A stretch of DNA of 64,000 bases from Actinomycetota bacterium (GTDB lineage: Bacteria > Actinomycetota > Geothermincolia > Geothermincolales > RBG-13-55-18), in contig JACIXC010000005.1 of NCBI GenBank assembly GCA_014360655.1, positions 1 to 64,000 on the forward strand, given 5' to 3'. Each line of letters starts with the position of its first letter. Position 1 is the stretch's first letter. Positions 1 to 64,000 of this stretch are shown here, one piece after another. Made by a program: the position numbers and the translations under genes. The notes under the pieces are model-generated. The model worked only from the letters and a program-made list of their open reading frames with translations, was not told the origin of the DNA and searched no databases.

Positions 1-142
1 GCTCAACGAGATCCTTTGCAGATGGAATTACGTGTACAATTACGTGAGACCACACCAGAGCCTGGGTTATCTCACCCCCATGGAGTTCCTGAAGGCGTGG
101 ATGGAGGAGAGCAAGGATAGGGATGATGTGTTCACCATGTAG
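1..142 (+). CDS. Integrase/transposase C-terminal fragment (5' end outside window)
   Basis: An open frame runs in from the left edge (reading from base 2) and ends at TAG 140-142, giving about 46 residues. It contains NYVYNYVRPHQSLGYLTP, the characteristic tail of the DDE integrase core of IS3/IS481-type transposases (the Y-N-x-x-R-P-H-x-x-L-x-x-x-T-P motif follows the last catalytic Glu). Only the tail is visible, so the family and the state of the rest of the gene cannot be judged. No clear inverted repeat is seen in the 100 bp after the stop. Confidence 0.75.
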   Translation, partial: LNEILCRWNYVYNYVRPHQSLGYLTPMEFLKAWMEESKDRDDVFTM

Positions 143-242
143 TGAACCAGCACACCGGCTTACCGGCCATCGCGAAAAGTGTTAAGATGTAGCGCGACCG
201 GGCCAGTGAACGGAACATGCTCGAAAGGGAGCGACGCATGCC

Positions 243-905
243 ATGAAGGAAAGGTTGTTCGCCGCCGTCGCGGGGTCGAGGACCGGGCTTCTCTTCTCCG
301 AGTCCTGGTATCTCCACTGGCTGGGAGGCATACCCGTCTGGCTGCGCACGGTGATCATATCCATGATCCCGGTCATCGAGCTGAGGGGCGCCATCCCCGC
401 CGCGAAGTACTGGGGCGCCGGCCTGGGCACCACGTTTCTCTGGTCGCTTCTCGGGAACATGCTCCCCATCCCCTTCATCCTGCTTCTCCTGGGGCCGATA
501 TCCGACTGGCTGCGCCGCCGCTCCCCCGTCATGGACCGCTTCTTCTCCTGGCTCTTCGCCCGCACCAGGAGGAAGCACGGCAGATCCTTCGCAAGGTGGC
601 GGGATGCCGCGCTCTGCCTCTTCGTCGCCATCCCCCTGCCGGGAACCGGAGCCTGGACGGGCGCGCTGGCCGCCTTCGTCTTCGATGTCCCCTTCAGCCA
701 TGCCCTCCCGGCCATCTTCCTGGGCGTGCTCATCGCCGCCACCGTGGTCACGCTGGTGGTCTATTTCGTCTCCACCGTGCCCTTGTGGGTGACCATGGTC
801 TCCGCGGCGGCCATGCTGCTGCTGCTTCTCGCCTTCTGGTGGGCCTCGCGCCGCGAGGAGGGAGGCGAGGAAAGGCCGGATCCCGTGGAGGGGGAAACAC
901 CCTGA
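243..905 (+). CDS. Small multidrug export-type membrane protein (COG2426-like)
   Basis: 220 residues with several hydrophobic helices. The segment PVIELRGAIPAAKYWG followed by a long membrane helix, and the later VAIPLPGTGAWTGALAA, are the two signature stretches of the family annotated as putative small multi-drug export proteins (PF06695). The two halves resemble the re-entrant helix repeats of the DedA superfamily. The substrate is unknown and the drug-export name is only a family label. The C-terminal tail is charged (REEGGEERPDPVEGE). The ATG at 243 follows a purine-rich stretch (AAAGGGAG) with long spacing. The gene stands alone between the integrase tail and the KGG protein. Confidence 0.75.
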   Translation: MKERLFAAVAGSRTGLLFSESWYLHWLGGIPVWLRTVIISMIPVIELRGAIPAAKYWGAGLGTTFLWSLLGNMLPIPFILLLLGPISDWLRRRSPVMDRFFSWLFARTRRKHGRSFARWRDAALCLFVAIPLPGTGAWTGALAAFVFDVPFSHALPAIFLGVLIAATVVTLVVYFVSTVPLWVTMVSAAAMLLLLLAFWWASRREEGGEERPDPVEGETP

Positions 906-1071
906 CGTACGGGTTTGCGCCCGGCGTGACAACCCCGGCAAAAGGCGGCCGCCCCACACCCGCGGCACCGGAGGGTTTATAGATACCTCCCCTCGGGGTA
1001 ATAATTATATGAGGGAGCTTGCGTCGCTGAACGGGTAATGAAAACCTTTTCTTGCGAAGGAGGGATCGTCC

Positions 1072-1260
1072 ATGGCTAACCGGAAGATGACCAGGAGCGA
1101 GGCGGGGCGCAAGGGGGGAAAGTCCACCCTCAAGAAGTACGGGACGGAATTCTACCAGAAGATCGGCCAGAAAGGCGGGCGCAAGGGAGGGCAGACGACC
1201 AAGCAAAGATACGGTACCAAATTCTACCAGGAAATCGGCCGCAAGGGCGGGCTGAAATAA
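1072..1260 (+). CDS. KGG-motif small basic protein
   Basis: 62 residues, very basic, built of two near-copies of a unit containing G-R-K-G-G and Y-G-T-x-F-Y-Q-x-I-G. GRKGG or QKGG occurs four times. Bacterial general-stress proteins such as the GsiB/KGG family and the plant LEA Em proteins share this KGG repeat. In Actinobacteria and Chloroflexi short versions like this are common and uncharacterised. No membrane segment or signal is present. The ATG is preceded by GAAGGAGGG with ideal spacing, so expression is likely. A role in desiccation or stress protection is inferred from family resemblance only. Confidence 0.7.
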   Translation: MANRKMTRSEAGRKGGKSTLKKYGTEFYQKIGQKGGRKGGQTTKQRYGTKFYQEIGRKGGLK

Positions 1261-1458
1261 GGTCGGCGCCGCACCTCCACGCCATTCCCGCCCATGCAGC
1301 CCGCAGGACGATGAACGCGGCATCCGGTCACGGCGCGCGGCGGTGGTGCCGCGGGGAGAAGCGAAAGGTGCGGGAAGGCCGCCCGCTCCAGGTCAAAGTC
1401 GTCGCCGTTTCGTTTTCCCAGCAGGAGTCCTTCAAAGCAGGCAATTTGCTTACTATGC

Positions 1459-1464
1459 TATAAT
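1459..1464 (+). promoter_or_regulatory. Probable -10 box upstream of the YbaK-type gene
   Basis: A perfect TATAAT lies about 80 bp before the TTG start at 1546 in an otherwise GC-rich spacer. No convincing -35 hexamer is seen 16-18 bp upstream, so this is a -10 call only. Confidence 0.45.
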
Positions 1465-1545
1465 GGGTTGCGAAAAACGACCGTAACGCCCTTCACGACA
1501 ACCGGCCGCCAACCGCAAGGGTCCCGCCCGGAAAAGGAGGTCGAC

Positions 1546-2010
1546 TTGCTGAGCAGCGTGGACGTTCATAACCACCTCCAGATGGCGAACATACCCCACG
1601 AATTGTGCAGGATGCCGGAGCCGGCGCGCACCGCGAGCCGGGCGGCGGCGGTACTGGGGCTCGAGCCCCACCAGATCGTGAAGTCGGTGCTTTTTTTCGC
1701 CGACGGCAACCCGGTCATGGTGATGATCCCAGGCGACCGCATGGTGGACTACGCGAAGCTCAAGGCGGAGCTCAAGGTCTCGCGCCTGCGCCTCCTCAAC
1801 GCCGACGAGGTGCGCACGCTCACCGGTTACCTCATCGGCTGCACGCCACCGGTGGCCCTCAAGACGGAGATGCCGAGGTATATCGATATCCATGCCCTGC
1901 GCGAAGACGTGGTCTACACGGGCGGCGGCGAGCCGGAGATGGTCCTGAAAATAAGGTCCTACGACCTTGTCCGGGCCGCGGACGCCGACGTCGTGGACGT
2001 CGTCCGCTGA
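1546..2010 (+). CDS. YbaK/EbsC-type aminoacyl-tRNA deacylase
   Basis: About 154 residues. Proteins of the YbaK/ProX domain hydrolyse mischarged aminoacyl-tRNAs in trans. Visible family features are the opening helix with HELCRMPEPARTASRAA, the strand IVKSVLFFADGNPVMVMIPGDR, the central Y-A-K-L-K segment and the glycine-rich turn LIGCTPPVAL that forms the substrate pocket. The TTG start is chosen because AAGGAGG ends five bases before it; the open frame continues further upstream to 1468 without a ribosome binding site. The next gene starts 16 bp after the stop and is likely co-transcribed. Which tRNA it edits cannot be told from sequence. Confidence 0.8.
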   Translation: MLSSVDVHNHLQMANIPHELCRMPEPARTASRAAAVLGLEPHQIVKSVLFFADGNPVMVMIPGDRMVDYAKLKAELKVSRLRLLNADEVRTLTGYLIGCTPPVALKTEMPRYIDIHALREDVVYTGGGEPEMVLKIRSYDLVRAADADVVDVVR

Positions 2011-2026
2011 CACCGGAGGAAACCAC

Positions 2027-2812
2027 TTGGCCATCGCGGAATCCCTCTTCACGGTGCTCCTCGGTTTTGCCTCGGGCTTCGCCTCCGGCGCCTTCGGGAT
2101 CGGCGGCGGCGCCATATCCACCCCCGCCATAAGACTCCTCCTCATGCAATCATCCGATATCGCGCTCGGTACGCCCCTGCCCGTGGTCATCCCCTCCGCC
2201 GTGGTGGGAGGCTTCAACTACTGGCGGGCGGGCAAGATCATCCCGCGCGTGGTGGGCTATTGCGCCGTGTTCGGCCTTCTTGGTACGGCGCTGGGCTCCC
2301 TTCTCACCTCCCTTTTCGACACCCGCTACATCATGATCATAACCTCGCTGCTCATCCTCTACCTGGCCGAACGCACCTTCGCATCCGCCCTGGGCAGGGA
2401 CCCCTACGCGGGCGGAGACCGGCGCGGGGAACGTTGTCACCGCCCCGCCTGGATGCTGAGCCTCATCGGCTTCTGCGCCGGCTTCTTCTCCGGCTTCCTG
2501 GGGCTGGGGGGCGGCATCATACTCGTCCCTGCCTTCTTCTTCCTCCTCCGCCTCGAGGTCAAGGAGTGCCTGGGCAACTCCCTTGCCGTCATAGCCATCC
2601 TGGCCGTCCCCGGCAGCATCATCCACTCCTTCTTGGGGCACGTGGACTGGACCATAGCGCTGGCCATGGCGCTGGGCGTCATGCCGGGCTCCTACGTGGG
2701 TTCCTTCTTCACCCTGCGCGCGCGCGACCGCCGCGTCCTCGCCCTCTTCGCCGTCTTCCTGGCCGCCGTCGGTATAATATTCTTGTTGAAGGAAGTAAGC
2801 GGACTGGCATGA
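2027..2812 (+). CDS. TauE/SafE family anion exporter
   Basis: 261 residues, about eight hydrophobic helices in two halves. Each half carries the glycine-rich family signature: FASGFASGAFGIGGGAIS near the N-terminus and GFFSGFLGLGGGIILVPAF after residue 150. TauE/SafE proteins export sulfite, sulfoacetate or related organic anions. The TTG start is supported by CGGAGGA six bases upstream, 16 bp after the deacylase stop. The substrate is undetermined. Sulfite or a sulfur/selenium oxyanion would fit the window but this is speculation. Confidence 0.85.
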   Translation: MAIAESLFTVLLGFASGFASGAFGIGGGAISTPAIRLLLMQSSDIALGTPLPVVIPSAVVGGFNYWRAGKIIPRVVGYCAVFGLLGTALGSLLTSLFDTRYIMIITSLLILYLAERTFASALGRDPYAGGDRRGERCHRPAWMLSLIGFCAGFFSGFLGLGGGIILVPAFFFLLRLEVKECLGNSLAVIAILAVPGSIIHSFLGHVDWTIALAMALGVMPGSYVGSFFTLRARDRRVLALFAVFLAAVGIIFLLKEVSGLA

Positions 2813-2845
2813 AAGACGCCGCAGTGAGTAAAGGAAGTCGTCTTG

Positions 2846-3736
2846 ATGCGAAACCTCGAGCGCAGGGATACCGGGGGGGATGTCGTCCCGGCTTCTCCCG
2901 CCTCCTTCAGGGCCTTCTGGCCGCTGTTGAGGGACAGCCATCTTTTCCGCAACCGCCGCGACTTCCTCGCCTTCATGGGCAGCCACAACGGTAGGATATT
3001 CCTCCTCTCCCTGCACGGCCACCCCGCCTCGCCTTTCGTCCTTACCGGGAACTGGCGCTGCCGGTGCGACATCTCAGCCCTTTGGTACACGAGGGCGTGG
3101 GGGGAGGAGAGGAGGCGGCTGGTGCTGCATGCATGCGAGGCGTGCCTGGAGGAGGGCGCGGAGAGTTTTATCACCAGGCCCCTGTGCGAGGAGGAGGCGG
3201 AGGAGTTCTCCTCGTGGGGGTTCCGTACCCTCGCGCGCGTGGTCGTCCTCGAAAAGGAGCTGTGCGGCAGGCCGGAACCGCCCACCTGGTTGCGGGGGGT
3301 GCGCCTGCGGCGTTTCCGGCCCGGGGACCTCTCGCGGGTACTGCAGGTCGACGCCGAAGCCTTTGACGAATTCTGGAGCCTTGACCGACGCACGCTGCGC
3401 AACGTGGCCGAGTCCTGCCACAGCAACGTGTTCCTCGTCGCCGCGAAGGGTGACGAGACGTTGGGGTACGCCGTGGGAGGCGTCAACGGGCGCCTCGCTT
3501 ACCTGCAAAGGCTTGGCGTGCACCCTTCCGAGCAGGGGAAGGGGGTGGGCGAGATGCTCTCCTCCGGCATGCTGTGCGCCTTCCGGGCCCTGGGTGCCGC
3601 CCTGGTTTCCGTCAACACGCAGGAGGACAACCAACGCGCCTTGTCCCTCTACCATAAACTGGGATTCAAGGAAACGGGGGATCGCAGGTATATCATGTGC
3701 CGCGACCGCCGGGGCGGCCCGAGGAGCGCGACATGA
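2846..3736 (+). CDS. GNAT-family N-acetyltransferase
   Basis: 296 residues. The C-terminal half (from about residue 150) is a GNAT fold: VRLRRFRPGDLSRVLQVD opens it, the motif A region is LQRLGVHPSEQGKGVGEML (Q-G-x-G-x-G/A acetyl-CoA loop), and it closes with N-x-x-A-L-S-L-Y-H-K-L-G-F. The N-terminal half (residues 1-140) also looks like a degenerate GNAT repeat without the loop. The ATG at 2846 follows AAAGGAAG, and a TTG lies directly before it. The stop overlaps the next ATG by four bases, so the gene is translationally coupled to the large protein upstream of murJ. The substrate is unknown; a peptidoglycan or peptide amine would suit the neighbours. Confidence 0.8.
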   Translation: MRNLERRDTGGDVVPASPASFRAFWPLLRDSHLFRNRRDFLAFMGSHNGRIFLLSLHGHPASPFVLTGNWRCRCDISALWYTRAWGEERRRLVLHACEACLEEGAESFITRPLCEEEAEEFSSWGFRTLARVVVLEKELCGRPEPPTWLRGVRLRRFRPGDLSRVLQVDAEAFDEFWSLDRRTLRNVAESCHSNVFLVAAKGDETLGYAVGGVNGRLAYLQRLGVHPSEQGKGVGEMLSSGMLCAFRALGAALVSVNTQEDNQRALSLYHKLGFKETGDRRYIMCRDRRGGPRSAT

Positions 3737-5772
3737 GGCGTCGCCTGTCCTCCTTGCCATCCCTCCTGCTCACAGCCGTTTTCCTCGCGTTTTCCCTTTT
3801 TCCATCCCTCTTTCCTTCCCGCGGCGCCGTGGCACAGGAGGCGACTGCGGCGGTCTCGGCGTACACGACGTCGTACGCCTACGCGGCGGGGGAGAAGGTC
3901 AACCTGGAAGTTGACATGAGCGTCCCGCTGGAGCTCCGTGACGAGGACCTGGTGGTGGAGCTGCTCGTCTACTCCACCGCCATCACCCGCTCCTACCTCG
4001 CCTCCTTCCGCGAGGAAACCCGCCGCTATCCCCTGTTCACGCGCAGGCTCGCCACCATCAAGCCCGAGAACGAGCTGGGGCACGGGTCATACGAGATAGA
4101 GCCCTCCTCGTGGGGGCTGAAGGCCGGCGTCTACCCTTACGAGGTGAGGCTGAGAAGGAAGGGGGAAACCATCGCTTCCGACCTTAATTTCCTCGTGATC
4201 ATGAGCCGCGACGCCGGCTATCCCCTCAACCTCTCCCTCCTCTGGACACTGGACTTCCTCCCACCCCAGGACGCCCTGGGCAACACCCTTGACGGGGGGC
4301 TGGCCGCCGCCTGTTCCCCGTCGCAGCAGGCGCCGGGGTTCCTCTTCTCGCTCGTGAAGACCCTCGCAGACAGGCCCGCGCTGCGCAGCAGCTTCGTCAT
4401 CCCGCCCTTCATCTACCAGCAGATGGAAACCATGGCCGGGAAACCCGACGCGGAAAAGGGGGAGGCGGGGAGGGGCGCGGAGTCGATACTCGCTTCCTTG
4501 CGGCGCCTGCTGGAAAGCGAGCAGGTGGACGTGGTGGGCACCACCTACTCCTTCTGCGACCTGGACCTGTTCAACTCGCTGGGCTGGGCGGGCGAGGTGG
4601 AGGAACAGATGGCACGGGGCATGGCGGACATGACGGAAAGCGGCATACAGCCCGCGGGTTTCGTATCCCCCGATTTTCGGCTCACGGATCCCCTCCTTCA
4701 GCTGATGGCGGGAAAAGGGGTGGCTTTCACTGTGGCCACGGAGGGGGCACTGCAGGCCAGCTCCGCGGGACGACAGCTCCTGGAGGGGACCTCCATCTCT
4801 CAACCGGTGCGTTTCGCGGCCTCCAACGGGCAGCAGATCACGGGTTTCGTCCGCGACACTGCCCTCTACGAATATCTCCGGACGAATCCGCCGGGCGATT
4901 CCCGCCACGTCATACAGACCATAGTGGCCGAGCTGGCGGTGTTGCAAAGGGAGAAGCCCTACGCCATCCGCTCCTGCGTCCTCGCCTTCCCCCCCTCATT
5001 CCTTCCCGACCGGGAATTCCTGGAAGGGTTCTACGGGGCGCTGGACGGGTGCCCCTGGCTGCAGACCCGCCGCCTCGAGGAATTGAGCCACGACCAGTTC
5101 CCCGTCGAGGGGGTGGTGGTGCAACCGCCGGAGTACACCGCTGACGGCTCCGAGTACGCGCTGCGCCTGGCCGCCATCCGCGACCAGGCGGCCGCGCTGT
5201 CACGGGCCATCGTGCCGGAAGATCACCCCCTGTCCCGCGAGCTCGCCCGCCTGGTGCTCCTGGGCATGCATCACCGCTTCAGCGACGGCGGCGACGTGAA
5301 CGCGGCCACCAGCTTCCTCGCCAGCTTGGGCGACCTCATGCGGGGCGAGCTCTCCAAGATCTCCATCGGGCGCAAGCGCTCCGTCACCCTTTCCAGCACG
5401 GAGGGCAAGCTCAGCGTGGACGTCACCAGCAACCTGGACTTTCCCGTCCGCGCTACCCTCAGGCTGGAAAACGCCAGCCTCACCTTCCCGGAGGGCGCCA
5501 GGATGGAGGTACAGATCGAGCCGCGGGAAAACCGCTTCGTCACCTCCGTAAGCACCCCCCGCAAAGGCTCTTTCCTGGTGAAGATCGCGCTTGAGATCGA
5601 CGGGCTGGTCATCGACGAGACCACCACCGCCGTAAACACCTCCATCATCAATACCCTCGCCATCATCCTCCTGATCTGCCTGACCGCGCTGGTCGCCCTC
5701 TCCCTTCTCGTGCGCCGGATTTCCCGCAGCATCAGGGGGGGTAAACACGCGAGAGGGAGGAACGCCAGGTGA
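3733..5772 (+). CDS. Large exported, C-terminally anchored protein upstream of murJ (DUF6049-like)
   Basis: 679 residues. A signal peptide is visible at the N-terminus (RRRLSSLPSLLLTAVFLAFS, then a cleavable A-V-A-Q-E). The body is a long extracytoplasmic domain and a single helix near the C-terminus (IINTLAIILLICLTALVALS) is followed by a basic tail, giving a type I membrane topology. The central part, with LLWTLDFLPPQDALGN and Y-S-F-C-D-L-D, resembles the poorly characterised DUF6049-type proteins encoded next to murJ in many Actinobacteria. I place it there by position and layout, not by a search. Four-base overlaps with both neighbours mark an operon. A role in cell-envelope assembly is inferred. 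Confidence 0.65.
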   Translation: MRRRLSSLPSLLLTAVFLAFSLFPSLFPSRGAVAQEATAAVSAYTTSYAYAAGEKVNLEVDMSVPLELRDEDLVVELLVYSTAITRSYLASFREETRRYPLFTRRLATIKPENELGHGSYEIEPSSWGLKAGVYPYEVRLRRKGETIASDLNFLVIMSRDAGYPLNLSLLWTLDFLPPQDALGNTLDGGLAAACSPSQQAPGFLFSLVKTLADRPALRSSFVIPPFIYQQMETMAGKPDAEKGEAGRGAESILASLRRLLESEQVDVVGTTYSFCDLDLFNSLGWAGEVEEQMARGMADMTESGIQPAGFVSPDFRLTDPLLQLMAGKGVAFTVATEGALQASSAGRQLLEGTSISQPVRFAASNGQQITGFVRDTALYEYLRTNPPGDSRHVIQTIVAELAVLQREKPYAIRSCVLAFPPSFLPDREFLEGFYGALDGCPWLQTRRLEELSHDQFPVEGVVVQPPEYTADGSEYALRLAAIRDQAAALSRAIVPEDHPLSRELARLVLLGMHHRFSDGGDVNAATSFLASLGDLMRGELSKISIGRKRSVTLSSTEGKLSVDVTSNLDFPVRATLRLENASLTFPEGARMEVQIEPRENRFVTSVSTPRKGSFLVKIALEIDGLVIDETTTAVNTSIINTLAIILLICLTALVALSLLVRRISRSIRGGKHARGRNAR

Positions 5773-7460
5773 CCGAAACGGCCCCCGTACCCCGACGCGA
5801 TGAGCCGGAGGCCTTCACCAGGGACGCCGCGATCATGGCCGTGGGGACCGCCATCAGCAGGATAACCGGCTTCCTGCGCTACGCCGCCCTCGCCTACGTG
5901 CTCGGACTGACCCTGAGATACGGGCGCACAAACCTGCCCAGCACCTACAACCTCGCCAACTCCATGCCCAACATGGTCTTCGACCTGGTCATGGGCGGGA
6001 TAATAGCCTCCCTCTTCATACCGGTCTTCGTGGAATACCTGAGCACCCGTTCCCGGGAGGAGGCCTGGTACGTGGCCAGCGCGGTTACCAACATCGCCCT
6101 GGCCATCCTGGCGGTGGTCACCGTGGCCGGGATCATGGCCAGCCCACTCATCATCCGCCTCATGACCGCCTTCGGGTCTTACTCGTCTGGAGACGTCACC
6201 ACCCAGGTGGTGCGTGATCAGGCATCCTTCTTCCTGCGCTTCTTCATGCCCCAGATCATCTTCTACGGCCTCAGCGCCATCTTCGGCGGTCTCCTCAACG
6301 CCCACCGCCACTTCACGGCCCCCGCCTTCGCCCCCATCGCCAACAACCTGGTGGTCATAGGAACGGTGGTGGTGTTCAACTTCCTGCCCGGACCACGCGA
6401 CAACCAGCTCCACCTCGTAGTGCTGGGGATCGGCACCACGCTGGGAGTGGTAGCGCAGGCACTGGTGCAGTTGCCCACGCTGATGCGCATGGGGGTGCGT
6501 TATACCCTCACCTTCGACCTGCGTCATCCCGCCGTGCGCAAGATAGGCCGCCTGGCGATCCCCCTCCTCGGCTACATCCTCCTCTGGCAGGTGAACACGT
6601 GGTTCGTGTTCGCCCTCGCCATCAGGCAGGACGGGGGCGTGCCTTCGTACCAGTACGCGCAGCTCTTCTTCCAGCTCCCCTACGGGATATTCGCCGTCTC
6701 CATAATCACCGCCATCTTCCCCGCCATGAGCGAGCATGCCGCCCTCAAGCGCATGTCCCGCTTCAGGGAAACCCTCAACGCGGGCATAAGGTCCACCCTG
6801 CTGGTCATCCTCCCCTGCGCCGTCGTCTACCTCACGCTCAACCGGGCCATCATCCGCCTGCTCCTCCAGCACGGCTTCTTCAAGGCGGGAGACACGGAAC
6901 TCCTCTCGGGGGTTCTCTTCTTCTTCGCCCTGGGGCTGATCCCTTATTCCGTGGACATGCTCCTCACCAAGACCTTCTACTCCATGCAGGACACGCGCAC
7001 GCCGATGATCGTCAACTGTTTCGTGGTGGCGGTGAACATCGCGTGCAACCTAATCTTCTTCCGCTGGCTCGGGGTGAAGGGACTCGCCCTGGGCTTCTCC
7101 ACCGCTTACCTCTTTTCCATGCTCCTGGACGGCGCGGTCCTGCGCCGGCGCCTCGGCAGGCTGGGGGGCAGGAAAGCCGCGCTCACGGCGGCGAAGGCGG
7201 GCACGGCGGCGGCGGGCATGGCGGCCATCATCTACGCCTCCCATTACCTGGTAAGCAGGCTTCACCCTGCCGCCGGACTGTGGAACGACCTCCTGCTCGC
7301 CGCCCTGCCCCTGGCGGAGGGGGCGGTGGCCTTCTTCTTCCTCGCCCACCTGCTGCGCATGGAGGAGCTCGCCGCCCTGAAGAATCTCTCCTCCCGCTAC
7401 ATCGGTAGCCTCTCCCGCTTCCTGGGAAGGCCCGCGGGGAAAGACGGCTCAGCGCGGTGA
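5769..7460 (+). CDS. murJ: MurJ/MviN-type lipid II flippase
   Basis: 563 residues, about 14 hydrophobic helices, the usual size. MurJ moves lipid II across the cytoplasmic membrane for peptidoglycan synthesis. Family landmarks are the N-terminal TAISRITGFLRYAALAY (R-x-x-G-x-x-R), NLANSMPNMVFDLVMGG with the essential loop arginine context, and the central FYGLSAIFGGLLNAHRHF and YSVDMLLTKTFYSMQDTRTP. The last matches the typical R-x-F-Y-A-x-x-D-T-x-T-P motif, with K-T-F-Y here. The GTG start overlaps the stop of the upstream gene as GTGA. It is the last gene of the GNAT - DUF6049-like - murJ operon. Confidence 0.92.
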   Translation: MTETAPVPRRDEPEAFTRDAAIMAVGTAISRITGFLRYAALAYVLGLTLRYGRTNLPSTYNLANSMPNMVFDLVMGGIIASLFIPVFVEYLSTRSREEAWYVASAVTNIALAILAVVTVAGIMASPLIIRLMTAFGSYSSGDVTTQVVRDQASFFLRFFMPQIIFYGLSAIFGGLLNAHRHFTAPAFAPIANNLVVIGTVVVFNFLPGPRDNQLHLVVLGIGTTLGVVAQALVQLPTLMRMGVRYTLTFDLRHPAVRKIGRLAIPLLGYILLWQVNTWFVFALAIRQDGGVPSYQYAQLFFQLPYGIFAVSIITAIFPAMSEHAALKRMSRFRETLNAGIRSTLLVILPCAVVYLTLNRAIIRLLLQHGFFKAGDTELLSGVLFFFALGLIPYSVDMLLTKTFYSMQDTRTPMIVNCFVVAVNIACNLIFFRWLGVKGLALGFSTAYLFSMLLDGAVLRRRLGRLGGRKAALTAAKAGTAAAGMAAIIYASHYLVSRLHPAAGLWNDLLLAALPLAEGAVAFFFLAHLLRMEELAALKNLSSRYIGSLSRFLGRPAGKDGSAR

Positions 7461-7531
7461 TCTGCGGGCGGCGGCCGACGAAGAAGGGGCGGACGCACCG
7501 CGAGGCGCCGGTACCCGGTTGCGGTTTTGAG

Positions 7532-7627
7532 GGAACCCCGCCGGTAGGGGTCGGTTCCAGGTGACCGGCTTAGGGGATGATGGTGATATCGCGAGACGGT
7601 CCTAAAGGAACCCAGCCGTAGGGGTCG
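7532..7627 (+). repeat. Paired leader repeat GGAACCC-GCCG-TAGGGGTCG
   Basis: A 21-22 bp unit occurs at 7532-7553 and again at 7607-7627, about 75 bp apart, with few mismatches. The first copy continues into GGTTCC (7553-7558), so GGAACC and GGTTCC can pair and enclose a CCCC/GGGG inner stem. The second copy ends 15 bp before the ATG at 7643. I do not recognise a known riboswitch class. It could be a structured leader or a protein-binding repeat. Confidence 0.5.
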
Positions 7628-7642
7628 AAGGAATTATACGAG

Positions 7643-8071
7643 ATGAAGCGCGAATCCCTTGCGGAAATGGGCAAAAGGTGCCGCAGCGAGGACGGCCAGG
7701 TCTGGACCTATATCCTGAAGATATTCCTGGTGGCCCTGGTCATCGGCCTGATCATCTCCCAGTGCGGACCCATAATAGCCAACCACATCTCCACCAGGGG
7801 AACGGCGAGCGACGCGGCGGACCTCGCCGCGCACACCTACAACACCCGCAAGGACATGGAAAAGGTGACCGAGGAAGTGACCAAGCTGCTCGATGAGAGG
7901 AACGCGCGCCTGGACGGCAACATCAGCCTCATCTACGACGAAACGGGCAGGCCGCAAAAGATATCCGTACCCGTACGCAGGATCGTGAACACCTTTCTCT
8001 TCGAACACGTGGGCTACCTCGCGCCGCTCACGGAAGCCCACGCGGTGGGGGAATGCGACCTCTTCCGATAA
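7643..8071 (+). CDS. Hypothetical single-span membrane protein
   Basis: 142 residues. A short N-terminus with SEDGQVWTYILKIFLVALV leads into one membrane helix (about residues 22-45, ending IISQCGPIIAN), followed by a hydrophilic domain with a D-A-A-D-L-A-A-H-T stretch. That layout, with the helix early and a charged soluble part after it, is like a pilin-like or TadE-like protein, although the E at position +5 is not clear. GAAGG lies nine bases before the ATG. No family is recognised with confidence. It follows the leader repeat and stands alone. Confidence 0.6.
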   Translation: MKRESLAEMGKRCRSEDGQVWTYILKIFLVALVIGLIISQCGPIIANHISTRGTASDAADLAAHTYNTRKDMEKVTEEVTKLLDERNARLDGNISLIYDETGRPQKISVPVRRIVNTFLFEHVGYLAPLTEAHAVGECDLFR

Positions 8072-8315
8072 GTGACGCGTTGCGAAACCCGGGCCGTCCT
8101 CCTTGACCGCCTTCTCTCGCTTTCCTCTCGTTGTTTTTTCCGTCCGCCACACCGGTACCGAGCCATGCCGACAGGATGCGGCCAGGGTGCCTTGCGGCAC
8201 GCACCGGGTCGCCTCGATAGGGCACGCCAGCTTCGGAAAAAGCCGTTACGCAAAGGGGTGCGGCCACTGGCGCCTTGCGGCATGAACCCCAGGGTCCCAG
8301 TTCAAGCCGCGAGCC

Positions 8316-8597
8316 TCAGAAGGCGGGGCGTCTCTCCTCGCCGCGCGCGGCGGACTGCTCGAATGGCCTGATGAAGACGATGTGGCTGCGGTTGACGTCG
8401 ATGAACTGGGAGCGGAAGAGCAGCTCCCCGGTGTTGAGGTTATAGGCTTCCACGTCGGTCAAGGCGAAAAAGGTCTGGGTCTCCCTGGATTGCATGATAT
8501 CCGTCAGCCGCGCGCCGGCGAAGATGTGAAGATCTCCTATGATGCGATGCGAGGCGGTATGGATCTCCACCCTGAGCTTTTCCTTGTTCGCGTGCAT
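8316..8597 (-). CDS. Small hypothetical protein (93 aa)
   Basis: 93 residues without membrane segments, beginning MHANKEKLRVEIHTASHRI and continuing with beta-rich sequence (GDLHIFAGARLTDIMQSRE, FIDVNRSHIVFIRP). A strong GGGAGGT six bases before the ATG supports translation. The strand pattern suggests a small barrel such as an Sm-like or PilZ-like fold, but no motif fixes this. It is the first of four minus-strand genes in this stretch that face away from the murJ operon. Confidence 0.6.
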   Translation of the reverse strand: MHANKEKLRVEIHTASHRIIGDLHIFAGARLTDIMQSRETQTFFALTDVEAYNLNTGELLFRSQFIDVNRSHIVFIRPFEQSAARGEERRPAF

Positions 8598-8835
8598 GGT
8601 CGACCTCCCGTATCCGAGGGTTCCGCGCGGGCCATCCCTGCCTTCCCAGCCTCAAGGATTTCAATCACTATACCATAAAAAGCGGCGCCTGGGCCGACCG
8701 GCCCGTTCCATCCTTCACGTGGATATCCCTTTGAGGCCGCCCTTGGATGCCACCCTTTTAGTTCGCCCTTTGAGGCTACTTGTTCTTTCCGCCAACGAGC
8801 GGCCCCATCCCGGCGCCTTTGCGCGTTCACGAGGA

Positions 8836-9546
8836 TCAGGACCACCGGCACGTGCCCCGCGCCAGCGCCGGCAACTGCGGGCCACCGCCCTGCAAGGCCC
8901 TGTGCAGGCCATAAGAGCCCGCCAGCTCGACCAGGACGAGCAAGGCCGCCACCGCCATGCGTGTCCCCAGGCGGCCGTCAGCGGCCACGGGCTTGAAGAG
9001 GCAGGCCAGCAGGAGGTTCAGGGACCACAGGGTACCCAGCATGCATACCAGGAGCCAGCATTGCCCCACCCTGAACAGCGCCCCGGGACGCCACGTGTAA
9101 ACAAGCAGGGTCAGCAGGGCGGCCGAAACCGCGGGGAGGAGCTCGCGCGGGCCCGCTCCCACCCTGCGCTCCCTGTCTCCGTGAAAGACCTCGCGGTTGA
9201 CCAGGGCCGCGGCGGGCAACGCCAGCCCCGCCCCCGCCGCGTAGCCGCTCAGGAAACGCAGCAGGTTACTGCTCTCCCTCCACCCCAGGTAACTGGTCAC
9301 CCCGTCCCAGCAGAGGAAAAGGACGCCCGCCGCGCCCAGAAGAAGAAGCGGCACGGGCGGCATGCCCGCCCTCTCCCTGCCGTGCAGCAGCGAGAGCAGG
9401 AGGAGGGTGGTGAAGAAGGAAACGTAGATGCCGGTATCGCGGGAACAGACGAAAAGGGCTTTGTCCCCGAAGCGGAGAAGCCGTTCCGGGCGCTGGTGGC
9501 ATACCGCGAAACCCAATTCCCAGAGGCAGCGGTCCCAGGGGTTCAC
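8836..9546 (-). CDS. DUF2085-family membrane protein
   Basis: 236 residues with five or six hydrophobic helices. The N-terminal signature is CHQRPERLLRFGDKALFVC followed by S-R-D-T-G-I-Y, matching the C-H-Q-x-P-x-R-S-x and C-x-R-C-x-G-I-Y signature of DUF2085 proteins, with Ser in place of the usual Arg-Cys position. Function is unknown in the family; the conserved Cys/His pair suggests metal or redox binding at the membrane face. The GTG at 9546 has GGGAG eight bases upstream. An ATAATA stretch just before it may be its -10. Confidence 0.75.
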   Translation of the reverse strand: MNPWDRCLWELGFAVCHQRPERLLRFGDKALFVCSRDTGIYVSFFTTLLLLSLLHGRERAGMPPVPLLLLGAAGVLFLCWDGVTSYLGWRESSNLLRFLSGYAAGAGLALPAAALVNREVFHGDRERRVGAGPRELLPAVSAALLTLLVYTWRPGALFRVGQCWLLVCMLGTLWSLNLLLACLFKPVAADGRLGTRMAVAALLVLVELAGSYGLHRALQGGGPQLPALARGTCRWS

Positions 9547-9665
9547 GCACTCGCTCCCATATTATCCCATGTGCCCGGGGCGGCGGCATGGCGCGCGCCG
9601 GCCGTCCCCCTCCCGCCACCTGTTCTCCGCTCCGGCCGTATCACGCCTCATCACCCCAGATCACC

Positions 9666-10193
9666 TCAACATCTCGCAAGGGTGCGCAGGTCCCTGCCGT
9701 ATACATAGAAGCCCAGGCAGGCGAGGGCGAGGAAGAAAAGCGCGCTCCACCCCATGGAACCCTCGTATTCCCAGTCCACGCCGGGAGCCAGCGACCAGAG
9801 AAGGGACCACATGGACAGGGGGAGGTAGAGGGAGGCGGCGAGCAGGGCGAGGTTACGCCTGCGCGTCAGGATAAAAGACGGCACGCCGACCACCAGCATC
9901 ATGGACGCGCAAAGCGGCAGGAACCAGGTGACCCGCCCCGTGCCCGAGAGGTAGAGGAAGCAGAGGGAAAACCCGGCCAGCGCCACGGCCGCGAGGCAGG
10001 CGCACGCCAGCGCGAGGAAAGCCCGGTAGCCCATGCCGCTCCCGTTCCGCCGCCGCGATACCTGCAGGTGATGGCAGCGCCGGCAGAGGTACTTCTCTCC
10101 GTCCAGCAGTTCCCGGCAGTCCATCTCCCGGCCGCATCCGCCACAGCGGACCATGACCGCTTCTTCGACCGTCCCGACGTACTCCGTCGCCAT
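9666..10193 (-). CDS. Zinc-ribbon membrane protein, function unknown
   Basis: 175 residues. The N-terminus has a zinc ribbon, C-G-G-C-G-R then Y-L-C-R-R-C-H-H (two C-x-x-C pairs about 20 residues apart). It is followed by four or five hydrophobic helices (from about residue 55 to 165). Such ribbon-plus-helices proteins are common and uncharacterised. The gene is downstream of the 4Fe-4S protein gene on the same strand, separated by a pyrimidine-rich spacer. Confidence 0.6.
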   Translation of the reverse strand: MATEYVGTVEEAVMVRCGGCGREMDCRELLDGEKYLCRRCHHLQVSRRRNGSGMGYRAFLALACACLAAVALAGFSLCFLYLSGTGRVTWFLPLCASMMLVVGVPSFILTRRRNLALLAASLYLPLSMWSLLWSLAPGVDWEYEGSMGWSALFFLALACLGFYVYGRDLRTLARC

Positions 10194-10277
10194 CCGTCCC
10201 TCTCCTGTCCCGCAAGCCCGTGTCCCTAAAATACGTTCTCCCTTTTGCCCTTCCTACATGCTGTCCTTTAGGACCCG

Positions 10278-10376
10278 CTTTTCTTTCCCTTTCCCGTTCC
10301 CTTTCCCTCATGCCTTCGCTTGCGCTTCCTCTCCCTTCCCTTCGCTTCCCTTCCCTCTCCCCCTCCCACATTTCCC
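10278..10376. repeat. Homopyrimidine-rich tract
   Basis: Roughly 100 bp composed mostly of CCCTTT/CCCTTC blocks with only a few purines on the + strand; the minus strand is a matching GGGAAA/GGGAAG purine run. It lies between two minus-strand genes, so the nascent RNA would be purine-rich. Mirror-like pyrimidine tracts of this kind can form triplex (H-DNA) or stall polymerase. No gene is seen in 10194-10411. Confidence 0.7.
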
Positions 10377-10411
10377 TTACCCGTCTCTATGCGGCCCCCT
10401 CCGGGAAGGCC

Positions 10412-11236
10412 TCAATCCTTCCCCGCGACCTCCTCTCCTGATATCGCGCCCGCCCTTTGCAGCAGCTCCCGGAACATGCTGTCATCGCGGTCGAAATCCA
10501 CCAGTATGGCCTGGTTGGGGCATTCCTGAGCGCACCTGCCGCATCCCTTGCACTGCTCTTCATCTATGCGCGCCCTCCCGTCGTGCAGGGAAACCGCCCC
10601 CACGAAGCAGATACTCTCACAGGTACCGCAACCCCTGCAGGCGTCGCCGACCCGCACCCGCACGGATGATAGTTTCCGTATGGTGCCCTTGACGCTCGGC
10701 CCGGCCTCCCGCATGTCCGTGCGCACCAGGCAGCAGCAATCGCAGCAGAAGCACACCACCACGAAGTCGCGGAAATGGCGCAGCACGCCCAGGCTGGTGG
10801 CGTCGAACCATATGCGTCCCACCATCCCCGTGAGACCCGCCCGTGAGGCCTTTTCCAGGTGCTCCAGGCACTCCTCCACCGAGGCGCGGTGCCCTATGGA
10901 GGGATGCAGGCGCGCGGCCGCCTTCCCCAGGAAGATGCATCCCAACTCGCGCGGGTATCGCGTGCAACCCTCGTGGTTACGGCATATGCAACCGTCGTGT
11001 ATGAAGCGATGCGAGGATGCCTCGATCAGCGCCGCTATCGCCTGCCGCGGAAGCGCCATGCTCTCGGGACCCGGGATGTCCTCCGCCACGGGGACGAAGG
11101 TCACCTGCATGATCCTCTCGTCCGTCAGCAGCCTGGACAGTTGCCTGAACGGAGGATGGGCACTCAGCTTTTTCGCCAGGCGCGTCAGGGGCCACAGGGA
11201 GATGAACCCCTTTACTACCGCTTTGGGATATCCCAT
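10412..11236 (-). CDS. 4Fe-4S dicluster protein with Cys-rich central domain
   Basis: About 274 residues from the ATG at 11236 (MGYPKAVVKGF); the frame is open further upstream but that part is low-quality sequence. The middle holds C-I-C-R-N-H-E-G-C and VVCFCCDCCCLV, an unusual run of cysteines. The C-terminus has two ferredoxin motifs, CRGCGTCESICFVGA and CKGCGRCAQECPNQA. The same order of motifs appears in the 41770-42861 protein, so the two are paralogues. Its role is unknown; it could be an electron carrier or scaffold for a redox enzyme. Confidence 0.7.
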   Translation of the reverse strand: MGYPKAVVKGFISLWPLTRLAKKLSAHPPFRQLSRLLTDERIMQVTFVPVAEDIPGPESMALPRQAIAALIEASSHRFIHDGCICRNHEGCTRYPRELGCIFLGKAAARLHPSIGHRASVEECLEHLEKASRAGLTGMVGRIWFDATSLGVLRHFRDFVVVCFCCDCCCLVRTDMREAGPSVKGTIRKLSSVRVRVGDACRGCGTCESICFVGAVSLHDGRARIDEEQCKGCGRCAQECPNQAILVDFDRDDSMFRELLQRAGAISGEEVAGKD

Positions 11237-11489
11237 GTCGCTCTCTTGCCTCTTCCCTTGTCTCCCCGCCTTTCCGGCTTCTCCCATTATTAACCCTGCA
11301 CCTCGAGGTGGCAACACGGCTTCGGCGCCCATGCCGCGCCCCCATGCCGCGCGAGGATGCGGGCGTTTCATCCCCGAAAAGCCACCCTGTCCTGGGATCG
11401 TGATCCGTCCACGTTTGCAGAAAAGCGCTTGCCCCCGGGCAGGCACCCGCCGGGCATGAACGGGGCCCGACTCCGGTCGCGGGATGCTT

Positions 11490-11528
11490 TCCGCAGAACA
11501 TGTCCGCAGAACATGTCCGCGGAACACG
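11490..11528. repeat. 13-bp tandem repeat x3 upstream of tRNA-Pro
   Basis: TCCGCAGAACATG occurs twice in tandem (11490-11502, 11503-11515), followed by a third, two-mismatch copy (11516-11528). Outside it, GAACGGGGCCCGAC is present at 11458 and again at 11528, a 70-bp direct repeat. The array ends about 30 bp before the -10 box of the tRNA-Pro gene. The stretch 11237-11574 holds this array and no gene. Confidence 0.75.
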
Positions 11529-11558
11529 AACGGGGCCCGACCCCCGATGTGTTTGCGC

Positions 11559-11564
11559 TATAAT
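11559..11564 (+). promoter_or_regulatory. -10 box of tRNA-Pro
   Basis: A perfect TATAAT sits 10 bp before the tRNA 5' end. The expected -35 position (11536-11541) reads CCCGAC, a poor match, and falls in the second copy of the flanking repeat. Confidence 0.6.
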
Positions 11565-11574
11565 AGGTTGTTGT

Positions 11575-11652
11575 CGGGGTGTGGCGCAGTTTGGTCAGCG
11601 CGCGGCGTTCGGGACGCCGAGGTCGGAGGTTCAAATCCTCTCACCCCGACCA
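11575..11652 (+). tRNA. tRNA-Pro(CGG), CCA encoded
   Basis: The cloverleaf is complete. The acceptor stem CGGGGTG/CACCCCG is followed by discriminator A and an encoded CCA. The D arm has a GCGC/GCGC stem, the anticodon stem CGGCG/CGCCG encloses loop TTCGGGA with anticodon CGG, and the T arm contains TTCAAAT. The C1-G72 pair and A73 fit bacterial tRNA-Pro. Confidence 0.95.
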
Positions 11653-12045
11653 TTTTATGCGCCCACGAGATTTTCCGCGGAGCACGAAGGTGCCGCGTCT
11701 CCCCTTGGAGGGGGGCGAGCCGCGAAACGTTCGCCTGCGATATCGATGCAACGCGTGATGGGGGGCGCGGGCGTCTCGTTCCCTTGATGCTCTGCCCCGC
11801 TCATCACTGCGGCAGGGGATGTACGAGGGAAGGTGTGAGGAATGGTGTGAGATCCGCCCGCGAGAGCGTCTTCCGCGCAGCACGAGGCCCTGGCAAAGGA
11901 AACGAGGTTTACTTTATGTTAATATATCGGTGCACGGTAAGCCGATCGGCCATGAAAGAGCCATGAAAGACCTGAAAGACATTCACCACGGGTTTTTCCT
12001 ACACGATCCGGAACGAGACGGTTAGGGATGAAGGAGGAGGTAGAA
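11653..12045. other. Intergenic region, no gene recognised
   Basis: About 390 bp between tRNA-Pro and the CoA transferase. Short reading frames here lack ribosome binding sites and family features. A weak TTTACT...TTAATATAT stretch near 11910-11930 could be the promoter of the CoA transferase. GAAAGA is repeated several times in the 100 bp before the gene. Confidence 0.5.
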
Positions 12046-13197
12046 ATGGCTAAGGCACTGGAAGGCGTTCGCGTCCTGGACCTCTCACAGCTCTATCCGG
12101 GCCCCCTCTGCACCATGATCCTGGCGGACTTCGGAGCGGAGGTCATCAAGGTGGAGCCCGTGGGCATCGGCGACAACGCCCGCCTGTTCAGGTTCCTCTT
12201 CAACCAGATCAATCGAAACAAGAAAAGCCTGGCCCTTAACCTGAAACATCCCCGCGCGCAGGAGGCCTTCCACCGCCTGGCAAGCACCGCCGACGTGGTG
12301 GTGGAGGGCTTCCGCCCCGGCACAGCCGCTCGCCTCAACGTGGATTACGAAACCCTCAAGGCCATGAACCCGCGCATCATCTACTGTTCGATAAGCGGTT
12401 TCGGCCAGGACGGGCCCTACCGCGACCGCCCCGGCCACGACATCAACTACATGGCTATGGGGGGCGTGCTGGGCCTTACCAGGGACGGCGAGGGAAAGCC
12501 GGTGGTCCTTGGGTTCGAGGTGGCGGACATCACCTCGGCCCTCAACGCGGTCATCGGCATCCAGGCCGCCCTCCTGGCCAGGGAACGGACCGGTGAGGGC
12601 CAGTTGGTGGACATCTCCATGCTCGACTGCGTGGTCGCTCTCATGCACAACAGCGTGGGCCCCTACCTGGAGACCGGGGAGGTCCCCACCATGAACCCCC
12701 TTCATGCCACGCCCCACTACGGCGTCTTCGAGACCTCCGACGGAGAATACCTGGTCATAGGCATAGCCCACGAGGACCCGTTCTGGAACAATCTCTGCGA
12801 CGCCCTGGGCATGGAGGATGCCAGGGGATTGAACCTGGCGCAAAGGATCATGGAGAAGGAGAAGCTCGTCTCCCGCATGCAGGAGATCATCCGTTCCCGC
12901 ACCATCGCCGAATGGACGGAGATCATGCGGGACAAGGACACCCCCTGGTGCCCCCTGCCGGGGATAGCGGAGGCCCTCGACGACCCCCAGGTAAGACACC
13001 GCGGAATGGTGGCGGAGGTCGGGGAGGGAGAAAGCCGCCTGCGGGTCATAGGGAGCCCGTACAAGCTCTCCCTCACCCCTCCCCGGCTGGAGTCGCCGCC
13101 TCCCGCCCTGGGAGAGCACACGGAAGCCCTTCTCCGGGAAGCGGGCTTCGCCCCGGAAGAGATCGCGAAGATGCGGGAAGAGGGCGCCGTGGCCTGA
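12046..13197 (+). CDS. CaiB/BaiF-type class III CoA transferase
   Basis: 383 residues. Class III CoA transferases move CoA between carboxylic acids; the alpha-methylacyl-CoA racemases share the fold. Landmarks are the N-terminal GVRVLDLSQLYPGPLCTMILADFGAEVIKVE, with N-x-x-K-x-S-L-A-L-N-L-K after it, and FGQDGPYRDRPGHDINYMA. That last segment has the catalytic Asp context (G-x-D-x-x-x-Q/N). The start ATG 12046 is preferred over ATG 12028 because GGAGGAGG lies five bases before it. The substrate is not evident. It stands alone on its strand with a flavin reductase gene after it. Confidence 0.85.
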   Translation: MAKALEGVRVLDLSQLYPGPLCTMILADFGAEVIKVEPVGIGDNARLFRFLFNQINRNKKSLALNLKHPRAQEAFHRLASTADVVVEGFRPGTAARLNVDYETLKAMNPRIIYCSISGFGQDGPYRDRPGHDINYMAMGGVLGLTRDGEGKPVVLGFEVADITSALNAVIGIQAALLARERTGEGQLVDISMLDCVVALMHNSVGPYLETGEVPTMNPLHATPHYGVFETSDGEYLVIGIAHEDPFWNNLCDALGMEDARGLNLAQRIMEKEKLVSRMQEIIRSRTIAEWTEIMRDKDTPWCPLPGIAEALDDPQVRHRGMVAEVGEGESRLRVIGSPYKLSLTPPRLESPPPALGEHTEALLREAGFAPEEIAKMREEGAVA

Positions 13198-13368
13198 GGG
13201 CCGCCGTCGCAGGACTAGGGGGCGGCGGGTTTTCCCGCAAAGGCCCACTTCCACGGCGGTTTTCCGGAAACGCCTCCCGGACGCCTCCCGGAGTTTGCAG
13301 AACCGTGGCTTATCGGATACAATTTGCTCCGACCTGCCGTGTAAGGCCTGCTTGCGAGGGAATTGCCG

Positions 13369-13980
13369 ATGGTAAGAATTCTCGGGATCGCGGGAAGCCC
13401 GCGCCAGAACGGTAACACCTCTCTCCTGCTCGACGAGGCATTGCGGGGAGCCCGCGACGCGGGCGCCACCATCAACAAGATCATCGTCTGCAACAGGGAC
13501 ATATACCCCTGCCAGGGCTGCGGCGACTGCCGCCGCGACGGGATATGCCTGCTGGACGATGCCATGGAGAAGATCTACAGCCTCACCCTCTCCAGCCACG
13601 GCATCATCCTCGCCGCCCCCATCTACTTCAATTCGCTGAACGCCCAGGTCAAGGCCCTCATCGACCGCCACCAGTGCATCTGGGCGAGGAAGAGCATCCT
13701 GGGCGAGGAAGTCACCGACCCTTCAACCCGCCATGCCAGGAGGGGGCTTTTCCTCTCCGTGGCCGGCGCGGACGACCCCCGCGCTTTCGACGGGGCCCTA
13801 AGGGTAGTGGACATCTTCTTCGACGTCCTGGACATCAAGTACTACGAGCGCCTTCTCTTCTTCCGCATGGAGGAGAAGGGCGCGGTGAAGAAGCACCCCA
13901 CCGCGCTGCGCGACGCCTACGCCGCCGGCGAGCACCTGGTGGCGGAGATAAGCCGCAGCCTCGGCGAACCCCTCAGATAG
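13369..13980 (+). CDS. NADPH-dependent FMN reductase / iron-sulfur flavoprotein-like
   Basis: 203 residues with a flavodoxin-like fold. The FMN phosphate loop is GIAGSPRQNGNTSLLLDEAL. It is followed by the compact cysteine cluster CNRDIYPCQGCGDCRRDGIC, typical of the iron-sulfur flavoprotein branch, and by PIYFNSLNAQVKALIDR, the second FMN-contact motif. This group transfers electrons from ferredoxin or NAD(P)H to FMN in anaerobes. ATG 13369 lies two codons after an alternative TTG. It is the gene immediately before selD; the promoter at 14054-14082 separates them. Confidence 0.8.
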   Translation: MVRILGIAGSPRQNGNTSLLLDEALRGARDAGATINKIIVCNRDIYPCQGCGDCRRDGICLLDDAMEKIYSLTLSSHGIILAAPIYFNSLNAQVKALIDRHQCIWARKSILGEEVTDPSTRHARRGLFLSVAGADDPRAFDGALRVVDIFFDVLDIKYYERLLFFRMEEKGAVKKHPTALRDAYAAGEHLVAEISRSLGEPLR

Positions 13981-13985
13981 GAAAA

Positions 13986-14015
13986 GGAACCCCTCGGACA
14001 GGAACCCCTCGGACA
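13986..14015. repeat. 15-bp tandem repeat x2
   Basis: GGAACCCCTCGGACA is repeated exactly at 13986-14000 and 14001-14015. A degraded third copy overlaps the end of the flavin reductase gene, where CGAACCCCTCAGATAG includes the stop codon. It lies about 40 bp upstream of the selD promoter. Confidence 0.75.
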
Positions 14016-14053
14016 GGAAGGGATGCGGGGCCCCCGAAGCCCACCCAGGGGAT

Positions 14054-14082
14054 TTATCAAATTATATTTTAAAAGATATAAT
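14054..14082 (+). promoter_or_regulatory. selD promoter with AT-rich palindrome
   Basis: TTATCA (14054-14059), a 17-bp spacer and a perfect TATAAT (14077-14082) form a good vegetative promoter in an AT-rich island. TTATAT (14062-14067) and ATATAA (14076-14081) form an inverted repeat that overlaps the -10 box and could be an operator. The predicted start is near 14089, about 75 bp before the selD start codon. Confidence 0.65.
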
Positions 14083-14163
14083 ATTTTCTAATATTCATAT
14101 GCCTTTGCCGCCTTCCCGGTTCCGCCCGGGGAAGCGCGAGGCACGCAGGCCGGGAGGTGACGT

Positions 14164-15204
14164 TTGGGCGAGCGCATAAGGCTGACGCTGCTCTCCAGCA
14201 AGTCCGGGTGAGCGGCCAAGGTGGGTCCGGAGGACCTGGAGAAGGTGCTGCGCCTGCTCCCGCCCGGGGAGGTGCGGGAGGAGATCCTGGTGGGCCTGGA
14301 CACCCCGGACGACGCCGCCGTCTTCCTGCTGGACGGGGAGACGGCCCTGGTGCACACGGTGGATTTCTTCACCCCCATCGTGGACGATCCCTACCTCTTC
14401 GGGCAGATAGCGGCCGCCAACGCCCTGAGCGACATCTACGCCATGGGCGGCGTGCCCCTCTCGGCCATGAACATCGTGTGCTTCCCCTGCTCCCTGGGCA
14501 TGGATGTCCTGGCCGCCGTCCTTCGCGGCGGTCTGGACAAGGTGCGCGAGGCGGGTGCCGCCCTCGTGGGAGGGCACACCGTGGAGGACGAGGAGCCCAA
14601 GTACGGGCTGGCGGTCACCGGCAAGGTACACCCCAGGCGCATACTCACCAGCCGGGGAGCGGCTCCGGGCGATGTCCTCGTCCTCACCAAGCCCCTGGGG
14701 ACGGGTATCCTGGCCACCGCCCTGAAGGGGGATTTCCTGTGCGAGGAGGACATGGAGGACGCCCTGCGGGGGATGGCGGAGCTCAACGCGCGCGCCTCGG
14801 CTGCGGCGCTGGCCGCGGGTGCCCGGGCCTGCACGGACGTCACCGGCTTCGGCCTGCTGGGGCACCTGCTGAACATGCTGCCGGAGGAGGGGCTGTCCTG
14901 CGAGGTGTCCGTTTCCTCCCTCCCCGTTTACGCCCGTGTGCGCGAGATGGCGGATATGGGGATGGTCCCCGCCGGAAGCCACCGCAACCGCGATTTCCTG
15001 CAGGGAAAGGTGGAATTCGCCGCCGGCGTAGACGTCGTGGACCGGGACATCCTCTGCGACCCCCAGACCTCCGGGGGGATGCTCATCGCCCTTCCGCCGG
15101 AGAACCTGCCCGAGTTCGCCGCGCGCATGGGAGAGGAGGGTTCCTGGAGACGCGTGGGGGAATTCGTGTCCGGCGGTGCCTGCCCGGTGAGGGTGTCTCC
15201 CTGA
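14164..15204 (+). CDS. selD: Selenide, water dikinase SelD, a selenoprotein (Sec16)
   Basis: 346 residues when UGA 14209-14211 is read as selenocysteine. SelD uses ATP to make selenophosphate for Sec-tRNA synthesis. The TTG at 14164 follows GGGAGGT with six-base spacing, and translation gives IRLTLLSSKSG-U-AAKVGPEDL. That matches the active-site loop G-C/U-x-x-K of the family, with Sec where other SelDs have Cys. The remainder has DDAAVFLLDGETALVHTVDFFTPIVDDP (ATP/Mg aspartates) and an intact AIR synthase-like fold. Gene finders that stop at UGA would start it at 14221 and lose the catalytic loop. A SECIS-like hairpin follows the UGA. yedF lies about 100 bp downstream. Confidence 0.93.
14209..14240 (+). 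promoter_or_regulatory. Sec UGA codon and SECIS hairpin in selD
   Basis: The UGA at 14209-14211 is followed by GGTCC (14224-14228) and GGACC (14232-14236), which pair around a GGA loop; the outer GU pairs extend it by two. The loop Gs lie 21-22 nt from the U of UGA, the same distance as in E. coli fdhF, where the apical GGUCU loop is recognised by SelB. Confidence 0.7.
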
Positions 15205-15309
15205 AACGCCTTTGGCATAATATGGGAAATAGGTCCGCCCGCGGGCCGAGGCGCGGAAACGCACCGTATGGTAAACGCTGCCATAATCGTGACCGAGAAA
15301 GGAGGCGCC

Positions 15310-15909
15310 ATGGCGGAAACGGTGGACGCAAGGGGACTCGCCTGCCCCGCCCCGGTTATGAGGACGCGGGAGGCCCTGCGGGGCGGTGCGGAGCGCATCG
15401 AGGTGCTGGTGGACAACGCCACCGCCCGCGACAACGTGTCCCGCTTCGCCGCCTCCCAGGGCTGCGCCGTGGAGGTGGCGGAGGAGGGGGACTGCTTCCG
15501 CGTCGTCATCTCCCGCGCGAGGGCACCCGCGCAAGAAGTTACCGGGTCGGCGGCCGCATGCGGTCCAAGCGGCGAGAGGAAGGTGGTCGTCCTCTCCTCG
15601 GACATCATGGGTCGTGGCGACGAGGAGCTGGGCCGCGTGCTCATCAAGGCCTTCCTGAACACCCTGGCGGAGAGCGACGTCCTTCCCTGGAGGGTGGTAC
15701 TCTTCAACCGCGGCGTGCTGCTGGCGGTGGAGGGAGCGGAGACCGTGCAGGCTTTGGCAAATCTTTCTTCCCTGGGTGTGGAGATACTGGTCTGCGGCAC
15801 CTGCCTCGACTTCTTCGGCCTCAAGGAAAAGGTGGCCTTGGGCACGGTGAGCAACATGTACGACATCCTGGGCTCCATGCTCGCGGCCTCCAGCTCCGTG
15901 ACCATTTAG
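15310..15909 (+). CDS. yedF: YedF-like selenium metabolism protein (TusA + DsrE domains)
   Basis: 199 residues. The N-terminal 75 residues are a TusA domain with the V-D-A-R-G-L-A-C-P-A-P motif (C-P-x-P). The C-terminal part, from about residue 95 (KVVVLSSDIMGRGDEELG), is a DsrE/DsrF-like domain with the FNRGVLLAVEG and VCGTCLDFFG stretches. This fusion is known to co-occur with SelD and is presumed to handle reactive selenium before selenophosphate formation; the exact reaction is not established. ATG 15310 is preceded by AAAGGAGG. It probably follows selD in the same transcript. Confidence 0.85.
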   Translation: MAETVDARGLACPAPVMRTREALRGGAERIEVLVDNATARDNVSRFAASQGCAVEVAEEGDCFRVVISRARAPAQEVTGSAAACGPSGERKVVVLSSDIMGRGDEELGRVLIKAFLNTLAESDVLPWRVVLFNRGVLLAVEGAETVQALANLSSLGVEILVCGTCLDFFGLKEKVALGTVSNMYDILGSMLAASSSVTI

Positions 15910-15969
15910 ACAGGGTCCTTCCATGGTAAGTGCAGCCGTGGATGCGTGGTTGATCCGGCGCCGGCGTGA

Positions 15970-15998
15970 TTGCCGCGCCACCATGCCATTCCTATAAT
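15970..15998 (+). promoter_or_regulatory. Promoter of the RCC1-repeat gene
   Basis: TTGCCG (15970-15975), a 17-bp spacer and TATAAT (15993-15998) make a well-formed vegetative promoter. The gene begins at 16173, leaving a leader of about 165 nt. It shows that the RCC1 gene is transcribed separately from selD-yedF. Confidence 0.7.
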
Positions 15999-16172
15999 AG
16001 GGTTGATGGCGATTTAGTGAACCTTCTCCGGAAAACTTACTTGCCGTGTGAACAGCGAGTATTCTTTCCCTGGGGGGCTCCCTAAGATTACCATTACGCT
16101 CCATGGGTTGCGGGCCTGCCCGTGACGCAGAGAAAGGGCCTGTTTCGCCCTCGAACGAAAGGAGATGGCAAC

Positions 16173-18590
16173 ATGAAGGGGAAGATGCTCGCGGCCACGG
16201 CAACCGTCCTTCTCCTGCTCCCGGCGCTTTTTCTCCCGCCGGTGGCCCCCGCAGCTTCCGTGGATCCGTTCCAGGCGGCGGGTCTGGGCTACGGCCCCGC
16301 CAGGGCCTGGGGATACAACTACCACGGGCAGCTGGGGAACGGGAACGATACCTCGAGCAACGTGCCCGTGCAGGTCTCCGGACTCTCGGGCGCGGTGGCG
16401 GTGGCCGCGGGCGACGGCCACAGCCTGGCCCTCATGGCGGACGGCACGGTGAAGGCCTGGGGGTGCAACTACTACGGGCAGCTGGGGAACGGTAACAACA
16501 TCTCGAGCAACGTGCCCGTGCAGGTCTGGGGACTCACGGGCGCGGTGGCGGTGGCCGCGGGCTACAACCACAGCCTGGCGCTCATGGCGGACGGGACGGT
16601 GACGGCCTGGGGAGACAACAGTTACGGACAGCTGGGGATCGGGAGCACGGGCGGTTCCAGCACTACGCCGGTGCAGGTCTACGGCCTCACGGGCGCGGTG
16701 GCGGTGGCGGGAGGCGGCTACCACAGCCTGGCGCTCATGGCGGACGGGACGGTCAGGGCCTGGGGATACAACTACTACGGGCAGCTGGGGAACGGGAACA
16801 ATACCTCGAGCAACGTGCCCGTGCATGTCTCCGGACTCTCGGGCGCGGTGGCGGTGGCGGGAGGCGGCTACCACAGCCTGGCGCTCATGGCGGACGGGAC
16901 GGTCAGGGCCTGGGGATACAACGGTTACGGGGAACTGGGGAACGGCAATAATACCCCGAGCAACAAACCGGTGCAGGTCTGGGGCCTCATGGGCGCGGTG
17001 GCGGTGGCGGGAGGCAGCTACCACAGCCTGGCGCTCATGCTGGACGGGACGGTCAGGGCCTGGGGATTGAATGATTTTGGGCAATTGGGAAACGGCAGCA
17101 CGGGCGGTTCCAGCAACATGATAACCTACGTCTCGGGTATCACGAGAGCGAAGGCGGTGGCGGGAGGCGGACAACACAGCCTGGCGCTCATGGCTGACGG
17201 GACGGCGAGGGCCTGGGGACGTAACGGAGAGGGCCAGCTGGGGAACGGGAACAATACATCGAGCAACGTGCCCGTTTCGGTTTCCGGCCTCACGGGCGCG
17301 GTGGCGGCGGCGGGAGGCAGCTACCACAGCCTGGCCATCCCCGCCCACACCTGGTACCTGGCGGAGGGCTCCACCTACGGGGGGATGGAGAGCTGGGTGT
17401 GCGTGCAGAACCCCAACGCTTTCCCGGTCACCGTGGACCTATCCTTCATGACCGAGACGGGCCCGGTCACCGGGCCCCAGGACTTCCCCATCCCCGGCAA
17501 CTCCCGCTACTCCTTCCTTTTGAACTCGCTGGTCCCGGGAAAGAAGGACGTCTCCACGAAAGTGATCTCCTCGGGGGGAGGGGTGGTCTGCGAGCGGCCC
17601 GTCTACGGCCCCGGGAAGGCCTGGGCCCACGACTCGGTGGGGGTGACCTCTCCCGCCCATACCTGGTACCTGGCGGAGGGCTCCACCTACGGGTCCATGG
17701 AGAGCTGGGTGTGCGTGCAGAACCCCAATCCCAACCAGGTTGCCGTGGACCTGATATTCATGACCGAGACGGGGCCGGTATTGGGTCCCCAGAACTTCCC
17801 CATCCCCGGAAACTCCCGCTACTCCTTCCTTTTAAACTCCCTGGTCCCCGGAAAGAAGGACGTCTCCACGCAGGTGATCTCCACGGGGGGAGGGGTGGTC
17901 TGCGAGAGGTCCGTCTACGGCCCCGGGAAGGCCTGGGCTCATGACTCGGTGGGGGCGATCTTCCCCTCCTCCAACTGGTACCTGGCGGAGGGCTCCACCT
18001 ACGGGGGGATGGAGAGCTGGGTGTGCGTGCAGAACCCCAACGGGGTCGAGGTGAGGGTCAACCTGTTCTTCACGACCGAGACGGATGCGGTCACCGGCCC
18101 CCAGAACTTCCCCATCCCCGGAAACTCCCGCTACTCCTTCTTCCTGAACTCCCTGGTCCCGGGAAAGAAGGACGTCTCCACGAAAGTGATCTCCACGGGA
18201 GGGGAAGTGGTCTGCGAGAGGCCCGTCTACGGCCCCGGGAAGGCCTGGGCTCACGACTCGGTGGGGGCGATCTTTGCCTCCTCGGTCTGGTACCTGGCGG
18301 AGGGCTCCACCTACGGGGGGATGGAGAGCTGGGTGTGCGTGCAGAACCCCTACCCCATCCCGGTCACCGTGGACCTCACCTTCATGACCGAGACGGGTCC
18401 GGTGCCCGGACCATATAACTTCGCCATCGCACCCTATACCCGCTACTCCTTCTTCCTCAACTCCCTGGTTCCCAACAAGAAGAGCGTCTCCACCAGGGTG
18501 GTCTCCCACTTCGGGGCGGTGGTCTGCGAGAGGTCCGTCTACGGCCCCGGGAAGGCCTGGGCTCATGACTCCCTGGGTTGCTGTAACTGA
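16173..18590 (+). CDS. Exported RCC1 propeller protein with four WYLAEG repeats (copy A)
   Basis: 805 residues. A signal peptide (KMLAATATVLLLLPALFLPP, then APAAS) is followed by seven RCC1-type units, each with A-W-G-x-N-x-x-G-Q/E-L-G and H-S-L-A-L-M-A-D-G-T. Seven blades make one complete beta-propeller. From about residue 390 come four copies of a roughly 100-residue unit starting WYLAEGSTYGGMESWVCVQN and ending with a G-P-G-K-A-W-A-H-D-S-V-G stretch, which I believe belongs to the DUF5719-type repeats of Actinobacteria. There is no anchor, so it is presumably secreted. Its paralogue on the opposite strand (53817-56231) has the same layout and very similar DNA. Binding partners are unknown. 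AAAGGAG precedes the ATG. Confidence 0.8.
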   Translation: MKGKMLAATATVLLLLPALFLPPVAPAASVDPFQAAGLGYGPARAWGYNYHGQLGNGNDTSSNVPVQVSGLSGAVAVAAGDGHSLALMADGTVKAWGCNYYGQLGNGNNISSNVPVQVWGLTGAVAVAAGYNHSLALMADGTVTAWGDNSYGQLGIGSTGGSSTTPVQVYGLTGAVAVAGGGYHSLALMADGTVRAWGYNYYGQLGNGNNTSSNVPVHVSGLSGAVAVAGGGYHSLALMADGTVRAWGYNGYGELGNGNNTPSNKPVQVWGLMGAVAVAGGSYHSLALMLDGTVRAWGLNDFGQLGNGSTGGSSNMITYVSGITRAKAVAGGGQHSLALMADGTARAWGRNGEGQLGNGNNTSSNVPVSVSGLTGAVAAAGGSYHSLAIPAHTWYLAEGSTYGGMESWVCVQNPNAFPVTVDLSFMTETGPVTGPQDFPIPGNSRYSFLLNSLVPGKKDVSTKVISSGGGVVCERPVYGPGKAWAHDSVGVTSPAHTWYLAEGSTYGSMESWVCVQNPNPNQVAVDLIFMTETGPVLGPQNFPIPGNSRYSFLLNSLVPGKKDVSTQVISTGGGVVCERSVYGPGKAWAHDSVGAIFPSSNWYLAEGSTYGGMESWVCVQNPNGVEVRVNLFFTTETDAVTGPQNFPIPGNSRYSFFLNSLVPGKKDVSTKVISTGGEVVCERPVYGPGKAWAHDSVGAIFASSVWYLAEGSTYGGMESWVCVQNPYPIPVTVDLTFMTETGPVPGPYNFAIAPYTRYSFFLNSLVPNKKSVSTRVVSHFGAVVCERSVYGPGKAWAHDSLGCCN

Positions 18591-19116
18591 CGGTCCTGCC
18601 CTGCACGGCCATTCCCGTGAAACGTGCCAGGGCGCGGGCGCCGAGCACCGGTAAAGCGGCGTCGGTCCTTCTCCTGCTTCCGGCGTCCGCGCCCGTCGGT
18701 TCATCGCCGGGAAATACGGGCGGGGACGGCGGGCGATCCATGGCCGGGGCCGAAAAGAGATGCCGTGACGTCTTGGTGGGCGCTTTAAGATTGACAAGGG
18801 TCGAGATACCATCCTCCCATCCTGATAATAACGGCCAGGCAAGGAAGAAAGGTGATCCCTCAAACGTTCAACCCATCCTCCCTGGTGCTTAGGTGAGTCA
18901 AGGTAGCGAAAGGCAGCGACGATGTCGATGTAATAACTGTGAAGCCGGGGTTCGATCCAGGGGAAGCCCCTTTGTTCAAGCGCGCTCCAGTGTTTATGAT
19001 GTATTAGGACCAGTGATGGGGCCGGGTCGGGCATGAGCGCCCGGCAACGCGAGGTTCGGGCACGAAGGCGTGGCGGGGTTGCCACCCGCGAGAGAGGAAG
19101 AAACGAGTGTAAGGTC
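18591..19116. other. Intergenic region between RCC1 copy A and selA
   Basis: 526 bp. It holds the insertion-sequence remnant at 18761-18930. Long antisense frames in this stretch are shadows of the repeats. No tRNA or convincing small gene is seen. A TTGACA at 18791 lacks a -10 at the right distance. The selA promoter is not obvious. Confidence 0.5.
18761..18930 (+). mobile_element. Degenerate insertion-sequence end (copy 1 of 3)
   Basis: Read on the minus strand, this segment aligns base-for-base in long stretches with 37561-37808. Shared blocks are CTTTCTTCCTTG, CAGGATG, GGT-TCTC, AAAGCGCC and CCTAAGCA-CAG-GAGGA. The part matching the transposase start is ruined: the start codon has become ACG and a stop lies nine codons in. 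It is therefore an old terminal fragment of the same element. Confidence 0.6.
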
Positions 19117-20544
19117 ATGGACAAGAAGGAATACCTGCGGCGGCTTTCCTCGGTGAACGACCTCATCCAGGCCGTCTACCGCAGCCGCCTCATGGGCAAC
19201 AGGGCGGTCCCGAGGGAGCTGGTCACGGAGGCCTCGCGCGCCGTTCTCGAGGGTGTGCGGGAGGCCATCCTGGCCGCCAAGGACGAGATGGCCCTGGAAA
19301 ATATTACCATAGACACCGAGGAGCTCGTCTCGCTGGTGGAAAGGGAGGTGGAGGAGAGGATCAGGCCCAGCCTGCGGCGGGTGATCAACGCCACGGGGGT
19401 GGTCATACACACCAACCTGGGAAGGTCCCCCCTCTCCGGGGCGGCCCTGCAGGCCCTGCAGACGGCGGGAGCCCACTACACCAACCTCGAGTTCCGCCTC
19501 GAGGACGGCGCGCGGGGGTCGCGCCAGTTCCACCTGCGCAGGATACTGCGCGAGCTGACGGGCGCGGAATCCGCCCTGGTGGTCAACAACAACGCCGCCG
19601 CCGTGCTCCTTGCCCTCACCGTTCACGCCAAGGGTCGCGAGGTCATCGTCAGCCGGGGACAGCTCATCGAGATCGGGGGCTCCTTCCGCCTCCCCGACGT
19701 CATGGCCCAGAGCGGCGCCCGCCTGGTGGAGGTGGGCACCACCAACAAGACCTACCTGGATGACTACCGCCGGGCCATAAACGAGGACACGGCCATGATA
19801 CTGCGCGCCCATCCCAGCAATTACCGCATCATGGGCTTCACGGCGGAGGTGGGTATCGGAGAGCTGGCCGGCCTCGCCCACGAGCACGGCCTGGTCCTCC
19901 TGGATGACCTGGGAAGCGGGGTCTACTTGGACCTCTCCCGCCACGGCCTTTCTTACGAGCCCACCGTAAGGCGCTCCCTGGAGGAGGGGGCGGACCTGGT
20001 CTGCTTCAGCGGGGACAAGCTCCTGGGGGGCCCACAGGCCGGCATCGTGCTGGGGAGGGAGGAGCTGGTGGAAGCCATGGCCCGCCACCCCCTGGCCCGG
20101 GCCCTGCGCGTGGACAAGCTCACCATCGCCGCCTTGGAAGCCACCCTGCTGCAGTACCTGGACCCGGAGCGCGCCCTGTCGGAGATCCCCACCCTGGCCA
20201 TGCTCACCGCCGACGGGGAGACCCTCCGCAAGCGGGCCCGCAGGCTGGCCGGAAAACTGGCCTCCGCCTGCCCCTTCCTGGCGGTGGAGGTGGAGGAAGA
20301 CGTATCGCGCGCCGGCGGGGGCGCGCTTCCCCTGGAAGATATTCCCACATGGGTGGTGGCGGTGAGCTCGCAGGACCACAAGATCCCGGCCTTGGAGGAG
20401 AGCCTGCGCCGGAGCGACCCTCCCGTCATCGCGCGCATCAGGGAAAACCGCCTCATCCTGGACGTGCGCACGGTTAGCGACGAGGAGATCCCCCTCGTCG
20501 TGGAGGCCTTCCGCGCCGCCGGGGGAGAAACGAAAACGGAATAA
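19117..20544 (+). CDS. selA: L-seryl-tRNA(Sec) selenium transferase
   Basis: 475 residues, normal length. SelA is a PLP enzyme that converts seryl-tRNA-Sec to selenocysteyl-tRNA-Sec using selenophosphate. Visible landmarks are [18 protein letters not shown] after the N-terminal tRNA-binding domain, [13 protein letters not shown], the [14 protein letters not shown] substrate loop, [14 protein letters not shown], and the PLP lysine in [14 protein letters not shown]. The ATG at 19117 is taken because the frame upstream lacks family features. The gene ends six bases before selB. Confidence 0.95.
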
Positions 20545-20549
20545 GGGGA

Positions 20550-22469
20550 ATGAAGAATTTCATCATCGGGACCGCCGGCCACATCGACCACGGGAAGACC
20601 GAGCTCGTCAAGGCGCTCACGGGCGTCGACACCGACCGCCTCAAGGAGGAAAAGGAGCGGGGCATATCCATCGAGCTGGGCTTCGCAGAGCTGGAGCTGG
20701 CCGGGGGCGTCACCGCGGGGGTGGTGGACGTCCCCGGCCACGAGCATTTCGTGAAGAACATGCTGGCGGGGGCCACCGGCTTCGACCTGGTGCTGCTGGT
20801 GGTCGCCGCCGACGACGGCGTGATGCCCCAGACGGTGGAGCACCTGGCCATCGTGGACCTCCTGGGCGTCAGCGACGGGGTGGTGGCCATCACCAAGGCG
20901 GACCTGGTGGACGAGGACATGCTCGCCCTGGTCAAGGAGGACATCGCCGCCACCCTTGCGGGCACGGCTCTGGAAGGCGCTGAGGTGGTGGTCACCTCCA
21001 GCCGCACCGGGCAGGGGCTGGACGAGCTGCGCCGGGCCCTGCTCGCAGCCTCGCAGAAGCTGAGGGCGAGGGACGGCGAGGGCCCCTTCCGCCTGCCCGT
21101 GGACCGCGTATTCACCCTCAGGGGGATAGGCACGGTGGTGACCGGCACCCTCTGGGAGGGAAGCGTGGCCGACGGCGAAGAGGCCGTCATACAGCCCCAG
21201 GGCAGGAAAGTGCGGGTGCGCAACGTGCAGGTTCACGGAAAGGACGTGGACAGGGCCCTCGCCGGCCAGAGGGTGGCCATGAACCTCCCGGGAATGTCCA
21301 AGGAGGAGATAGCGCGCGGGGACGTCGTCGCTTCTCCCGGTTTCCTGCAGCCCACCCTCATGGCGGACGCCCTCCTCCACCTCCTGGACAACGCCCCCTG
21401 GACCCTGAAGAACCGCGCGCGGGTCCGTTTCCACCACGGGACCCGAGAGGTCATGGCACGGGTGGTGCTCCTGGGCGGCAGGGAAGAGCTGCGGCCGGGG
21501 GAGAGCTGCTACGTCCAGCTGCGCCTGGAAAGGCCGGGGCTGGTGCGCTACGGGGACCGCTTCATACTGCGCAGCTATTCCCCCGTGACCACCATCGGGG
21601 GGGGACGCATCCTCGACGCCCACCCGCGCAAGCACCGCCAGCACAGCCGCGACATCCTCGACGCCCTGCAGGCGAGGGAGCGGGGTCGGGCCGGCGACCT
21701 GGCGCTGCTGGCGGTGGAGGAAAGGGGGCTTCCCGTGTCCTTCCAGGAGCTCGTGCGCCGCACGGAGATCAAGGAGAGCGCGCTGCGTGAGGCACTCGCA
21801 AGCCTTCTGGCTGAGAACGGGCTCGTGGAGATCCCAGGCGACAGCGGCCCCCTGTACGTCACCCCCGCACTGCTAAAGGGGCTCCGGGAGCGCATGGCGC
21901 GCCTCACGAGCGAACTCCATGCCGCCAACCCCCTGAAGGCCGGGGTGGAAAAGGAGGTCTTGCGGCAGAGGCTGGGGGGGGACATGGAAGCGGATGTATT
22001 CGAGGCGCTGTTGAGGGACGCGGTGGGCGCGGGAGGGTTGGAGGTGGAGGCGGGGAAGGTGCGGGTCAAGGGCGGGGGAAGGATGCTCTCCGCGGAGGAA
22101 GCGGCCCTGATGGACAGGCTGCGGCGGGAGATAAGGGAGGGGGGTTTTTCACCTCCCCTTTTCAAGGAACTCCAGGAAAAGATGGGCCTGGAGAGGAACA
22201 AGCTGCGCGACCTCATCTCCATCCTCCTCGAGGAGGGCGAGATCGAGCAGGTCAACCCGGAGTTCTTCCTGGCCGCGGGAAGGCTCGCCGAGGCGGAGGG
22301 GCGCATCCTCTCCTTTCTCTCCGAAAAGGGGCGGCTGGGAGTGGCCGACGTGCGGGAGATGCTGGGCGCCAGCCGCAAGTATGCCATCCCCCTCCTGGAG
22401 TACTTCGACCGCAGGAAGGTCACGCGCCGCGAGGGGGATTACCGGGTCCCCTTCAGGGCAGGTGCGTGA
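20550..22469 (+). CDS. selB: Selenocysteine-specific elongation factor SelB
   Basis: 639 residues, normal length. SelB is a GTPase that carries Sec-tRNA to ribosomes paused at UGA by binding the adjacent SECIS hairpin. Domain order: G domain with [19 protein letters not shown] (P-loop), [19 protein letters not shown] (switch I), [17 protein letters not shown] (switch II) and ITKADLVDE; then EF-Tu-like beta barrels (residues about 175-340); then winged-helix domains at the C-terminus (about 370-639), which bind the mRNA hairpin. The ATG is six bases after the selA stop. The tRNA-Sec gene follows within 200 bp, so selA-selB-selC form one locus. Confidence 0.95.
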
Positions 22470-22506
22470 GGGGAAGCATGGTGGAGCATGCCTTACGGGC
22501 GTTTCC

Positions 22507-22529
22507 TTCATGGTATAATTTACCATGAA
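22507..22529. promoter_or_regulatory. 9-bp palindrome overlapping a -10 box, between selB and tRNA-Sec
   Basis: TTCATGGTA, five bases (TAATT), TACCATGAA: a perfect 9-bp inverted repeat with TATAAT (22514-22519) inside it. It is 37 bp after the selB stop and about 120 bp before tRNA-Sec. The layout suits a regulator-controlled promoter; the LysR gene at 22950 is one candidate regulator. No good -35 is seen. Confidence 0.6.
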
Positions 22530-22586
22530 AGGCGGTGCTCCGCGATGCGCGAGGTGAGACGGGTCGCCGCCGGGGCCGAGAGCGCG

Positions 22587-22609
22587 GGCTCGCGTGAATG
22601 TCGCGAGCC
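22587..22609. promoter_or_regulatory. Hairpin upstream of tRNA-Sec
   Basis: GGCTCGCG (22587-22594) and CGCGAGCC (22602-22609) pair perfectly around a seven-base loop. No T-run follows, so it is not a standard intrinsic terminator. It could be an operator or a processing site. Confidence 0.5.
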
Positions 22610-22633
22610 GGGCGGGAGATGCGCGCGAAAGGG

Positions 22634-22639
22634 GATATA
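22634..22639 (+). promoter_or_regulatory. -10 box of tRNA-Sec
   Basis: Perfect TATAAT ending eight bases before the first base of the tRNA, so transcription could begin almost at the mature 5' end. No consensus -35 is present at 17 bp. Confidence 0.6.
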
Positions 22640-22647
22640 ATATGGGA

Positions 22648-22745
22648 GTGGAGATGCATCCGTCCTGGTGGGCGGCCCGGTCTTCAAAACCGGTGCGGCG
22701 TCGTAACGGGCGCCGGGTAAGTTCGATTCTTACGCATCTCCGCCA
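22648..22745 (+). tRNA. selC: tRNA-Sec(UCA), CCA encoded
   Basis: 98 nt including CCA. The acceptor stem has eight pairs (GGAGATGC with GCATCTCC), discriminator G and encoded CCA. The D stem has six pairs (CCGTCC/GGGCGG) with a four-base TGGT loop. The anticodon stem CCGGT/ACCGG encloses loop CTTCAAA with anticodon TCA. A long variable arm (GGCGTC/GGCGCC) precedes a five-pair T stem with TTCGATT. The 8+5 stack and six-pair D stem are the hallmarks of bacterial tRNA-Sec. Confidence 0.97.
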
Positions 22746-22949
22746 ATTTTTATCGATGGCTGCAATAATGATGCGACGTAACCTTAACGAACCTACCCCG
22801 TTGAGCCGTGGCATCTCCATGACGACCGCCGCGTCCATTACGCAGCGGTACATAATCCCTGGCCCTCTCGCCCCCGCGCGTCTCCGGCACCCCTTGAGCC
22901 CTGACCCCTCTGCCCGGCATGCCCCGGGCTCCGATCACCGGGGGTACCC

Positions 22950-23885
22950 ATGAACACCAAGAGCCTGAGGGTTTTCCTGGAGGTGGCACGCACCGGGAGC
23001 TTCTCCACCGCTGCCCGCAACCTGGGCCTCACGCAACCCGCGATCAGCTTCCATATCCAGTCCCTGGAAAAGGAGTACGGGAGCAGGCTGGTGGACCGTT
23101 CCACCGGACGCTGCCGCCTGACGGATGCTGGCCGTTCCCTGAGCAAGTACGCGCACCGCATATTGAAAGCGGAGGAAGAGCTGGTGCGCGAGATGGAGGG
23201 TAGGCGCAGCGAAGCCTGCGGGCCTCTCCTCGTCGCCGCCAGCAACATACCCGGCGAATACATCATGCCCCGTGTCCTCTCCCTTTACCGGCAGCGCCAC
23301 CCCCTGGTCGAACCCCGCCTCTCCGTCGCCGACTCGGAAATGGTGCTGGAGAGCGTGCGCGCAGGGGAAGCCGACCTGGGTTGCGTGGGCTTCCGCGAGG
23401 AGGACGAGCGGCTCGTCTACGGGGATCTCTGCGAAGACCGGCTGGTCTTCATCGCCTCCGACCACCACCCCCTGGCGGAGAAGAAACGCGTGGAAGCGGG
23501 GGACCTCGCCGGACAGACCCTCGTCCTGAGGGAGGAGGGATCCGGCACCCGCTCCCACATGCTGCGCATACTGTCCGACCTGGGCCTGGACGCGGCGGGC
23601 ATGGACTGCATGGTGCTGGGGAGCACCATGGCGGTGATCCAGGCCGTCGCCGCCGGGGCGGGGATCTCCCTTTCCTCGCTCTGGGCGGTGGAGCCTTACC
23701 TCCGGCTGGGGAGAGTGCGAGCCCTCAAGGTCAGGGGCCGCGAGCTGAGAAGGGACTTTCATTACGTAATGCTCCGCCGGCGACCCGCCGGCCTGGCGGC
23801 CACGGCCCTCGTCCACCTCATCGAGGAGATGAGGCCTGCGCTGGAGGAGACCCTGGCTTCCTACCGGGAGATCGCCGGCCGATAA
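22950..23885 (+). CDS. LysR-family regulator next to the selenium genes
   Basis: 311 residues. The N-terminus is a standard LysR helix-turn-helix: FLEVARTGSFSTAARNLGLTQPAISFHIQSLE. The rest is a periplasmic-binding-protein-like effector domain (from about residue 90). LysR regulators adjacent to selenium genes form a recognised group annotated as selenium metabolism-associated; position and sequence fit that group, but the ligand is unknown. The ATG is preceded by a G-rich stretch (CGGGGGTACCC) rather than a clear Shine-Dalgarno. Candidate targets are the palindrome at 22507 and the operon on the opposite strand. Confidence 0.85.
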   Translation: MNTKSLRVFLEVARTGSFSTAARNLGLTQPAISFHIQSLEKEYGSRLVDRSTGRCRLTDAGRSLSKYAHRILKAEEELVREMEGRRSEACGPLLVAASNIPGEYIMPRVLSLYRQRHPLVEPRLSVADSEMVLESVRAGEADLGCVGFREEDERLVYGDLCEDRLVFIASDHHPLAEKKRVEAGDLAGQTLVLREEGSGTRSHMLRILSDLGLDAAGMDCMVLGSTMAVIQAVAAGAGISLSSLWAVEPYLRLGRVRALKVRGRELRRDFHYVMLRRRPAGLAATALVHLIEEMRPALEETLASYREIAGR

Positions 23886-24062
23886 GGTTTGGGTCCCGGA
23901 AACGGCTCCCCGGAAAACCGCCCTGCCCGCCGCGGCAAGATTACCATATTATGGAATGTAATGCCTCCTCCCGGAAGCCTGGGGAGCCGAGCCTGCTTGC
24001 ACCGTTCGCAGGGGCCCGCCTGGCCGCCTTCAAGCTCCGTGGGAGGTAAGGCTCCCGGGGGA

Positions 24063-25184
24063 TCAGGAGCCCGCGCTTTCTTTCATTTCTTCCAGCATGG
24101 AATCCATTCCCCGCGTGGCGTGCGTTCCGCCTGAGGCGTCCACCATCAGGCATTCCACACCCTCCATGGCCTCCAGCCAGTCCAGCCCCTCCGGGTAACC
24201 CTTGACGAACGCAGCGGTGGAGAGGCCGTCGGACCACGCCCCGTCGCGTCCCCCCACGACCGTCACCGAGACCGCGCCCCCCGCCGGGCGGCCGGTGCGG
24301 GGGTCCAGGATGTGGTGGTAGCGAACTCCCTGGTACTCGAAGTAGCGCTGGTAATCGCCGGAAGTGCTGACGTAGCTCTCCCCGGGGAGCAGCAGGGTGG
24401 CCAGGTAGCCCTCCCCGCGCGGGTCGAGCACGGCGATCCTCCACGACGGTCCACCCGCCGCGGAGGGCTTATCCCCCAACGTGAGGTCGGTGCTGATCAT
24501 GCTGATGTACCCCGACGTGATGCCGCGCGAGCGCAGCGCCTGCGCCGCCCGGTCCAGGGCGTACCCCTTGGCCAGGCCCCCCACGTCGATGACCATCCCC
24601 GGGCGCGCGAAACGGACCGTGCGCGCCGCCGCATCGAGCTCCAGCTTATCCGCGCCCACCGCCTCCCGCGCCCTCGCTATCTCCTCCTCGCCCGGGGGAG
24701 GATCCCCCCTCTCCCCCCTGCCCACCACGTCCCAGAGGTCCACGAGGGGGCCCACGGTGATGTCGAAGGCGCCGCCGCTGACGCGGTAGAGCTCCATGCC
24801 GGTTTCCAGTATATTCCATAGATCGTCGGACACCTTTACCGGGCCGCCGGCCGCCTCACGGTTGACCGCGGCCAGCTCGCTCTCCGGTCGGTAGCGGTCG
24901 GCGACCTCCTGCACGCGGAAGAGCTCGCGGAAGGCGGCGTCCACCGCCTCCTCCACCCGGGACTGGTCCTTCCCGTAAGCGGTCACGGTCACGTAGTCGT
25001 CGAGCACGAATTCCACCCGCCGGTAGGGCTCCCTGGAATAGCCGGGGTTGAGGAGCTTCACCCCCAGGAAGGCCAAACCCACCAGGACCAAGAACACGGC
25101 GGTCACGATCAGCGTGTCCCGCCGGTTGCGGCGGCCGATGCGCTCCGCTGCGGCGATGTCATCCGCCAGGTCTTTTTCGTCCAT
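24063..25184 (-). CDS. Membrane-anchored FAD:protein FMN transferase (ApbE family)
   Basis: 373 residues. Residues 23-45 (TLIVTAVFLVLVGLAFLGVK) form an N-terminal membrane anchor rather than a lipoprotein signal. The catalytic domain follows, with DDYVTVTAYGK, SGGAFDITVGPLVDLWDV, VIDVGGLAKGYALDRAAQAL, and HHILDPRTGRPAGGAVSVTVVGG followed by A-W-S-D-G-L-S-T-A-A-F. ApbE enzymes attach FMN from FAD to a threonine of target proteins, including RnfD and RnfG, on the outer face of the membrane. rnfD lies three genes upstream on the same strand, so RnfD is a natural target. The start overlaps the end of the ATPase gene by 26 bp. Confidence 0.88.
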   Translation of the reverse strand: MDEKDLADDIAAAERIGRRNRRDTLIVTAVFLVLVGLAFLGVKLLNPGYSREPYRRVEFVLDDYVTVTAYGKDQSRVEEAVDAAFRELFRVQEVADRYRPESELAAVNREAAGGPVKVSDDLWNILETGMELYRVSGGAFDITVGPLVDLWDVVGRGERGDPPPGEEEIARAREAVGADKLELDAAARTVRFARPGMVIDVGGLAKGYALDRAAQALRSRGITSGYISMISTDLTLGDKPSAAGGPSWRIAVLDPRGEGYLATLLLPGESYVSTSGDYQRYFEYQGVRYHHILDPRTGRPAGGAVSVTVVGGRDGAWSDGLSTAAFVKGYPEGLDWLEAMEGVECLMVDASGGTHATRGMDSMLEEMKESAGS

Positions 25185-27612
25185 GGGAGGTAGTATAGCA
25201 GAGCCGCCTCTCCACGTAACGCACGGCCAGCTCCAGCAGGAGCACGAAGACGGCGGCGATGCCCAGCGCCTGCACGAGGACTATGAGCGGCGGGAGGTAG
25301 AGCTGGAAGAAATCCCGGAACCAGGGGATGAGCAACACTCCCGCGAAGGCCCCTCCCATCACCCCCGTCAGCCCCCCCTTCCAGGTGAAGAGGGGCCGCG
25401 AGAGGTGTGCGAGCACCGCCAGCCCCACGATGGTGAGGACGATGACCGCCACCGTGCGCGCTTCCTCGAGGCGCACCCCGCTGGAGCGCGCCATGGCGTT
25501 GGCCATGAAGGTGGCCGCGGCGGCGATGAGGCCCGCCGGAAGAGAGAAATAGAGGACGCGCCGCAGCAGGCCGGGACGGTAGCGCCGCTTGCTCGGGGTG
25601 AAGGAGAGGATGAAGGCCGGTATGCCGATGGTGAGCGAGCCCACCAGGGTAATGTGGCGGGGGAGGAAGGGGAATGGCCAGGCGACGAGGGCGATCCCCA
25701 GGGCCAGCAGGGCCACGTACACCGTCTTGGTGAGGAAGAGGTTGGCCACCCTCTCCATGTTGGCCATCACCCGCCTGCCCTCGGCCACCACCCCGGGGAG
25801 GGTGGAGAACCTCCCGTCCAGGAGGACGAGCTGGGCCACCGACTTGGTGGCCGGCGATCCGGAACCCATGGCGATACCCATGTCCGCGTCCTTGAGGGCC
25901 AGGGTGTCGTTGACGCCGTCCCCGGTCATGGCCACCACGTGCCCGCGCGACTGGAGGGCGTGCACCATGTCCCTTTTCTGCTCCGGGACCACCCTCCCGT
26001 AAACGGTGATTTCCTCCATTATTCCCGCTAGCTCCTCGGTGTCGCCGGGCAGGTTGCGGGCGTCCCAGGGTTTTTCGGCACCCTCCACCCCCACGCGCAT
26101 GGCCACCGCCCCCACGGTCCTCGGGTTGTCGCCGGAGATGACCCTGATGCTCACCCCCTGCTCGCGGAAGTAAGCGAGGGTGTCGGCGGCGTCGGGCCGT
26201 ATCTTCTCCATGAGAACGACCAGGGCCAGGGGCTTGATGGGGGGCAGCGCGGGGTCCCCCTTCCCCTCACCGGCCCGCGCGAAGTCCTCTCCCGCGCGGG
26301 CGAAGAGAAGGACCCGCAAGCCCTCCTGCGCCAGCTCCTCGGCCCGGCCGCGCAATCCCGCTGCCACTCCCTCTTCACCCTCCAGCAAAAGCTCCGGCGC
26401 TCCCAGCACCAGGCCTCCCCGGCCCCGGAAGGAGGCCGCGCTCCACTTGCGCGCGGAGGAGAAATGCACCAGTCCCGAAACCTCCCAGCCTTCCGGAGGG
26501 GGGAAGGCCTCCCGCAGGGCGGCGATGGTGGCGTTTCCCGCCGGGAAGGCGGCAGCGAAGGCTCCCAGGGCCTCGCGCACCTCCCTCTCCGCTGCATCCA
26601 CGCAGTGCAGCTCCTGCACTTCCAGGCTTCCCTCGGTCAGCGTCCCCGTCTTGTCCAGGCAGACGACGTCCACCCTGGCCAGGCCCTCCACGGCGGGAAG
26701 CTCCTGCACCAGCACGTTGCGCCGCGCGAGGGTCACGGCGCTCACCGCGAAGACGATGCTGGTGAGGAGCACCAGTCCCTCCGGGACCATGCCCACCAGC
26801 CCCGCCACGGTGGAGATGGCCGCCTCGCGGAACGTCCCGTGGGTCAACAACTGGCTGGCGACGAAGGCCAGCGCGACGGGCACCATGATCCACGTGATAT
26901 AGCGCAGCACGGTGTTGATGGCCTGCCTGAGGTCGGAGGAGACCACCGTGTAGCGGCGCGCCTGGGCCGCGATCCTCTGCGCGTAGGCCTCCTCGCCCAC
27001 CGCCGTCGCCCGGAACCTACCCGTGCCGCTGACCACGAAACTGCCCGAGAGCAACGCGTCCCCGGGGGCCTTCAGAGCGGGAACGGATTCGCCGGTGAGC
27101 AGGGATTCGTCCACCTCCAGGCCGTCGCTCGCCAGCACCTCGCCATCCACCAGGACCTGGTCCCCCGGGCGCAGCTCGACCAGGTCGTCCCGGACTATCT
27201 CCTCCCGCGGTATCTCCCTCCTCTCGCCGTCCCTCACCACCCTGGCGCGGGGGGCGCTGAGAAGCGAGAGACGGTCCAGGGTCCTCTTGGCGCGCCATTC
27301 CTGCACGATGCCGATGAGCGTGTTGAAGATGAGCACCATCCCGAAGAGGGCGTCGCGTGGGGAGTCCAGGACCAGGACGATGACGGCCAGGGCGCCCAGG
27401 ACGGCGTTGAAGCGGTTGAAGACGTTGGCCCTGACGATATGGGCCAGGGAACGGCTGGTCTTCAAGCGGAAGTCGTTGGTGAGGCCCTTCTCGACCCGGT
27501 CCCTCACCTCGTCCGCAGTGAGTCCTCGCGACGCATAGCGCGGGTTAAGGCCGCGTAACGAGTGGGCTTCCCCGCCGGAGTCCGCCGGCTGCCGCAATCC
27601 CCCTCCCTTCAC
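25159..27612 (-). CDS. P-type cation-transporting ATPase (CtpE-like)
   Basis: 817 residues, ten or so hydrophobic helices. Motifs in order: LLTGESVPALKAPGD (actuator loop), VGMVPEGLVLLTSIVFAVS (P-E-G-L membrane motif), VVCLDKTGTLTEG (phosphorylated Asp) and VAMTGDGVNDTLALKDADMG (hinge). PEGLVLL, instead of the P-E-G-L-P of Ca/Mg pumps, resembles mycobacterial CtpE, reported as a calcium importer; the ion here is not proven. A GTG at 27612 is the longest start, but a start nearer L-N-P-R-Y-A-S-R-G-L would also be possible. It separates the rnfD side of the formate cluster from apbE. Confidence 0.85.
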   Translation of the reverse strand: MKGGGLRQPADSGGEAHSLRGLNPRYASRGLTADEVRDRVEKGLTNDFRLKTSRSLAHIVRANVFNRFNAVLGALAVIVLVLDSPRDALFGMVLIFNTLIGIVQEWRAKRTLDRLSLLSAPRARVVRDGERREIPREEIVRDDLVELRPGDQVLVDGEVLASDGLEVDESLLTGESVPALKAPGDALLSGSFVVSGTGRFRATAVGEEAYAQRIAAQARRYTVVSSDLRQAINTVLRYITWIMVPVALAFVASQLLTHGTFREAAISTVAGLVGMVPEGLVLLTSIVFAVSAVTLARRNVLVQELPAVEGLARVDVVCLDKTGTLTEGSLEVQELHCVDAAEREVREALGAFAAAFPAGNATIAALREAFPPPEGWEVSGLVHFSSARKWSAASFRGRGGLVLGAPELLLEGEEGVAAGLRGRAEELAQEGLRVLLFARAGEDFARAGEGKGDPALPPIKPLALVVLMEKIRPDAADTLAYFREQGVSIRVISGDNPRTVGAVAMRVGVEGAEKPWDARNLPGDTEELAGIMEEITVYGRVVPEQKRDMVHALQSRGHVVAMTGDGVNDTLALKDADMGIAMGSGSPATKSVAQLVLLDGRFSTLPGVVAEGRRVMANMERVANLFLTKTVYVALLALGIALVAWPFPFLPRHITLVGSLTIGIPAFILSFTPSKRRYRPGLLRRVLYFSLPAGLIAAAATFMANAMARSSGVRLEEARTVAVIVLTIVGLAVLAHLSRPLFTWKGGLTGVMGGAFAGVLLIPWFRDFFQLYLPPLIVLVQALGIAAVFVLLLELAVRYVERRLCYTTSHGRKRPGG

Positions 27613-27624
27613 CGCGTCACCCGC

Positions 27625-27734
27625 CCCGTCAAACCGACTCCCATCGCTCCTGCTTCATGCGCTCGCCTCCCGCGCCCCGGCAACCCTCCGGGCCCGGGCC
27701 CGTCAAACCGACTCCCATCGCTCCTGCCTCACGC
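27625..27734. repeat. 36-bp direct repeat x2
   Basis: Copies at 27625-27660 and 27699-27734, 74 bp apart, differ at two positions. The shared core reads CCCGTCAAACCGACTCCCAT. It lies upstream of the ATPase start on the minus strand, so it could be a regulatory repeat or a small duplication. Confidence 0.7.
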
Positions 27735-27972
27735 TGCCCCTTTTCCGTGTCGTTCCCCGCCACCGCACGCGCAGGCATCCGTTTTCGCCGTCACCGTCGA
27801 ATCCGAACGATGCCATCGCATTCTGCGTGGAAGGCAACGGCTATCGACCATATTCTAACTTAGCGGCCGGCAAAGCCGCCCATGGAGATCCGGGACGCCG
27901 CAGAAATCGCAGGAAAGAGGGCATCCGCAGGACCTCCTGACCGGGACGCCTCCCCACTCCCAGCCAAGCAAA

Positions 27973-27997
27973 GGGGGCCGGGCGGAACCCGGCCCCC
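27973..27997 (-). terminator. Rho-independent terminator after rnfD
   Basis: A perfect 10-bp stem GGGGGCCGGG/CCCGGCCCCC around a five-base loop, followed on the minus strand by TTTGCTT. It ends 27 bp after the rnfD stop and marks the end of the formate operon, so the ATPase and apbE are probably a separate transcript. Confidence 0.75.
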
Positions 27998-28023
27998 GCC
28001 AGTCGTTTTCGCGTGGCTACGCC

Positions 28024-28971
28024 TCAGGCGGCGACCACCTCGCCGAACCTCTTGGGCTTGAACACCCGGTCCAGCAGGGGCACGAAGGCGTTGCCGATGA
28101 GGATGGAGTAGGCCACCGCTCCCGACGGCGCGCCGTAAATGCGGATGAGCACGATGGGTATCCCGATGATGAGCCCGAACACCACCTGCCCCCAGCGGTT
28201 GATGGGGCTGGTCACCCAGTCGGTTGCCATGAAGAAGGCTCCCAGCATAACGCCGCCGGCGAGGATGTGGTAGAGTCCGTCGGAGCCAAGGATGTAGGCC
28301 AGGATGAACACCGTCGCCAGTATGGTCGCCGGTATGACCCAGTTGATGACCTTGCGGTAGAGGAGATAGGCGCCTCCCAGAAGGATCCAGAAGCAGCCCA
28401 CCTCGGAGATGGCCCCGCCGTAGTTCGCGAAGAGCAGGGCGGCGTATGAGGGAACGGGTCCCTCCAAGCCATGCTTGATGTAGGCAAGGGGGGTGGCCGC
28501 CTGCACGCCGTCGAAGCCTCCGGGGAGGAAGCCCAGGTGCCCCGTCCAGCTGGCCAGGAATCCCGAGCCGATGAGGATGAACACGAACCCGAAGAGGGCC
28601 GGGTTGAAGATGTTGCGCCCCAGGCCTCCCAGGAGCTCCTTGGCTATGACCACGGCCACGAAGGAGGCGATGATCATGTTCAGCCAGTGTATCTTGGCCG
28701 GCAGCAGGAGCGCCAGCAGCAACCCGGTCACCGCGGCCGACCCGTCGGAAAGGGTCACCTTCTTCTTCCGCGCCTTGCGCACCGCCCACTCGAAGAACAT
28801 CGCCGATCCCACGCATACGGCCATGTTGAAGAGTGCGTTGTAGGTGAAAGCCACCAGCGCCGCGATGGAGATCGGGGCCAGCGCTATGAGCACGTCCCGC
28901 ATGGCGATGGCGGTCTGCTCCTTGCTCTTGAGGTGCGGCGGCGGTGTGACTACCAGGTTATCCATTGCCAT
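28024..28971 (-). CDS. rnfD: RnfD/NqrB-family membrane subunit
   Basis: 315 residues, about nine or ten membrane helices. The family motif SDGSAAVTGLLLALLLP is present after residue 75, and the FMN-attachment region is FDGVQAATPLAY (Thr160 predicted). RnfD normally carries a covalent FMN on the outer side of the membrane and forms part of the electron path across it. In this genome it stands with rnfC and a formate dehydrogenase. rnfA, rnfB, rnfE and rnfG are not in the window. The attachment motif is A-A-T-P-L rather than the common G-A-T, which may matter for ApbE. It starts 15 bp after rnfC. Confidence 0.85.
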   Translation of the reverse strand: MAMDNLVVTPPPHLKSKEQTAIAMRDVLIALAPISIAALVAFTYNALFNMAVCVGSAMFFEWAVRKARKKKVTLSDGSAAVTGLLLALLLPAKIHWLNMIIASFVAVVIAKELLGGLGRNIFNPALFGFVFILIGSGFLASWTGHLGFLPGGFDGVQAATPLAYIKHGLEGPVPSYAALLFANYGGAISEVGCFWILLGGAYLLYRKVINWVIPATILATVFILAYILGSDGLYHILAGGVMLGAFFMATDWVTSPINRWGQVVFGLIIGIPIVLIRIYGAPSGAVAYSILIGNAFVPLLDRVFKPKRFGEVVAA

Positions 28972-28986
28972 ATGCCATCGCCTCCT

Positions 28987-30306
28987 CTACTTCTTCTTCA
29001 GGGCCGCTATCTCGGCCTTGGCCTTGCGCACGTAGTCCACGTGGGGGATGTATGCCGGGCACTCGAAGGAGCAGCAACCGCACTCGAAGCAGTCCAGAGC
29101 CCCCCACATCTCCGCCTTGTCCCACTGCCCCCTCTTCACCGACTGCACGATGAAGTTGGGGGAGAGGAACATGGGGCAGACCTCCACGCACTTTCCGCAG
29201 CGCACGCACTCCGACTCCTCTCCCAGGTCCACCACGTCGGAGGTGAGGACCACCACCCCCGAGGTGCCCTTGACCACGGCGGCGGAGGTGTCCGGCTGCG
29301 CCCAGCCGGTCATGGGGCCGCCCATGACGAGCTTCACGGGGTTGCCCACGAAGCCCCCGCAGGCCTCGATGAGGGTGGATATGGGGGTCCCGATGCGGGC
29401 CAGGAGGTTTGCGGGCTCCCGCACTCCGGGTCCGGTCACGGTGAGCACCCGCTCGTAGAGGGGCTTGCCCCAGGCGGCCGCCTCGAAGAGGGCCACGGCG
29501 GTGCCCACGTTCTGCACCAGGCAGCCCACCTCGGAGGGGAGCTTGCCCGGGGGGACCTTCCTTCCCGTCAAGGCGAAGATGAGCATCTTCTCCGCCCCTT
29601 CCGGGTACTTGACCTCGAGAATCTCCACCTCCACGTCGGGGTAGGAGGAGGCGCGGGAGCGCAGGGCGTCCGCCGCATCCATCTTGTTGGCCTCCACCCC
29701 GAAGATGACCTTGGAGGCTCCCACCGCCGTCTTGAGCAGGCGGGCGCCGGCCACCAGGTCGTCGGTGCGCTCCAGCATGAGGCGGTGGTCACAGGTGAGG
29801 AAGGGCTCACACTCGCAGGCGTTTATGATCACCGTGTCCACCGGCTTGTCGGCGGGCGGGGAGAGCTTGACGTGGGTGGGAAATGCCGCCCCTCCCATGC
29901 CCACGAGCCCCGCCTCCTTGGCGATCTCCCGGATCTCCTCGGAGGTCAGGGTATCCAGGTCCTTTCCCGGCTTCTTGGAGAACTCCGGCTGGGTGGCGTC
30001 GGGGGTGATGACCACGCTTTTCACCTTGGCCCCGGTGAAGTTGGGGACCTCGGCGATGGCCTTCACCGTGCCCGATACGGAGGCGTGCACCGGCGCCGAG
30101 ACGAAGGCCTGGGCCTCGCCTATCTTCTGGCCCACCTCCACGCGGTCGCCCTCCTTCACCAGGGGCTCGCAGGGGGCCCCGATGTGCTGCTGCAGGGGGA
30201 TGACCACCTCTTGAGGGATGGGGGCCTCCTTGATGGCCTTGCCCGAGGCCAGTTCCTTGTTGTAGGGGGGATGGATGCCTCCCTTGAAGGTCTTGAGCTC
30301 CGCCAT
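28987..30306 (-). CDS. rnfC: RnfC-family NADH/electron-transfer subunit
   Basis: 439 residues. RnfC binds NADH and FMN and carries two 4Fe-4S clusters. Seen here: LKTFKGGIHPPYNKELAS (N-terminal domain), GLVGMGGAAFPTHVKL (nucleotide loop), INACECEPFLTCDHRLM, then CVRCGKCVEVCPMFLSP and CFECGCCSFECPAYIP (two cluster motifs), ending V-D-Y-V-R-K-A-K. GGGAGGGG lies nine bases before ATG 30306, and a GTG three codons upstream is an alternative. The ribosome binding site overlaps the fdhB stop. The usual RnfC extensions are short. Confidence 0.88.
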   Translation of the reverse strand: MAELKTFKGGIHPPYNKELASGKAIKEAPIPQEVVIPLQQHIGAPCEPLVKEGDRVEVGQKIGEAQAFVSAPVHASVSGTVKAIAEVPNFTGAKVKSVVITPDATQPEFSKKPGKDLDTLTSEEIREIAKEAGLVGMGGAAFPTHVKLSPPADKPVDTVIINACECEPFLTCDHRLMLERTDDLVAGARLLKTAVGASKVIFGVEANKMDAADALRSRASSYPDVEVEILEVKYPEGAEKMLIFALTGRKVPPGKLPSEVGCLVQNVGTAVALFEAAAWGKPLYERVLTVTGPGVREPANLLARIGTPISTLIEACGGFVGNPVKLVMGGPMTGWAQPDTSAAVVKGTSGVVVLTSDVVDLGEESECVRCGKCVEVCPMFLSPNFIVQSVKRGQWDKAEMWGALDCFECGCCSFECPAYIPHVDYVRKAKAEIAALKKK

Positions 30307-30307
30307 G

Positions 30308-31231
30308 TCACTCACCCCCTCCCGCCGCCTGGCGCTCCAACCCCTCGTTGCGCTTGTTGATCACGTATCCGACGCCCGCGGCCGCCACCAGGCCCACCAG
30401 GGCCAGGCCGCCCCAGGGAGCACCGGGCTTGACGAGGGCCTCCCAGATGGTCACGCCGGCGGGCACCGTCGGCTTCTCCGGCAGGCCGTACTTCTCCGGA
30501 GCGTCCTCCAGCACGTAGATATAGTGCAGGCCGCCCAGCTCGCTCTCGCCGTATACCTGGGCCTTCTCCTTGCCCCTTTCGCTCTTGAGGAACTCCACCC
30601 GCTCCTTGGCCTTGGCCAGCATCTCTTCGCGGGTTCCGAAATCCAGCGCCCCTGTGGTGCAGGTCTGCACGCAGGCCGGGCGGTTGCGGGTGGGATAGGG
30701 GTCCTTGGCGTTCTTGGCCAGGTCCGGCGAGGCCTGCTCCGGGGTGGGGAAGGCGCCCGGCTCCTGGCTGATGCGGTCCAGGCACATGACGCAGCGGAAG
30801 ATGCCCTTCTCCTTCTCGTCGTAGCGGCAGGCCTGGAAGGGGCAGGTGGCCACGCAGTAGTTGCAGCCGATGCACTGCTTGGGGTCCGTCTTCACCACGT
30901 AGGCTTCCTCGTCCCCCTCCTTCACCTTGTGCTTCTTGGTGGCGCCGCTGGGGCACACCTTGACGCAGGTGGCATCGGTGCAGTGCATGCACTGGTACTT
31001 GGTGAAGTACCAGTAGAGCTCGTCGTCGCTCTTCGGACGCTCCTCGGGCTCGTTGAACAGGATGCGCATCCAGCACTGCGCGGTGAGCTGCAGGGGGTTC
31101 TCGTAGGTGCCGTCGCAGTGGGTCTCCGTGTATCCTCGCTGGTTCCAGTTCTTGCAGGCTACCTGGCAGGCCCGGCATCCCGTGCATATGCTGGCGTCGA
31201 AGAGGATGGCCATGTCGGTCGGGTTAGCCAT
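30308..31231 (-). CDS. fdhB: Formate dehydrogenase iron-sulfur (beta, HybA-like) subunit
   Basis: 307 residues with four ferredoxin-type clusters: CTGCRACQVACKNWNQ, CMHCTDATCVKVCPSGA, CIGCNYCVATCPFQACRY and CVMCLDRI with a later C-V-Q-T-C. This is the layout of HybA/FdnH-type subunits that pass electrons from a molybdopterin subunit to the membrane. A single helix near the C-terminus (GGLALVGLVAAAGVGYVI) anchors it. There is no twin-arginine signal, so it would be carried out with FdhA. It starts one base after the fdhA stop. Confidence 0.92.
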   Translation of the reverse strand: MANPTDMAILFDASICTGCRACQVACKNWNQRGYTETHCDGTYENPLQLTAQCWMRILFNEPEERPKSDDELYWYFTKYQCMHCTDATCVKVCPSGATKKHKVKEGDEEAYVVKTDPKQCIGCNYCVATCPFQACRYDEKEKGIFRCVMCLDRISQEPGAFPTPEQASPDLAKNAKDPYPTRNRPACVQTCTTGALDFGTREEMLAKAKERVEFLKSERGKEKAQVYGESELGGLHYIYVLEDAPEKYGLPEKPTVPAGVTIWEALVKPGAPWGGLALVGLVAAAGVGYVINKRNEGLERQAAGGGE

Positions 31232-31232
31232 T

Positions 31233-34200
31233 TTACTTCACCTTCCTTAGGTTCACCAGGAATGCCTTGGATTCGGGTATGGTGGTGTTGGCGTCTCCCA
31301 CGTGCGGCGTGAGCTGGTTGGCGGCGTAGTTCTTCTTGGACATGCCGTCCCGCTCCGGCCCGCCGGTGGCAAGGCCGATGAACCCGTAATGCCAGGTCAT
31401 CCCCACTATGTGGACCTTCCTGGTGCTGCCGTTGTCCCCGATCTCCAGGGGCTTCAGGCGCACGGTGACCACGGCCACGCCCTGCACCTTGCCGCGCTTG
31501 CTCTCCACCTCCACCAGGTCGCCGCTCTTGATGCCCAGCTCGTCGGCGAGTTCCTTGGAGATCTCGACGAAGTGCTCAGGCATGGCCTCGACCAGCCAGG
31601 AGTTGTTGCGGGTCATCTGTCCCGCCTGCCAGTGCTCGGTCACCCGGTAGGTGGTGCCCACGTAGGGGAACCGCTCGTCCCCCACCTCGGCGAAGCCCCA
31701 TCTCTCGGGCTCGTTCTTGGCAGAGGGCCACTCGAGCACCGCCGCCGGGTTGTTCTGCACCGAGGAGAGCATGTTCTTCACCGGGCTTTCCCGCGGCTCG
31801 TAGTGCTCGGGGAAGGGGCCCTCCACCAGGGAGTTGGAGAAGAGGCGCGCCACCAGGGCGCCCGGCTCCCGGTTCAGGAAGTAAGGATTGGCACCCGAAC
31901 GAGTGCGCATGGTGGCCTTGCCCTTGAGGTCCGCGGGGAAGGCCGCGTCCGTGCTGGCCTGGGCGTAGAAGTCGGGCACGTCGTTCTTCATCCCCAGGGT
32001 GTCGTCGTCCTTGAAGGTGAAGAGGGCCTTGTCCGGCGCGAAGGGCTTACCCGACCAATCACAGGCGCAGCGGTTGTAGATGATCCTGCGGTTCAGCGGC
32101 CATGCCCAGGCCCAGTTGGGTGCGGTCCCCAGGTCGATCATCCTGGCGTCGGACGGCGGGTTCTCGGTGTAGATGGTCACCCCGTCCTTGCCCAGCCAGT
32201 AGACCGGGGTCTTCTGGAAGTGCCACTGCGCCTTGTTGAAGGGGATGCCGTTCCATTCCTTGGCCTGCTTGTCCCGGGGGATCTTGGTCTTGCCGTCCTC
32301 CCCCTTGGGGAGCTGGCCCTCGATGCCAAGGATCTTGGCCGCGGTCTCCACGTCGGCGTCGCTGGCCCACTGGCCGCAGTAGATCCAGGTACCGCTCACC
32401 GTGGAGCCGTCGTCCTTGAGATTGGCGAAGCTGGTGACGGGCTTCTTGAAAGCCGCCTCCCAGGAGAACTCGCCCTCCGGCCAGGTGAAGCCGCTGATCT
32501 CCATCTGCACCTGGTCCAGGTCGGGCTCGCCGTGCTCGTCCTCGTCGTAGGCCCAGAAGAGCTCGGTCACGCATTCCTTGCCCTTGCCCCCCTCGGCCTT
32601 GTAGAGCTCCTTCACCGCCTTCATGATCTGGTGCATCATCCAGCCGTCGGGCTCGGCGTCGCCGGGCGGCTCCACCGCCTTCCAGCGGTACTGGGCGAGC
32701 CTTCCTGAGTTGGACACCGAGCCGGGCTTCTCTACCGAGGAGGCGGCGGGAAGCACCCACACCTCGGTCCGGATGTCCTTGGGCTCCACGCCGGGGCGGC
32801 GCCAGAAGTTCATGGATTCCGTCTCCCAGAGGTCGGCGGCCACGAACCACTCCAGCTTGTCCATGGCCTCAGCCTCCAGGTTGGAGCAGGCCCCGCCCAC
32901 CACCGGGTTCTGGCCCCAGGCGATGAACCCCTTGATGATGCCCGCGTACATGTCCTCGAAGAGGCCGATGTGGGTGTAGTTCTTGCCCTTCTTCACCTTG
33001 GGGTGCAGGTCGTAGGCCTTGTCCAGCCCGTTTGCCTTGGCGTATGGGCCGTAGTAGGCCATGAGGTAGCTGTTGAAGAAGCGGGGTTGCCAGGACCATA
33101 TGCCCACCTTGGGGGTGGTCTTCTCCAGGTACTTGGCGTGATCCGGGTGGTCGGTGGAGTTGGGCACTGTCATGTACCCGGTGAGGATATGCGAGAGGAG
33201 CCCGAAGTCCGTGGACCCCTGCACGTTGGACTCGCCGCGCAGGGCGTTGATGCCCCCTCCCGGTAGGCCGGTGTTGCCCAGCAGAGCCTGCAGGATGGCG
33301 AAGGCGCGTATCTTTTCCGTCCCGAAGGTGAACTGGGTGAGGCCCATGGCGTACATGAGGTTACCCGTCTTTTCGCGCTTGTGGGTGATGCCCACGTAGC
33401 ACTCGGCTATCTCCTTGAACTTGGCGGGGTCCATGCCGCAGACCTTGGCCACCACGCTGTTCTCGCCCTCATAGGTATAACGGGCTACGTGCTCCTTGAG
33501 CTTGGCGAAGACCGTGCCCGCGATGGCCTCGTCGGGGTTGGGTATGAAATTACCGTTGGCGTCCACCGGCCCCACGGGAACTCCCCGCCCCTTGAAGGTC
33601 GGGTCCTCGGCGATGGGGATGAGCTGCACGCGTATGGGCTCCCCCGTCGCGGGATCGGTCTGGTAGGTCCAGGTCTTGGTGTCGTACTTCCTCTTCTCCT
33701 TGTCGTAGCCGCTGAAGTAACCGTCCAGCTCCGCCGGGCCCTTGTAATCCGGGTTCACCAGGATGGGGGCGTTGGTGTAGTTCTGGACGTACTCCCAGTT
33801 GATGTAGTTCTTGTCGATGGCGTACTTGATGAGGGCGTTGAAGAAGGCGATGTCCGTCCCCGGCCGGATGAAGGAGAAGAGGTCGGCGCGGGCGGCGGAG
33901 CGGGTGAAACGCGGGTCCACCACGATGATCTTGGCGCCGTGATCCTCCCGGGCCTTCTCCAGCCACTTCCAGCTGACGGGATGGTTCTCGCTGGGGTTGG
34001 CGCCGCAGATCATGAAGACGTCGGCGTTCCTGAGGTCCACGTAGTGGTTGGTCATGGCCCCCCGGCCGTACGTGCCGCCGAGACCGGCGACTGTGGCCGA
34101 GTGTCATATGCGGGCCTGGTGCTCTATGTACACCAGGCCGAGGCCGCGGGCGAACTTGGAGGCCAGGTAGCACTCCTCGTTGTCAAGAGCAGCGCCCCCA

Positions 34201-34676
34201 AGCTGGGCGATGCCCTCGCAACGGTTGACCGTAACCCTGGTTCCGTCGATCTCCTCCGTCTCCACGAAGGTGGCGTCGCGGGTGTCCTTGATGAGGCGGG
34301 CGATCCTGGGGATGGCCTCCTCCCAGGTCTTCTCCTCCCAGTCCGTGCCGCCCGGGGCGCGGTAGAGCACTTTCGTGAGCCGCCTCTTGTTGCCGGAGAT
34401 CTGGCCGATCGACTGGCCCTTGGAGCAGAGGCTGGCCCGGTTGATGGGGCTGTCGGGGAGACCCTCTATGTTCACCACCTTGCCGTCCTGCACGCTGACG
34501 ATGGCCGAGCATCCCACGGAGCAGTAGGGACACACGGTGGTGGTCTCCTTTGCCTCGCGGATGCGCAATTCCTCGCCCGCGGCGAAGGCGGGTGTGGAGA
34601 ACCCGAGTTGCGAGAGGGCCGCGACGCCTATGCCGGCGCCCGACAGCTTGAGGAAACTTCTTCGCGAAAGTTCCAT
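31233..34676 (-). CDS. fdhA: Selenocysteine formate dehydrogenase alpha subunit (Tat-exported, Sec191)
   Basis: 1147 residues if the in-frame UGA at 34104-34106 is read as selenocysteine. It oxidises formate to CO2 at a Mo/W bis-pterin site. ATG 34676 gives MELSRRSFLKLSGAGIG, a twin-arginine signal. A 4Fe-4S motif follows (TVCPYCSVGCSAIVSV), then YIEHQARI-U-HSATVAGL, matching the R-V-U-H-G-P-T-V motif of E. coli FdnG, and GRGAMTNHYVDLRNADV. The rest is a normal molybdopterin oxidoreductase with a C-terminal dinucleotide-binding domain (ENMTWHYGF-type region). Without recoding it looks like two genes, 31233-34055 and 34104-34814. The SECIS hairpin is at 34074-34091. It is the first structural gene of the operon. 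Confidence 0.95.
34074..34106 (-). promoter_or_regulatory. Sec UGA codon and SECIS hairpin in fdhA
   Basis: On the minus strand the UGA (34106-34104) is followed by GTCGCCG, loop GTCT, CGGCGGC, giving seven pairs including one GU (34091-34074). The apical GGTCT starts 22 nt from the U of UGA, exactly as the GGUCU loop of the E. coli fdhF element. This is strong support for selenocysteine insertion. Confidence 0.88.
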
Positions 34677-35009
34677 ACTCTCCCCCCACTTTCCTAGGTC
34701 GACTCCTACAGTTACCAGAGCATATCTCTTACGTGGCATATAATATGGATAATCCCTTGCGGGAAGGGTTTTCCCCTCGCTTCTTATTTCAAGGTCCAGG
34801 GTCGCGGCTAGCATTCCGCATGCTCAAATCGGCGCAATTATACTATCGTTTTCTATTTCAGTGCAATATCGCGACAGCTGACCGCAACGCGCCACAAACC
34901 CTCCTTTTTCCACATCTATCTCCCCGCGACCCGTTCTCACACCCGCCGCCGCATCGTTCACCCGTGCAAGGAGGCACTCCCTCATGCAATCCCTTGCGCG
35001 CTCCCGCAA
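34677..35009. other. Intergenic region upstream of fdhA
   Basis: 333 bp between fdhE and fdhA. It contains the promoter at 34837-34866 and an inverted CCCTT/AAGGG hairpin at about 34754-34768. No gene is seen. The leader of about 155 nt before fdhA could hold regulation; I do not recognise a molybdenum-cofactor riboswitch. Confidence 0.55.
34837..34866 (-). promoter_or_regulatory. Probable fdhA promoter
   Basis: On the minus strand TTGCAC (34866-34861), an 18-bp spacer and TATAAT (34842-34837). The -35 is only a half match; the -10 is perfect. It would start transcription about 155 nt before fdhA. Confidence 0.5.
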
Positions 35010-35933
35010 TCAGGCAAATATGGTGCGGCAACCCCTGCGGTAGCCCTTCTCCTCCGCCGCAAGGTCCAGGTGGGCGGTAGCCAGGTCCTCGAGGGGGATG
35101 ACCAGCTCCTCCTCCTTACCGGTGAAGGAGGCGGTTACCTTGAGGTACTTCCCGCAGCCGTCGCACAGGTATACGCGATGGGCGGGGTCTTCCTCCACGT
35201 AGATGTAGCGCAACTTCGCCTGGTCGGTGCTCATGCAGAACGGGCACATCATGCGGGGGAAGCCCCAGCGCGTGCCGCAGCGGGAGCATTCCAGCACCCG
35301 CAGCCCGTCCTCGGGACGCAGGTAGCCCATGATGGGGAGGTCGCCGCATACCGGGCATGTACCACGGGCCACCTGGTCCAGGTCCGCACGGCGCGCCAGC
35401 GACCCCGCCGCCTTCCAGTAGAAGGGAGCGAGCGAGACGTGGAGCAGGAGATAGAGGAGCGCCGGCTCCGCCGCCTCATCCTCCATGAGCCCGGCAAGCC
35501 GTTCCTCGTCGCGTTCCAGGAAGGCGTCCACCATGTCGCGCAGGACCTCGTCCACCTTCTCACCCCGGAGGAAATCCTCCAGGCCTTCCACGCCCTTCTT
35601 GCTCTTCCTGCGCAGCACCTCGATGATCTCCGTAATCATCTCCTTCAGGAGAGCGAGGTCGATCTCCATCTCCTCCGCCTCGAGAAGAAGGCGCCCCTCC
35701 TGCAGGCGGTAGGAGATCTGCGCTCCCTCGATATGCGGAAGGCGGTCCGGTATGCGCTGGGAGAGCTTTCTCTGCACGGAAAATATCCCCCTGTAGAGGG
35801 CGGTGACGCCCTTCAACCTGGTATTATTTTCCACATACTCCCGCGCCCTACGGTTCACCAGGCTCTTGCTTATCCTGCGCTGCTTCAGTCCGAAATCGCC
35901 TATGGCAACCCACCTCTCTTTCCGCGTCCGCAA
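35010..35933 (-). CDS. fdhE: Formate dehydrogenase accessory protein FdhE
   Basis: 307 residues. FdhE is needed to activate Tat-exported formate dehydrogenases. The N-terminal half is helical, and the C-terminal half has four C-x-x-C pairs: CPVCGDLP, CSRCGTRWGF, CPFCMSTD and CDGCGKYL, a rubredoxin-like iron-binding pair. The end, DLATAHLDLAAEEKGYRRGC, is typical. The TTG at 35933 has GGGGAG seven bases upstream. Its presence beside FdhA supports the export prediction. Confidence 0.9.
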   Translation of the reverse strand: MRTRKERWVAIGDFGLKQRRISKSLVNRRAREYVENNTRLKGVTALYRGIFSVQRKLSQRIPDRLPHIEGAQISYRLQEGRLLLEAEEMEIDLALLKEMITEIIEVLRRKSKKGVEGLEDFLRGEKVDEVLRDMVDAFLERDEERLAGLMEDEAAEPALLYLLLHVSLAPFYWKAAGSLARRADLDQVARGTCPVCGDLPIMGYLRPEDGLRVLECSRCGTRWGFPRMMCPFCMSTDQAKLRYIYVEEDPAHRVYLCDGCGKYLKVTASFTGKEEELVIPLEDLATAHLDLAAEEKGYRRGCRTIFA

Positions 35934-36052
35934 CGCAAATCTCCCCGGAGCGGCATCACACCTGCGCGCCGGCCGTCATACCGCCTCCAGGCAAACGCCA
36001 TATCCGCGCGCGCCGGCGTTCTCAAACCATACCACAGGGGGATATGTGCCGC

Positions 36053-36115
36053 CACCATGTTTCTGAACCTGGGCACCATGTTTATGAACCTGGGTACCAT
36101 GCTATTTGACCTTGC
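36053..36115. repeat. 21-bp tandem repeat x3 between tatC and fdhE
   Basis: Unit CACCATGTTTCTGAACCTGG plus G at 36053-36073, one mismatch at 36074-36094, and a diverged third copy at 36095-36115. It ends 11 bp after the tatC stop side. Several ends of IS elements have multiple short repeats like this as transposase binding sites, so an IS scar is one explanation. Confidence 0.7.
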
Positions 36116-36126
36116 CACAACCTCTT

Positions 36127-36885
36127 TCAATCGCCCAACTCCGCCTCCAAGGCCTCCCTCCTGCGCTGCGCGCCCCTCCTCCCCAGCATGGCGAAGAGGA
36201 TGCTCCCCTCGTAGAGAAGGAACATGGGGGCGGCCACCAGCACCATGGTGATGGGGTTCCAGTCCGGCGTGATGAGGGCAGCGAAGACGAGGATGAAGAT
36301 CACCGCGTAGCGCCAGTTACGGTGCAGCCTCTGGGGAGTCACGATGCCCAGACGCACCACCAGCCATACCACCAGGGGGGTCTCGAAGGTGAGCCCCAGC
36401 GCCGCCATGAGCAGGGCCACCAGCCCCACGTAATCCCCGGCCATGAGCACGGGGCTTATCCTTCCCGCCGCCTGCCCCACCAGCCAGTTGAGGCCCACGG
36501 GGAGGATGTAGAAATAGCAGAAGGCCGCGCCGGCCAGGAAGAATATTATGATGAAGAAGAGCGCGCTGTACATGAAGCGCTTCTCCCGCTTGCGCAGCGC
36601 GGGTGCTATGTAGGCCAGTATCTCGTACAAGATGACCGGGAGGGCGATGACCAGGGCCGCGTACATGGCGATCTTGAAGCGTACCATGAAGGGCTCGAGC
36701 ACCGTCTGGTAGTAGAGATTGAGGGGGATGTCGGCCTTGCTGGCCGGCTCCTTGAGGAAGTCGAGGATCTCCCAGGAGAAGACATAACCCACGCATACGG
36801 CCACCAGCAGGGCGAGGAACATGACGATTATGCGCCGCCTGAGCTCCTCGAGGTGCTCGATAAAGGTCATCTTCTGGTCGGCCAA
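36127..36885 (-). CDS. tatC: Sec-independent translocase TatC
   Basis: 252 residues, six membrane helices. Family landmarks are the N-terminal TFIEHLEELRRRIIVMF (signal-peptide binding region), and the glutamate-containing loop with FKIAMYAALVIALPVILYEI. The TTG at 36885 is supported by GGAGG six bases upstream. It lies 75 bp after tatA and upstream of fdhE-fdhA, forming a dedicated export set for the formate dehydrogenase. Confidence 0.95.
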   Translation of the reverse strand: MADQKMTFIEHLEELRRRIIVMFLALLVAVCVGYVFSWEILDFLKEPASKADIPLNLYYQTVLEPFMVRFKIAMYAALVIALPVILYEILAYIAPALRKREKRFMYSALFFIIIFFLAGAAFCYFYILPVGLNWLVGQAAGRISPVLMAGDYVGLVALLMAALGLTFETPLVVWLVVRLGIVTPQRLHRNWRYAVIFILVFAALITPDWNPITMVLVAAPMFLLYEGSILFAMLGRRGAQRRREALEAELGD

Positions 36886-36960
36886 ATAAAGCCTCCGCAG
36901 GTCAGCTCGCTTCGCTCAAGGGGGATGTCCGGCGGTCTCCGCGTCGGGAACCCGGGCGGT

Positions 36961-37200
36961 TCAGTCCTCTTCCTCCGCGGCCTTCTTTTTCTTCTTGGGA
37001 GCTTCCTCATCCTCGTCCGAGCCCTCTATGCCCTCCTGTATGGCCTTGGAGACCTCCTGGCTGGAGGCCCGGAACTCGCGGATGGCCTTGCCCACCGAGC
37101 GACCTATCTTGGGGAGCTGCGCCGGCCCGAAGATGATCAGGGCGATGAGGAGAATCACGCCCAGCTCGGGGAGACCGAAGCTCTGGAAAAGTGCCAGCAT
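36961..37200 (-). CDS. tatA: Tat translocase pore subunit TatA
   Basis: 79 residues: a short N-terminus, one membrane helix (PELGVILLIALIIFGPAQLP), then an amphipathic helix (KIGRSVGKAIREFRASSQ) and an acidic/lysine tail (DEDEEAPKKKKKA). The F-G-P hinge after the helix is invariant in TatA. No TatB gene is present, so this is a minimal TatA-TatC system. GGAGGG precedes the ATG. Confidence 0.93.
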   Translation of the reverse strand: MLALFQSFGLPELGVILLIALIIFGPAQLPKIGRSVGKAIREFRASSQEVSKAIQEGIEGSDEDEEAPKKKKKAAEEED

Positions 37201-37338
37201 TATGTCCTTCCCTCCTTCACATCGCTTGTAAACTCTTCCCGTCGGGCGTTTCCCACCGGACGCCCGTTAAGCCTTTTCGCATCGGCCACGCTCAACCGTC
37301 ACGCCTGTTTGCACTCATTCTTCACGCTCATACTTATC

Positions 37339-37372
37339 ATTATGCAATGGCGGCCATTATGCAATGGCGGCC
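37339..37372. repeat. 17-bp tandem repeat x2
   Basis: ATTATGCAATGGCGGCC repeated exactly at 37339-37355 and 37356-37372. It lies 140 bp upstream of tatA on the minus strand. Confidence 0.75.
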
Positions 37373-37513
37373 GTTGAGCGCCGAGGGCATCGTCCCGCGG
37401 AACCTGTTTCCGCCCGCCGCGGCCGCCGGCAAACCGTTCCGGCGGCCTCACCGGGCCGAAAAAATAAACCCCAAAGGGCATTCATAATATATTAGACCTA
37501 CCCCTGCGGGTAG

Positions 37514-37636
37514 TCAAACGCATCGGAGCATCCATCTCCCCAGCTCGAATGCCAGCTTCACTATTTTTTCCTCGATCTCGTTGAAGTCTTTCGCCTCCTC
37601 GACTAACCTAAGCATCAGAGAGGACATGTCGAACAT
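37514..37636 (-). pseudogene. Truncated transposase N-terminus (UPF0236/ISLre2-like)
   Basis: A 40-residue frame, MFDMSSLMLRLVEEAKDFNE then IEEKIVKLAFELGRWMLRCV, ends at TGA 37514. The run E-I-E-x-K-I-V-x-L-A-x-E-L-G-R resembles the N-terminus of UPF0236/ISLre2-type transposases (several hundred residues when complete). The remainder is missing. The identification is by pattern, not by search. The IS end lies just upstream (37637-37808). Confidence 0.55.
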
Positions 37637-37808
37637 TTGAGAGATCACCCCTTTCTTCCTTGTTTTGCTGTTTTGTCAGGATGATAGGGTGGTCTCTCAA
37701 CCTTTTTCAACCCGGAAAGCGCCTACCGAAACGTTACAGCAACGGATGATGAGGTGGTCTCCCAACCTTTTTCAACCCGGAAAGCGCCTATCGAAACGAT
37801 ACAGCATC
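37637..37808. mobile_element. Insertion-sequence end with inverted repeat and 65-bp tandem duplication (copy 2 of 3)
   Basis: TTGAGAGATCACCCCT (37637-37652) pairs with AGGGTGGTCTCTCAA (37686-37700). The second arm is then part of a 65-bp unit duplicated in tandem (37679-37743 and 37744-37808) with a few differences. The duplicated unit includes CAACCTTTTTCAACCCGG and AAAGCGCCTA. Related copies are at 18761-18930 and 58567-58700. Confidence 0.65.
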
Positions 37809-38184
37809 GGGCGCAAGGGACGGGCGGTGACGCCACGGCGCACCCCATCTCCTCGGACACGCGTGAAGGCGGGGGCGGCGAGGCCTTCGGCCGCCTCCTC
37901 CTTTCCCGCACGCCGGAGCATTACCCGTTTCCCTGGGTTCCTCCCATATCTCCACCGTATCTCGCATCCTTTCTTCCGTATCTCGCTTCCGTCGATTAGC
38001 GCTTCCCTCCTACCGCACATGGATCCGCGGGCCCACGCCCTCTCGAACCTCGGGACGCCGCCTGCGGCGCGGCGCCTACACGTTCCCGGGGTGGTGTATC
38101 ATATTTGCTGGATATGACTTCCTGGACATAACCGGACGGGTAGGGCGGCCGTCTCGCGCAGGCCCGCCCGTCCCCCGGGCCGGC

Positions 38185-39042
38185 ATGGCACGTCGCATGC
38201 ATGGGTACGGCGATGCCGGTACGACCGGAAGAGGAGGTGCGCGAAGGGTGCGTGGGAGAGGTCTCGGTGGCCTGTGCGCGGCGATGGCCGTTCTCGCCCT
38301 GCTCGCGGCGCTCCTTTCCGCCGGATGCGGAAACGACGGCGACCGGGGGGAGAGGCTGGCGCAGGTCACCGAGGCGGCCACGGCTTTCCTCGACGCCCTG
38401 GGCGGCCTGCGGGTGGAGGGGCTGCGCGAGATGTTCAGCAGGCAGTATCTCGAGGACAACCGGGTGCCGGATCCTCTGACCCCGGCGCAGATCCTCGCCT
38501 CCATGGGCTACCTCAACTCCTACCGCTTCCTCCCCGACCAGGACGTGGTGGTCGAGGGGGACCGCGCGGTGATCAACGTGGTCCTCAGCATCCAGGGGAG
38601 CGGCGAGAGGGAGGAGACCCTGGCCATGGTGCTGGAAGAGGGCGCCTGGAAGGTGGACGGCTTCACCGCCCTGGACTGGTCGTCGCAGCCGCCGGCGGAG
38701 GAGGGCAGGCGCGCCCAGGTGGAGGTGGCCCTGCGCGATTTCCTCGTCGCCTGCGTGGACGGCGACACCTCCTACATCTTCAAGCACCTCAGCAAGGCTT
38801 ACAGGGAGAAGCACCGCCTGGAGAAACCCTGGACGGCGGCTGAGTTCTCGGGCATCTTCGGCACCGCCCGCTCCTACGACTTCAAGCCCGACGCCATCAT
38901 GATGGAGGACAAGGCCGCCGCGGTGGACGTGACCATCGAGTTCGGCACCCGCGGCAACCTGGAATCGGAGACCTCCCGCGTGCGCCTGGTAAGAGAAGGG
39001 GAAGAGTGGTTCGTCGACGCGTTCCCCTTCTTCATCTACTGA
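38185..39042 (+). CDS. Lipoprotein with two NTF2-like domains
   Basis: 285 residues. A lipobox (LLAALLSAGC, Cys48) follows a long, basic N-terminus. After it come two repeats of about 110 residues; each starts with a helix like TAFLDALGGLRVEGLREMF or VALRDFLVACVDGDTSYIF and ends in a strand such as W-K-V-D-G-F or W-F-V-D-A-F-P. That is the arrangement of tandem SnoaL/NTF2-like or DUF4878-type domains. Function is unknown. A start at the second or third methionine would give a more normal signal peptide. Confidence 0.65.
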   Translation: MARRMHGYGDAGTTGRGGARRVRGRGLGGLCAAMAVLALLAALLSAGCGNDGDRGERLAQVTEAATAFLDALGGLRVEGLREMFSRQYLEDNRVPDPLTPAQILASMGYLNSYRFLPDQDVVVEGDRAVINVVLSIQGSGEREETLAMVLEEGAWKVDGFTALDWSSQPPAEEGRRAQVEVALRDFLVACVDGDTSYIFKHLSKAYREKHRLEKPWTAAEFSGIFGTARSYDFKPDAIMMEDKAAAVDVTIEFGTRGNLESETSRVRLVREGEEWFVDAFPFFIY

Positions 39043-39395
39043 TCCTGCCGATGCCCCTTCGTGCCCTCGCTACCCGGAGGACAGCACGGTTACGCGTATG
39101 GGCACGTGCCCAGCAAGGATCCTTCGCGCCACGCAAGAGCACGGCGCCTTTCAGGACGGATTCGCTTGGCATATTCTGCCATATCACGCCATGCCGAACG
39201 GATGCTTGCCGGCGAAAGCCCGGCGAAAACCATGACCCGACCGGAGCTCATGCAACGTGCGGATTGATGAACCTTCTGCGGGGGGTGGGATATAATCTAA
39301 TACGCGATCCTCTCCGAAGTCGCGGATGGCCGGGAGGGGCAGAACGCGGGGACACGGTACGAACACGCTTCGCGGCGAATATCCTTGGAGGAACG
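39043..39395. other. Intergenic region, no gene recognised
   Basis: 353 bp before the 70-residue gene. The only signal noted is a perfect TATAAT at 39291-39296, about 100 bp before the start codon; its -35 is unclear. Confidence 0.5.
39291..39296 (+). promoter_or_regulatory. -10 box upstream of the lsrF locus
   Basis: TATAAT in a GC-rich background, preceded by GGGGGGTGGGA. TTGATG at 39264 is too far (21 bp) to be a normal -35. Confidence 0.45.
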
Positions 39396-39608
39396 ATGGC
39401 GCCCGTCGAGGGATACGTCGAGTACAAGCGGAGGGAGTTCTGCAAGGACGTGAAATGCCCGGTGCAGGCGGAGCTGGATGCGCTCGAGGAGGGGTCGGCA
39501 AGCTACGAGGAGAAGAGACTCGTGTGCAGGGAGCACTGCAGGTTCACGGCCCACCAGTTCCATCACTGGCTCATCGACAAGGGGTATATCATAATCCGTC
39601 CCGAGTAG
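39396..39608 (+). CDS. Small Cys-rich protein (70 aa) before lsrF
   Basis: 70 residues, MAPVEGYVEYKRREFCKDVK then CPVQAELD. Cysteines occur as C-x4-C and C-x3-C (F-C-K-D-V-K-C and V-C-R-E-H-C), with three histidines nearby, so a metal or cluster site is plausible. The end (H-H-W-L-I-D-K-G-Y-I-I-I-R-P-E) is compact. GGAGGAACG before the ATG supports it. No family is recognised. It begins the apparent operon 39396-42861. Confidence 0.6.
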   Translation: MAPVEGYVEYKRREFCKDVKCPVQAELDALEEGSASYEEKRLVCREHCRFTAHQFHHWLIDKGYIIIRPE

Positions 39609-39738
39609 TGGCCCTCCGCGCGCGGCGGGACGGATGCGGCGGGATGGATGCGCCGGGCTGCGTGCGGCAGGCGGCGTGCGCCAGGCGGCGTCCATGAACG
39701 TCCATGAGGTAAGCCGTTCACGACGAGGAGGTCCTGAG

Positions 39739-40623
39739 ATGCCGGATGCGGGAGGAATTCTTGAGGCGCGGGACGTATCCGAAATGGAAGCGGAACGGCC
39801 CGCGAGCGGAAGGGGCAGGCACATCAAGGGATGCGAGCACGTGGACTGGGGGATGAGGAACCGCCTTGCGCGGCTGATCCGGGAGGACGGCCGCTGCTTT
39901 TTCATGCCCATCGACCACGGCTATTTCCAGGGGCCGACGCGCTGCCTGGAAAGGCCGGGAGAAACCGTCCGCGACCTTATTCCCTACTGCGACGCCCTCT
40001 TCGTGACCCGCGGGGTCCTGCGAAGCTGCATAGACCCGGACAGCGACATCCCCATCATCCTCCGCGTGTCGGGGGGGACCAGCGTGGTGGGCAAGGACCT
40101 CGCGGACGAGATCGTGACCACTTCCATCGACGACATCGTGAGACTGAACGTGTGCGCGGTAGGAGTTTCAGTGTTCATCGGCACCGAATACGAAAAGCAG
40201 ACCCTCGGCAACCTCAGCGCCATGGTGAACGAGTGCGAGAAGTACGGCATACCGGTGATGGCGGTGACCGCGGTGGGCAAGGAGCTCGAAAAGCGTGACG
40301 CCCGCTACCTGAGCCTCTGCTGCCGCATCGTGGCCGAGCTCGGCGCGAAGGTTGTCAAGACCTACTGGTGCGAGGATTTCGAGAAGGTCACCAACGGCTG
40401 CCCCGTCCCGGTGGTGATGGCGGGCGGGCCGAAATGCGAGAGCGAGCTCGAGGTCTTCGATTTCGTCTACGACGGCATGCGGAAGGGCGCCATCGGCGTG
40501 AACCTGGGGAGAAACGTGTGGCAGAACCCGGCGCCCGTCGCCATGGCGAAGGCCCTGCGCGCCATCATCCACAGCGACGCGACGCCGCGGGAAGCGGTGG
40601 AGATCTACAAGGAGAACGCATAA
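39739..40623 (+). CDS. LsrF-like class I aldolase/thiolase
   Basis: 294 residues, very similar in layout to E. coli LsrF, which cleaves the AI-2-derived 3-hydroxy-5-phosphonooxypentane-2,4-dione with CoA. Shared stretches: IKGCEHVDWGMRNRLARL, PIDHGYFQGPT, RLNVCAVGVSVFIGTEYEKQ, MAVTAVGKELEKRDARY, the Schiff-base lysine in AKVVKTYWCEDF and GVNLGRNVWQNPAPVAMAKA. The lsr transporter and kinase are absent here. The related archaeal ADH synthase / class I FBP aldolase families are alternatives. The ATG at 39739 follows GAGGAGG. It is followed by a zinc dehydrogenase. Confidence 0.8.
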   Translation: MPDAGGILEARDVSEMEAERPASGRGRHIKGCEHVDWGMRNRLARLIREDGRCFFMPIDHGYFQGPTRCLERPGETVRDLIPYCDALFVTRGVLRSCIDPDSDIPIILRVSGGTSVVGKDLADEIVTTSIDDIVRLNVCAVGVSVFIGTEYEKQTLGNLSAMVNECEKYGIPVMAVTAVGKELEKRDARYLSLCCRIVAELGAKVVKTYWCEDFEKVTNGCPVPVVMAGGPKCESELEVFDFVYDGMRKGAIGVNLGRNVWQNPAPVAMAKALRAIIHSDATPREAVEIYKENA

Positions 40624-40683
40624 CGAGGCCGGGGGCGCGGCCGGATAACGTGTAGGGGAGCGCCGGAACGGGGTGGTCGGACC

Positions 40684-41712
40684 TTGCGCGTAGCGAAATA
40701 CTACAGCAACAGCGATATCAGGATCGAGGAGATGCCGGTCCCCGACATCGGGCCGCGGGAGATGCTGGTCAAGGTCATGGCGAGCGGCATCTGCGGCAGC
40801 GACGTCATGGAATGGTATCGCATTAAAAAGGCCCCCCTGGTGCTGGGACACGAGATCGCCGGCGAGATCGTGAAGACGGGAGACGAGGTCGGCCGCTACC
40901 ACCCGGGCCAGCGGGTCTTCGTCTCGCACCACATACCGTGCAACACGTGCCGGTACTGCCTCAGCGGCAACCACACGGCGTGCGAGACGCTGCACACCAC
41001 CAATTTCTTCCCCGGCGGGTTCGCCGAGTACCTGCGCGTGCCGGAGCTGAACGTGGACCGCGGCGTCTTCCCCCTCCCCGATGACATGACCTACGACCAG
41101 GCCACCTTCATCGAGCCGCTCGCCTGCGTCGTGCGCGGCCAGAGGCTCGCGCAACTCGAGGCGGGCCAGAGCGTGCTCGTCCTGGGAAGCGGCATATCGG
41201 GGCTTCTGCACGTGGCCCTCGCAAAGGCCCTCGGGGCAGGGAGGATAATCGCGACCGACATAAGCCGCTACCGCATGGACGCGGCGCGGCGCTTCGGGGC
41301 GGACGGGGTCATAGCGGCGCATGACGACGTGCCGGCGCGCGTCAAAGAGCTGAACGACGGGAGGCCGGCCGACCTGGCCATCGTCTGCGCCGGGGAGCTC
41401 TCCGCCTACGAGCAGGCCCTCGCGTCCCTTGACCGGGGCGGCAGGCTGCTCTGCTTTGCACCGACCAGGCCGGGCGTCGCCCTGCCGGTGCCGATAAACG
41501 ACTTCTGGCGGAACGGGATCGCCATACTGCCGTCCTACGGGGGGAGCCCCAGGGACATCATGACGGCCATGGACCTCATCAGGGCAGGGCGGGTACCGGT
41601 GGAGGAGATGATCACCCACCGCCTCCCCCTGGAAGAGGCCGCCGAGGGGTTCAGGCTGGTCGCTGAGGCGTCGGAGTCGATAAAGGTGATCCTCCTGCCG
41701 CACGGCCGGTAA
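40684..41712 (+). CDS. Zinc-dependent MDR alcohol/polyol dehydrogenase
   Basis: 342 residues, medium-chain dehydrogenase. Catalytic zinc ligands lie in ASGICGSDVMEW (Cys) and LVLGHEIAGEIVKTG (His-Glu). The structural zinc loop is C-N-T-C-R-Y-C-L-S-G-N-H-T-A-C. The NAD-binding VLVLGSGISGLLHVALAKALG follows, and A-T-D-I-S-R-Y-R-M favours NAD. It belongs to the threonine/sorbitol dehydrogenase branch. The substrate is unknown; with LsrF it might handle a keto-sugar phosphate or its product. It lies 60 bp after the aldolase. Confidence 0.85.
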   Translation: MRVAKYYSNSDIRIEEMPVPDIGPREMLVKVMASGICGSDVMEWYRIKKAPLVLGHEIAGEIVKTGDEVGRYHPGQRVFVSHHIPCNTCRYCLSGNHTACETLHTTNFFPGGFAEYLRVPELNVDRGVFPLPDDMTYDQATFIEPLACVVRGQRLAQLEAGQSVLVLGSGISGLLHVALAKALGAGRIIATDISRYRMDAARRFGADGVIAAHDDVPARVKELNDGRPADLAIVCAGELSAYEQALASLDRGGRLLCFAPTRPGVALPVPINDFWRNGIAILPSYGGSPRDIMTAMDLIRAGRVPVEEMITHRLPLEEAAEGFRLVAEASESIKVILLPHGR

Positions 41713-41769
41713 GCCGGGTGAATGAGCCGGATGAAAGACCCGTCACGCGAAGCAAGGAGGGAGGAACAC

Positions 41770-42861
41770 ATGGGCGAGGAAGTCTGGGCGAAGGCGGCGA
41801 CGGCCATGATCGCGGCGGGAGCCATCCCGTTGCCCGTGAGCGACACCGTGCTCGAACTGCTGCGAACCATCATGGACGAGGAGGAGGCGGCGTTCATCCC
41901 CATCTTCACCAAGCCCTCGCTGAACATGGAGGAGATAAGGGAGCGCTGCGCGATGGACGATGCCGCCATCGGGTCCATGCTGGACCGGCTCCTGCACAAG
42001 GGGGTGCTCATGGTCACCACCAGCAGGAGCACGGGGGTTGAGGTCTATACCCTCATGCCCCCCTTCCCGGGCCTCTTCGAGCTGACCCTGGTGCGCGGGG
42101 AGAAGGGGGAGAAGGAGCGGCGGCTCGCGGTCCTCTTCGAGAGGCTCTTCGAGGAGCTCTCCCGGCTGGTGCAGGCCAACTACGAGAACGTGGTCGAGGC
42201 CCTGAAGGTCATACCGCCCCTAACCAGGGTGGTGCCGGTGGAATGCGAGGTGGACTTCGGGGGGGAGGGCGTCATGCCCCTGGAGGACGCCATGGAGATC
42301 GTGGACAAGTTCGACACCTTCGCCGTCAGCCACTGCTACTGCCGGCATCACAAGGACCTCCTCGGCAAACCGTGCGGGGTGACGGACGAGAAGCTGAACT
42401 GCCTCACCTTCGGAAGGTCGGCCAGGTTCATGATCGACTACGGTTTCGGGAAAGAGATCTCCCGCGAGGAGACCAAGAGGATACTCAGGGAATGCGAGGA
42501 AGCGGGCCTGGTCCACAAGTTCTTCCACGAGAAGAACGACCCGGAGAGGGACGAGTTCGCCCTCTGCAACTGCTGCAAGTGCTGTTGCGGCACCTTCGAG
42601 CTCCATTACCGCGGGGCCGCCCCCATGCATACCTACGCTTCGCACCGGGCGGTCATAGACGCCGAGCTGTGCAACGCCTGCGGGGTGTGCGTGGAGATGT
42701 GCCCCATGGAGGCGGTGTCGCTCGCCGACGGCGCGGCCGTCGTGGACGAGAAGAAGTGCATCGGGTGCGGCGTGTGCGCCTACCACTGCGCGAGCGAAGC
42801 CGCCACGCTGGAACGCACCGGCATGCGGCAGGTCTACGTCCCCCCTCCCCGCAAACGATGA
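41770..42861 (+). CDS. 4Fe-4S dicluster protein with Cys-rich domain, paralogue of 10412-11236
   Basis: 363 residues. The N-terminal third looks like a winged helix (IPIFTKPSLNMEEIRERCAM). A middle region contains HCYCRHHKDLLGKPCG and LCNCCKCCCGTFELH, then two ferredoxin motifs, CNACGVCVEMCPMEAV and CIGCGVCAYHCASEAA. The same cysteine pattern occurs in the minus-strand protein at 10.4-11.2 kb. The ATG at 41770 has GGAGGGAGGAA upstream; an in-frame ATG at 41722 is possible. It is the last gene of the lsrF operon. A redox or sensor role is inferred. Confidence 0.75.
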   Translation: MGEEVWAKAATAMIAAGAIPLPVSDTVLELLRTIMDEEEAAFIPIFTKPSLNMEEIRERCAMDDAAIGSMLDRLLHKGVLMVTTSRSTGVEVYTLMPPFPGLFELTLVRGEKGEKERRLAVLFERLFEELSRLVQANYENVVEALKVIPPLTRVVPVECEVDFGGEGVMPLEDAMEIVDKFDTFAVSHCYCRHHKDLLGKPCGVTDEKLNCLTFGRSARFMIDYGFGKEISREETKRILRECEEAGLVHKFFHEKNDPERDEFALCNCCKCCCGTFELHYRGAAPMHTYASHRAVIDAELCNACGVCVEMCPMEAVSLADGAAVVDEKKCIGCGVCAYHCASEAATLERTGMRQVYVPPPRKR

Positions 42862-43092
42862 GGGAACGGAGAATATTCACTCCAAGATGCGCCGCATGAA
42901 ACACAACGCCATGCAGGCGCATGTTCTTGGTATTATCTACCATTTATCGATCAAGAAAAGGGGCTATGCTCACCGGGCGGGATTTTTCCGGACTACAACC
43001 AGAGCGGCCATGTAGCCTTCCTCCAGGGGCAGGCGACCGGGAGGGAACACGCATGCGAGGCGCCGCCGGAGCCCGTTCCCTCCGGACGCACG

Positions 43093-43776
43093 TCATCTTT
43101 CGTGAGGGGTGAGCCTGCCGTCCGCCATCCCGAAGGCGCGGTCGGCGACCTTCACGATGTCCTCGTCGTGGGTGACGATGATGACGCACTTGCCGTCCTC
43201 CCGCGCCAGCTTGACCAGGATGTCCACCACCACGCGACCCGTGGCGCTGTCCAGGTTGCCCGTGGGCTCGTCGGCCAGGATGATGTCGGGGTCGTTGGCC
43301 ATGGCCCGGGCGATGGCCACCCGCTGCTTCTCTCCCCCGCTCATCCGGTTGGCATTGGCCCGCTGCAGCCTCCCGTCTATGCCCATGCGGGAGAGCAGCT
43401 CCTCCGCCCTGCCGCGCTGCCGCGACGCGGGTACCGCCAGCAGGTCCATGGGCAGCATGACGTTCTCCAGCGCCGTCAGGGCCGAGATGAGGTTGAAGAA
43501 CTGGAAGACGAAACCCACCCTTTCCCGGCGATAACGGATGAGGTCCGCCGTCGGGGAGGCGATATCCTCGCCGAAGGCCCATATCTCGCCCCCGTCGGGG
43601 CTCTCCAGGGAACCGACGAGGTAGAGCAGGGTGGTCTTGCCGGACCCGGAGGGCCCCACGATCACCGTCACCTCGCCCTTCCGCGCCTCGAAGCTCACGC
43701 CGTCCACGGCGACGACATCCCCCGCCTTGGCCCGGAAGGTCTTGCTCAACTCCTTAACCCGCAGCGTGTCCTGCAC
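43093..43776 (-). CDS. ABC transporter ATP-binding protein (LolD/MacB type)
   Basis: 227 residues. Walker A GPSGSGKTTLLYLVG, Q-loop F-Q-F-F-N-L-I-S, signature MSGGEKQRVAIARAMA, Walker B DIILADEPTGNLDS and H-loop T-H-D-E are all intact. The GTG at 43776 has GGGAGGTGACC upstream. It pairs with the FtsX-like permease 25 bp upstream, as in MacB/LolCDE mechanotransmission systems. It is the last gene of a four-gene operon with two lipoproteins. Confidence 0.93.
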   Translation of the reverse strand: MQDTLRVKELSKTFRAKAGDVVAVDGVSFEARKGEVTVIVGPSGSGKTTLLYLVGSLESPDGGEIWAFGEDIASPTADLIRYRRERVGFVFQFFNLISALTALENVMLPMDLLAVPASRQRGRAEELLSRMGIDGRLQRANANRMSGGEKQRVAIARAMANDPDIILADEPTGNLDSATGRVVVDILVKLAREDGKCVIIVTHDEDIVKVADRAFGMADGRLTPHER

Positions 43777-43801
43777 GGGCAGGTCACCTCCCGCTTCTTT
43801 C

Positions 43802-45313
43802 CTATTCCATGCTGAGGACCCGCGCCGGTCTCAGCCTCGTTATCCATATCACCGGCACCGCCATCCCCAGCAGGCTGATGCCGGTCAGGATGAGGATGCC
43901 GTAGACGAGCAAATCCGCCTGGTATATCACGTTCAGGTCGACGGTCTCCTCCTTCTTCGTGACGGGCGTGTAGAGGCCGCCTTCCTTGTACAGCTTGCGG
44001 TCCGAGAGGTAATCGCCGGTGTACGCCTTTTTCTCCACCACCTCGACGCTCTTCTCCGTGCTTTCGGAGAGCAGCCAGTTCCCGAGGCCCTCGCTTATGA
44101 GGATGGCGGCGCCGGTGGCGAGGATGACCGACACCAGGCAGATGCAGATGACCTCCACCGCGTACTGGCCCACCACCTGGAGGTCCGTGGCCCCTATGGC
44201 CTTGAGCACCCCCAGCTCCCTGGTCCTGCCCCCGATGATGATGGCCATGGCCAGAAGGATGATGAGGGCGCAGGCCCCCAGGGCGCCCGCCAGGCCTATG
44301 GTCGAGGTATTCCCCACCTTCTGCAGGGGCTCGGATATCTTGCGGTAATCCGCGTCGTCCGTCACGAACTCGTACCTGTTCCCCTGCGCGATCTCCCGCG
44401 CGAAGGCCTCCTGCAGGGCGGCGGTGCTCTCCACGCTGTCGAAGTAATAGGAACCCAGCTCAACGTAGCCCGGCATGCCGCTCAGCTCCTGCACGATGGG
44501 GAGGGGGGCGAAGAGCTTGTTGCCGGCGGGGTTGTAGTCCAGGATGCTCTCCCTGCGGCGCTCCGCTTGCTGCGTCTCGTATATGCCGATGATCTCGAGC
44601 TCCATGGTGTTCTCGCCCCTGCCGCCGCCGACGACCACGGCCTCTATCCTGTCGCCCACGGAGAGCCCGTTTTCCTCGGCCATGTTCTTCTCCACCAGCA
44701 CCACGGGGTTCTTCTGCAGGTAATCCCGGTAGGTATAGAAGGAGCCCTCGATCAGCTCCTTGTTCCCGTTGAGGAAATCGGAGGCGGAGGCGCCGTTGGT
44801 GTTTCCCTCGAACACGAAGAGGTTGCCCAGGGTCTGCCTGTTCAGTCCCTCTATCCCCCGCCTCGCCAGCTCCTGGTCCGTCGCGTATTTCGCCAGCGGG
44901 GCCAGCTCCGAGTTCACCACGCCCCGGATGATGATGCCGGCGTTGATGATCTTGTCGTAGGTGAGTATGTGTTCCTGCCGGGCAAAGGAGTCCGCCAGCT
45001 CCTCGGGCAGGTGAAACCTGGCCCTGTACTCTATCTCCTCCTGCTCGTCCCTGCTGCGCGCCTCGCGGTTCCTCTGCGCCTCCCCCTTGTTCAGCTCCTT
45101 CTCGAAGACCTCGAGTATGTAGTCCGAACCGACCCGCAGTTCGCCGTAGTTGCCGACGCTCCTCTTGATGCTCGCGACCTGGTCGTCCGCCGCCAGCTTC
45201 ACCACCAGCATGGAAAGGGAAAACGTCAGGCAGACGAAGAGCAGCAGGACCACGATGAGGTTGCCCAGGGGGTGGCGCCGGAAACTCTTGAAGCCCCTCT
45301 TTATCGCGCGCAT
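43802..45313 (-). CDS. FtsX/MacB-type ABC transporter permease
   Basis: 503 residues. One helix near the N-terminus (NLIVVLLLFVCLTFSLSMLVV), then a large extracytoplasmic domain (residues about 50-335), three helices at the C-terminus (around LAGALGACALIILLAMAI, EVICICLVSVILATGAA and LVYGILILTGISLLGMAV), and the terminal T-R-L-R-P-A-R-V-L-S-M-E. This is the four-helix MacB layout; it also has an N-terminal amphipathic helix. The insert between helix three and four (K-K-A-Y-T-G-D-Y-L-S-D-R) is longer than usual. The transport or regulated process is unknown. Confidence 0.85.
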   Translation of the reverse strand: MRAIKRGFKSFRRHPLGNLIVVLLLFVCLTFSLSMLVVKLAADDQVASIKRSVGNYGELRVGSDYILEVFEKELNKGEAQRNREARSRDEQEEIEYRARFHLPEELADSFARQEHILTYDKIINAGIIIRGVVNSELAPLAKYATDQELARRGIEGLNRQTLGNLFVFEGNTNGASASDFLNGNKELIEGSFYTYRDYLQKNPVVLVEKNMAEENGLSVGDRIEAVVVGGGRGENTMELEIIGIYETQQAERRRESILDYNPAGNKLFAPLPIVQELSGMPGYVELGSYYFDSVESTAALQEAFAREIAQGNRYEFVTDDADYRKISEPLQKVGNTSTIGLAGALGACALIILLAMAIIIGGRTRELGVLKAIGATDLQVVGQYAVEVICICLVSVILATGAAILISEGLGNWLLSESTEKSVEVVEKKAYTGDYLSDRKLYKEGGLYTPVTKKEETVDLNVIYQADLLVYGILILTGISLLGMAVPVIWITRLRPARVLSME

Positions 45314-45337
45314 GGACGTTGTTCCCTTTCCCGCGGA

Positions 45338-46117
45338 TCAGGCCTTGAAGCCGGCCAGGCTTATCTTCACCTCTTCGCCGCTGTCGCTTCCCCTCGTCTT
45401 ATGGATGACGAGGCGGGTGTCGTCCCCGCCCGGGTTGAAGCCCTCGTTCTTCGCCGTGCTCAGCGGGTTGAGGTCGAAGAAGAGAAAGACGCCCTCCAGC
45501 TTTTCCCCCACCTTCAGCTTGTAGAGCACCGGGCTCAGGTCCGCGTAGTCGAGGAGGGCGGCGGAGATGACATGGTCGTCCACGTACCTGCCGAAAGCAC
45601 CCGTGTCGCCGTAGTAGGAGCGGTAGTCCTCCGCGTCTATGGCGGGGCTCTCCAGGCGGAAGGAGTACTGGGAGAGGTCGACCAGCCCGTCGCCGACGTT
45701 CTCCAGGGCCAGCTCCACCTCGAGGTAGTCCCCCGCCACCTCCCGCTGGTTGGAGGCGATGACCTTCCTGTTGGAGTCGTTCCTGGTGACGTCCACCACC
45801 GTGATGCGCGCGCCCGCGAGGACCTCCGAGGGACCGGGCCGGGAGGTATCCGGTTTTGCGGATCCCCCGCTCACGTCCTCCCCTTCGCCCGCGGCGGTTT
45901 CGCCTTGGCCGGAACCCAGGTCGCCCAGGTTCAATCCCCTCAGGTCCTCCTCCGTCATCCCCGGGGGCAGTATCACGCCTTCCTCCTTTTCCTCCCGGGC
46001 ATCCACGCCGCCGCCCCCACAGGAGACGAGAACCACGGGGGAGATGAGCAACAGCGCCAGGAGCGCGGGCAACATCGCCCATCCGCCGATCTGGTGAAGT
46101 TTGTCATATTTTTCCAT
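45338..46117 (-). CDS. DUF4352-like lipoprotein of the ABC operon
   Basis: 259 residues. Signal and lipobox: LALLLISPVVLVSCGGGG. A low-complexity acidic linker follows, then a domain starting GARITVVDVTRNDSNRKVI with G-D-Y-L-E-V-E-L-A-L-E-N-V-G-D-G, typical of DUF4352 (immunoglobulin-like). It starts at ATG 46117 with GGGAAAG upstream and ends 24 bp before the permease. It probably acts as the extracytoplasmic partner of the ABC system. Confidence 0.75.
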   Translation of the reverse strand: MEKYDKLHQIGGWAMLPALLALLLISPVVLVSCGGGGVDAREEKEEGVILPPGMTEEDLRGLNLGDLGSGQGETAAGEGEDVSGGSAKPDTSRPGPSEVLAGARITVVDVTRNDSNRKVIASNQREVAGDYLEVELALENVGDGLVDLSQYSFRLESPAIDAEDYRSYYGDTGAFGRYVDDHVISAALLDYADLSPVLYKLKVGEKLEGVFLFFDLNPLSTAKNEGFNPGGDDTRLVIHKTRGSDSGEEVKISLAGFKA

Positions 46118-46234
46118 TACGACTTTCCCTTTCCTCGAGTTATGCGATGGCCAAAGAATGTCGCTGCCGCGTCGCTTACTGCAAAGGACCCTTCCCGCCG
46201 TCCCGGCGCGCAAGTTCGCCCTTTGAGCGGGAGG

Positions 46235-46810
46235 CTAAAAATCCCTTTCCATCCTGTATTCTTTCGCCTTTCCCGTTACCTCGCCTATCTCCGCCTTCAG
46301 GGCCTCTATGCGCGCACGTCCCTCCTCGAACTCATCCCCCGTCAAGTACGACCGTATCTTCTTCTCGTCCAGGGTGGAGAGCACGTCGAGGACCTTGCCG
46401 AACCACCCCTCGATGAAATCCATCAGCTCGTCCGTCTTGCGAGCGACGTCGATCATCATCGCCGCGTATTCCTTCTCTTCCTCGACGCCGCCCAGCGAGT
46501 TCACTTCCCGGTACGCGAGCTCCATGTCGTAGGCCAGCGACCGCACGTTCTGCAGCGCGGTGTTATACCGCTCTATGGGTCCCCCGGGGCTGGCCACCGC
46601 CTCGGGGCTGGGTCCCTGCAGGATGGCGAAGAAGTCCTGCAGCGCCTTGCTCAGATCATCCGCCTCGGCCGACATCCTGTAGGCATAGCTGTCTCCCCTG
46701 TTGATATACTGGAGGGCCCTGTCCTCGCCGCTCAACCCGCATCCCGCAAGCGCGAGCGCCAGGGAAAGCACCAACGCGACGACAAAAAAGAACCCCCTTG
46801 TCCTTTTCAC
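46235..46810 (-). CDS. Lipoprotein of the ABC operon, function unknown
   Basis: 191 residues from the GTG at 46810, chosen because GGGAGG lies eight bases upstream. Lipobox: LSLALALAGCGLSGED. The rest is helical with charged heptads (EADDLSKALQDFFAILQ; EGRARIEALKAEIGEVTGKA), suggesting a coiled-coil bundle. No family is recognised. It is the first gene of the ABC operon. Confidence 0.65.
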   Translation of the reverse strand: MKRTRGFFFVVALVLSLALALAGCGLSGEDRALQYINRGDSYAYRMSAEADDLSKALQDFFAILQGPSPEAVASPGGPIERYNTALQNVRSLAYDMELAYREVNSLGGVEEEKEYAAMMIDVARKTDELMDFIEGWFGKVLDVLSTLDEKKIRSYLTGDEFEEGRARIEALKAEIGEVTGKAKEYRMERDF

Positions 46811-47192
46811 CCCGCACACCTCCCGTCCGATGCCATCTCCTTCCCACGTGCGCCCATGCGGGCGGCGCATGTGCGCCCCCTACGAGTACTTCCCTTTCAT
46901 CATCGGGACAGGGCCTTGCGGGCTTGAACACCCATCCTGCCTCGCACCGGCCGAAGGCACTTGCCGAGAGGACATTCCTGACCCTTCGACCTCTACCATG
47001 CACGCCCCGACGCATATCGCCGGTCTATCCGGCAACCTTGCACCCCCTTGCCCGGGAAGCGCCCGTGCGGGACCGCATACCCAAGAATCCTCGCGGAAAG
47101 GCGGCAACGCGACCTGCCCAGGACGCGAAGGGCCGTTCCGCGCGCCGCTGCGAGAAAAGCGGGCGCTACTTCTCGAAGAGGCGGCGCGTGTT
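46811..47192. other. Intergenic region, nothing recognised
   Basis: About 380 bp between the lipoprotein gene and the TadG-like gene. Overlapping frames on both strands have no ribosome binding site or family features. No repeat or terminator stands out. Confidence 0.5.
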
Positions 47193-47687
47193 TCAGGGGG
47201 GATCCGGGTCCAGGTAGCAGCGGGCGGTGGCGGTGACCTCGCATCCGCCCGGCTTCAGGATGAGGTGGTCGACCCTGCGGACGGCCCGCACGGTCACCCA
47301 GAGGTACCTGCCATCGCCGCCGAAGTCGCATGCCGCCACGCGGCAGCCGTTGCGTGAGGCGTAATCCTGCGCCGCGCGCCGCGGGTCCGTGCCCACCCCG
47401 AAGAGCGGCGTGAGCTCGAGTCCCGCGGCCTTGGCGGCGGCGTCGGCTGCCGTCTGGGCCTGCGAGCGCGCGGCGTAGAGCACGGTGGCGTCGTGCAGCA
47501 CCACCCCGAAGAAGAGCATCACCGGGATGAGCGCCGCGGCCACCAGGGTGGAAGCCGCCCTCTCATCCCCGAGAAAGCCGGCCCGCAACGGCCTTAGCGG
47601 GCGTGTGAGCCGCGTGCCGCCCGGTTTCAACGTCCTGCCCGCACCTCCCTCTGCGAACACACATGTCATGTCTTCAGGGAAAATCAT
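47193..47687 (-). CDS. TadE/TadG-like pilus-type protein
   Basis: 164 residues as listed, start uncertain. A single helix begins after D-E-R-A-A-S-T-L-V (ALIPVMLFFGVVLHDATVLY), followed by ARSQAQTAADAAAKAAGLEL, the A-x-x-A-A-D-A-A-A-x-A-G pattern of TadE/TadG-like and Flp minor pilins. The C-terminal part has four cysteines (N-G-C-R-V-A-A-C-D-F, G-G-C-E-V, A-R-C). The rest of a tad locus is not in the window. Confidence 0.65.
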   Translation of the reverse strand: MIFPEDMTCVFAEGGAGRTLKPGGTRLTRPLRPLRAGFLGDERAASTLVAAALIPVMLFFGVVLHDATVLYAARSQAQTAADAAAKAAGLELTPLFGVGTDPRRAAQDYASRNGCRVAACDFGGDGRYLWVTVRAVRRVDHLILKPGGCEVTATARCYLDPDPP

Positions 47688-47934
47688 GCCTTCAGGATAA
47701 TGGTCTTGACGGAGGAGTTAGCCCTGCCGGCGTCCTTCCTTCCGCTCCCAGACCGTTGCGGATGTGGCTCCACGTACGCGTCGCTCACTGGCCAGTCCTC
47801 GGCACGGTGCCTCATGAACAGGATGGCCCGGTCAGCCCTAGATCGTTCGCCGCCATGGGGTCCCAGGGGCATGCCCCCGGGGCATTGTCGTATCCGTCAC
47901 CCGCCCGGTGCCGTGACGAGGACCCCCCTTTTCC

Positions 47935-48447
47935 TCAGTTGCCCTCGCGGTCGTTCTCGATGCGCATCTCCGCCCTGCCCCGCACGGTAACCTCGGGGAA
48001 GAACCTGGCGAGGGCGGGGATGGCCAGGGGCACGTCGTACTCCACCTCCACCCTTATCCACTCGCCCCGGCGTCGCGGACCGCTCTCCACCGCCACCCGC
48101 AGCCTGTCCTGGTCCATGCCCGCGGCGGCCCTCGCCGCGGCGCCTTCTATCAACGCGACATTCGCGGTCTCCACCCCCTTGCGGGCGCCTTCCCGCGCGG
48201 CCGCGGTAACCGCGATCTGCGCGCGCATGACCATGACCGCCTGCGCCAGCAAGAGGAATATGAGCAGCAGGAAGGGGAGGACCATGGCGAACTCCGCCGT
48301 GGCCTGAGCCCTCTCCTCCCCTACCACTCCCAGGGGGCAGGGGCCGGCGCCCAGGCACTCCACCACGGGGATCGACCCTGTAGCGCCCCGGGCCTTGCTC
48401 CCGCGCCTCCACGCAATGGATGAAGAAGATCCGCCTTCCTTCGGCAT
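47935..48447 (-). CDS. TadE-like pseudopilin
   Basis: 170 residues as listed; the real start is probably closer to G-E-E-R-A-Q-A-T-A-E-F. That stretch is the TadE pattern (G-x-A-x-V-E-F), followed by AMVLPFLLLIFLLLAQAVMV, one membrane helix, and A-A-R-E-G-A-R. The C-terminal half is beta-rich. It lies on the same strand as the TadG-like gene, about 250 bp away. Without the pilus machinery nearby the function is unclear. Confidence 0.7.
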   Translation of the reverse strand: MPKEGGSSSSIAWRRGSKARGATGSIPVVECLGAGPCPLGVVGEERAQATAEFAMVLPFLLLIFLLLAQAVMVMRAQIAVTAAAREGARKGVETANVALIEGAAARAAAGMDQDRLRVAVESGPRRRGEWIRVEVEYDVPLAIPALARFFPEVTVRGRAEMRIENDREGN

Positions 48448-48701
48448 CTCCCGCCGCCTTCCATCGATCTTCCCGCCGACACGACCGTACGTGCGCGCAG
48501 ACCCGCCCTGCGCTGGAGACCTGCGCCATGGAGAGCCGCGCCCCGTGACCCGGGAACGGCGATGAGCTGACTTTTTTCGCTTCTTCCGCCTTCATTTCCC
48601 GGTTTCCCCGCGCGCGGTCAAAGGGGCGTCCCTGGATGCCATGCTCTGCCGTTGCATGAAGGGAAGGCGGGACCCACGTGGGCGCGCGGACAGCAGACGG
48701 G

Positions 48702-48905
48702 TCAGTCGACCGTCTTGAAACTCTCCTCCCGCTTCTCCCCCTTGATGCCCAGCTTCTTCAGGATCTCGGGCGGGATCTCCGGGGTTATGTAGCCGACGAT
48801 ATCGTTGTAGTGCTGGATGAGGAAGCGGTCTCCCCTCCGCAACCCGATGACCATGTCCGCGGCCTTGGACCTCAATTCCGTGGTGCTGATTATCTTGACC
48901 GCCAT
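48702..48905 (-). CDS. Phd/YefM-like antitoxin (orphan)
   Basis: 67 residues: MAVKIISTTELRSKAADMVI, then G-D-R-F-L-I-Q-H-Y-N-D-I-V-G-Y-I-T-P. The start (I-S-T-T-E-L-R) and the R-x-x-L-x-x-G-x-x-x-x-I-x-x-x-N-x-x-x-A-x-L pattern match Phd antitoxins. ATG 48905 has GGAGGAGG directly before it. No toxin gene follows in either direction, so it may be a solitary regulator. Confidence 0.6.
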   Translation of the reverse strand: MAVKIISTTELRSKAADMVIGLRRGDRFLIQHYNDIVGYITPEIPPEILKKLGIKGEKREESFKTVD

Positions 48906-49387
48906 ACCTCCTCCTTTAAATATCGTAATGTTATACATGTTATACTAAATGGTTATCACGCCGCAGTCAAGCCCCACGTGCCCCCTGCGGCAAGGATTTA
49001 AGGATCTACTCCCGGAGACTCGGCTGAAGATGCATGGTTTGTTCGTCTCTGACCAGGAAAAGACCTATTAGTCGGGGTGCAGTATACTCGGACATCAAAC
49101 CCCCAACGGGTCGCCAGCACCTTGCGAAGAAGAGCCGGATTTGAACACGGCAATGTGAGCCTGGAAACCCGACATCGGGATGTTCCCGGTTTTCACCCTT
49201 CCTTGCCACAGGATATCCTCCCTCCCCGGTCGGGCTTTTATCAAGACCGGGGGGACATGGAAGACCAGGGGGAGAAACGGAGGAGATCCACAGGAGGTTC
49301 GCCACCGAACCGCTGCGGGCCTCAAGTGCGGGCCCCGCTTGTGCGCCTCGCGTGCAGCCCTTGAGCTCGGGGCGCCCGCGGGAAGGG
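48906..49387. other. Intergenic region, possible gene debris
   Basis: 482 bp between the antitoxin gene and the end of the large exported protein. A minus-strand frame contains S-G-F-Q-A-H-I-A-V-F-K-S-G-S-S-S-Q before a stop but no start or family features. The CCGGTCGGGCTTT...AAGACCGGGG stretch near 49219-49246 may be a hairpin. No gene is supported. Confidence 0.4.
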
Positions 49388-52300
49388 CTAAGGGACAGTC
49401 GCTTCCGCCCCGGAGGGGCGGGACCGCCGGGGGATGACGCGAAGGGACGCCAGGTTGGAGAGGGGGGAGAGGTTCCCGGCCTCGTCACGCGCCTGCAGGG
49501 TGAAATAATAGGTCCTTTCCCCGTCTCCGAACGAAAAGAGCGGCCCCTCGACCACCATCTCCTCGCGGGTACCCGCCTGCGCGGGCATGGGCTTTCCCAC
49601 GAGGAGCGGGATGCCTTCGTTCCAGTTATTCCCATCGAGGGGGCGGTCCAGGTAACGTATCTCGTAGCACATGGCCGTCCCCGTATAACCGTCATCCCCA
49701 GCCGCCGTCCAGGTAAGCCTCACCCCTATGCCTCCCGCGACCCCGGGCACCGGCACCGCCGCCAGGTCCGCCACCCCGGCGGGTCCCCGGGCGTCCGTCT
49801 CCAGGCAACCCGTGTTCCAGGCATCGTGCCCGCATGCCGGCCAATCCGCGGGAGCGCCTGCCTCCGCCGGCGTTCTCCAGGCGAGCAGCCATCCCTCTCG
49901 GGTACCCGCGACCACCTCGCGCTTCCCGTCGCCGTCCAGGTCTCCCACCGCAGGCGAGGAGACGACGTGGCCACCCGTGAACTTCGGCCACCCGGACGCC
50001 TCGCCCCCCGCCACCTCCAGGGCATGCAGGCAAAGGAATTGCCCGCCGGCCAGTATCTCCTGCGCGCCGTCCCCGTCGATGTCGGCGACGGCTGGAGAGA
50101 TGCCGCACAGCCCGCCCGGCACCCGCAGGGGAGAGGAGGGGAGCATCTCGCCGTCCACAGCCCTCCAGGCGGTGAGCTGTCCGCCGGGCTCCGCCTGGTC
50201 GGCGGGGAGGAGTGAGTCGAGGCACTCCCGCAGCCCCCTGGTGGGCGAGACGTAACACACCTTGTCCCCGTCCAGCCGGGCGAAGCAACCTCCACCGGTC
50301 GCGCCCATGGCCGGGAGGTCCCGCGACTGCGCCGCCGCGCCTGCAGAGTCGCAATGCAGGCTCAAGGGAAGCCCCTGCGCATCATTTCCATGGAAGGACG
50401 TTCCATCCCGGGAGAGGAGGACCGCGGGACCCGCCGTCGCGGAGACGCCTATCTCCATCCTGCCGTCGCCGTCCACGTCGGCGATGGCCAGCGATCCCGT
50501 TTCCCCCGCAGCCCCTCCAGCCGCCGCGGGCATCGTCATGGCCGGTCGCGAGGGCCATCCCGCGACATACGCGTTGCCGGGAACCTCCCCCGCCGCCGCC
50601 TGGGCGCCCGGCTCCAGCCCGTGCGCGGTTCCTTCGCCATGCAGGGCGTAAACCCTTCCCGTGCCGGGGCGGAAGAGGTCCCCCGCCTTGCCCTGCAGCA
50701 GGGGCGCGATGAGGGGCAGCTGTGAGAATATGGCGAAGGTTTGCGGCGACACGGCGGCGCCGGCACCGTTCCCCCCGGCGTAGAACTCTCCCGACCCGCA
50801 GATCACCTCGAGGTCCCCGTCGCCGTCCAGGTCAGCGACCGCCGGCGCGGTGAGGATGCCCGTCCCGTCCTCCCTGGAATAAATTTCCTGATCACGCAGG
50901 CGCACGTTGTGGGTGAGGGGATCGAGGCCCGCCGTCTCCCCGGGATCCGCCAGCTTCACCGGCCATCCCCGCAGGGGCGTGCCGTCCACGCGCCAGGCAT
51001 AGACATGCCCGTCTCGGCAGGTGGCAATAATTTCCAGAAAACCGTCCCCCGAAGCGTCCAGGTTGGCCAGCGCCGGGCCTCCCGCGAAGCCCCTGTCCAG
51101 GCGGTTACGGCGGTCCAGGCGGTGCACGGCGTCGGGAACCAGCCGGGAGGCCCGCCACTCGGGAGGAAGCGCTCCCTCCGTCTCCCAGTCCGCCCGCTCG
51201 GGGATGGAGTAAAGCGGGTTGGAGCGTACCGGGAAGCCCGGCAGGAGGTTCCCCTCGTTGTCCCATGCGTAAACCCTGCCCGAAGCGTCCCCGGCCACCA
51301 CCTCCAGTTTTCCATCGTGGTCCAGATCGCCCACGGCGGGCGCTCCGGATACCGCCGCGAAGGCCTCTCCGGGGAGCGAGCCGGAAGAGAAGGCTGCGGA
51401 TGCGAGGTGCAGCGGCAGGGGGGTGGTGCGCACCGGCCACCCCGCGAGCTCCGAAAGATCCCGCCGCAGGGCATGCACCGCGCCGTCCCCCGTGGCCACG
51501 ACGATCTCGTCGGCGCCGTCCCCGTCCAGGTCCGCCAGGCGCGGCGCGGCGGTGACGCCTCCCGCCATCATGAGCGGCGTCCCGGCCAGGGAATCCTCGT
51601 CGTGGAAGATATATAGTGTCTTGCGGTCCTCGCCCCAGTTGCCGAGGTTATCCCGCACTCTCACCCTCACCGTGAAGGCGCGGCGGTCACGGCCCTTGCG
51701 GTCCTCTTCCCGCGCCGCCTTCTCCTCCACGGCCCTGTAGACATCGCCCAGGTCAAGTGTGGCCAGGACGCCCTGCGTGGGTTCGCTGCACGGGCCCACC
51801 GTGGCCACCGACACCCACTCTTCGCAGGAAGGGGTCCATCCCGGTCCCCACTCCACGGTGAACTGGTAACTGTCGGCGCGCACCGCGGCTACCCTTCCGC
51901 TGACCTCCAAGGATACTTCCCCGGGACTGCGCAGCTCGCACCAGCGCGGCGAGGTGATCTCCGCCTCGGGGGGGATCATCCCCGCGACCACCGCCTGCAC
52001 CGCGCGCAGGGCGTTGACCCTCCCGTACCCGGAACAGGGATCCCATCCCGGGGTGGTGGGAAAGCGCTGCGAGGGTCCGGCGATGACGTCGAGGGCGCCC
52101 AAGTTCACTTCCCGGGAAACCCCGGAGAAATCGATGTCGTCGGCGGTCATGGCCAGGATCTGCCTCACCTCGTTGGAGGAGAGGGGGCGCTCCAGCCCGG
52201 GGTAGTCCCACATCAGCCCGCACCTCACCCGGTCCTTAGCCGCGGAGATGACCAGGGCGGCGATCCCCGCCAGCCTGGCTGCCGCCTCCGCGGAATCCGT

Positions 52301-53452
52301 GTCCGCCGGTACCGCGACCGCGGTCTGCGCTCCCCCTTCCTCCACGTCCTGGAGATACAGGTATGATGGCGGGTACTGCACGAGGAGGCCGTTCCCGCTC
52401 ACCAGGTAGCGGGTAACCGCGTTCGCCTGCACGGTGCGCTCGCAGGCCACGGGGCCCTCATCCCCTGCCAACGGGGCGCCGTCGGCCGGCAGGATCACCG
52501 GCACGCCTCGTGCGCAGGCGTAATCCACGGCCGCCTGCGCGAAGGAGGCGGCGCCCGCGCTCTCCATGCCCGACTGTATGACCCAGGCCCCGGAGTCCAC
52601 GGCGAAGATCACCCCTTGGGCGAAGCGGCCGGCGTCCACCGGGGACGCGTAACCCACGCGCACCACCAGGAGCATGGCGTTGGGGCAGGTGCCGGGCACG
52701 CCGGACCCGTTGTTGGCCTCCGCCCCCGACCACGCGCAGGCGCGGTCTCCCGAGCCCACGTCGCTCTCGTCCCAGGGGTCGTTGTCATCTTCCAGGAAAT
52801 CCCATCCGGCGATGTCGTCCACGTAGCCGTTCGCGTCGTCGTCCTCCCCGTCGGAGAAGACCCTTATGAGGTCCTGGGGGTCCAGCACGCCGTTGCCGTT
52901 GCGGTCGGACACCCGGGCGTCCCCGGCGAAGTCGTCCACGTTGAAGATGCCGTCCCCGTTACGGTCCCAGCCGTCCGCCCCCGGAGGCGGGGGGATCTCA
53001 CCGGTATTGAGATATATCTTGCGGACCAGGTCCCGCATAATCCCGGCGTCATGCCACCTGATGCCCGCGTCGAGCACGGCGATGACCGCGTCGGGTCTGC
53101 CGGTGGTGATCCCCCACGCTTCCTCTACCGCATCCCCCGTCACCCCGGCGAGTTCACGGCGGAAAAGCTCCGGGTCCGCCGCTTCCAGGGAGGCGTGGTA
53201 GGCGGAACCGCTGCTCGCGCCGGAGTACTTCCAGTACGCGGGGTCCGTTGGAAGAAGGTCGTTCGGGGCGCTCTCGAAGCGGCAGTAGCTCTCGTACCGG
53301 CCGGGGTCCTGGCCCTCGGGACAACGGGGCCAGGGCGTGTCGGCCGTAACGGGGCTGACCGCCAGGAGAGCGATTACGGAGAGCAAGAGCAGGAAGACCG
53401 CACCCGATATGCCCATCGGTGCGCGCCTCGTCCGCCCGCGGCGCGATCTCAT
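49388..53452 (-). CDS. Exported subtilase-fold protein with lost catalytic residues and seven FG-GAP repeats
   Basis: 1354 residues. A signal peptide (FLLLLSVIALLAVSP) is followed by a peptidase S8 fold: A-V-L-D-A-G (Asp128), Ca-binding D-R-N-G-D-G-I-F and D-R-N-G-N-G-V-L loops, W-D-F-L-E-D-D-N-D-P-W-D. Where G-H-G-T should be, it reads G-S-G-D-R-A-C-A; the Ser block (G-T-S-x-A-x-P) is A-V-P-A-D-T-D-S; the oxyanion Asn is also missing. The middle of the protein has seven FG-GAP-like units (L-A-D-L-D-G-D-G etc.), and the C-terminus is a fibronectin-III-like domain. Start ATG 53452 follows AAAGGGGG. It may be a binding or scaffold protein. Confidence 0.75.
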   Translation of the reverse strand: MRSRRGRTRRAPMGISGAVFLLLLSVIALLAVSPVTADTPWPRCPEGQDPGRYESYCRFESAPNDLLPTDPAYWKYSGASSGSAYHASLEAADPELFRRELAGVTGDAVEEAWGITTGRPDAVIAVLDAGIRWHDAGIMRDLVRKIYLNTGEIPPPPGADGWDRNGDGIFNVDDFAGDARVSDRNGNGVLDPQDLIRVFSDGEDDDANGYVDDIAGWDFLEDDNDPWDESDVGSGDRACAWSGAEANNGSGVPGTCPNAMLLVVRVGYASPVDAGRFAQGVIFAVDSGAWVIQSGMESAGAASFAQAAVDYACARGVPVILPADGAPLAGDEGPVACERTVQANAVTRYLVSGNGLLVQYPPSYLYLQDVEEGGAQTAVAVPADTDSAEAAARLAGIAALVISAAKDRVRCGLMWDYPGLERPLSSNEVRQILAMTADDIDFSGVSREVNLGALDVIAGPSQRFPTTPGWDPCSGYGRVNALRAVQAVVAGMIPPEAEITSPRWCELRSPGEVSLEVSGRVAAVRADSYQFTVEWGPGWTPSCEEWVSVATVGPCSEPTQGVLATLDLGDVYRAVEEKAAREEDRKGRDRRAFTVRVRVRDNLGNWGEDRKTLYIFHDEDSLAGTPLMMAGGVTAAPRLADLDGDGADEIVVATGDGAVHALRRDLSELAGWPVRTTPLPLHLASAAFSSGSLPGEAFAAVSGAPAVGDLDHDGKLEVVAGDASGRVYAWDNEGNLLPGFPVRSNPLYSIPERADWETEGALPPEWRASRLVPDAVHRLDRRNRLDRGFAGGPALANLDASGDGFLEIIATCRDGHVYAWRVDGTPLRGWPVKLADPGETAGLDPLTHNVRLRDQEIYSREDGTGILTAPAVADLDGDGDLEVICGSGEFYAGGNGAGAAVSPQTFAIFSQLPLIAPLLQGKAGDLFRPGTGRVYALHGEGTAHGLEPGAQAAAGEVPGNAYVAGWPSRPAMTMPAAAGGAAGETGSLAIADVDGDGRMEIGVSATAGPAVLLSRDGTSFHGNDAQGLPLSLHCDSAGAAAQSRDLPAMGATGGGCFARLDGDKVCYVSPTRGLRECLDSLLPADQAEPGGQLTAWRAVDGEMLPSSPLRVPGGLCGISPAVADIDGDGAQEILAGGQFLCLHALEVAGGEASGWPKFTGGHVVSSPAVGDLDGDGKREVVAGTREGWLLAWRTPAEAGAPADWPACGHDAWNTGCLETDARGPAGVADLAAVPVPGVAGGIGVRLTWTAAGDDGYTGTAMCYEIRYLDRPLDGNNWNEGIPLLVGKPMPAQAGTREEMVVEGPLFSFGDGERTYYFTLQARDEAGNLSPLSNLASLRVIPRRSRPSGAEATVP

Positions 53453-53497
53453 CAATCCCCCTTTGTCTTCGTCCCCCATGATTTGCATTGGAACTAA

Positions 53498-53527
53498 ATT
53501 ATAAACCTGTAAGTTTACATAAGACAA
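53498..53527 (-). promoter_or_regulatory. Promoter with palindrome TGTAAACTTACA in the spacer
   Basis: On the minus strand TTGTCT (53527-53522), an 18-bp spacer and TATAAT (53503-53498). A perfect 12-bp palindrome (53508-53519) occupies the spacer, so a repressor could block the promoter of the subtilase-like gene. The leader is about 40 nt. Confidence 0.6.
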
Positions 53528-53816
53528 GCGAGGCGGGGAGGTCTACCATCGGGTTGGGTGGTGGAACTGCAAGGCAAAAGAATGCAGTGGGTAAGTGGCG
53601 GCGGCAGAGGGGTCGTGCGTGATCGCTGCCCGTCTCCGGGATTCGCCCGGTGCCTGCCTCTCCCGCTTCCCGGAAGGACCCGCCTCCTCCGTGCCTTGCG
53701 CCCTTGAACCGTGACGCCATCCATTGCGCCTCCGGGCCCACGCCGTGGCCGCAGCGCCGGCCGGCCCCCCTCGCCCCCGGACACGGGCGGGGCCTGACCC
53801 CGATGATGTCCGGCCG

Positions 53817-56231
53817 CTATTCGGGGAAGCCTATGGAGTCGTGGGCCCAGGCCTTGCCGGGTCCGTAGACGGGGCGCTCGCAGACCACCCCTCCCCCCGA
53901 GGAGACCACCTTGGTGGAGACGTCCTTCTTTCCCGGCACCAACGAGTTGAGGAAGAAGGAGGCGCGGGAATTCCCGGCGATGGTGAAGTCCTGGGGGCCG
54001 GGCACCGGTCCCGTCTCGGTCATGAAGGAGAGGCTCACGGTCACGGCTCCCGGATTGGGGTTCTGCACGCAGACCCAGCTCTCCATGCCCCCGTAGGTGG
54101 AGCCCTCCGCCAGGTACCAGGTGTCGCTCGGGGAGGTCGCCCCCACGGAGTCGTGGGCCCAGGCCTTTCCGGGTCCGTAGACGGATCTCTCGCAGACCAC
54201 CACGGCGCAGATGCCCGTAACCCGGGTGGAGACGTCCTTCTTTCCCGGGACCAACGAGTTCAGGAAGAAGGAGGCGCGGGAATTCCCGGCGATGGTGAAG
54301 TTCTGTGGTCCCGGCACCGGTCCCGTCTCGGTCATGAAGGAGAGGTTCACGTAGACGGACGAGGAATTGGGGTTCTGCACGCAGACCCAGCTCTCCATCC
54401 CCCCGTAGGTGGAGCCCTCCGCCAGGTACCAGTCGGGGGCGGGGGAGGTCGCCCCGACGGAGTCGTGGGCCCAGACCTTGCCCGCTCCGTAGACGGGGCG
54501 CTCGCAGACCACCCCTCCCCCCGAGGAGACCACCTTGGTGGAGACGTCCTTCTTTCCCGGGACCAGGGAGTTCAGGAAGAAGGAGTAGCGGGAATTCCCG
54601 GCGATGGTGAAGTCCTGGGGGCCGGGGACCGGTCCCGTCTCGGTCATGAAGGAGAGGTCCACGGTCACGGCCCCCTGATTGGGGTTCTGCACGCAGACCC
54701 AGCTCTCCATGCCCCCGTAGGTGGAGCCCTCCGCCAGGTACCAGCCGGGGGCGGGGGAGGTCGCCCCGACGGAGTCGTGGGCCCAGGCCTTCCCGGGTCC
54801 GTAGACGGATCTCTCGCAGACCACCCCTCCCCCCGAGGAGACCACCTTGGTGGAGACGTCCTTCTTTCCCGGGACCAGGGAGTTCAGGAGGAAGGAGTAG
54901 CGGGAATTCCCGTCGATGGTGAAGTCCTGGGGGCCGGGGACCGGTCCCGTCTCGGTCATGAAGGAGAGGTCCACGGTCACCGGGAAGCCGTTGGGGTTCT
55001 GCACGCAGACCCAGCTCTCCATGCCCCCGTAGGTGGAGCCCTCCGCCAGGTACCAGGAACAGGAGGGGGCGGCCAGGCTGTGGAAGTAGCCTCCCGCCAG
55101 CGCCACCGCTCCCGAGAGGCCTGATACCTGCACGGGGACGTTGCTGTCCGTGTTGTTCCCATTCCCCAGTTGGCCGTTGGAGTTTGCTCCCCAGGCCCGG
55201 ACGGTGCCGTCCCCCATGAGCGCTAGGCTGTGGTAGCCGCCTGCCGCCACCGCCACCGCGCCCGAGAGGCCGGCGACCTGCACGGGGACGTTGCTCGAGG
55301 TGTTGTTCCCGTTCCCCAGCTGGCCGTTGAAGTTTGCTCCCCAGGCCCGGACGGTGCCGTCCCCCATGAGCGCTAGGCTGTGGTTCATGCCTGCCTCCAC
55401 CGCCACCGCTCCCGAGAGGCCGGAGACGGAAACGGGGACGTTGCTCAATCCGCCCGTGGTCCCGTTCCCCAACTCGCCGTTGAAGTTTGCTCCCCAGGCC
55501 CGGACGGTGCCGTCCCCCATGAGCGCCAGGCTGTGGTAGCCGCCTGCCGCCACCGCCACCGCTCCCGAGAGGCCGGAGACGGAAACGGGGACGTTGATCG
55601 TGGTGTTGGTCCCGTTCCCCAGCTGGCCTTGGGTGTTTGCTCCCCAGGCCCGCACGGTGCCGTCCCCCATGAGCGCCAGGCTGTGGCGTTCGCCTGCCGC
55701 CACCGCCACCGCCCCCGTAAGGCCTGATACCTGCACGGGGACGTTGCTCGAGATGTAGTTCCCGTTTCCCAGCTCGCCGTCGCCGTTCCATCCCCAGGCC
55801 CGGACGGTGCCGTCCCCCATGAGCGCCAGGCTGTGGCGTTCGCCTGCCGCCACCGCCACCGCTCCCGTGAGCCCGGAGACGGAAACGGGGAGGTTGCTCG
55901 TGGTGTTGGTCCCGTCTCCCAGCTGGCCGGAGTCGTTTGCTCCCCAGGCCCGGACGGTGCCGTCCCCCATGAGCGCCAGGCTGTGGGTCCAGCCTCCCGC
56001 CACCGCCACCGCTCCCGAAAGTCCGGAGACGGAAACGGGGACGTTGCTGTCCGTGTTGTTCCCGTTTCCCAGCTGGCCGGAGTCGTTTGCTCCCCAGGCC
56101 TGGGCCGGGCCGTAGGCGAACCCCGCCGCCCGCCAGGGCTCGGAGGACGCCCCGAGGGAAGCCGGCAGCAGCAGGAGCGCCGCCAGCAAGAGGCCCAGTG
56201 AAAGTACCGCCGCGGGTCTTACGCGTGCCAT
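53817..56231 (-). CDS. Exported RCC1 propeller protein with four WYLAEG repeats (copy B)
   Basis: 804 residues, one less than copy A. Signal peptide (VLSLGLLLAALLLLPASLGA), seven RCC1 units (A-W-G-A-N-x-x-G-Q/E-L-G-N-G, with H-S-L-A-L-M-G-D-G-T), then four WYLAEGSTYGGMESWVCVQN units. The DNA of the units is nearly identical to copy A in long stretches, and it lies in inverted orientation 35 kb away. It has no membrane anchor. GAGGAGG precedes the ATG by seven bases. The stretch 53528-53816 after its stop has no gene. Confidence 0.8.
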   Translation of the reverse strand: MARVRPAAVLSLGLLLAALLLLPASLGASSEPWRAAGFAYGPAQAWGANDSGQLGNGNNTDSNVPVSVSGLSGAVAVAGGWTHSLALMGDGTVRAWGANDSGQLGDGTNTTSNLPVSVSGLTGAVAVAAGERHSLALMGDGTVRAWGWNGDGELGNGNYISSNVPVQVSGLTGAVAVAAGERHSLALMGDGTVRAWGANTQGQLGNGTNTTINVPVSVSGLSGAVAVAAGGYHSLALMGDGTVRAWGANFNGELGNGTTGGLSNVPVSVSGLSGAVAVEAGMNHSLALMGDGTVRAWGANFNGQLGNGNNTSSNVPVQVAGLSGAVAVAAGGYHSLALMGDGTVRAWGANSNGQLGNGNNTDSNVPVQVSGLSGAVALAGGYFHSLAAPSCSWYLAEGSTYGGMESWVCVQNPNGFPVTVDLSFMTETGPVPGPQDFTIDGNSRYSFLLNSLVPGKKDVSTKVVSSGGGVVCERSVYGPGKAWAHDSVGATSPAPGWYLAEGSTYGGMESWVCVQNPNQGAVTVDLSFMTETGPVPGPQDFTIAGNSRYSFFLNSLVPGKKDVSTKVVSSGGGVVCERPVYGAGKVWAHDSVGATSPAPDWYLAEGSTYGGMESWVCVQNPNSSSVYVNLSFMTETGPVPGPQNFTIAGNSRASFFLNSLVPGKKDVSTRVTGICAVVVCERSVYGPGKAWAHDSVGATSPSDTWYLAEGSTYGGMESWVCVQNPNPGAVTVSLSFMTETGPVPGPQDFTIAGNSRASFFLNSLVPGKKDVSTKVVSSGGGVVCERPVYGPGKAWAHDSIGFPE

Positions 56232-56655
56232 CGCCGTTCCTCCTCTCCCGAAAAAATCCGCCTATCCAACGCGTGATCTCATGCGGCGACGGCCGCAGGA
56301 GCCGGTGAACGTGGAATCCCCCTGATGAGAAACCGCCCTTGGCCTTTTGCGGTGTTTTCCAAAAGAAGGATCACTATCTCCATAGCTGATTTTAGCAGGG
56401 AGCGGGGAGGGGCGGCAAACCATCCGCGGGTTCACGGCGGCCATCCTTCCCGCCAACGGCTTCCCGGGCGCTACGTACCACGGCGCCGCAGAACATCGCG
56501 GCCGCGACGGCCATCGCGTACGCTGGAAATGTCTACCATCGCTCCCGCCATTGAGCGGAATTCTCCAGAAAATATTCCCGGTGGCCGAATAATTAGTTAG
56601 TATAAATAAGGGAGCTCTTGTGGCAACCTTGCAGCGAGGGAGAGGGGGAAGGGGT
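56232..56655. other. Divergent intergenic region between RCC1 copy B and the TPR gene
   Basis: 424 bp. It contains the -10 box at 56601 and, on the minus side, a structured leader for RCC1 copy B: TCTCAT/ATGAGA arms and a GCGGC/GCCGC inner stem at 56278-56330. No gene is seen. Confidence 0.5.
56601..56606 (+). promoter_or_regulatory. -10 box of the zinc-ribbon TPR gene
   Basis: TATAAA in an AT-rich patch (AATAATTAGTTAGTATAAAT), 50 bp before the start codon. No -35 is convincing. Confidence 0.4.
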
Positions 56656-58290
56656 ATGTTCTGCACCAAGTGCGGTAGGGAGCTCTCGGAGGGTACCCGC
56701 TACTGCAAGTACTGCGGCGGTGAGCAGGGGCCGTCCGCGCACAAGGAAGCGGATGCCGCCCGCAGGGAAGCGCGAGCCGGAACGGGACCCCCGCAAGGCG
56801 ACGCGACTTCCACGCAAACCGGGGCGGTATTTCCGCAAAACCAGGCAACGTCCCCGCAGCCCGAAACGTCATATATGCCATCGGCTCCTTCCCCCACTTT
56901 CTCAACCACCAGGCCGCTATGGAAAAACCCCTTCCTCCTGGGCGGCGTAGCGGCGGCGGCGGTGGCGATCGTCCTGGTGCTCGTCTTCACCGTCTTCACC
57001 GGCATGGGGGTATCCAAGGCGGAGCCCTACGTCAGGGAAGCGATGGCCCTGCTGGACGCGGAGAAGTACGAGGAAGCCCTGGAGAAAGCCGAGCTAGCCG
57101 TGCAGGCGGACCCCGCGTACCCGCCGGCCTACGCCGTCCGCGCGGAGGCCCGTTGCTGCCTGGAGGACTTCGAGCCCGCCCTCGCGGACTGCGAACGCGC
57201 CCTCGAGCTGGATCCCCGTTTTTCCGAGGGCTTCCGCAACCGGGCGAACATACACGACAGCATGGGGGATTACGAGCCGGCGTTGCAGGATTACGGCCGG
57301 GCCCTGGAGCTCGATCCACGCAACGCCAAAGCCTACAACGGCAGGGGTGTGACCTATTATCATTTGAATGAGTACGAAAAGTCCCTGGATGATCACGACA
57401 AAGCCCTGGAGATCGAACCGGATAACGCCCTTTACCACGTCAACCGGGGCTATTTGTACATATCGCTGGGCGAAGACGATAAGGCACGGGAGGATTTCGA
57501 GCGGGCGGTGGAGCTCGCCCCCGACCGCGCTTACGCCTACGCCGGCCGGGGCTACTTCTTCCTCTGCCACGGCGAGAACGAGAAGGCCCTGCAGGATTAC
57601 GACCGTGCCGTGCAGCTCGCCCCCGGCAGGGCCTATTACATCGCGCTCCGGGGGAGTACGTACGTCTCGCTCGAACGTTACCGTGAAGCGATCGACGACC
57701 TCGACAAGGCCATTGAGCTGGACCCGCGCTGCGTCATGGCCTACGGCTATCGCTGCAACGCTCACAATAAACTGGGCCACTTCGACCAGGCCCTGGCCGA
57801 CGGCAACAAGGCCATCGAGCTGGGCCTGGAGAAATCATGGCTCTACTGCGATATTGCCTTAGCCTGTAACAAGCTGGGCATGTACCAGGAGGCTATAGCC
57901 AGCGCCGGCAGGGCCATCGAGCTGGACCCGCAGGACGGCATCGCATATGTCAATCGCTGCTTCTCCTACAATGCGCTGGGCCAGTACGACAAGGGCCTGG
58001 CCGACGGCAACAAGGCCGTGGAGCTCGCCCCCCGAAACGCCGTCGCCTACAACAATCGCGGGGTATCATACAAGGGACTGGGGCAGGCGGACATGGCCAT
58101 GGCGGATTACATCTGGGCCAGCGAGCTCGACCCAACGCTCTCCAAACCGTATTACAACCGCGGCATGATCTACGAGGAGCGCGGCTATCGGGACCTGGCC
58201 GTCGCCGAATACCAGAAGGCCGTGGAGCTCGACCCCAACGACCAGGAGCCGCGGGAAGCCCTGCGGAGGCTGGGCGTTCCGGGCTACTGA
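56656..58290 (+). CDS. Zinc-ribbon, single-span membrane protein with TPR repeats
   Basis: 544 residues. The N-terminus is a double-C-x-x-C zinc ribbon (MFCTKCGRELSEGTRYCKYC). After a Pro/Thr/Gln-rich linker a helix (GGVAAAAVAIVLVLVFTVF, about residues 95-115) crosses the membrane. The rest is about a dozen TPR units of 34 residues, each ending A-x-E-L-D-P or similar, forming a long solenoid, probably outside. It may be a scaffold for envelope or secretion complexes. ATG 56656 is in-frame after GGAAGGGG. Confidence 0.8.
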   Translation: MFCTKCGRELSEGTRYCKYCGGEQGPSAHKEADAARREARAGTGPPQGDATSTQTGAVFPQNQATSPQPETSYMPSAPSPTFSTTRPLWKNPFLLGGVAAAAVAIVLVLVFTVFTGMGVSKAEPYVREAMALLDAEKYEEALEKAELAVQADPAYPPAYAVRAEARCCLEDFEPALADCERALELDPRFSEGFRNRANIHDSMGDYEPALQDYGRALELDPRNAKAYNGRGVTYYHLNEYEKSLDDHDKALEIEPDNALYHVNRGYLYISLGEDDKAREDFERAVELAPDRAYAYAGRGYFFLCHGENEKALQDYDRAVQLAPGRAYYIALRGSTYVSLERYREAIDDLDKAIELDPRCVMAYGYRCNAHNKLGHFDQALADGNKAIELGLEKSWLYCDIALACNKLGMYQEAIASAGRAIELDPQDGIAYVNRCFSYNALGQYDKGLADGNKAVELAPRNAVAYNNRGVSYKGLGQADMAMADYIWASELDPTLSKPYYNRGMIYEERGYRDLAVAEYQKAVELDPNDQEPREALRRLGVPGY

Positions 58291-58364
58291 CGCCGCCTTC
58301 CTCCGAAGGGACAGGCCGATCCGCCGCGGGCCGGAAGCCCGAAGGCGGGGAGCGCGGACGCTCG

Positions 58365-58457
58365 TGGAGGGGGGCAGTGGGAATCGAACCCACCCCGGCT
58401 TTTTCACGGCCGGCCTACGGGTTTGCAGCCCGCGGGGGACCCAGTCCCGTACCCCCC
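58365..58457 (-). tRNA. tRNA-Cys(GCA) with tRNA-Sec-like architecture
   Basis: 93 nt with encoded CCA. On the minus strand the acceptor stem has eight pairs (GGGGGGTA with TGCCCCCC, two of them weak), discriminator U and CCA. The D stem GGGAC/GTCCC is 5 bp. The anticodon stem GCGGG/CCCGT encloses loop CTGCAAA, anticodon GCA. The variable region is 23 nt with a CCGGC/GCCGG hairpin, and the T arm GTGGG/CCCAC has loop TTCGATT. U73 and GCA are cysteine identity elements; the 8+5 stack and long variable arm are tRNA-Sec features. tRNAs of this hybrid type (selC*-like or allo-tRNAs) have been reported in bacteria. A normal Cys tRNA may be elsewhere. Confidence 0.85.
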
Positions 58458-58566
58458 AAATGTTGCAAGGTTGCCCTCCAGAACGAAAATATTAATTTAT
58501 TTTATCATTTCTATTATATATTTTTATAATAATATCGCCAGTCTTCGTGCACGCGACAACTCGGGG

Positions 58567-58700
58567 CGAGAGATCCAACATTAAGAGACCACGCCTTTCT
58601 TCATCCAGGTTCAGCTTTTTGCCGTGATGACAGGTTGGTCTCTCGATCCTTTTCGACCTTGAAGCGCCTGATGAAACGTCACATCATCCGAACAGGATTC
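58567..58700. mobile_element. Insertion-sequence end with inverted repeat (copy 3 of 3)
   Basis: CGAGAGATCCAAC (58567-58579) and GTTGGTCTCTCG (58634-58645) are inverted repeats. The DNA after the second arm (GATCCTTTTCGACCTTGAAG, then CGCCTGATGAAACGTCACAT) aligns with the tandem unit at 37.7 kb. Compared with that copy both arms carry matching changes. No transposase coding is left. The preceding 58458-58566 is an AT-rich patch without genes. Confidence 0.55.
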
Positions 58701-58830
58701 GCAGGGCAGGCCCGCGTGCCGGTTATCGGATGCCTGACGCACAGGCGTTCAGGGCCGCCGTTTCCGCGTATTCCCGCGCATCTTCGCGAATTCCGATGGA
58801 GTCCCGTTGAGCGGGGTGGGTTCCCGCGTA

Positions 58831-60096
58831 TCAAGGTGCATCGTCACGGAGGCGCTCGTAGTTGCTGCGGCGCTCCAGCCCCTCGATGCGGAAGAGGGGG
58901 TCGTCCCCGATCATCTCCCGGAGGTCTTCGAGGGTGAGCCAGTGGTAATAGACGGGGCGGAGGTACTCGGGGTCGTCCCCTTCCAGTTTTCCCTGGCGCG
59001 GCGGCTCCCGCCGCATGCCCATCCCCAGGGCGGTGTACTTGAAGACCCTTATCCAGGCGTTGACCCCCACCGTCTCCGGCCGCACGCCGCGGAAAAAGGC
59101 GAAGAGGTCGCGCAGCTCCTCGGCCCTCTCGCCGGGGAACCCCAGCAGCAGGTCCACGGCCACCCTGATCCCATACCCGCGGGCGAGCTCGATGCAGCTC
59201 TGCACGTCCATGAGGCCATAGCAACCGGAGAGGAGGGAACGCGAGTCCACGGAGAGGGTGATGGAGGCGGCCCCGCTCGCGACCAGGAGGCGGAAGAGGC
59301 CCTCGTCGTGGGGGAGGGGCTTCATGTAGAGCGACCAGGAGATGTCCAGGCCCTCCGCCACCATGGCCCGCAGAAGCTCCTTGCAGGAATCCAGGTCCTG
59401 GTTGAACTCGCAGTCGCAGAGGTGCAGCTCGCGGCAGCCCGCCCCGCGCAGGGAGGAGAGCTCGGCCGTCACCGCCCGGTGCTCCCGCGTCCGCCAGGGA
59501 AGGCCCGCCTCCAGGCAGAAATCGCAGGTCCCCAGGCACCCGGTCTGGGTGGTGAATCCCGCCAGCCCCCTCTCCGCGAGGTAGGGGGCGTAGTCCACGA
59601 AGCGGCCCCGCGCCGGGACCTCCCCCCGGTCGAAGGAATGCTCCCAGCCGTCCACCAGCCGGGGCAGGGGGGTGCCCTCCCGCAGGTAGCGCAGCAGGGC
59701 GGGCAGCGCCCTCTCCCCGGGACCGAAGACGGCGCAGTCGGCTCCCACGTATTCCGCCACCTCCCGCGGCCCCGCCAGCAGGGCCGTCCCCCCGATAACC
59801 ACCGGCGCCCCGCAAGCCTCCCTGGCAAGGGAGACCAGTTCCGCCGCCTCGTCCAGGAAGAACTGGTCGTCAAAATAGAGGCTGGTGTCGAGGTTGCGCA
59901 GGGAGAAGCCCACCAGGTGGGGGTCGCAGGAGGCCAGCCCCGCGGCGAGGACCCCTTGCGGGTCATCGGCGAAGGCCAGGTCTATGACCCTCACCTCGTG
60001 CCCCTCGCGGTCGAGATAATGCGCCAGGTGCTCGAGGCCCAGGGGGATCACCGGGGGCTCGAGGTAGCGGTTGGGGTTCACCAGGGCCACGCGCAT
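58831..60096 (-). CDS. B12-binding-type radical SAM protein
   Basis: 421 residues. The N-terminal 130 residues form a cobalamin-binding-like domain (RVALVNPNRYLEPPVIPLGL, V-V-I-G-G-T-A-L-L-A), without the D-x-H-x-x-G ligand motif. The radical SAM core has QTGCLGTCDFCLEAGLPW (C-x3-C-x2-C), followed by L-H-L-C-D-C-E-F-N and S-V-D-S-R-S. The C-terminal part is typical of the family that modifies lipids, peptides or cofactors; the substrate is not identifiable. The ATG is at 60096. Confidence 0.8.
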   Translation of the reverse strand: MRVALVNPNRYLEPPVIPLGLEHLAHYLDREGHEVRVIDLAFADDPQGVLAAGLASCDPHLVGFSLRNLDTSLYFDDQFFLDEAAELVSLAREACGAPVVIGGTALLAGPREVAEYVGADCAVFGPGERALPALLRYLREGTPLPRLVDGWEHSFDRGEVPARGRFVDYAPYLAERGLAGFTTQTGCLGTCDFCLEAGLPWRTREHRAVTAELSSLRGAGCRELHLCDCEFNQDLDSCKELLRAMVAEGLDISWSLYMKPLPHDEGLFRLLVASGAASITLSVDSRSLLSGCYGLMDVQSCIELARGYGIRVAVDLLLGFPGERAEELRDLFAFFRGVRPETVGVNAWIRVFKYTALGMGMRREPPRQGKLEGDDPEYLRPVYYHWLTLEDLREMIGDDPLFRIEGLERRSNYERLRDDAP

Positions 60097-60558
60097 GCCG
60101 TCCCTCCCCGTCCTCGCCTCCCGCGCTTCGCCACGGTCCTTCCTCTTATCCGTGTCTTACCTGCCGGCGGGCCATGCCCTTTCCGTACATTCCCTTCCGG
60201 TCCACGCCCTTCCCGGATCACTTCACCGATCACTCGCGGAAGCGGCTTCTCCCGACCGCGTTCGGGCCTAGCCGTTCCCGTCCATGCCCCTCCTGGAATA
60301 CTTTACCATACCTCGCGGAGCCGGCCTCTCCCGACCGCGCGGCGGGAAGGCCTTTCCTCCCCTCACATGGCAAGCATAGCACCGTACCCGGTATAAACCA
60401 TATCCCGTCCCCCCGCTTTAACGCACGAGCACGGGCCGGCCGCCGCCAGGGGTTGAGACACGGCTCGGGTGTGGGGGAGGTCTTTTCCTCCCCCCACCGC
60501 CGAACGCGTGGCCGAACGCGGCGCCGGACGCCAGCCCGTCATCAGGGACGGCCATCCG
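60097..60558. other. Intergenic region, no gene recognised
   Basis: 462 bp between the radical SAM gene and the end of the partial protein. It holds the hairpin at 60471-60497 and repeats of C-T-C-C-C-G-A-C-C-G-C-G near 60260 and 60328. No tRNA or small gene is supported. Confidence 0.5.
60471..60497 (-). terminator. Possible terminator hairpin after the partial gene
   Basis: GTGGGGGAGG and CCTCCCCCCAC (one extra C) pair around TCTTTT. It is 60 bp beyond the stop of the minus-strand gene, but there is no T-tract on that strand, so termination is uncertain. Confidence 0.4.
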
Positions 60559-63500
60559 TCAGGGGTTGAAGGTGTAGCCGCTCAAGGTGTCCCCGGCGGG
60601 GCAGGAGCCGCGGTAGACGGCGTACATGGGGCGCTCCACCACCACCGGACGGTCGCTCATCACCTCGCAGGAGACGTCGTGCCCGGCGCCCACCACGTCG
60701 TTCACCCTCACGGAGACCCTCGTCTTCGCCGGGACGGTCACCGCGTGGCGGCGCAGGAAACCGTCCTCGAGCATGAAGCGCAGCTCCGCCTGCGCCGGCT
60801 CCTCGCCCGGGTTCATGAGGCATATCCACTCCTCGAAGCCGTCCCGCGTGCAGCCCTCGGCCAGGTACCAGGAGGAGCCCGGCTTGTTCACCCCCATGGT
60901 GTTGGAACCTTCGTCTATGGCCGAGCGGTAGAGGAAGTACATGGGCCGCTCCACCACGATGGGCCGCTCCGAGGTGACGAGGGTGGAGACGTCGTGCTGC
61001 CGCGCCACGTCGTTGTTCACGTTCACCGTGAAGCGGGAGTGAGGCGCCAGGGGGTAGCGGCGCTCGATGCGCCCCCCGTCCTCCATGATGTAGACGAGGT
61101 GGGCGGTGGTCGGCTCCTCGCCGGGGTTCATGAGGCATATCCACTGGTTGAAGCCGGTGCGGGTGCAGCCCTCGGCCAGGTACCATTCCCGTTCCGGCCT
61201 CACCGCCCCCATGACGTTGTGCCCGCCGTCCCACATCCCCTGGTAGAGGAAGTACACCGGCCTTTCCGCCACCACGGGGACGTCCGAGGTCACCCGCATG
61301 GACACGTCGTGCCCGGGGCCGACCTCGCGGTTGACGGATACGGTGTCGCGGCTCCAGGGCCCCACGCGGTAGGTGCGCTCCCGGTAGGCCCCTCCCTCCA
61401 TCATGTACTCCACCCTCACCACGGCCTCCCTGCTTCCGGGGTTCTGCAGGCACAGCCAGGTGTCGAAGCCCTCGCGGGTGCATCCCTCCGCGAAGTACCA
61501 TGCGCCGCGGGGGAAATGGGCCCCCTGCCCGGTGTGCCCTCCCCGCAGCTCCCGGCCGCCCGACCCCCGGTAGGAGAAGTAGATGGGGCGCTCGGAGACG
61601 ATGGGGCGGTTGGAGGTGACCTGGATGGAGACGTCCTTCCCCGCCCCCACCTCGCCGTTGACGAAGATGGTGGTGCGGGAACAGGCGGGCACGTAGTAGG
61701 TGCGGGTGGAGGCGGCGCCCTGCCCCTCCCCCAGGTAGTAGTTGACGGTCACCGCCGCAGCCTGGTCGCCCGGGTTCTGCAGGCACAGCCAGGTCTCGAA
61801 TCCGGGGCGGGTGCATCCCTCGGCGAAGTGGTTGGTCTGGCTGATGTTGTTCCCCACGAAGACCAGGACCTCGCCGGAGGCGCCCGCCTGCGAGCGGTTC
61901 CCCGCCGCGTCCCAGGCCTCCACCCGCAGGGCGTGGAAACCGTTCTTCACGGAGGAGGTGTCCCAGGATACCGCCCAGGGTGGGGAGGCGCACTCGCCGA
62001 TGGGCCTGCCGTCCACGAAGAAAGCCACGCCCCCCTCCTTCAGGTTGTCGCGCAGCTCGGCGCGCACCGCCACCATGCCCCTCACCCAGTCGACGCCCGT
62101 GGGCTCGACGATGCGGGCGGCGGGAGGGGTGACGTCCTTGTGGAAGAGCACGGGCGGGGTGCGGAAGGAGCGGCCGGAGGCGTCCTCTATGACCGCCTCC
62201 AGCACGTGCTGGCCGTCCGTCAGGCCGGAGAGGTCCAGCACCGCCCGGTTATCCGCGCCGGTCGCCCGCTCGCTGCCGTCCACCAGCCAGGTCACCCCGG
62301 CCACCCCGGAGCCCGCGTCCGAGCAGGAGACCTCGGCCAGCATGGTGTCCCGGTGATAACTTCCAGGGGACGGCGAGACGATGGAGCCCGCGGGGTCGGT
62401 GAAGTCCGCCCGGTAGGGGAAGGACTGCGCGGCGGACGCGTTTCCCGCGCGGTCCTCCGCGTAATAGTGGATGATGTGCTCCCCTTCCGGGAGGGGTATG
62501 GGCTCGGAGTAAACGGTCCAGGAGGGTTGCTCGTCGAAACGGTAGAGGGCGCGCGCCACGCCGGAGAGGGCGTCCGTGCCGGTGACTCTCACGCCGGGGG
62601 CGGGCCGGTTCACGTACCAGCCGTCCTTCCCGTCCGGGGGCGGGATCTCCAGCGCGGCCGCGGGCGGGGTGCGGTCGACGCACACTCCCCCCAGCACGTT
62701 CTCCGAGACGCGCTGCGCGGTGTCGGTGACCGTCACCCGGAAGTCGTAGAATCCCTCGGCGATGGAGCCGCCCGGGAAGGTCATCTCCCAGGGGGCGTCG
62801 GCGTCCCTCTCCCCTCCCGGCCATTCGCTCCAGTGCTGGGAGCCGGCGGGGCGGTAGTGGAAGTCGGCGTGGAGGATGCCGCGGTCGTAATGCTCCGGCT
62901 GCGGGGAGAGCAGCCAGTCGGCGGAGCGGTCGAAGTCGTCGGCGGCGGTGGCCCGCACCGGGAAGTCCGCGCGGTGGTAGTATCCGGGGTTTTCCATGGC
63001 CACGGAGGGATCCCGGTTGTCCTCGCGCTTGGTCAACACCAGGGCGCGGGGGGCGGTGCCCGCCGCGGCGGCGTAGAAGTACTGGCCGTCGCTGCAGCAG
63101 TCGATGCACCCCGGGTTGTCGTAGGGCATGTTCTGGAAGAAGAGGTCGTCCACGGGATACCAGGAACCCCACTCACCCGTGTGCGTATTTATCTTCCCCA
63201 CTCCTTCGTGTCCCGTGCTCCCGCCCGACTGGCGGTAGACGGCGAAGACCTGCGTGCCCAGCGAGCAGAGCTGGGGGTAGGAGGTCCAGGCGGCGTTGCT
63301 CGCGATCTCCTTGTTCTTTTCCCAGAGGTTGGAGTAGTAGCGGGAATAACATACGTAGTCCATGCCGTTGCGCACGTCCCGCACGGAGGCCATCACCATC
63401 ACCCGCCGCTCCGCCCCGTCCCACCAGGCGGTCACCTCCGGCCGGGAGCAGTCCCCCCAGCCCCGGGTGGAGATGATCTCGTTGGGGTGCCAGCGGCCTC

Positions 63501-64000
63501 CCCCGTCGTCCGTCCAGGCCTGCCACACGGGGCTGGGGGGGCCGGAGCGGCGCACGTAATAGACGCTCGCGTTGTTGTCGCCGCAGGCCTCCACGCACGG
63601 GTCCCCCGCCGCAACCCCGTCCCCCGCGTCGGAGACGCAGGAGAGGGTGGAGGCGGAAAGCTCCAGGTTGAAGCGGCGGTAGTAGACCTCGTCTCGCCCC
63701 GGGTAGTTGGAGACGTAGGCCAGGTGCACGTAGTCGCCGTGCAGGTACACGTGGGCCTCGTAGTTGTCCCAGCCAGCCTGGGAGTCCCACCAGTAGCGCC
63801 AGTTCAGGCCGCCGTCCCGCGAGGCGGCGAGGAAGAGGGCCCACTTGCCGTTGGCGTGCTCCCTCCAGGAGACCACCACGTCGTCGCCCCGCGCGTCCAG
63901 GTAGGCGTCGCGGGCCGTCCAGGACGGGTTATAGTCCATCTGCCGCACCCTCGTCCAGTTCAGGGCGCCCGGGTCCGTGGCGCGGTAGAACCAGGTGTCC
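60559..64000 (-). CDS. Exported BNR/Ig-like protein with four WYLAEG-type repeats (5' end outside window)
   Basis: About 1147 residues visible; the frame stays open to the right edge (D-T-W-F-Y-R-A-T-D-P-G), so the N-terminus is missing. The first part has BNR/sialidase-like blades (S-R-D-G-G-L-N-W, VVSWREHANGKWALFLAAS). Ig-like domains follow, with G-T-D-A-L-S-G-V-A and Y-A-E-D-R-A-G-N-A-S, typical of adhesin or glycan-binding modules. The C-terminus has four WYLAEGCTRTGF-type units (N-H-F-A-E-G-C-T, W-Y-F-A-E-G-C-T and two more), a diverged version of the repeats in the RCC1 proteins. Probably a cell-surface or secreted adhesin/enzyme. Confidence 0.75.
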   Translation of the reverse strand, partial: DTWFYRATDPGALNWTRVRQMDYNPSWTARDAYLDARGDDVVVSWREHANGKWALFLAASRDGGLNWRYWWDSQAGWDNYEAHVYLHGDYVHLAYVSNYPGRDEVYYRRFNLELSASTLSCVSDAGDGVAAGDPCVEACGDNNASVYYVRRSGPPSPVWQAWTDDGGGRWHPNEIISTRGWGDCSRPEVTAWWDGAERRVMVMASVRDVRNGMDYVCYSRYYSNLWEKNKEIASNAAWTSYPQLCSLGTQVFAVYRQSGGSTGHEGVGKINTHTGEWGSWYPVDDLFFQNMPYDNPGCIDCCSDGQYFYAAAAGTAPRALVLTKREDNRDPSVAMENPGYYHRADFPVRATAADDFDRSADWLLSPQPEHYDRGILHADFHYRPAGSQHWSEWPGGERDADAPWEMTFPGGSIAEGFYDFRVTVTDTAQRVSENVLGGVCVDRTPPAAALEIPPPDGKDGWYVNRPAPGVRVTGTDALSGVARALYRFDEQPSWTVYSEPIPLPEGEHIIHYYAEDRAGNASAAQSFPYRADFTDPAGSIVSPSPGSYHRDTMLAEVSCSDAGSGVAGVTWLVDGSERATGADNRAVLDLSGLTDGQHVLEAVIEDASGRSFRTPPVLFHKDVTPPAARIVEPTGVDWVRGMVAVRAELRDNLKEGGVAFFVDGRPIGECASPPWAVSWDTSSVKNGFHALRVEAWDAAGNRSQAGASGEVLVFVGNNISQTNHFAEGCTRPGFETWLCLQNPGDQAAAVTVNYYLGEGQGAASTRTYYVPACSRTTIFVNGEVGAGKDVSIQVTSNRPIVSERPIYFSYRGSGGRELRGGHTGQGAHFPRGAWYFAEGCTREGFDTWLCLQNPGSREAVVRVEYMMEGGAYRERTYRVGPWSRDTVSVNREVGPGHDVSMRVTSDVPVVAERPVYFLYQGMWDGGHNVMGAVRPEREWYLAEGCTRTGFNQWICLMNPGEEPTTAHLVYIMEDGGRIERRYPLAPHSRFTVNVNNDVARQHDVSTLVTSERPIVVERPMYFLYRSAIDEGSNTMGVNKPGSSWYLAEGCTRDGFEEWICLMNPGEEPAQAELRFMLEDGFLRRHAVTVPAKTRVSVRVNDVVGAGHDVSCEVMSDRPVVVERPMYAVYRGSCPAGDTLSGYTFNP

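Follow-up and report, generated by a model that had tools for sequence, protein, structure and literature searches.

Why should a genome that encodes tRNA-Sec, SelA and SelB, together with an ordinary cysteine tRNA, also keep a tRNA that combines the identity elements of tRNA-Cys with the body of a tRNA-Sec? The gene in question lies in the window, by which we mean the whole 64,000-nt stretch of DNA that was analysed. The answer that we consider most probable (roughly 80%) is that it encodes a second, specialised cysteine tRNA of the selC* type, by which SelB would deliver cysteine at selenocysteine (Sec) UGA codons. We take tRNA-ReC to be a name for tRNA-Cys of this type and use it below.

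Read 5' to 3' on the minus strand, positions 58365-58457 give GGGGGGUA C GGGAC UGG GUCCC CC GCGGG CUGCAAA CCCGU (23-nt variable arm) GUGGG UUCGAUU CCCAC UGCCCCCC U CCA, in which CUGCAAA is the anticodon loop (Table 1). The initial annotation had described Cys identity on a tRNA-Sec body, with GCA, U73-CCA, an 8-bp acceptor, a 5-bp T stem and a 23-nt arm, and this description is correct to the base. ARAGORN calls a tRNA-Cys(GCA) at 58369-58457 on the minus strand, and a covariance-model comparison, proposed earlier as a check, agrees with the annotated shape: on the same stretch Rfam keeps the tRNA-Sec model (RF01852, 59.3 bits against a gathering score of 47) in preference to the general tRNA model. 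Single-sequence folding was considered as an arbiter of the acceptor length and replaced by covariation. The minimum free energy (MFE) fold has a 7/6 acceptor/T branch, which arises by pairing the last G of the variable arm with U65a in place of A8-U65a; energy alone is ambiguous between 8/5 and 7/6, and the GC-richness of the sequence keeps the folding z-score at only -1.06. Among 101 distinct relatives, 792 of 808 acceptor cells are paired, where shuffles average 606 and never exceed 627; the eighth pair forms in 91 of 101, against a shuffle mean of 77 and a maximum of 84, as A-U, G-C, C-G or U-A. It is this comparative evidence, not energy, that settles the 8-bp acceptor for the tRNA family. 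The 7-bp acceptor that the initial annotation had named as counter-evidence does not survive alignment of the relatives, although the lone MFE fold draws it.

Table 1. Features of the window that bear on the Cys(GCA) tRNA and on Sec decoding
Feature	Coordinates	Strand	Evidence
tRNA-Cys(GCA) of tRNA-Sec shape (probable tRNA-ReC, selC* type)	58365-58457	-	sequence, ARAGORN, Rfam, alignment of relatives
Encoded CCA	58365-58367	-	strand read directly
U73 discriminator	58368	-	strand read directly
Acceptor stem, 5' strand GGGGGGUA, 8 bp, partner 58369-58376	58450-58457	-	sequence and covariation, 101 relatives
Acceptor stem, 3' strand UGCCCCCC	58369-58376	-	sequence and covariation
D arm: 5-bp stem GGGAC/GUCCC, 3-nt loop UGG	58436-58448	-	
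Anticodon GCA (anticodon position 32 in ARAGORN call)	58424-58426	-	
23-nt variable arm, forming a hairpin of its own (CCGGC/GCCGG)	58394-58416	-	sequence, fold
T arm: 5-bp GUGGG/CCCAC, no bulge	58377-58393	-	
AT-rich tract (79% A+T) directly upstream of the tRNA gene, presumed promoter region	58467-58537	-	
selA	19033-20544	+	TIGR00474, 592 bits, cut-off 268
selB (single genomic copy), presumed to carry the Cys(GCA) tRNA	20550-22469	+	TIGR00475, 377 bits, cut-off 242
tRNA-Sec(UCA), ordinary, 8/5, G73	22650-22745	+	ARAGORN, Rfam
Selenium metabolism-associated LysR-family regulator	22950-23885	+	NF040786, 253 bits, cut-off 250
fdhA, a selenoprotein gene of the formate dehydrogenase-N alpha type; its internal UGA (34104-34106) is a likely target codon	31236-34814	-	both halves match TIGR01553
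UGA and SECIS-like hairpin after it, GGUCU in the apical part	34050-34106	-	fold z only -1.14

The genome, which is 99.96% complete, holds the other parts that would be needed. The UCA tRNA-Sec, selA and selB earlier placed in the same window are all real, as judged by tRNA calls and by profile matches above cut-off, and the D arm of this tRNA-Sec has a 6-bp stem and a 4-nt loop. A search for a second, ordinary tRNA-Cys in the genome found one, with acceptor GGCGGCG. There is a single CysRS, of normal full length, and no CysRS* without anticodon domain was found in the genome. The Cys(GCA) tRNA is not adjacent to selB. Two UGA-containing genes had been claimed; fdhA (UGA at 34106) is confirmed, with coding bias on either side of the UGA, and no second UGA-interrupted gene in the 64-kb window is convincing. 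The GGUCU of the fdhA hairpin presumably resembles the SECIS of E. coli fdh. The LysR-family gene that comes after selA-selB-selC scores just above its cut-off and is a candidate regulator of the Sec/Cys balance.

A pattern consisting of a GCA tRNA with a long variable arm and U73-CCA was run over 84,980 species genomes and matched at least 119 stretches; about 20 of the 119 listed are chance matches or other tRNA types. The remaining matches, the window and the class copies make up 103 rows that fold like tRNA-Sec, with 101 distinct sequences. The constancy of GCA and U73 in these roughly 100 relatives is by construction, both being fixed in the pattern; three class members found by Rfam alone, independently of the pattern, are all Cys(GCA) with U73. 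A looser pattern, run over the genome, gave about 500 chance matches and was set aside. Of the relatives that have a name, Candidatus Solincola tengchongensis and S. quzhuomuensis are nearest, which places the window in Candidatus Solincola or close to it (class Geothermincolia, phylum Actinomycetota). Absence from related assemblies would have spoken against the initial annotation, and the gene was found in 9 of the 31 genomes of the class (six matched the pattern and Rfam alone added three). Of 397 Actinomycetota genomes sampled, 14 are carriers: these nine Geothermincolia, four genomes from a second family and a single one from a third. Four related genomes (G017, G024, G026 and G027) have the gene at 96-99% identity amid flanks mostly 66-92% identical (66-75% in three of them, 87-92% in the nearest), so it is not a chance occurrence, and its conservation above that of its flanks indicates purifying selection. 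Because only 9 of the 27 SelB-positive class members were found with the tRNA, it is dispensable.

The neighbours of the gene encode a TPR protein, a B12/radical SAM protein and a DUF5719/Ig protein, none of them known to act on tRNA, and comparison across related loci revealed no conserved partner enzyme beside the tRNA. The neighbourhood at 58-64 kb of the window (B12/radical SAM, DUF5719) recurs in loci L239, L240, L241 and L242, where the orientation and side of the tRNA vary. Searches for a phage or plasmid origin gave no match in either collection. Several further loci are of interest in their own right. L097, from a MAG labelled Actinobacteria, contains a bulged tRNA-ReC of Peptococcaceae type, near-identical to that of L091, which points to transfer or mis-binning. 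L119 / L200 (G021:C105) packs 18 or more tRNA genes into 2.4 kb and is possibly a mobile element; the array also includes a tRNA-like sequence (GCA, U73) whose acceptor has 7 bp and whose variable arm forms a hairpin, and which ARAGORN does not call. More tRNA-Cys(GCA) with long variable arms are present in L112 (Planctomycetaceae, 3515-3610), L175 (Carboxydocella, 1707-1804) and L173 (Obscuribacterales, 4709-4808), with apparent branch forms of 7/5 in L112 and L175 and 8/5 in L173.

The 70 nt upstream of the tRNA have an A+T content of 79%, compared with 34% in the window, which is the highest upstream value among the 42 tRNA genes of the genome (mean 43%, SD 10). A tract of 60-80 nt with extreme A+T also precedes the tRNA in the related loci L115, L133, L239 and L240; its sequence is not conserved across related loci, and the remaining flank is GC-rich. 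A consensus scan of the minus strand yielded neither a sigma-70 site nor a terminator. Judged by composition, the tract is likely a strong or regulated promoter.

The family keeps company with the machinery of Sec insertion. In carrier genomes from many phyla, SelB scored above its family cut-off in 38 of 40, compared with 4 of 10 genomes with chance matches (Fisher P = 3e-4), and SelA in 39 of 40 compared with 4 of 10 (P = 9e-5); these P values ignore relatedness, and the control genomes are few (10) and from other lineages. The two carriers in which SelB was not found (G059 and G070) are MAGs that may be incomplete, and tRNA-Sec(UCA) is present in all 27 carrier genomes whose best tRNA-Sec match was retrieved. 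Within the class alone the association between the tRNA and SelB is not significant (P = 0.30), a comparison without power because 27 of the 31 members are SelB-positive.

Physical linkage was also evident. With the SelB of the window as query, a SelB gene was found near the tRNA in at least 19 of 100 carrier loci, a minimum given that the loci span at most 8 kb; every one of the 19 is downstream of the tRNA in the same orientation, and for 16 the distance is no more than 160 nt. Linkage of this kind has been described in Deltaproteobacteria (PMC7609411), and the carrier loci show it in Nitrospirota, Chloroflexota and Actinomycetota as well. Seven loci outside the groups named in the review have the SelB start 18-157 nt downstream of tRNA-ReC: L080, L078, L100, L171 (Nitrospirota), L151 (Chloroflexota), and L096, L164 (Actinomycetota). 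In the SelB tree, one clade (100/100), of which one row is long-branched, unites ReC-linked SelBs of Deltaproteobacteria, Geothermocultor, an Actinomycetota MAG and an uncultured genome. The Nitrospirota ReC-linked SelBs nest inside other SelBs of that phylum, as expected of a separate duplication, and the topology suggests that ReC-linked SelBs arose at least twice. The SelB of the window groups with the ordinary SelBs of its relatives and, on this topology, is a vertically inherited actinobacterial copy.

All 103 rows can be divided by the form of the T arm into (i) 8/5 without a bulge (62 rows), (ii) 8/5 with a bulge (25) and (iii) 8/4 with a bulge (16). A linked SelB accompanies 14 of the 16 bulged 8/4 tRNAs (for one of the 14, L077, linkage was read from genome coordinates, 1.3 kb apart) compared with 6 of 84 others (P = 9e-11), a correlation that partly reflects shared ancestry of one operon. 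The tRNA of the window belongs to the 8/5 form and has no linked SelB. Its T stem opens with G49-C65 and U50-A64, identical in the genome's own tRNA-Sec, and the shared 8/5 form together with these first two pairs would fit a tRNA obliged to use the same SelB as tRNA-Sec. The two probably share the sole SelB of the genome. A broader picture, offered tentatively and at somewhat below even odds, is that Cys recoding of Sec codons by tRNA-ReC exists in two forms: (i) with its own SelB, gained at least twice (the cross-phylum selB* clade that includes Actinomycetota and the separate Nitrospirota duplication); (ii) as in the window, with an unbulged 8/5 tRNA and one SelB in common with tRNA-Sec, so that two aminoacyl-tRNAs would compete at every Sec UGA, the Cys one being driven by an unusual AT-rich promoter of its own.

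In the mechanism proposed here, the ordinary CysRS of the genome would recognise the GCA anticodon and U73, both of which are reported to be major Cys identity determinants (PMC9976931), and attach cysteine to the tRNA, while U73 and the small D arm would keep SerRS and SelA off it. The 13-bp acceptor/T branch, the long variable arm and the compact D arm would make it a poor substrate of EF-Tu and a substrate of SelB; that a 13-bp branch disfavours the one and favours the other is extrapolated from work on tRNA-Sec. The single SelB would then deliver Cys-tRNA to UGA codons with a downstream SECIS, such as that of fdhA, and UGA would be read despite a G34-A mismatch. Insertion of cysteine would compete with Sec-tRNA-Sec and may be most useful under selenium shortage, the condition in which a role for the CysRS*/SelC* system has been proposed (PMC9437257); the outcome would be a partly active Cys form of the enzyme in place of a truncated one. 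A relative from Desulfotomaculum nigrificans reportedly inserts Cys at Sec UGA codons through SelB and does not interact with EF-Tu (PMC11415595). The earlier view that the function is largely open is too pessimistic, since SelB-mediated recoding of Sec UGA to Cys has been reported for a relative (PMC11415595, PMC7609411). The interpretation given in the initial annotation is partly supported: of the three functions suggested there, a Sec/Cys switch is best supported, whereas the presence of an ordinary tRNA-Cys and the co-occurrence of the family with SelB make decoding of UGC the least likely.

A GCA anticodon on a tRNA-Sec body, with the long variable arm common to SelA and SerRS substrates, would also be expected of a tRNA-Sec with a sense anticodon that is serylated by SerRS, converted by SelA and inserts Sec at UGC/UGU, a type reported in nature (PMC11415595), namely for Aeromonas salmonicida. 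We regard this as very unlikely here: G73, the strongest serylation determinant (PMC9976931), is replaced by U73, the D arm has 5 bp and a 3-nt loop in place of the 6 bp and 4-nt loop seen in the genome's own tRNA-Sec, the genome already encodes a complete tRNA-Sec(UCA), and no UGC-type selenoprotein was seen. The Cys anticodon and discriminator would be accounted for, at marginally longer odds still, by a plain extra Cys isoacceptor delivered by EF-Tu to UGC/UGU. However, the reading of these codons needs no tRNA-ReC gene because the ordinary tRNA-Cys already performs it, and an isoacceptor leaves unexplained both the co-occurrence and downstream linkage with SelB and the 13-bp branch kept by covariation.

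An upstream tract unusual among the tRNA genes of the genome could mean special regulation, and lowered use of EF-Tu is what one would expect of a regulatory or non-ribosomal tRNA, for instance a decoy that occupies SelB or a donor of cysteine outside translation. Nevertheless, the anticodon, U73 and CCA are all intact, no conserved partner enzyme adjoins the gene and a relative is reported to recode UGA (PMC11415595); such a role seems about as improbable as the sense-anticodon tRNA-Sec. The patchy occurrence in the class (9 of 31) would suit a decaying, functionless duplicate of tRNA-Sec, the least credible of the alternatives and one already contradicted by a gene in which every stem is paired, CCA is retained and 96-99% identity persists in three other genomes whose flanks are down to 66-75%. 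Delivery of cysteine by SelB at Sec UGA is thus the reading that we prefer. If it is true, either of two amino acids can be inserted at a Sec UGA codon, with the supply of selenium able to decide between them. The approximately 100 relatives would make the Cys option widespread in anaerobic and hot-spring bacteria, with SelB duplicated for it more than once, and the way in which T-arm shape tracks a linked SelB makes the co-evolution of elongation factor and tRNA directly testable.

Among known systems, the closest is the selC* tRNA-Cys group, reportedly the work of Mukai et al. in 2017 (NAR gkw898) and Vargas-Rodriguez et al. in 2018 (RNA Biol 15:471). The initial annotation had correctly named this group as a relation. 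As the group is described in PMC7609411 and PMC11415595, the tRNA of the window shares with it the GCA anticodon (UCA being the other one used in the group), U73, the 8-bp acceptor and the long variable arm, as well as coexistence with tRNA-Sec, SelA, SelB and an ordinary tRNA-Cys. A 4-bp T stem with a bulged nucleotide 51a has been called the most striking feature of the group (PMC7609411), whereas the T stem of the window tRNA has 5 bp and no 51a bulge. It differs further in its host phylum, Actinomycetota, which is not among the phyla listed for the group in the review consulted, and in having no adjoining selB* or cysS*, with one SelB and one CysRS. Since 62 of 103 relatives share the unbulged 8/5 branch, this appears to be a sub-form and the bulge not a defining trait.

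The selC*-selB*-cysS* operons of Desulfobacterales likewise place Cys identity on a tRNA-Sec body and have a proposed dependence on SelB. They are characterized by a CysRS* without anticodon domain, a UCA anticodon and A1-U72, in contrast to the GCA, G1-C72, ordinary CysRS and shared SelB found here; no second SelB or CysRS* lies beside the window tRNA, the genome having one non-adjacent SelB and one CysRS. The tRNA-Sec(GCA) of Aeromonas salmonicida (Mukai et al. 2016) is similar in having GCA on a tRNA-Sec body. However, it carries Sec, whereas U73 in place of G73 and a D arm shortened from the 6-bp stem used by SerRS and SelA point to Cys in the window. Allo-tRNAs, which are 8/4 and 9/3 Ser tRNAs, also combine an unusual acceptor/T branch with a long variable arm, but the comparison once drawn with them was mistaken: they have Ser identity, varied anticodons and 8/4 or 9/3 branches, and the window tRNA has Cys identity, GCA, U73 and 8/5. 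By its sequence features, the Cys(GCA) tRNA probably works like the selC* tRNA-Cys molecules and is best filed with them, agreeing with them in all features that could be compared apart from the bulged 4-bp T stem, and the Geothermincolales tRNA represents a well-conserved new example of an already known tRNA type in a deep-branching actinobacterial lineage.
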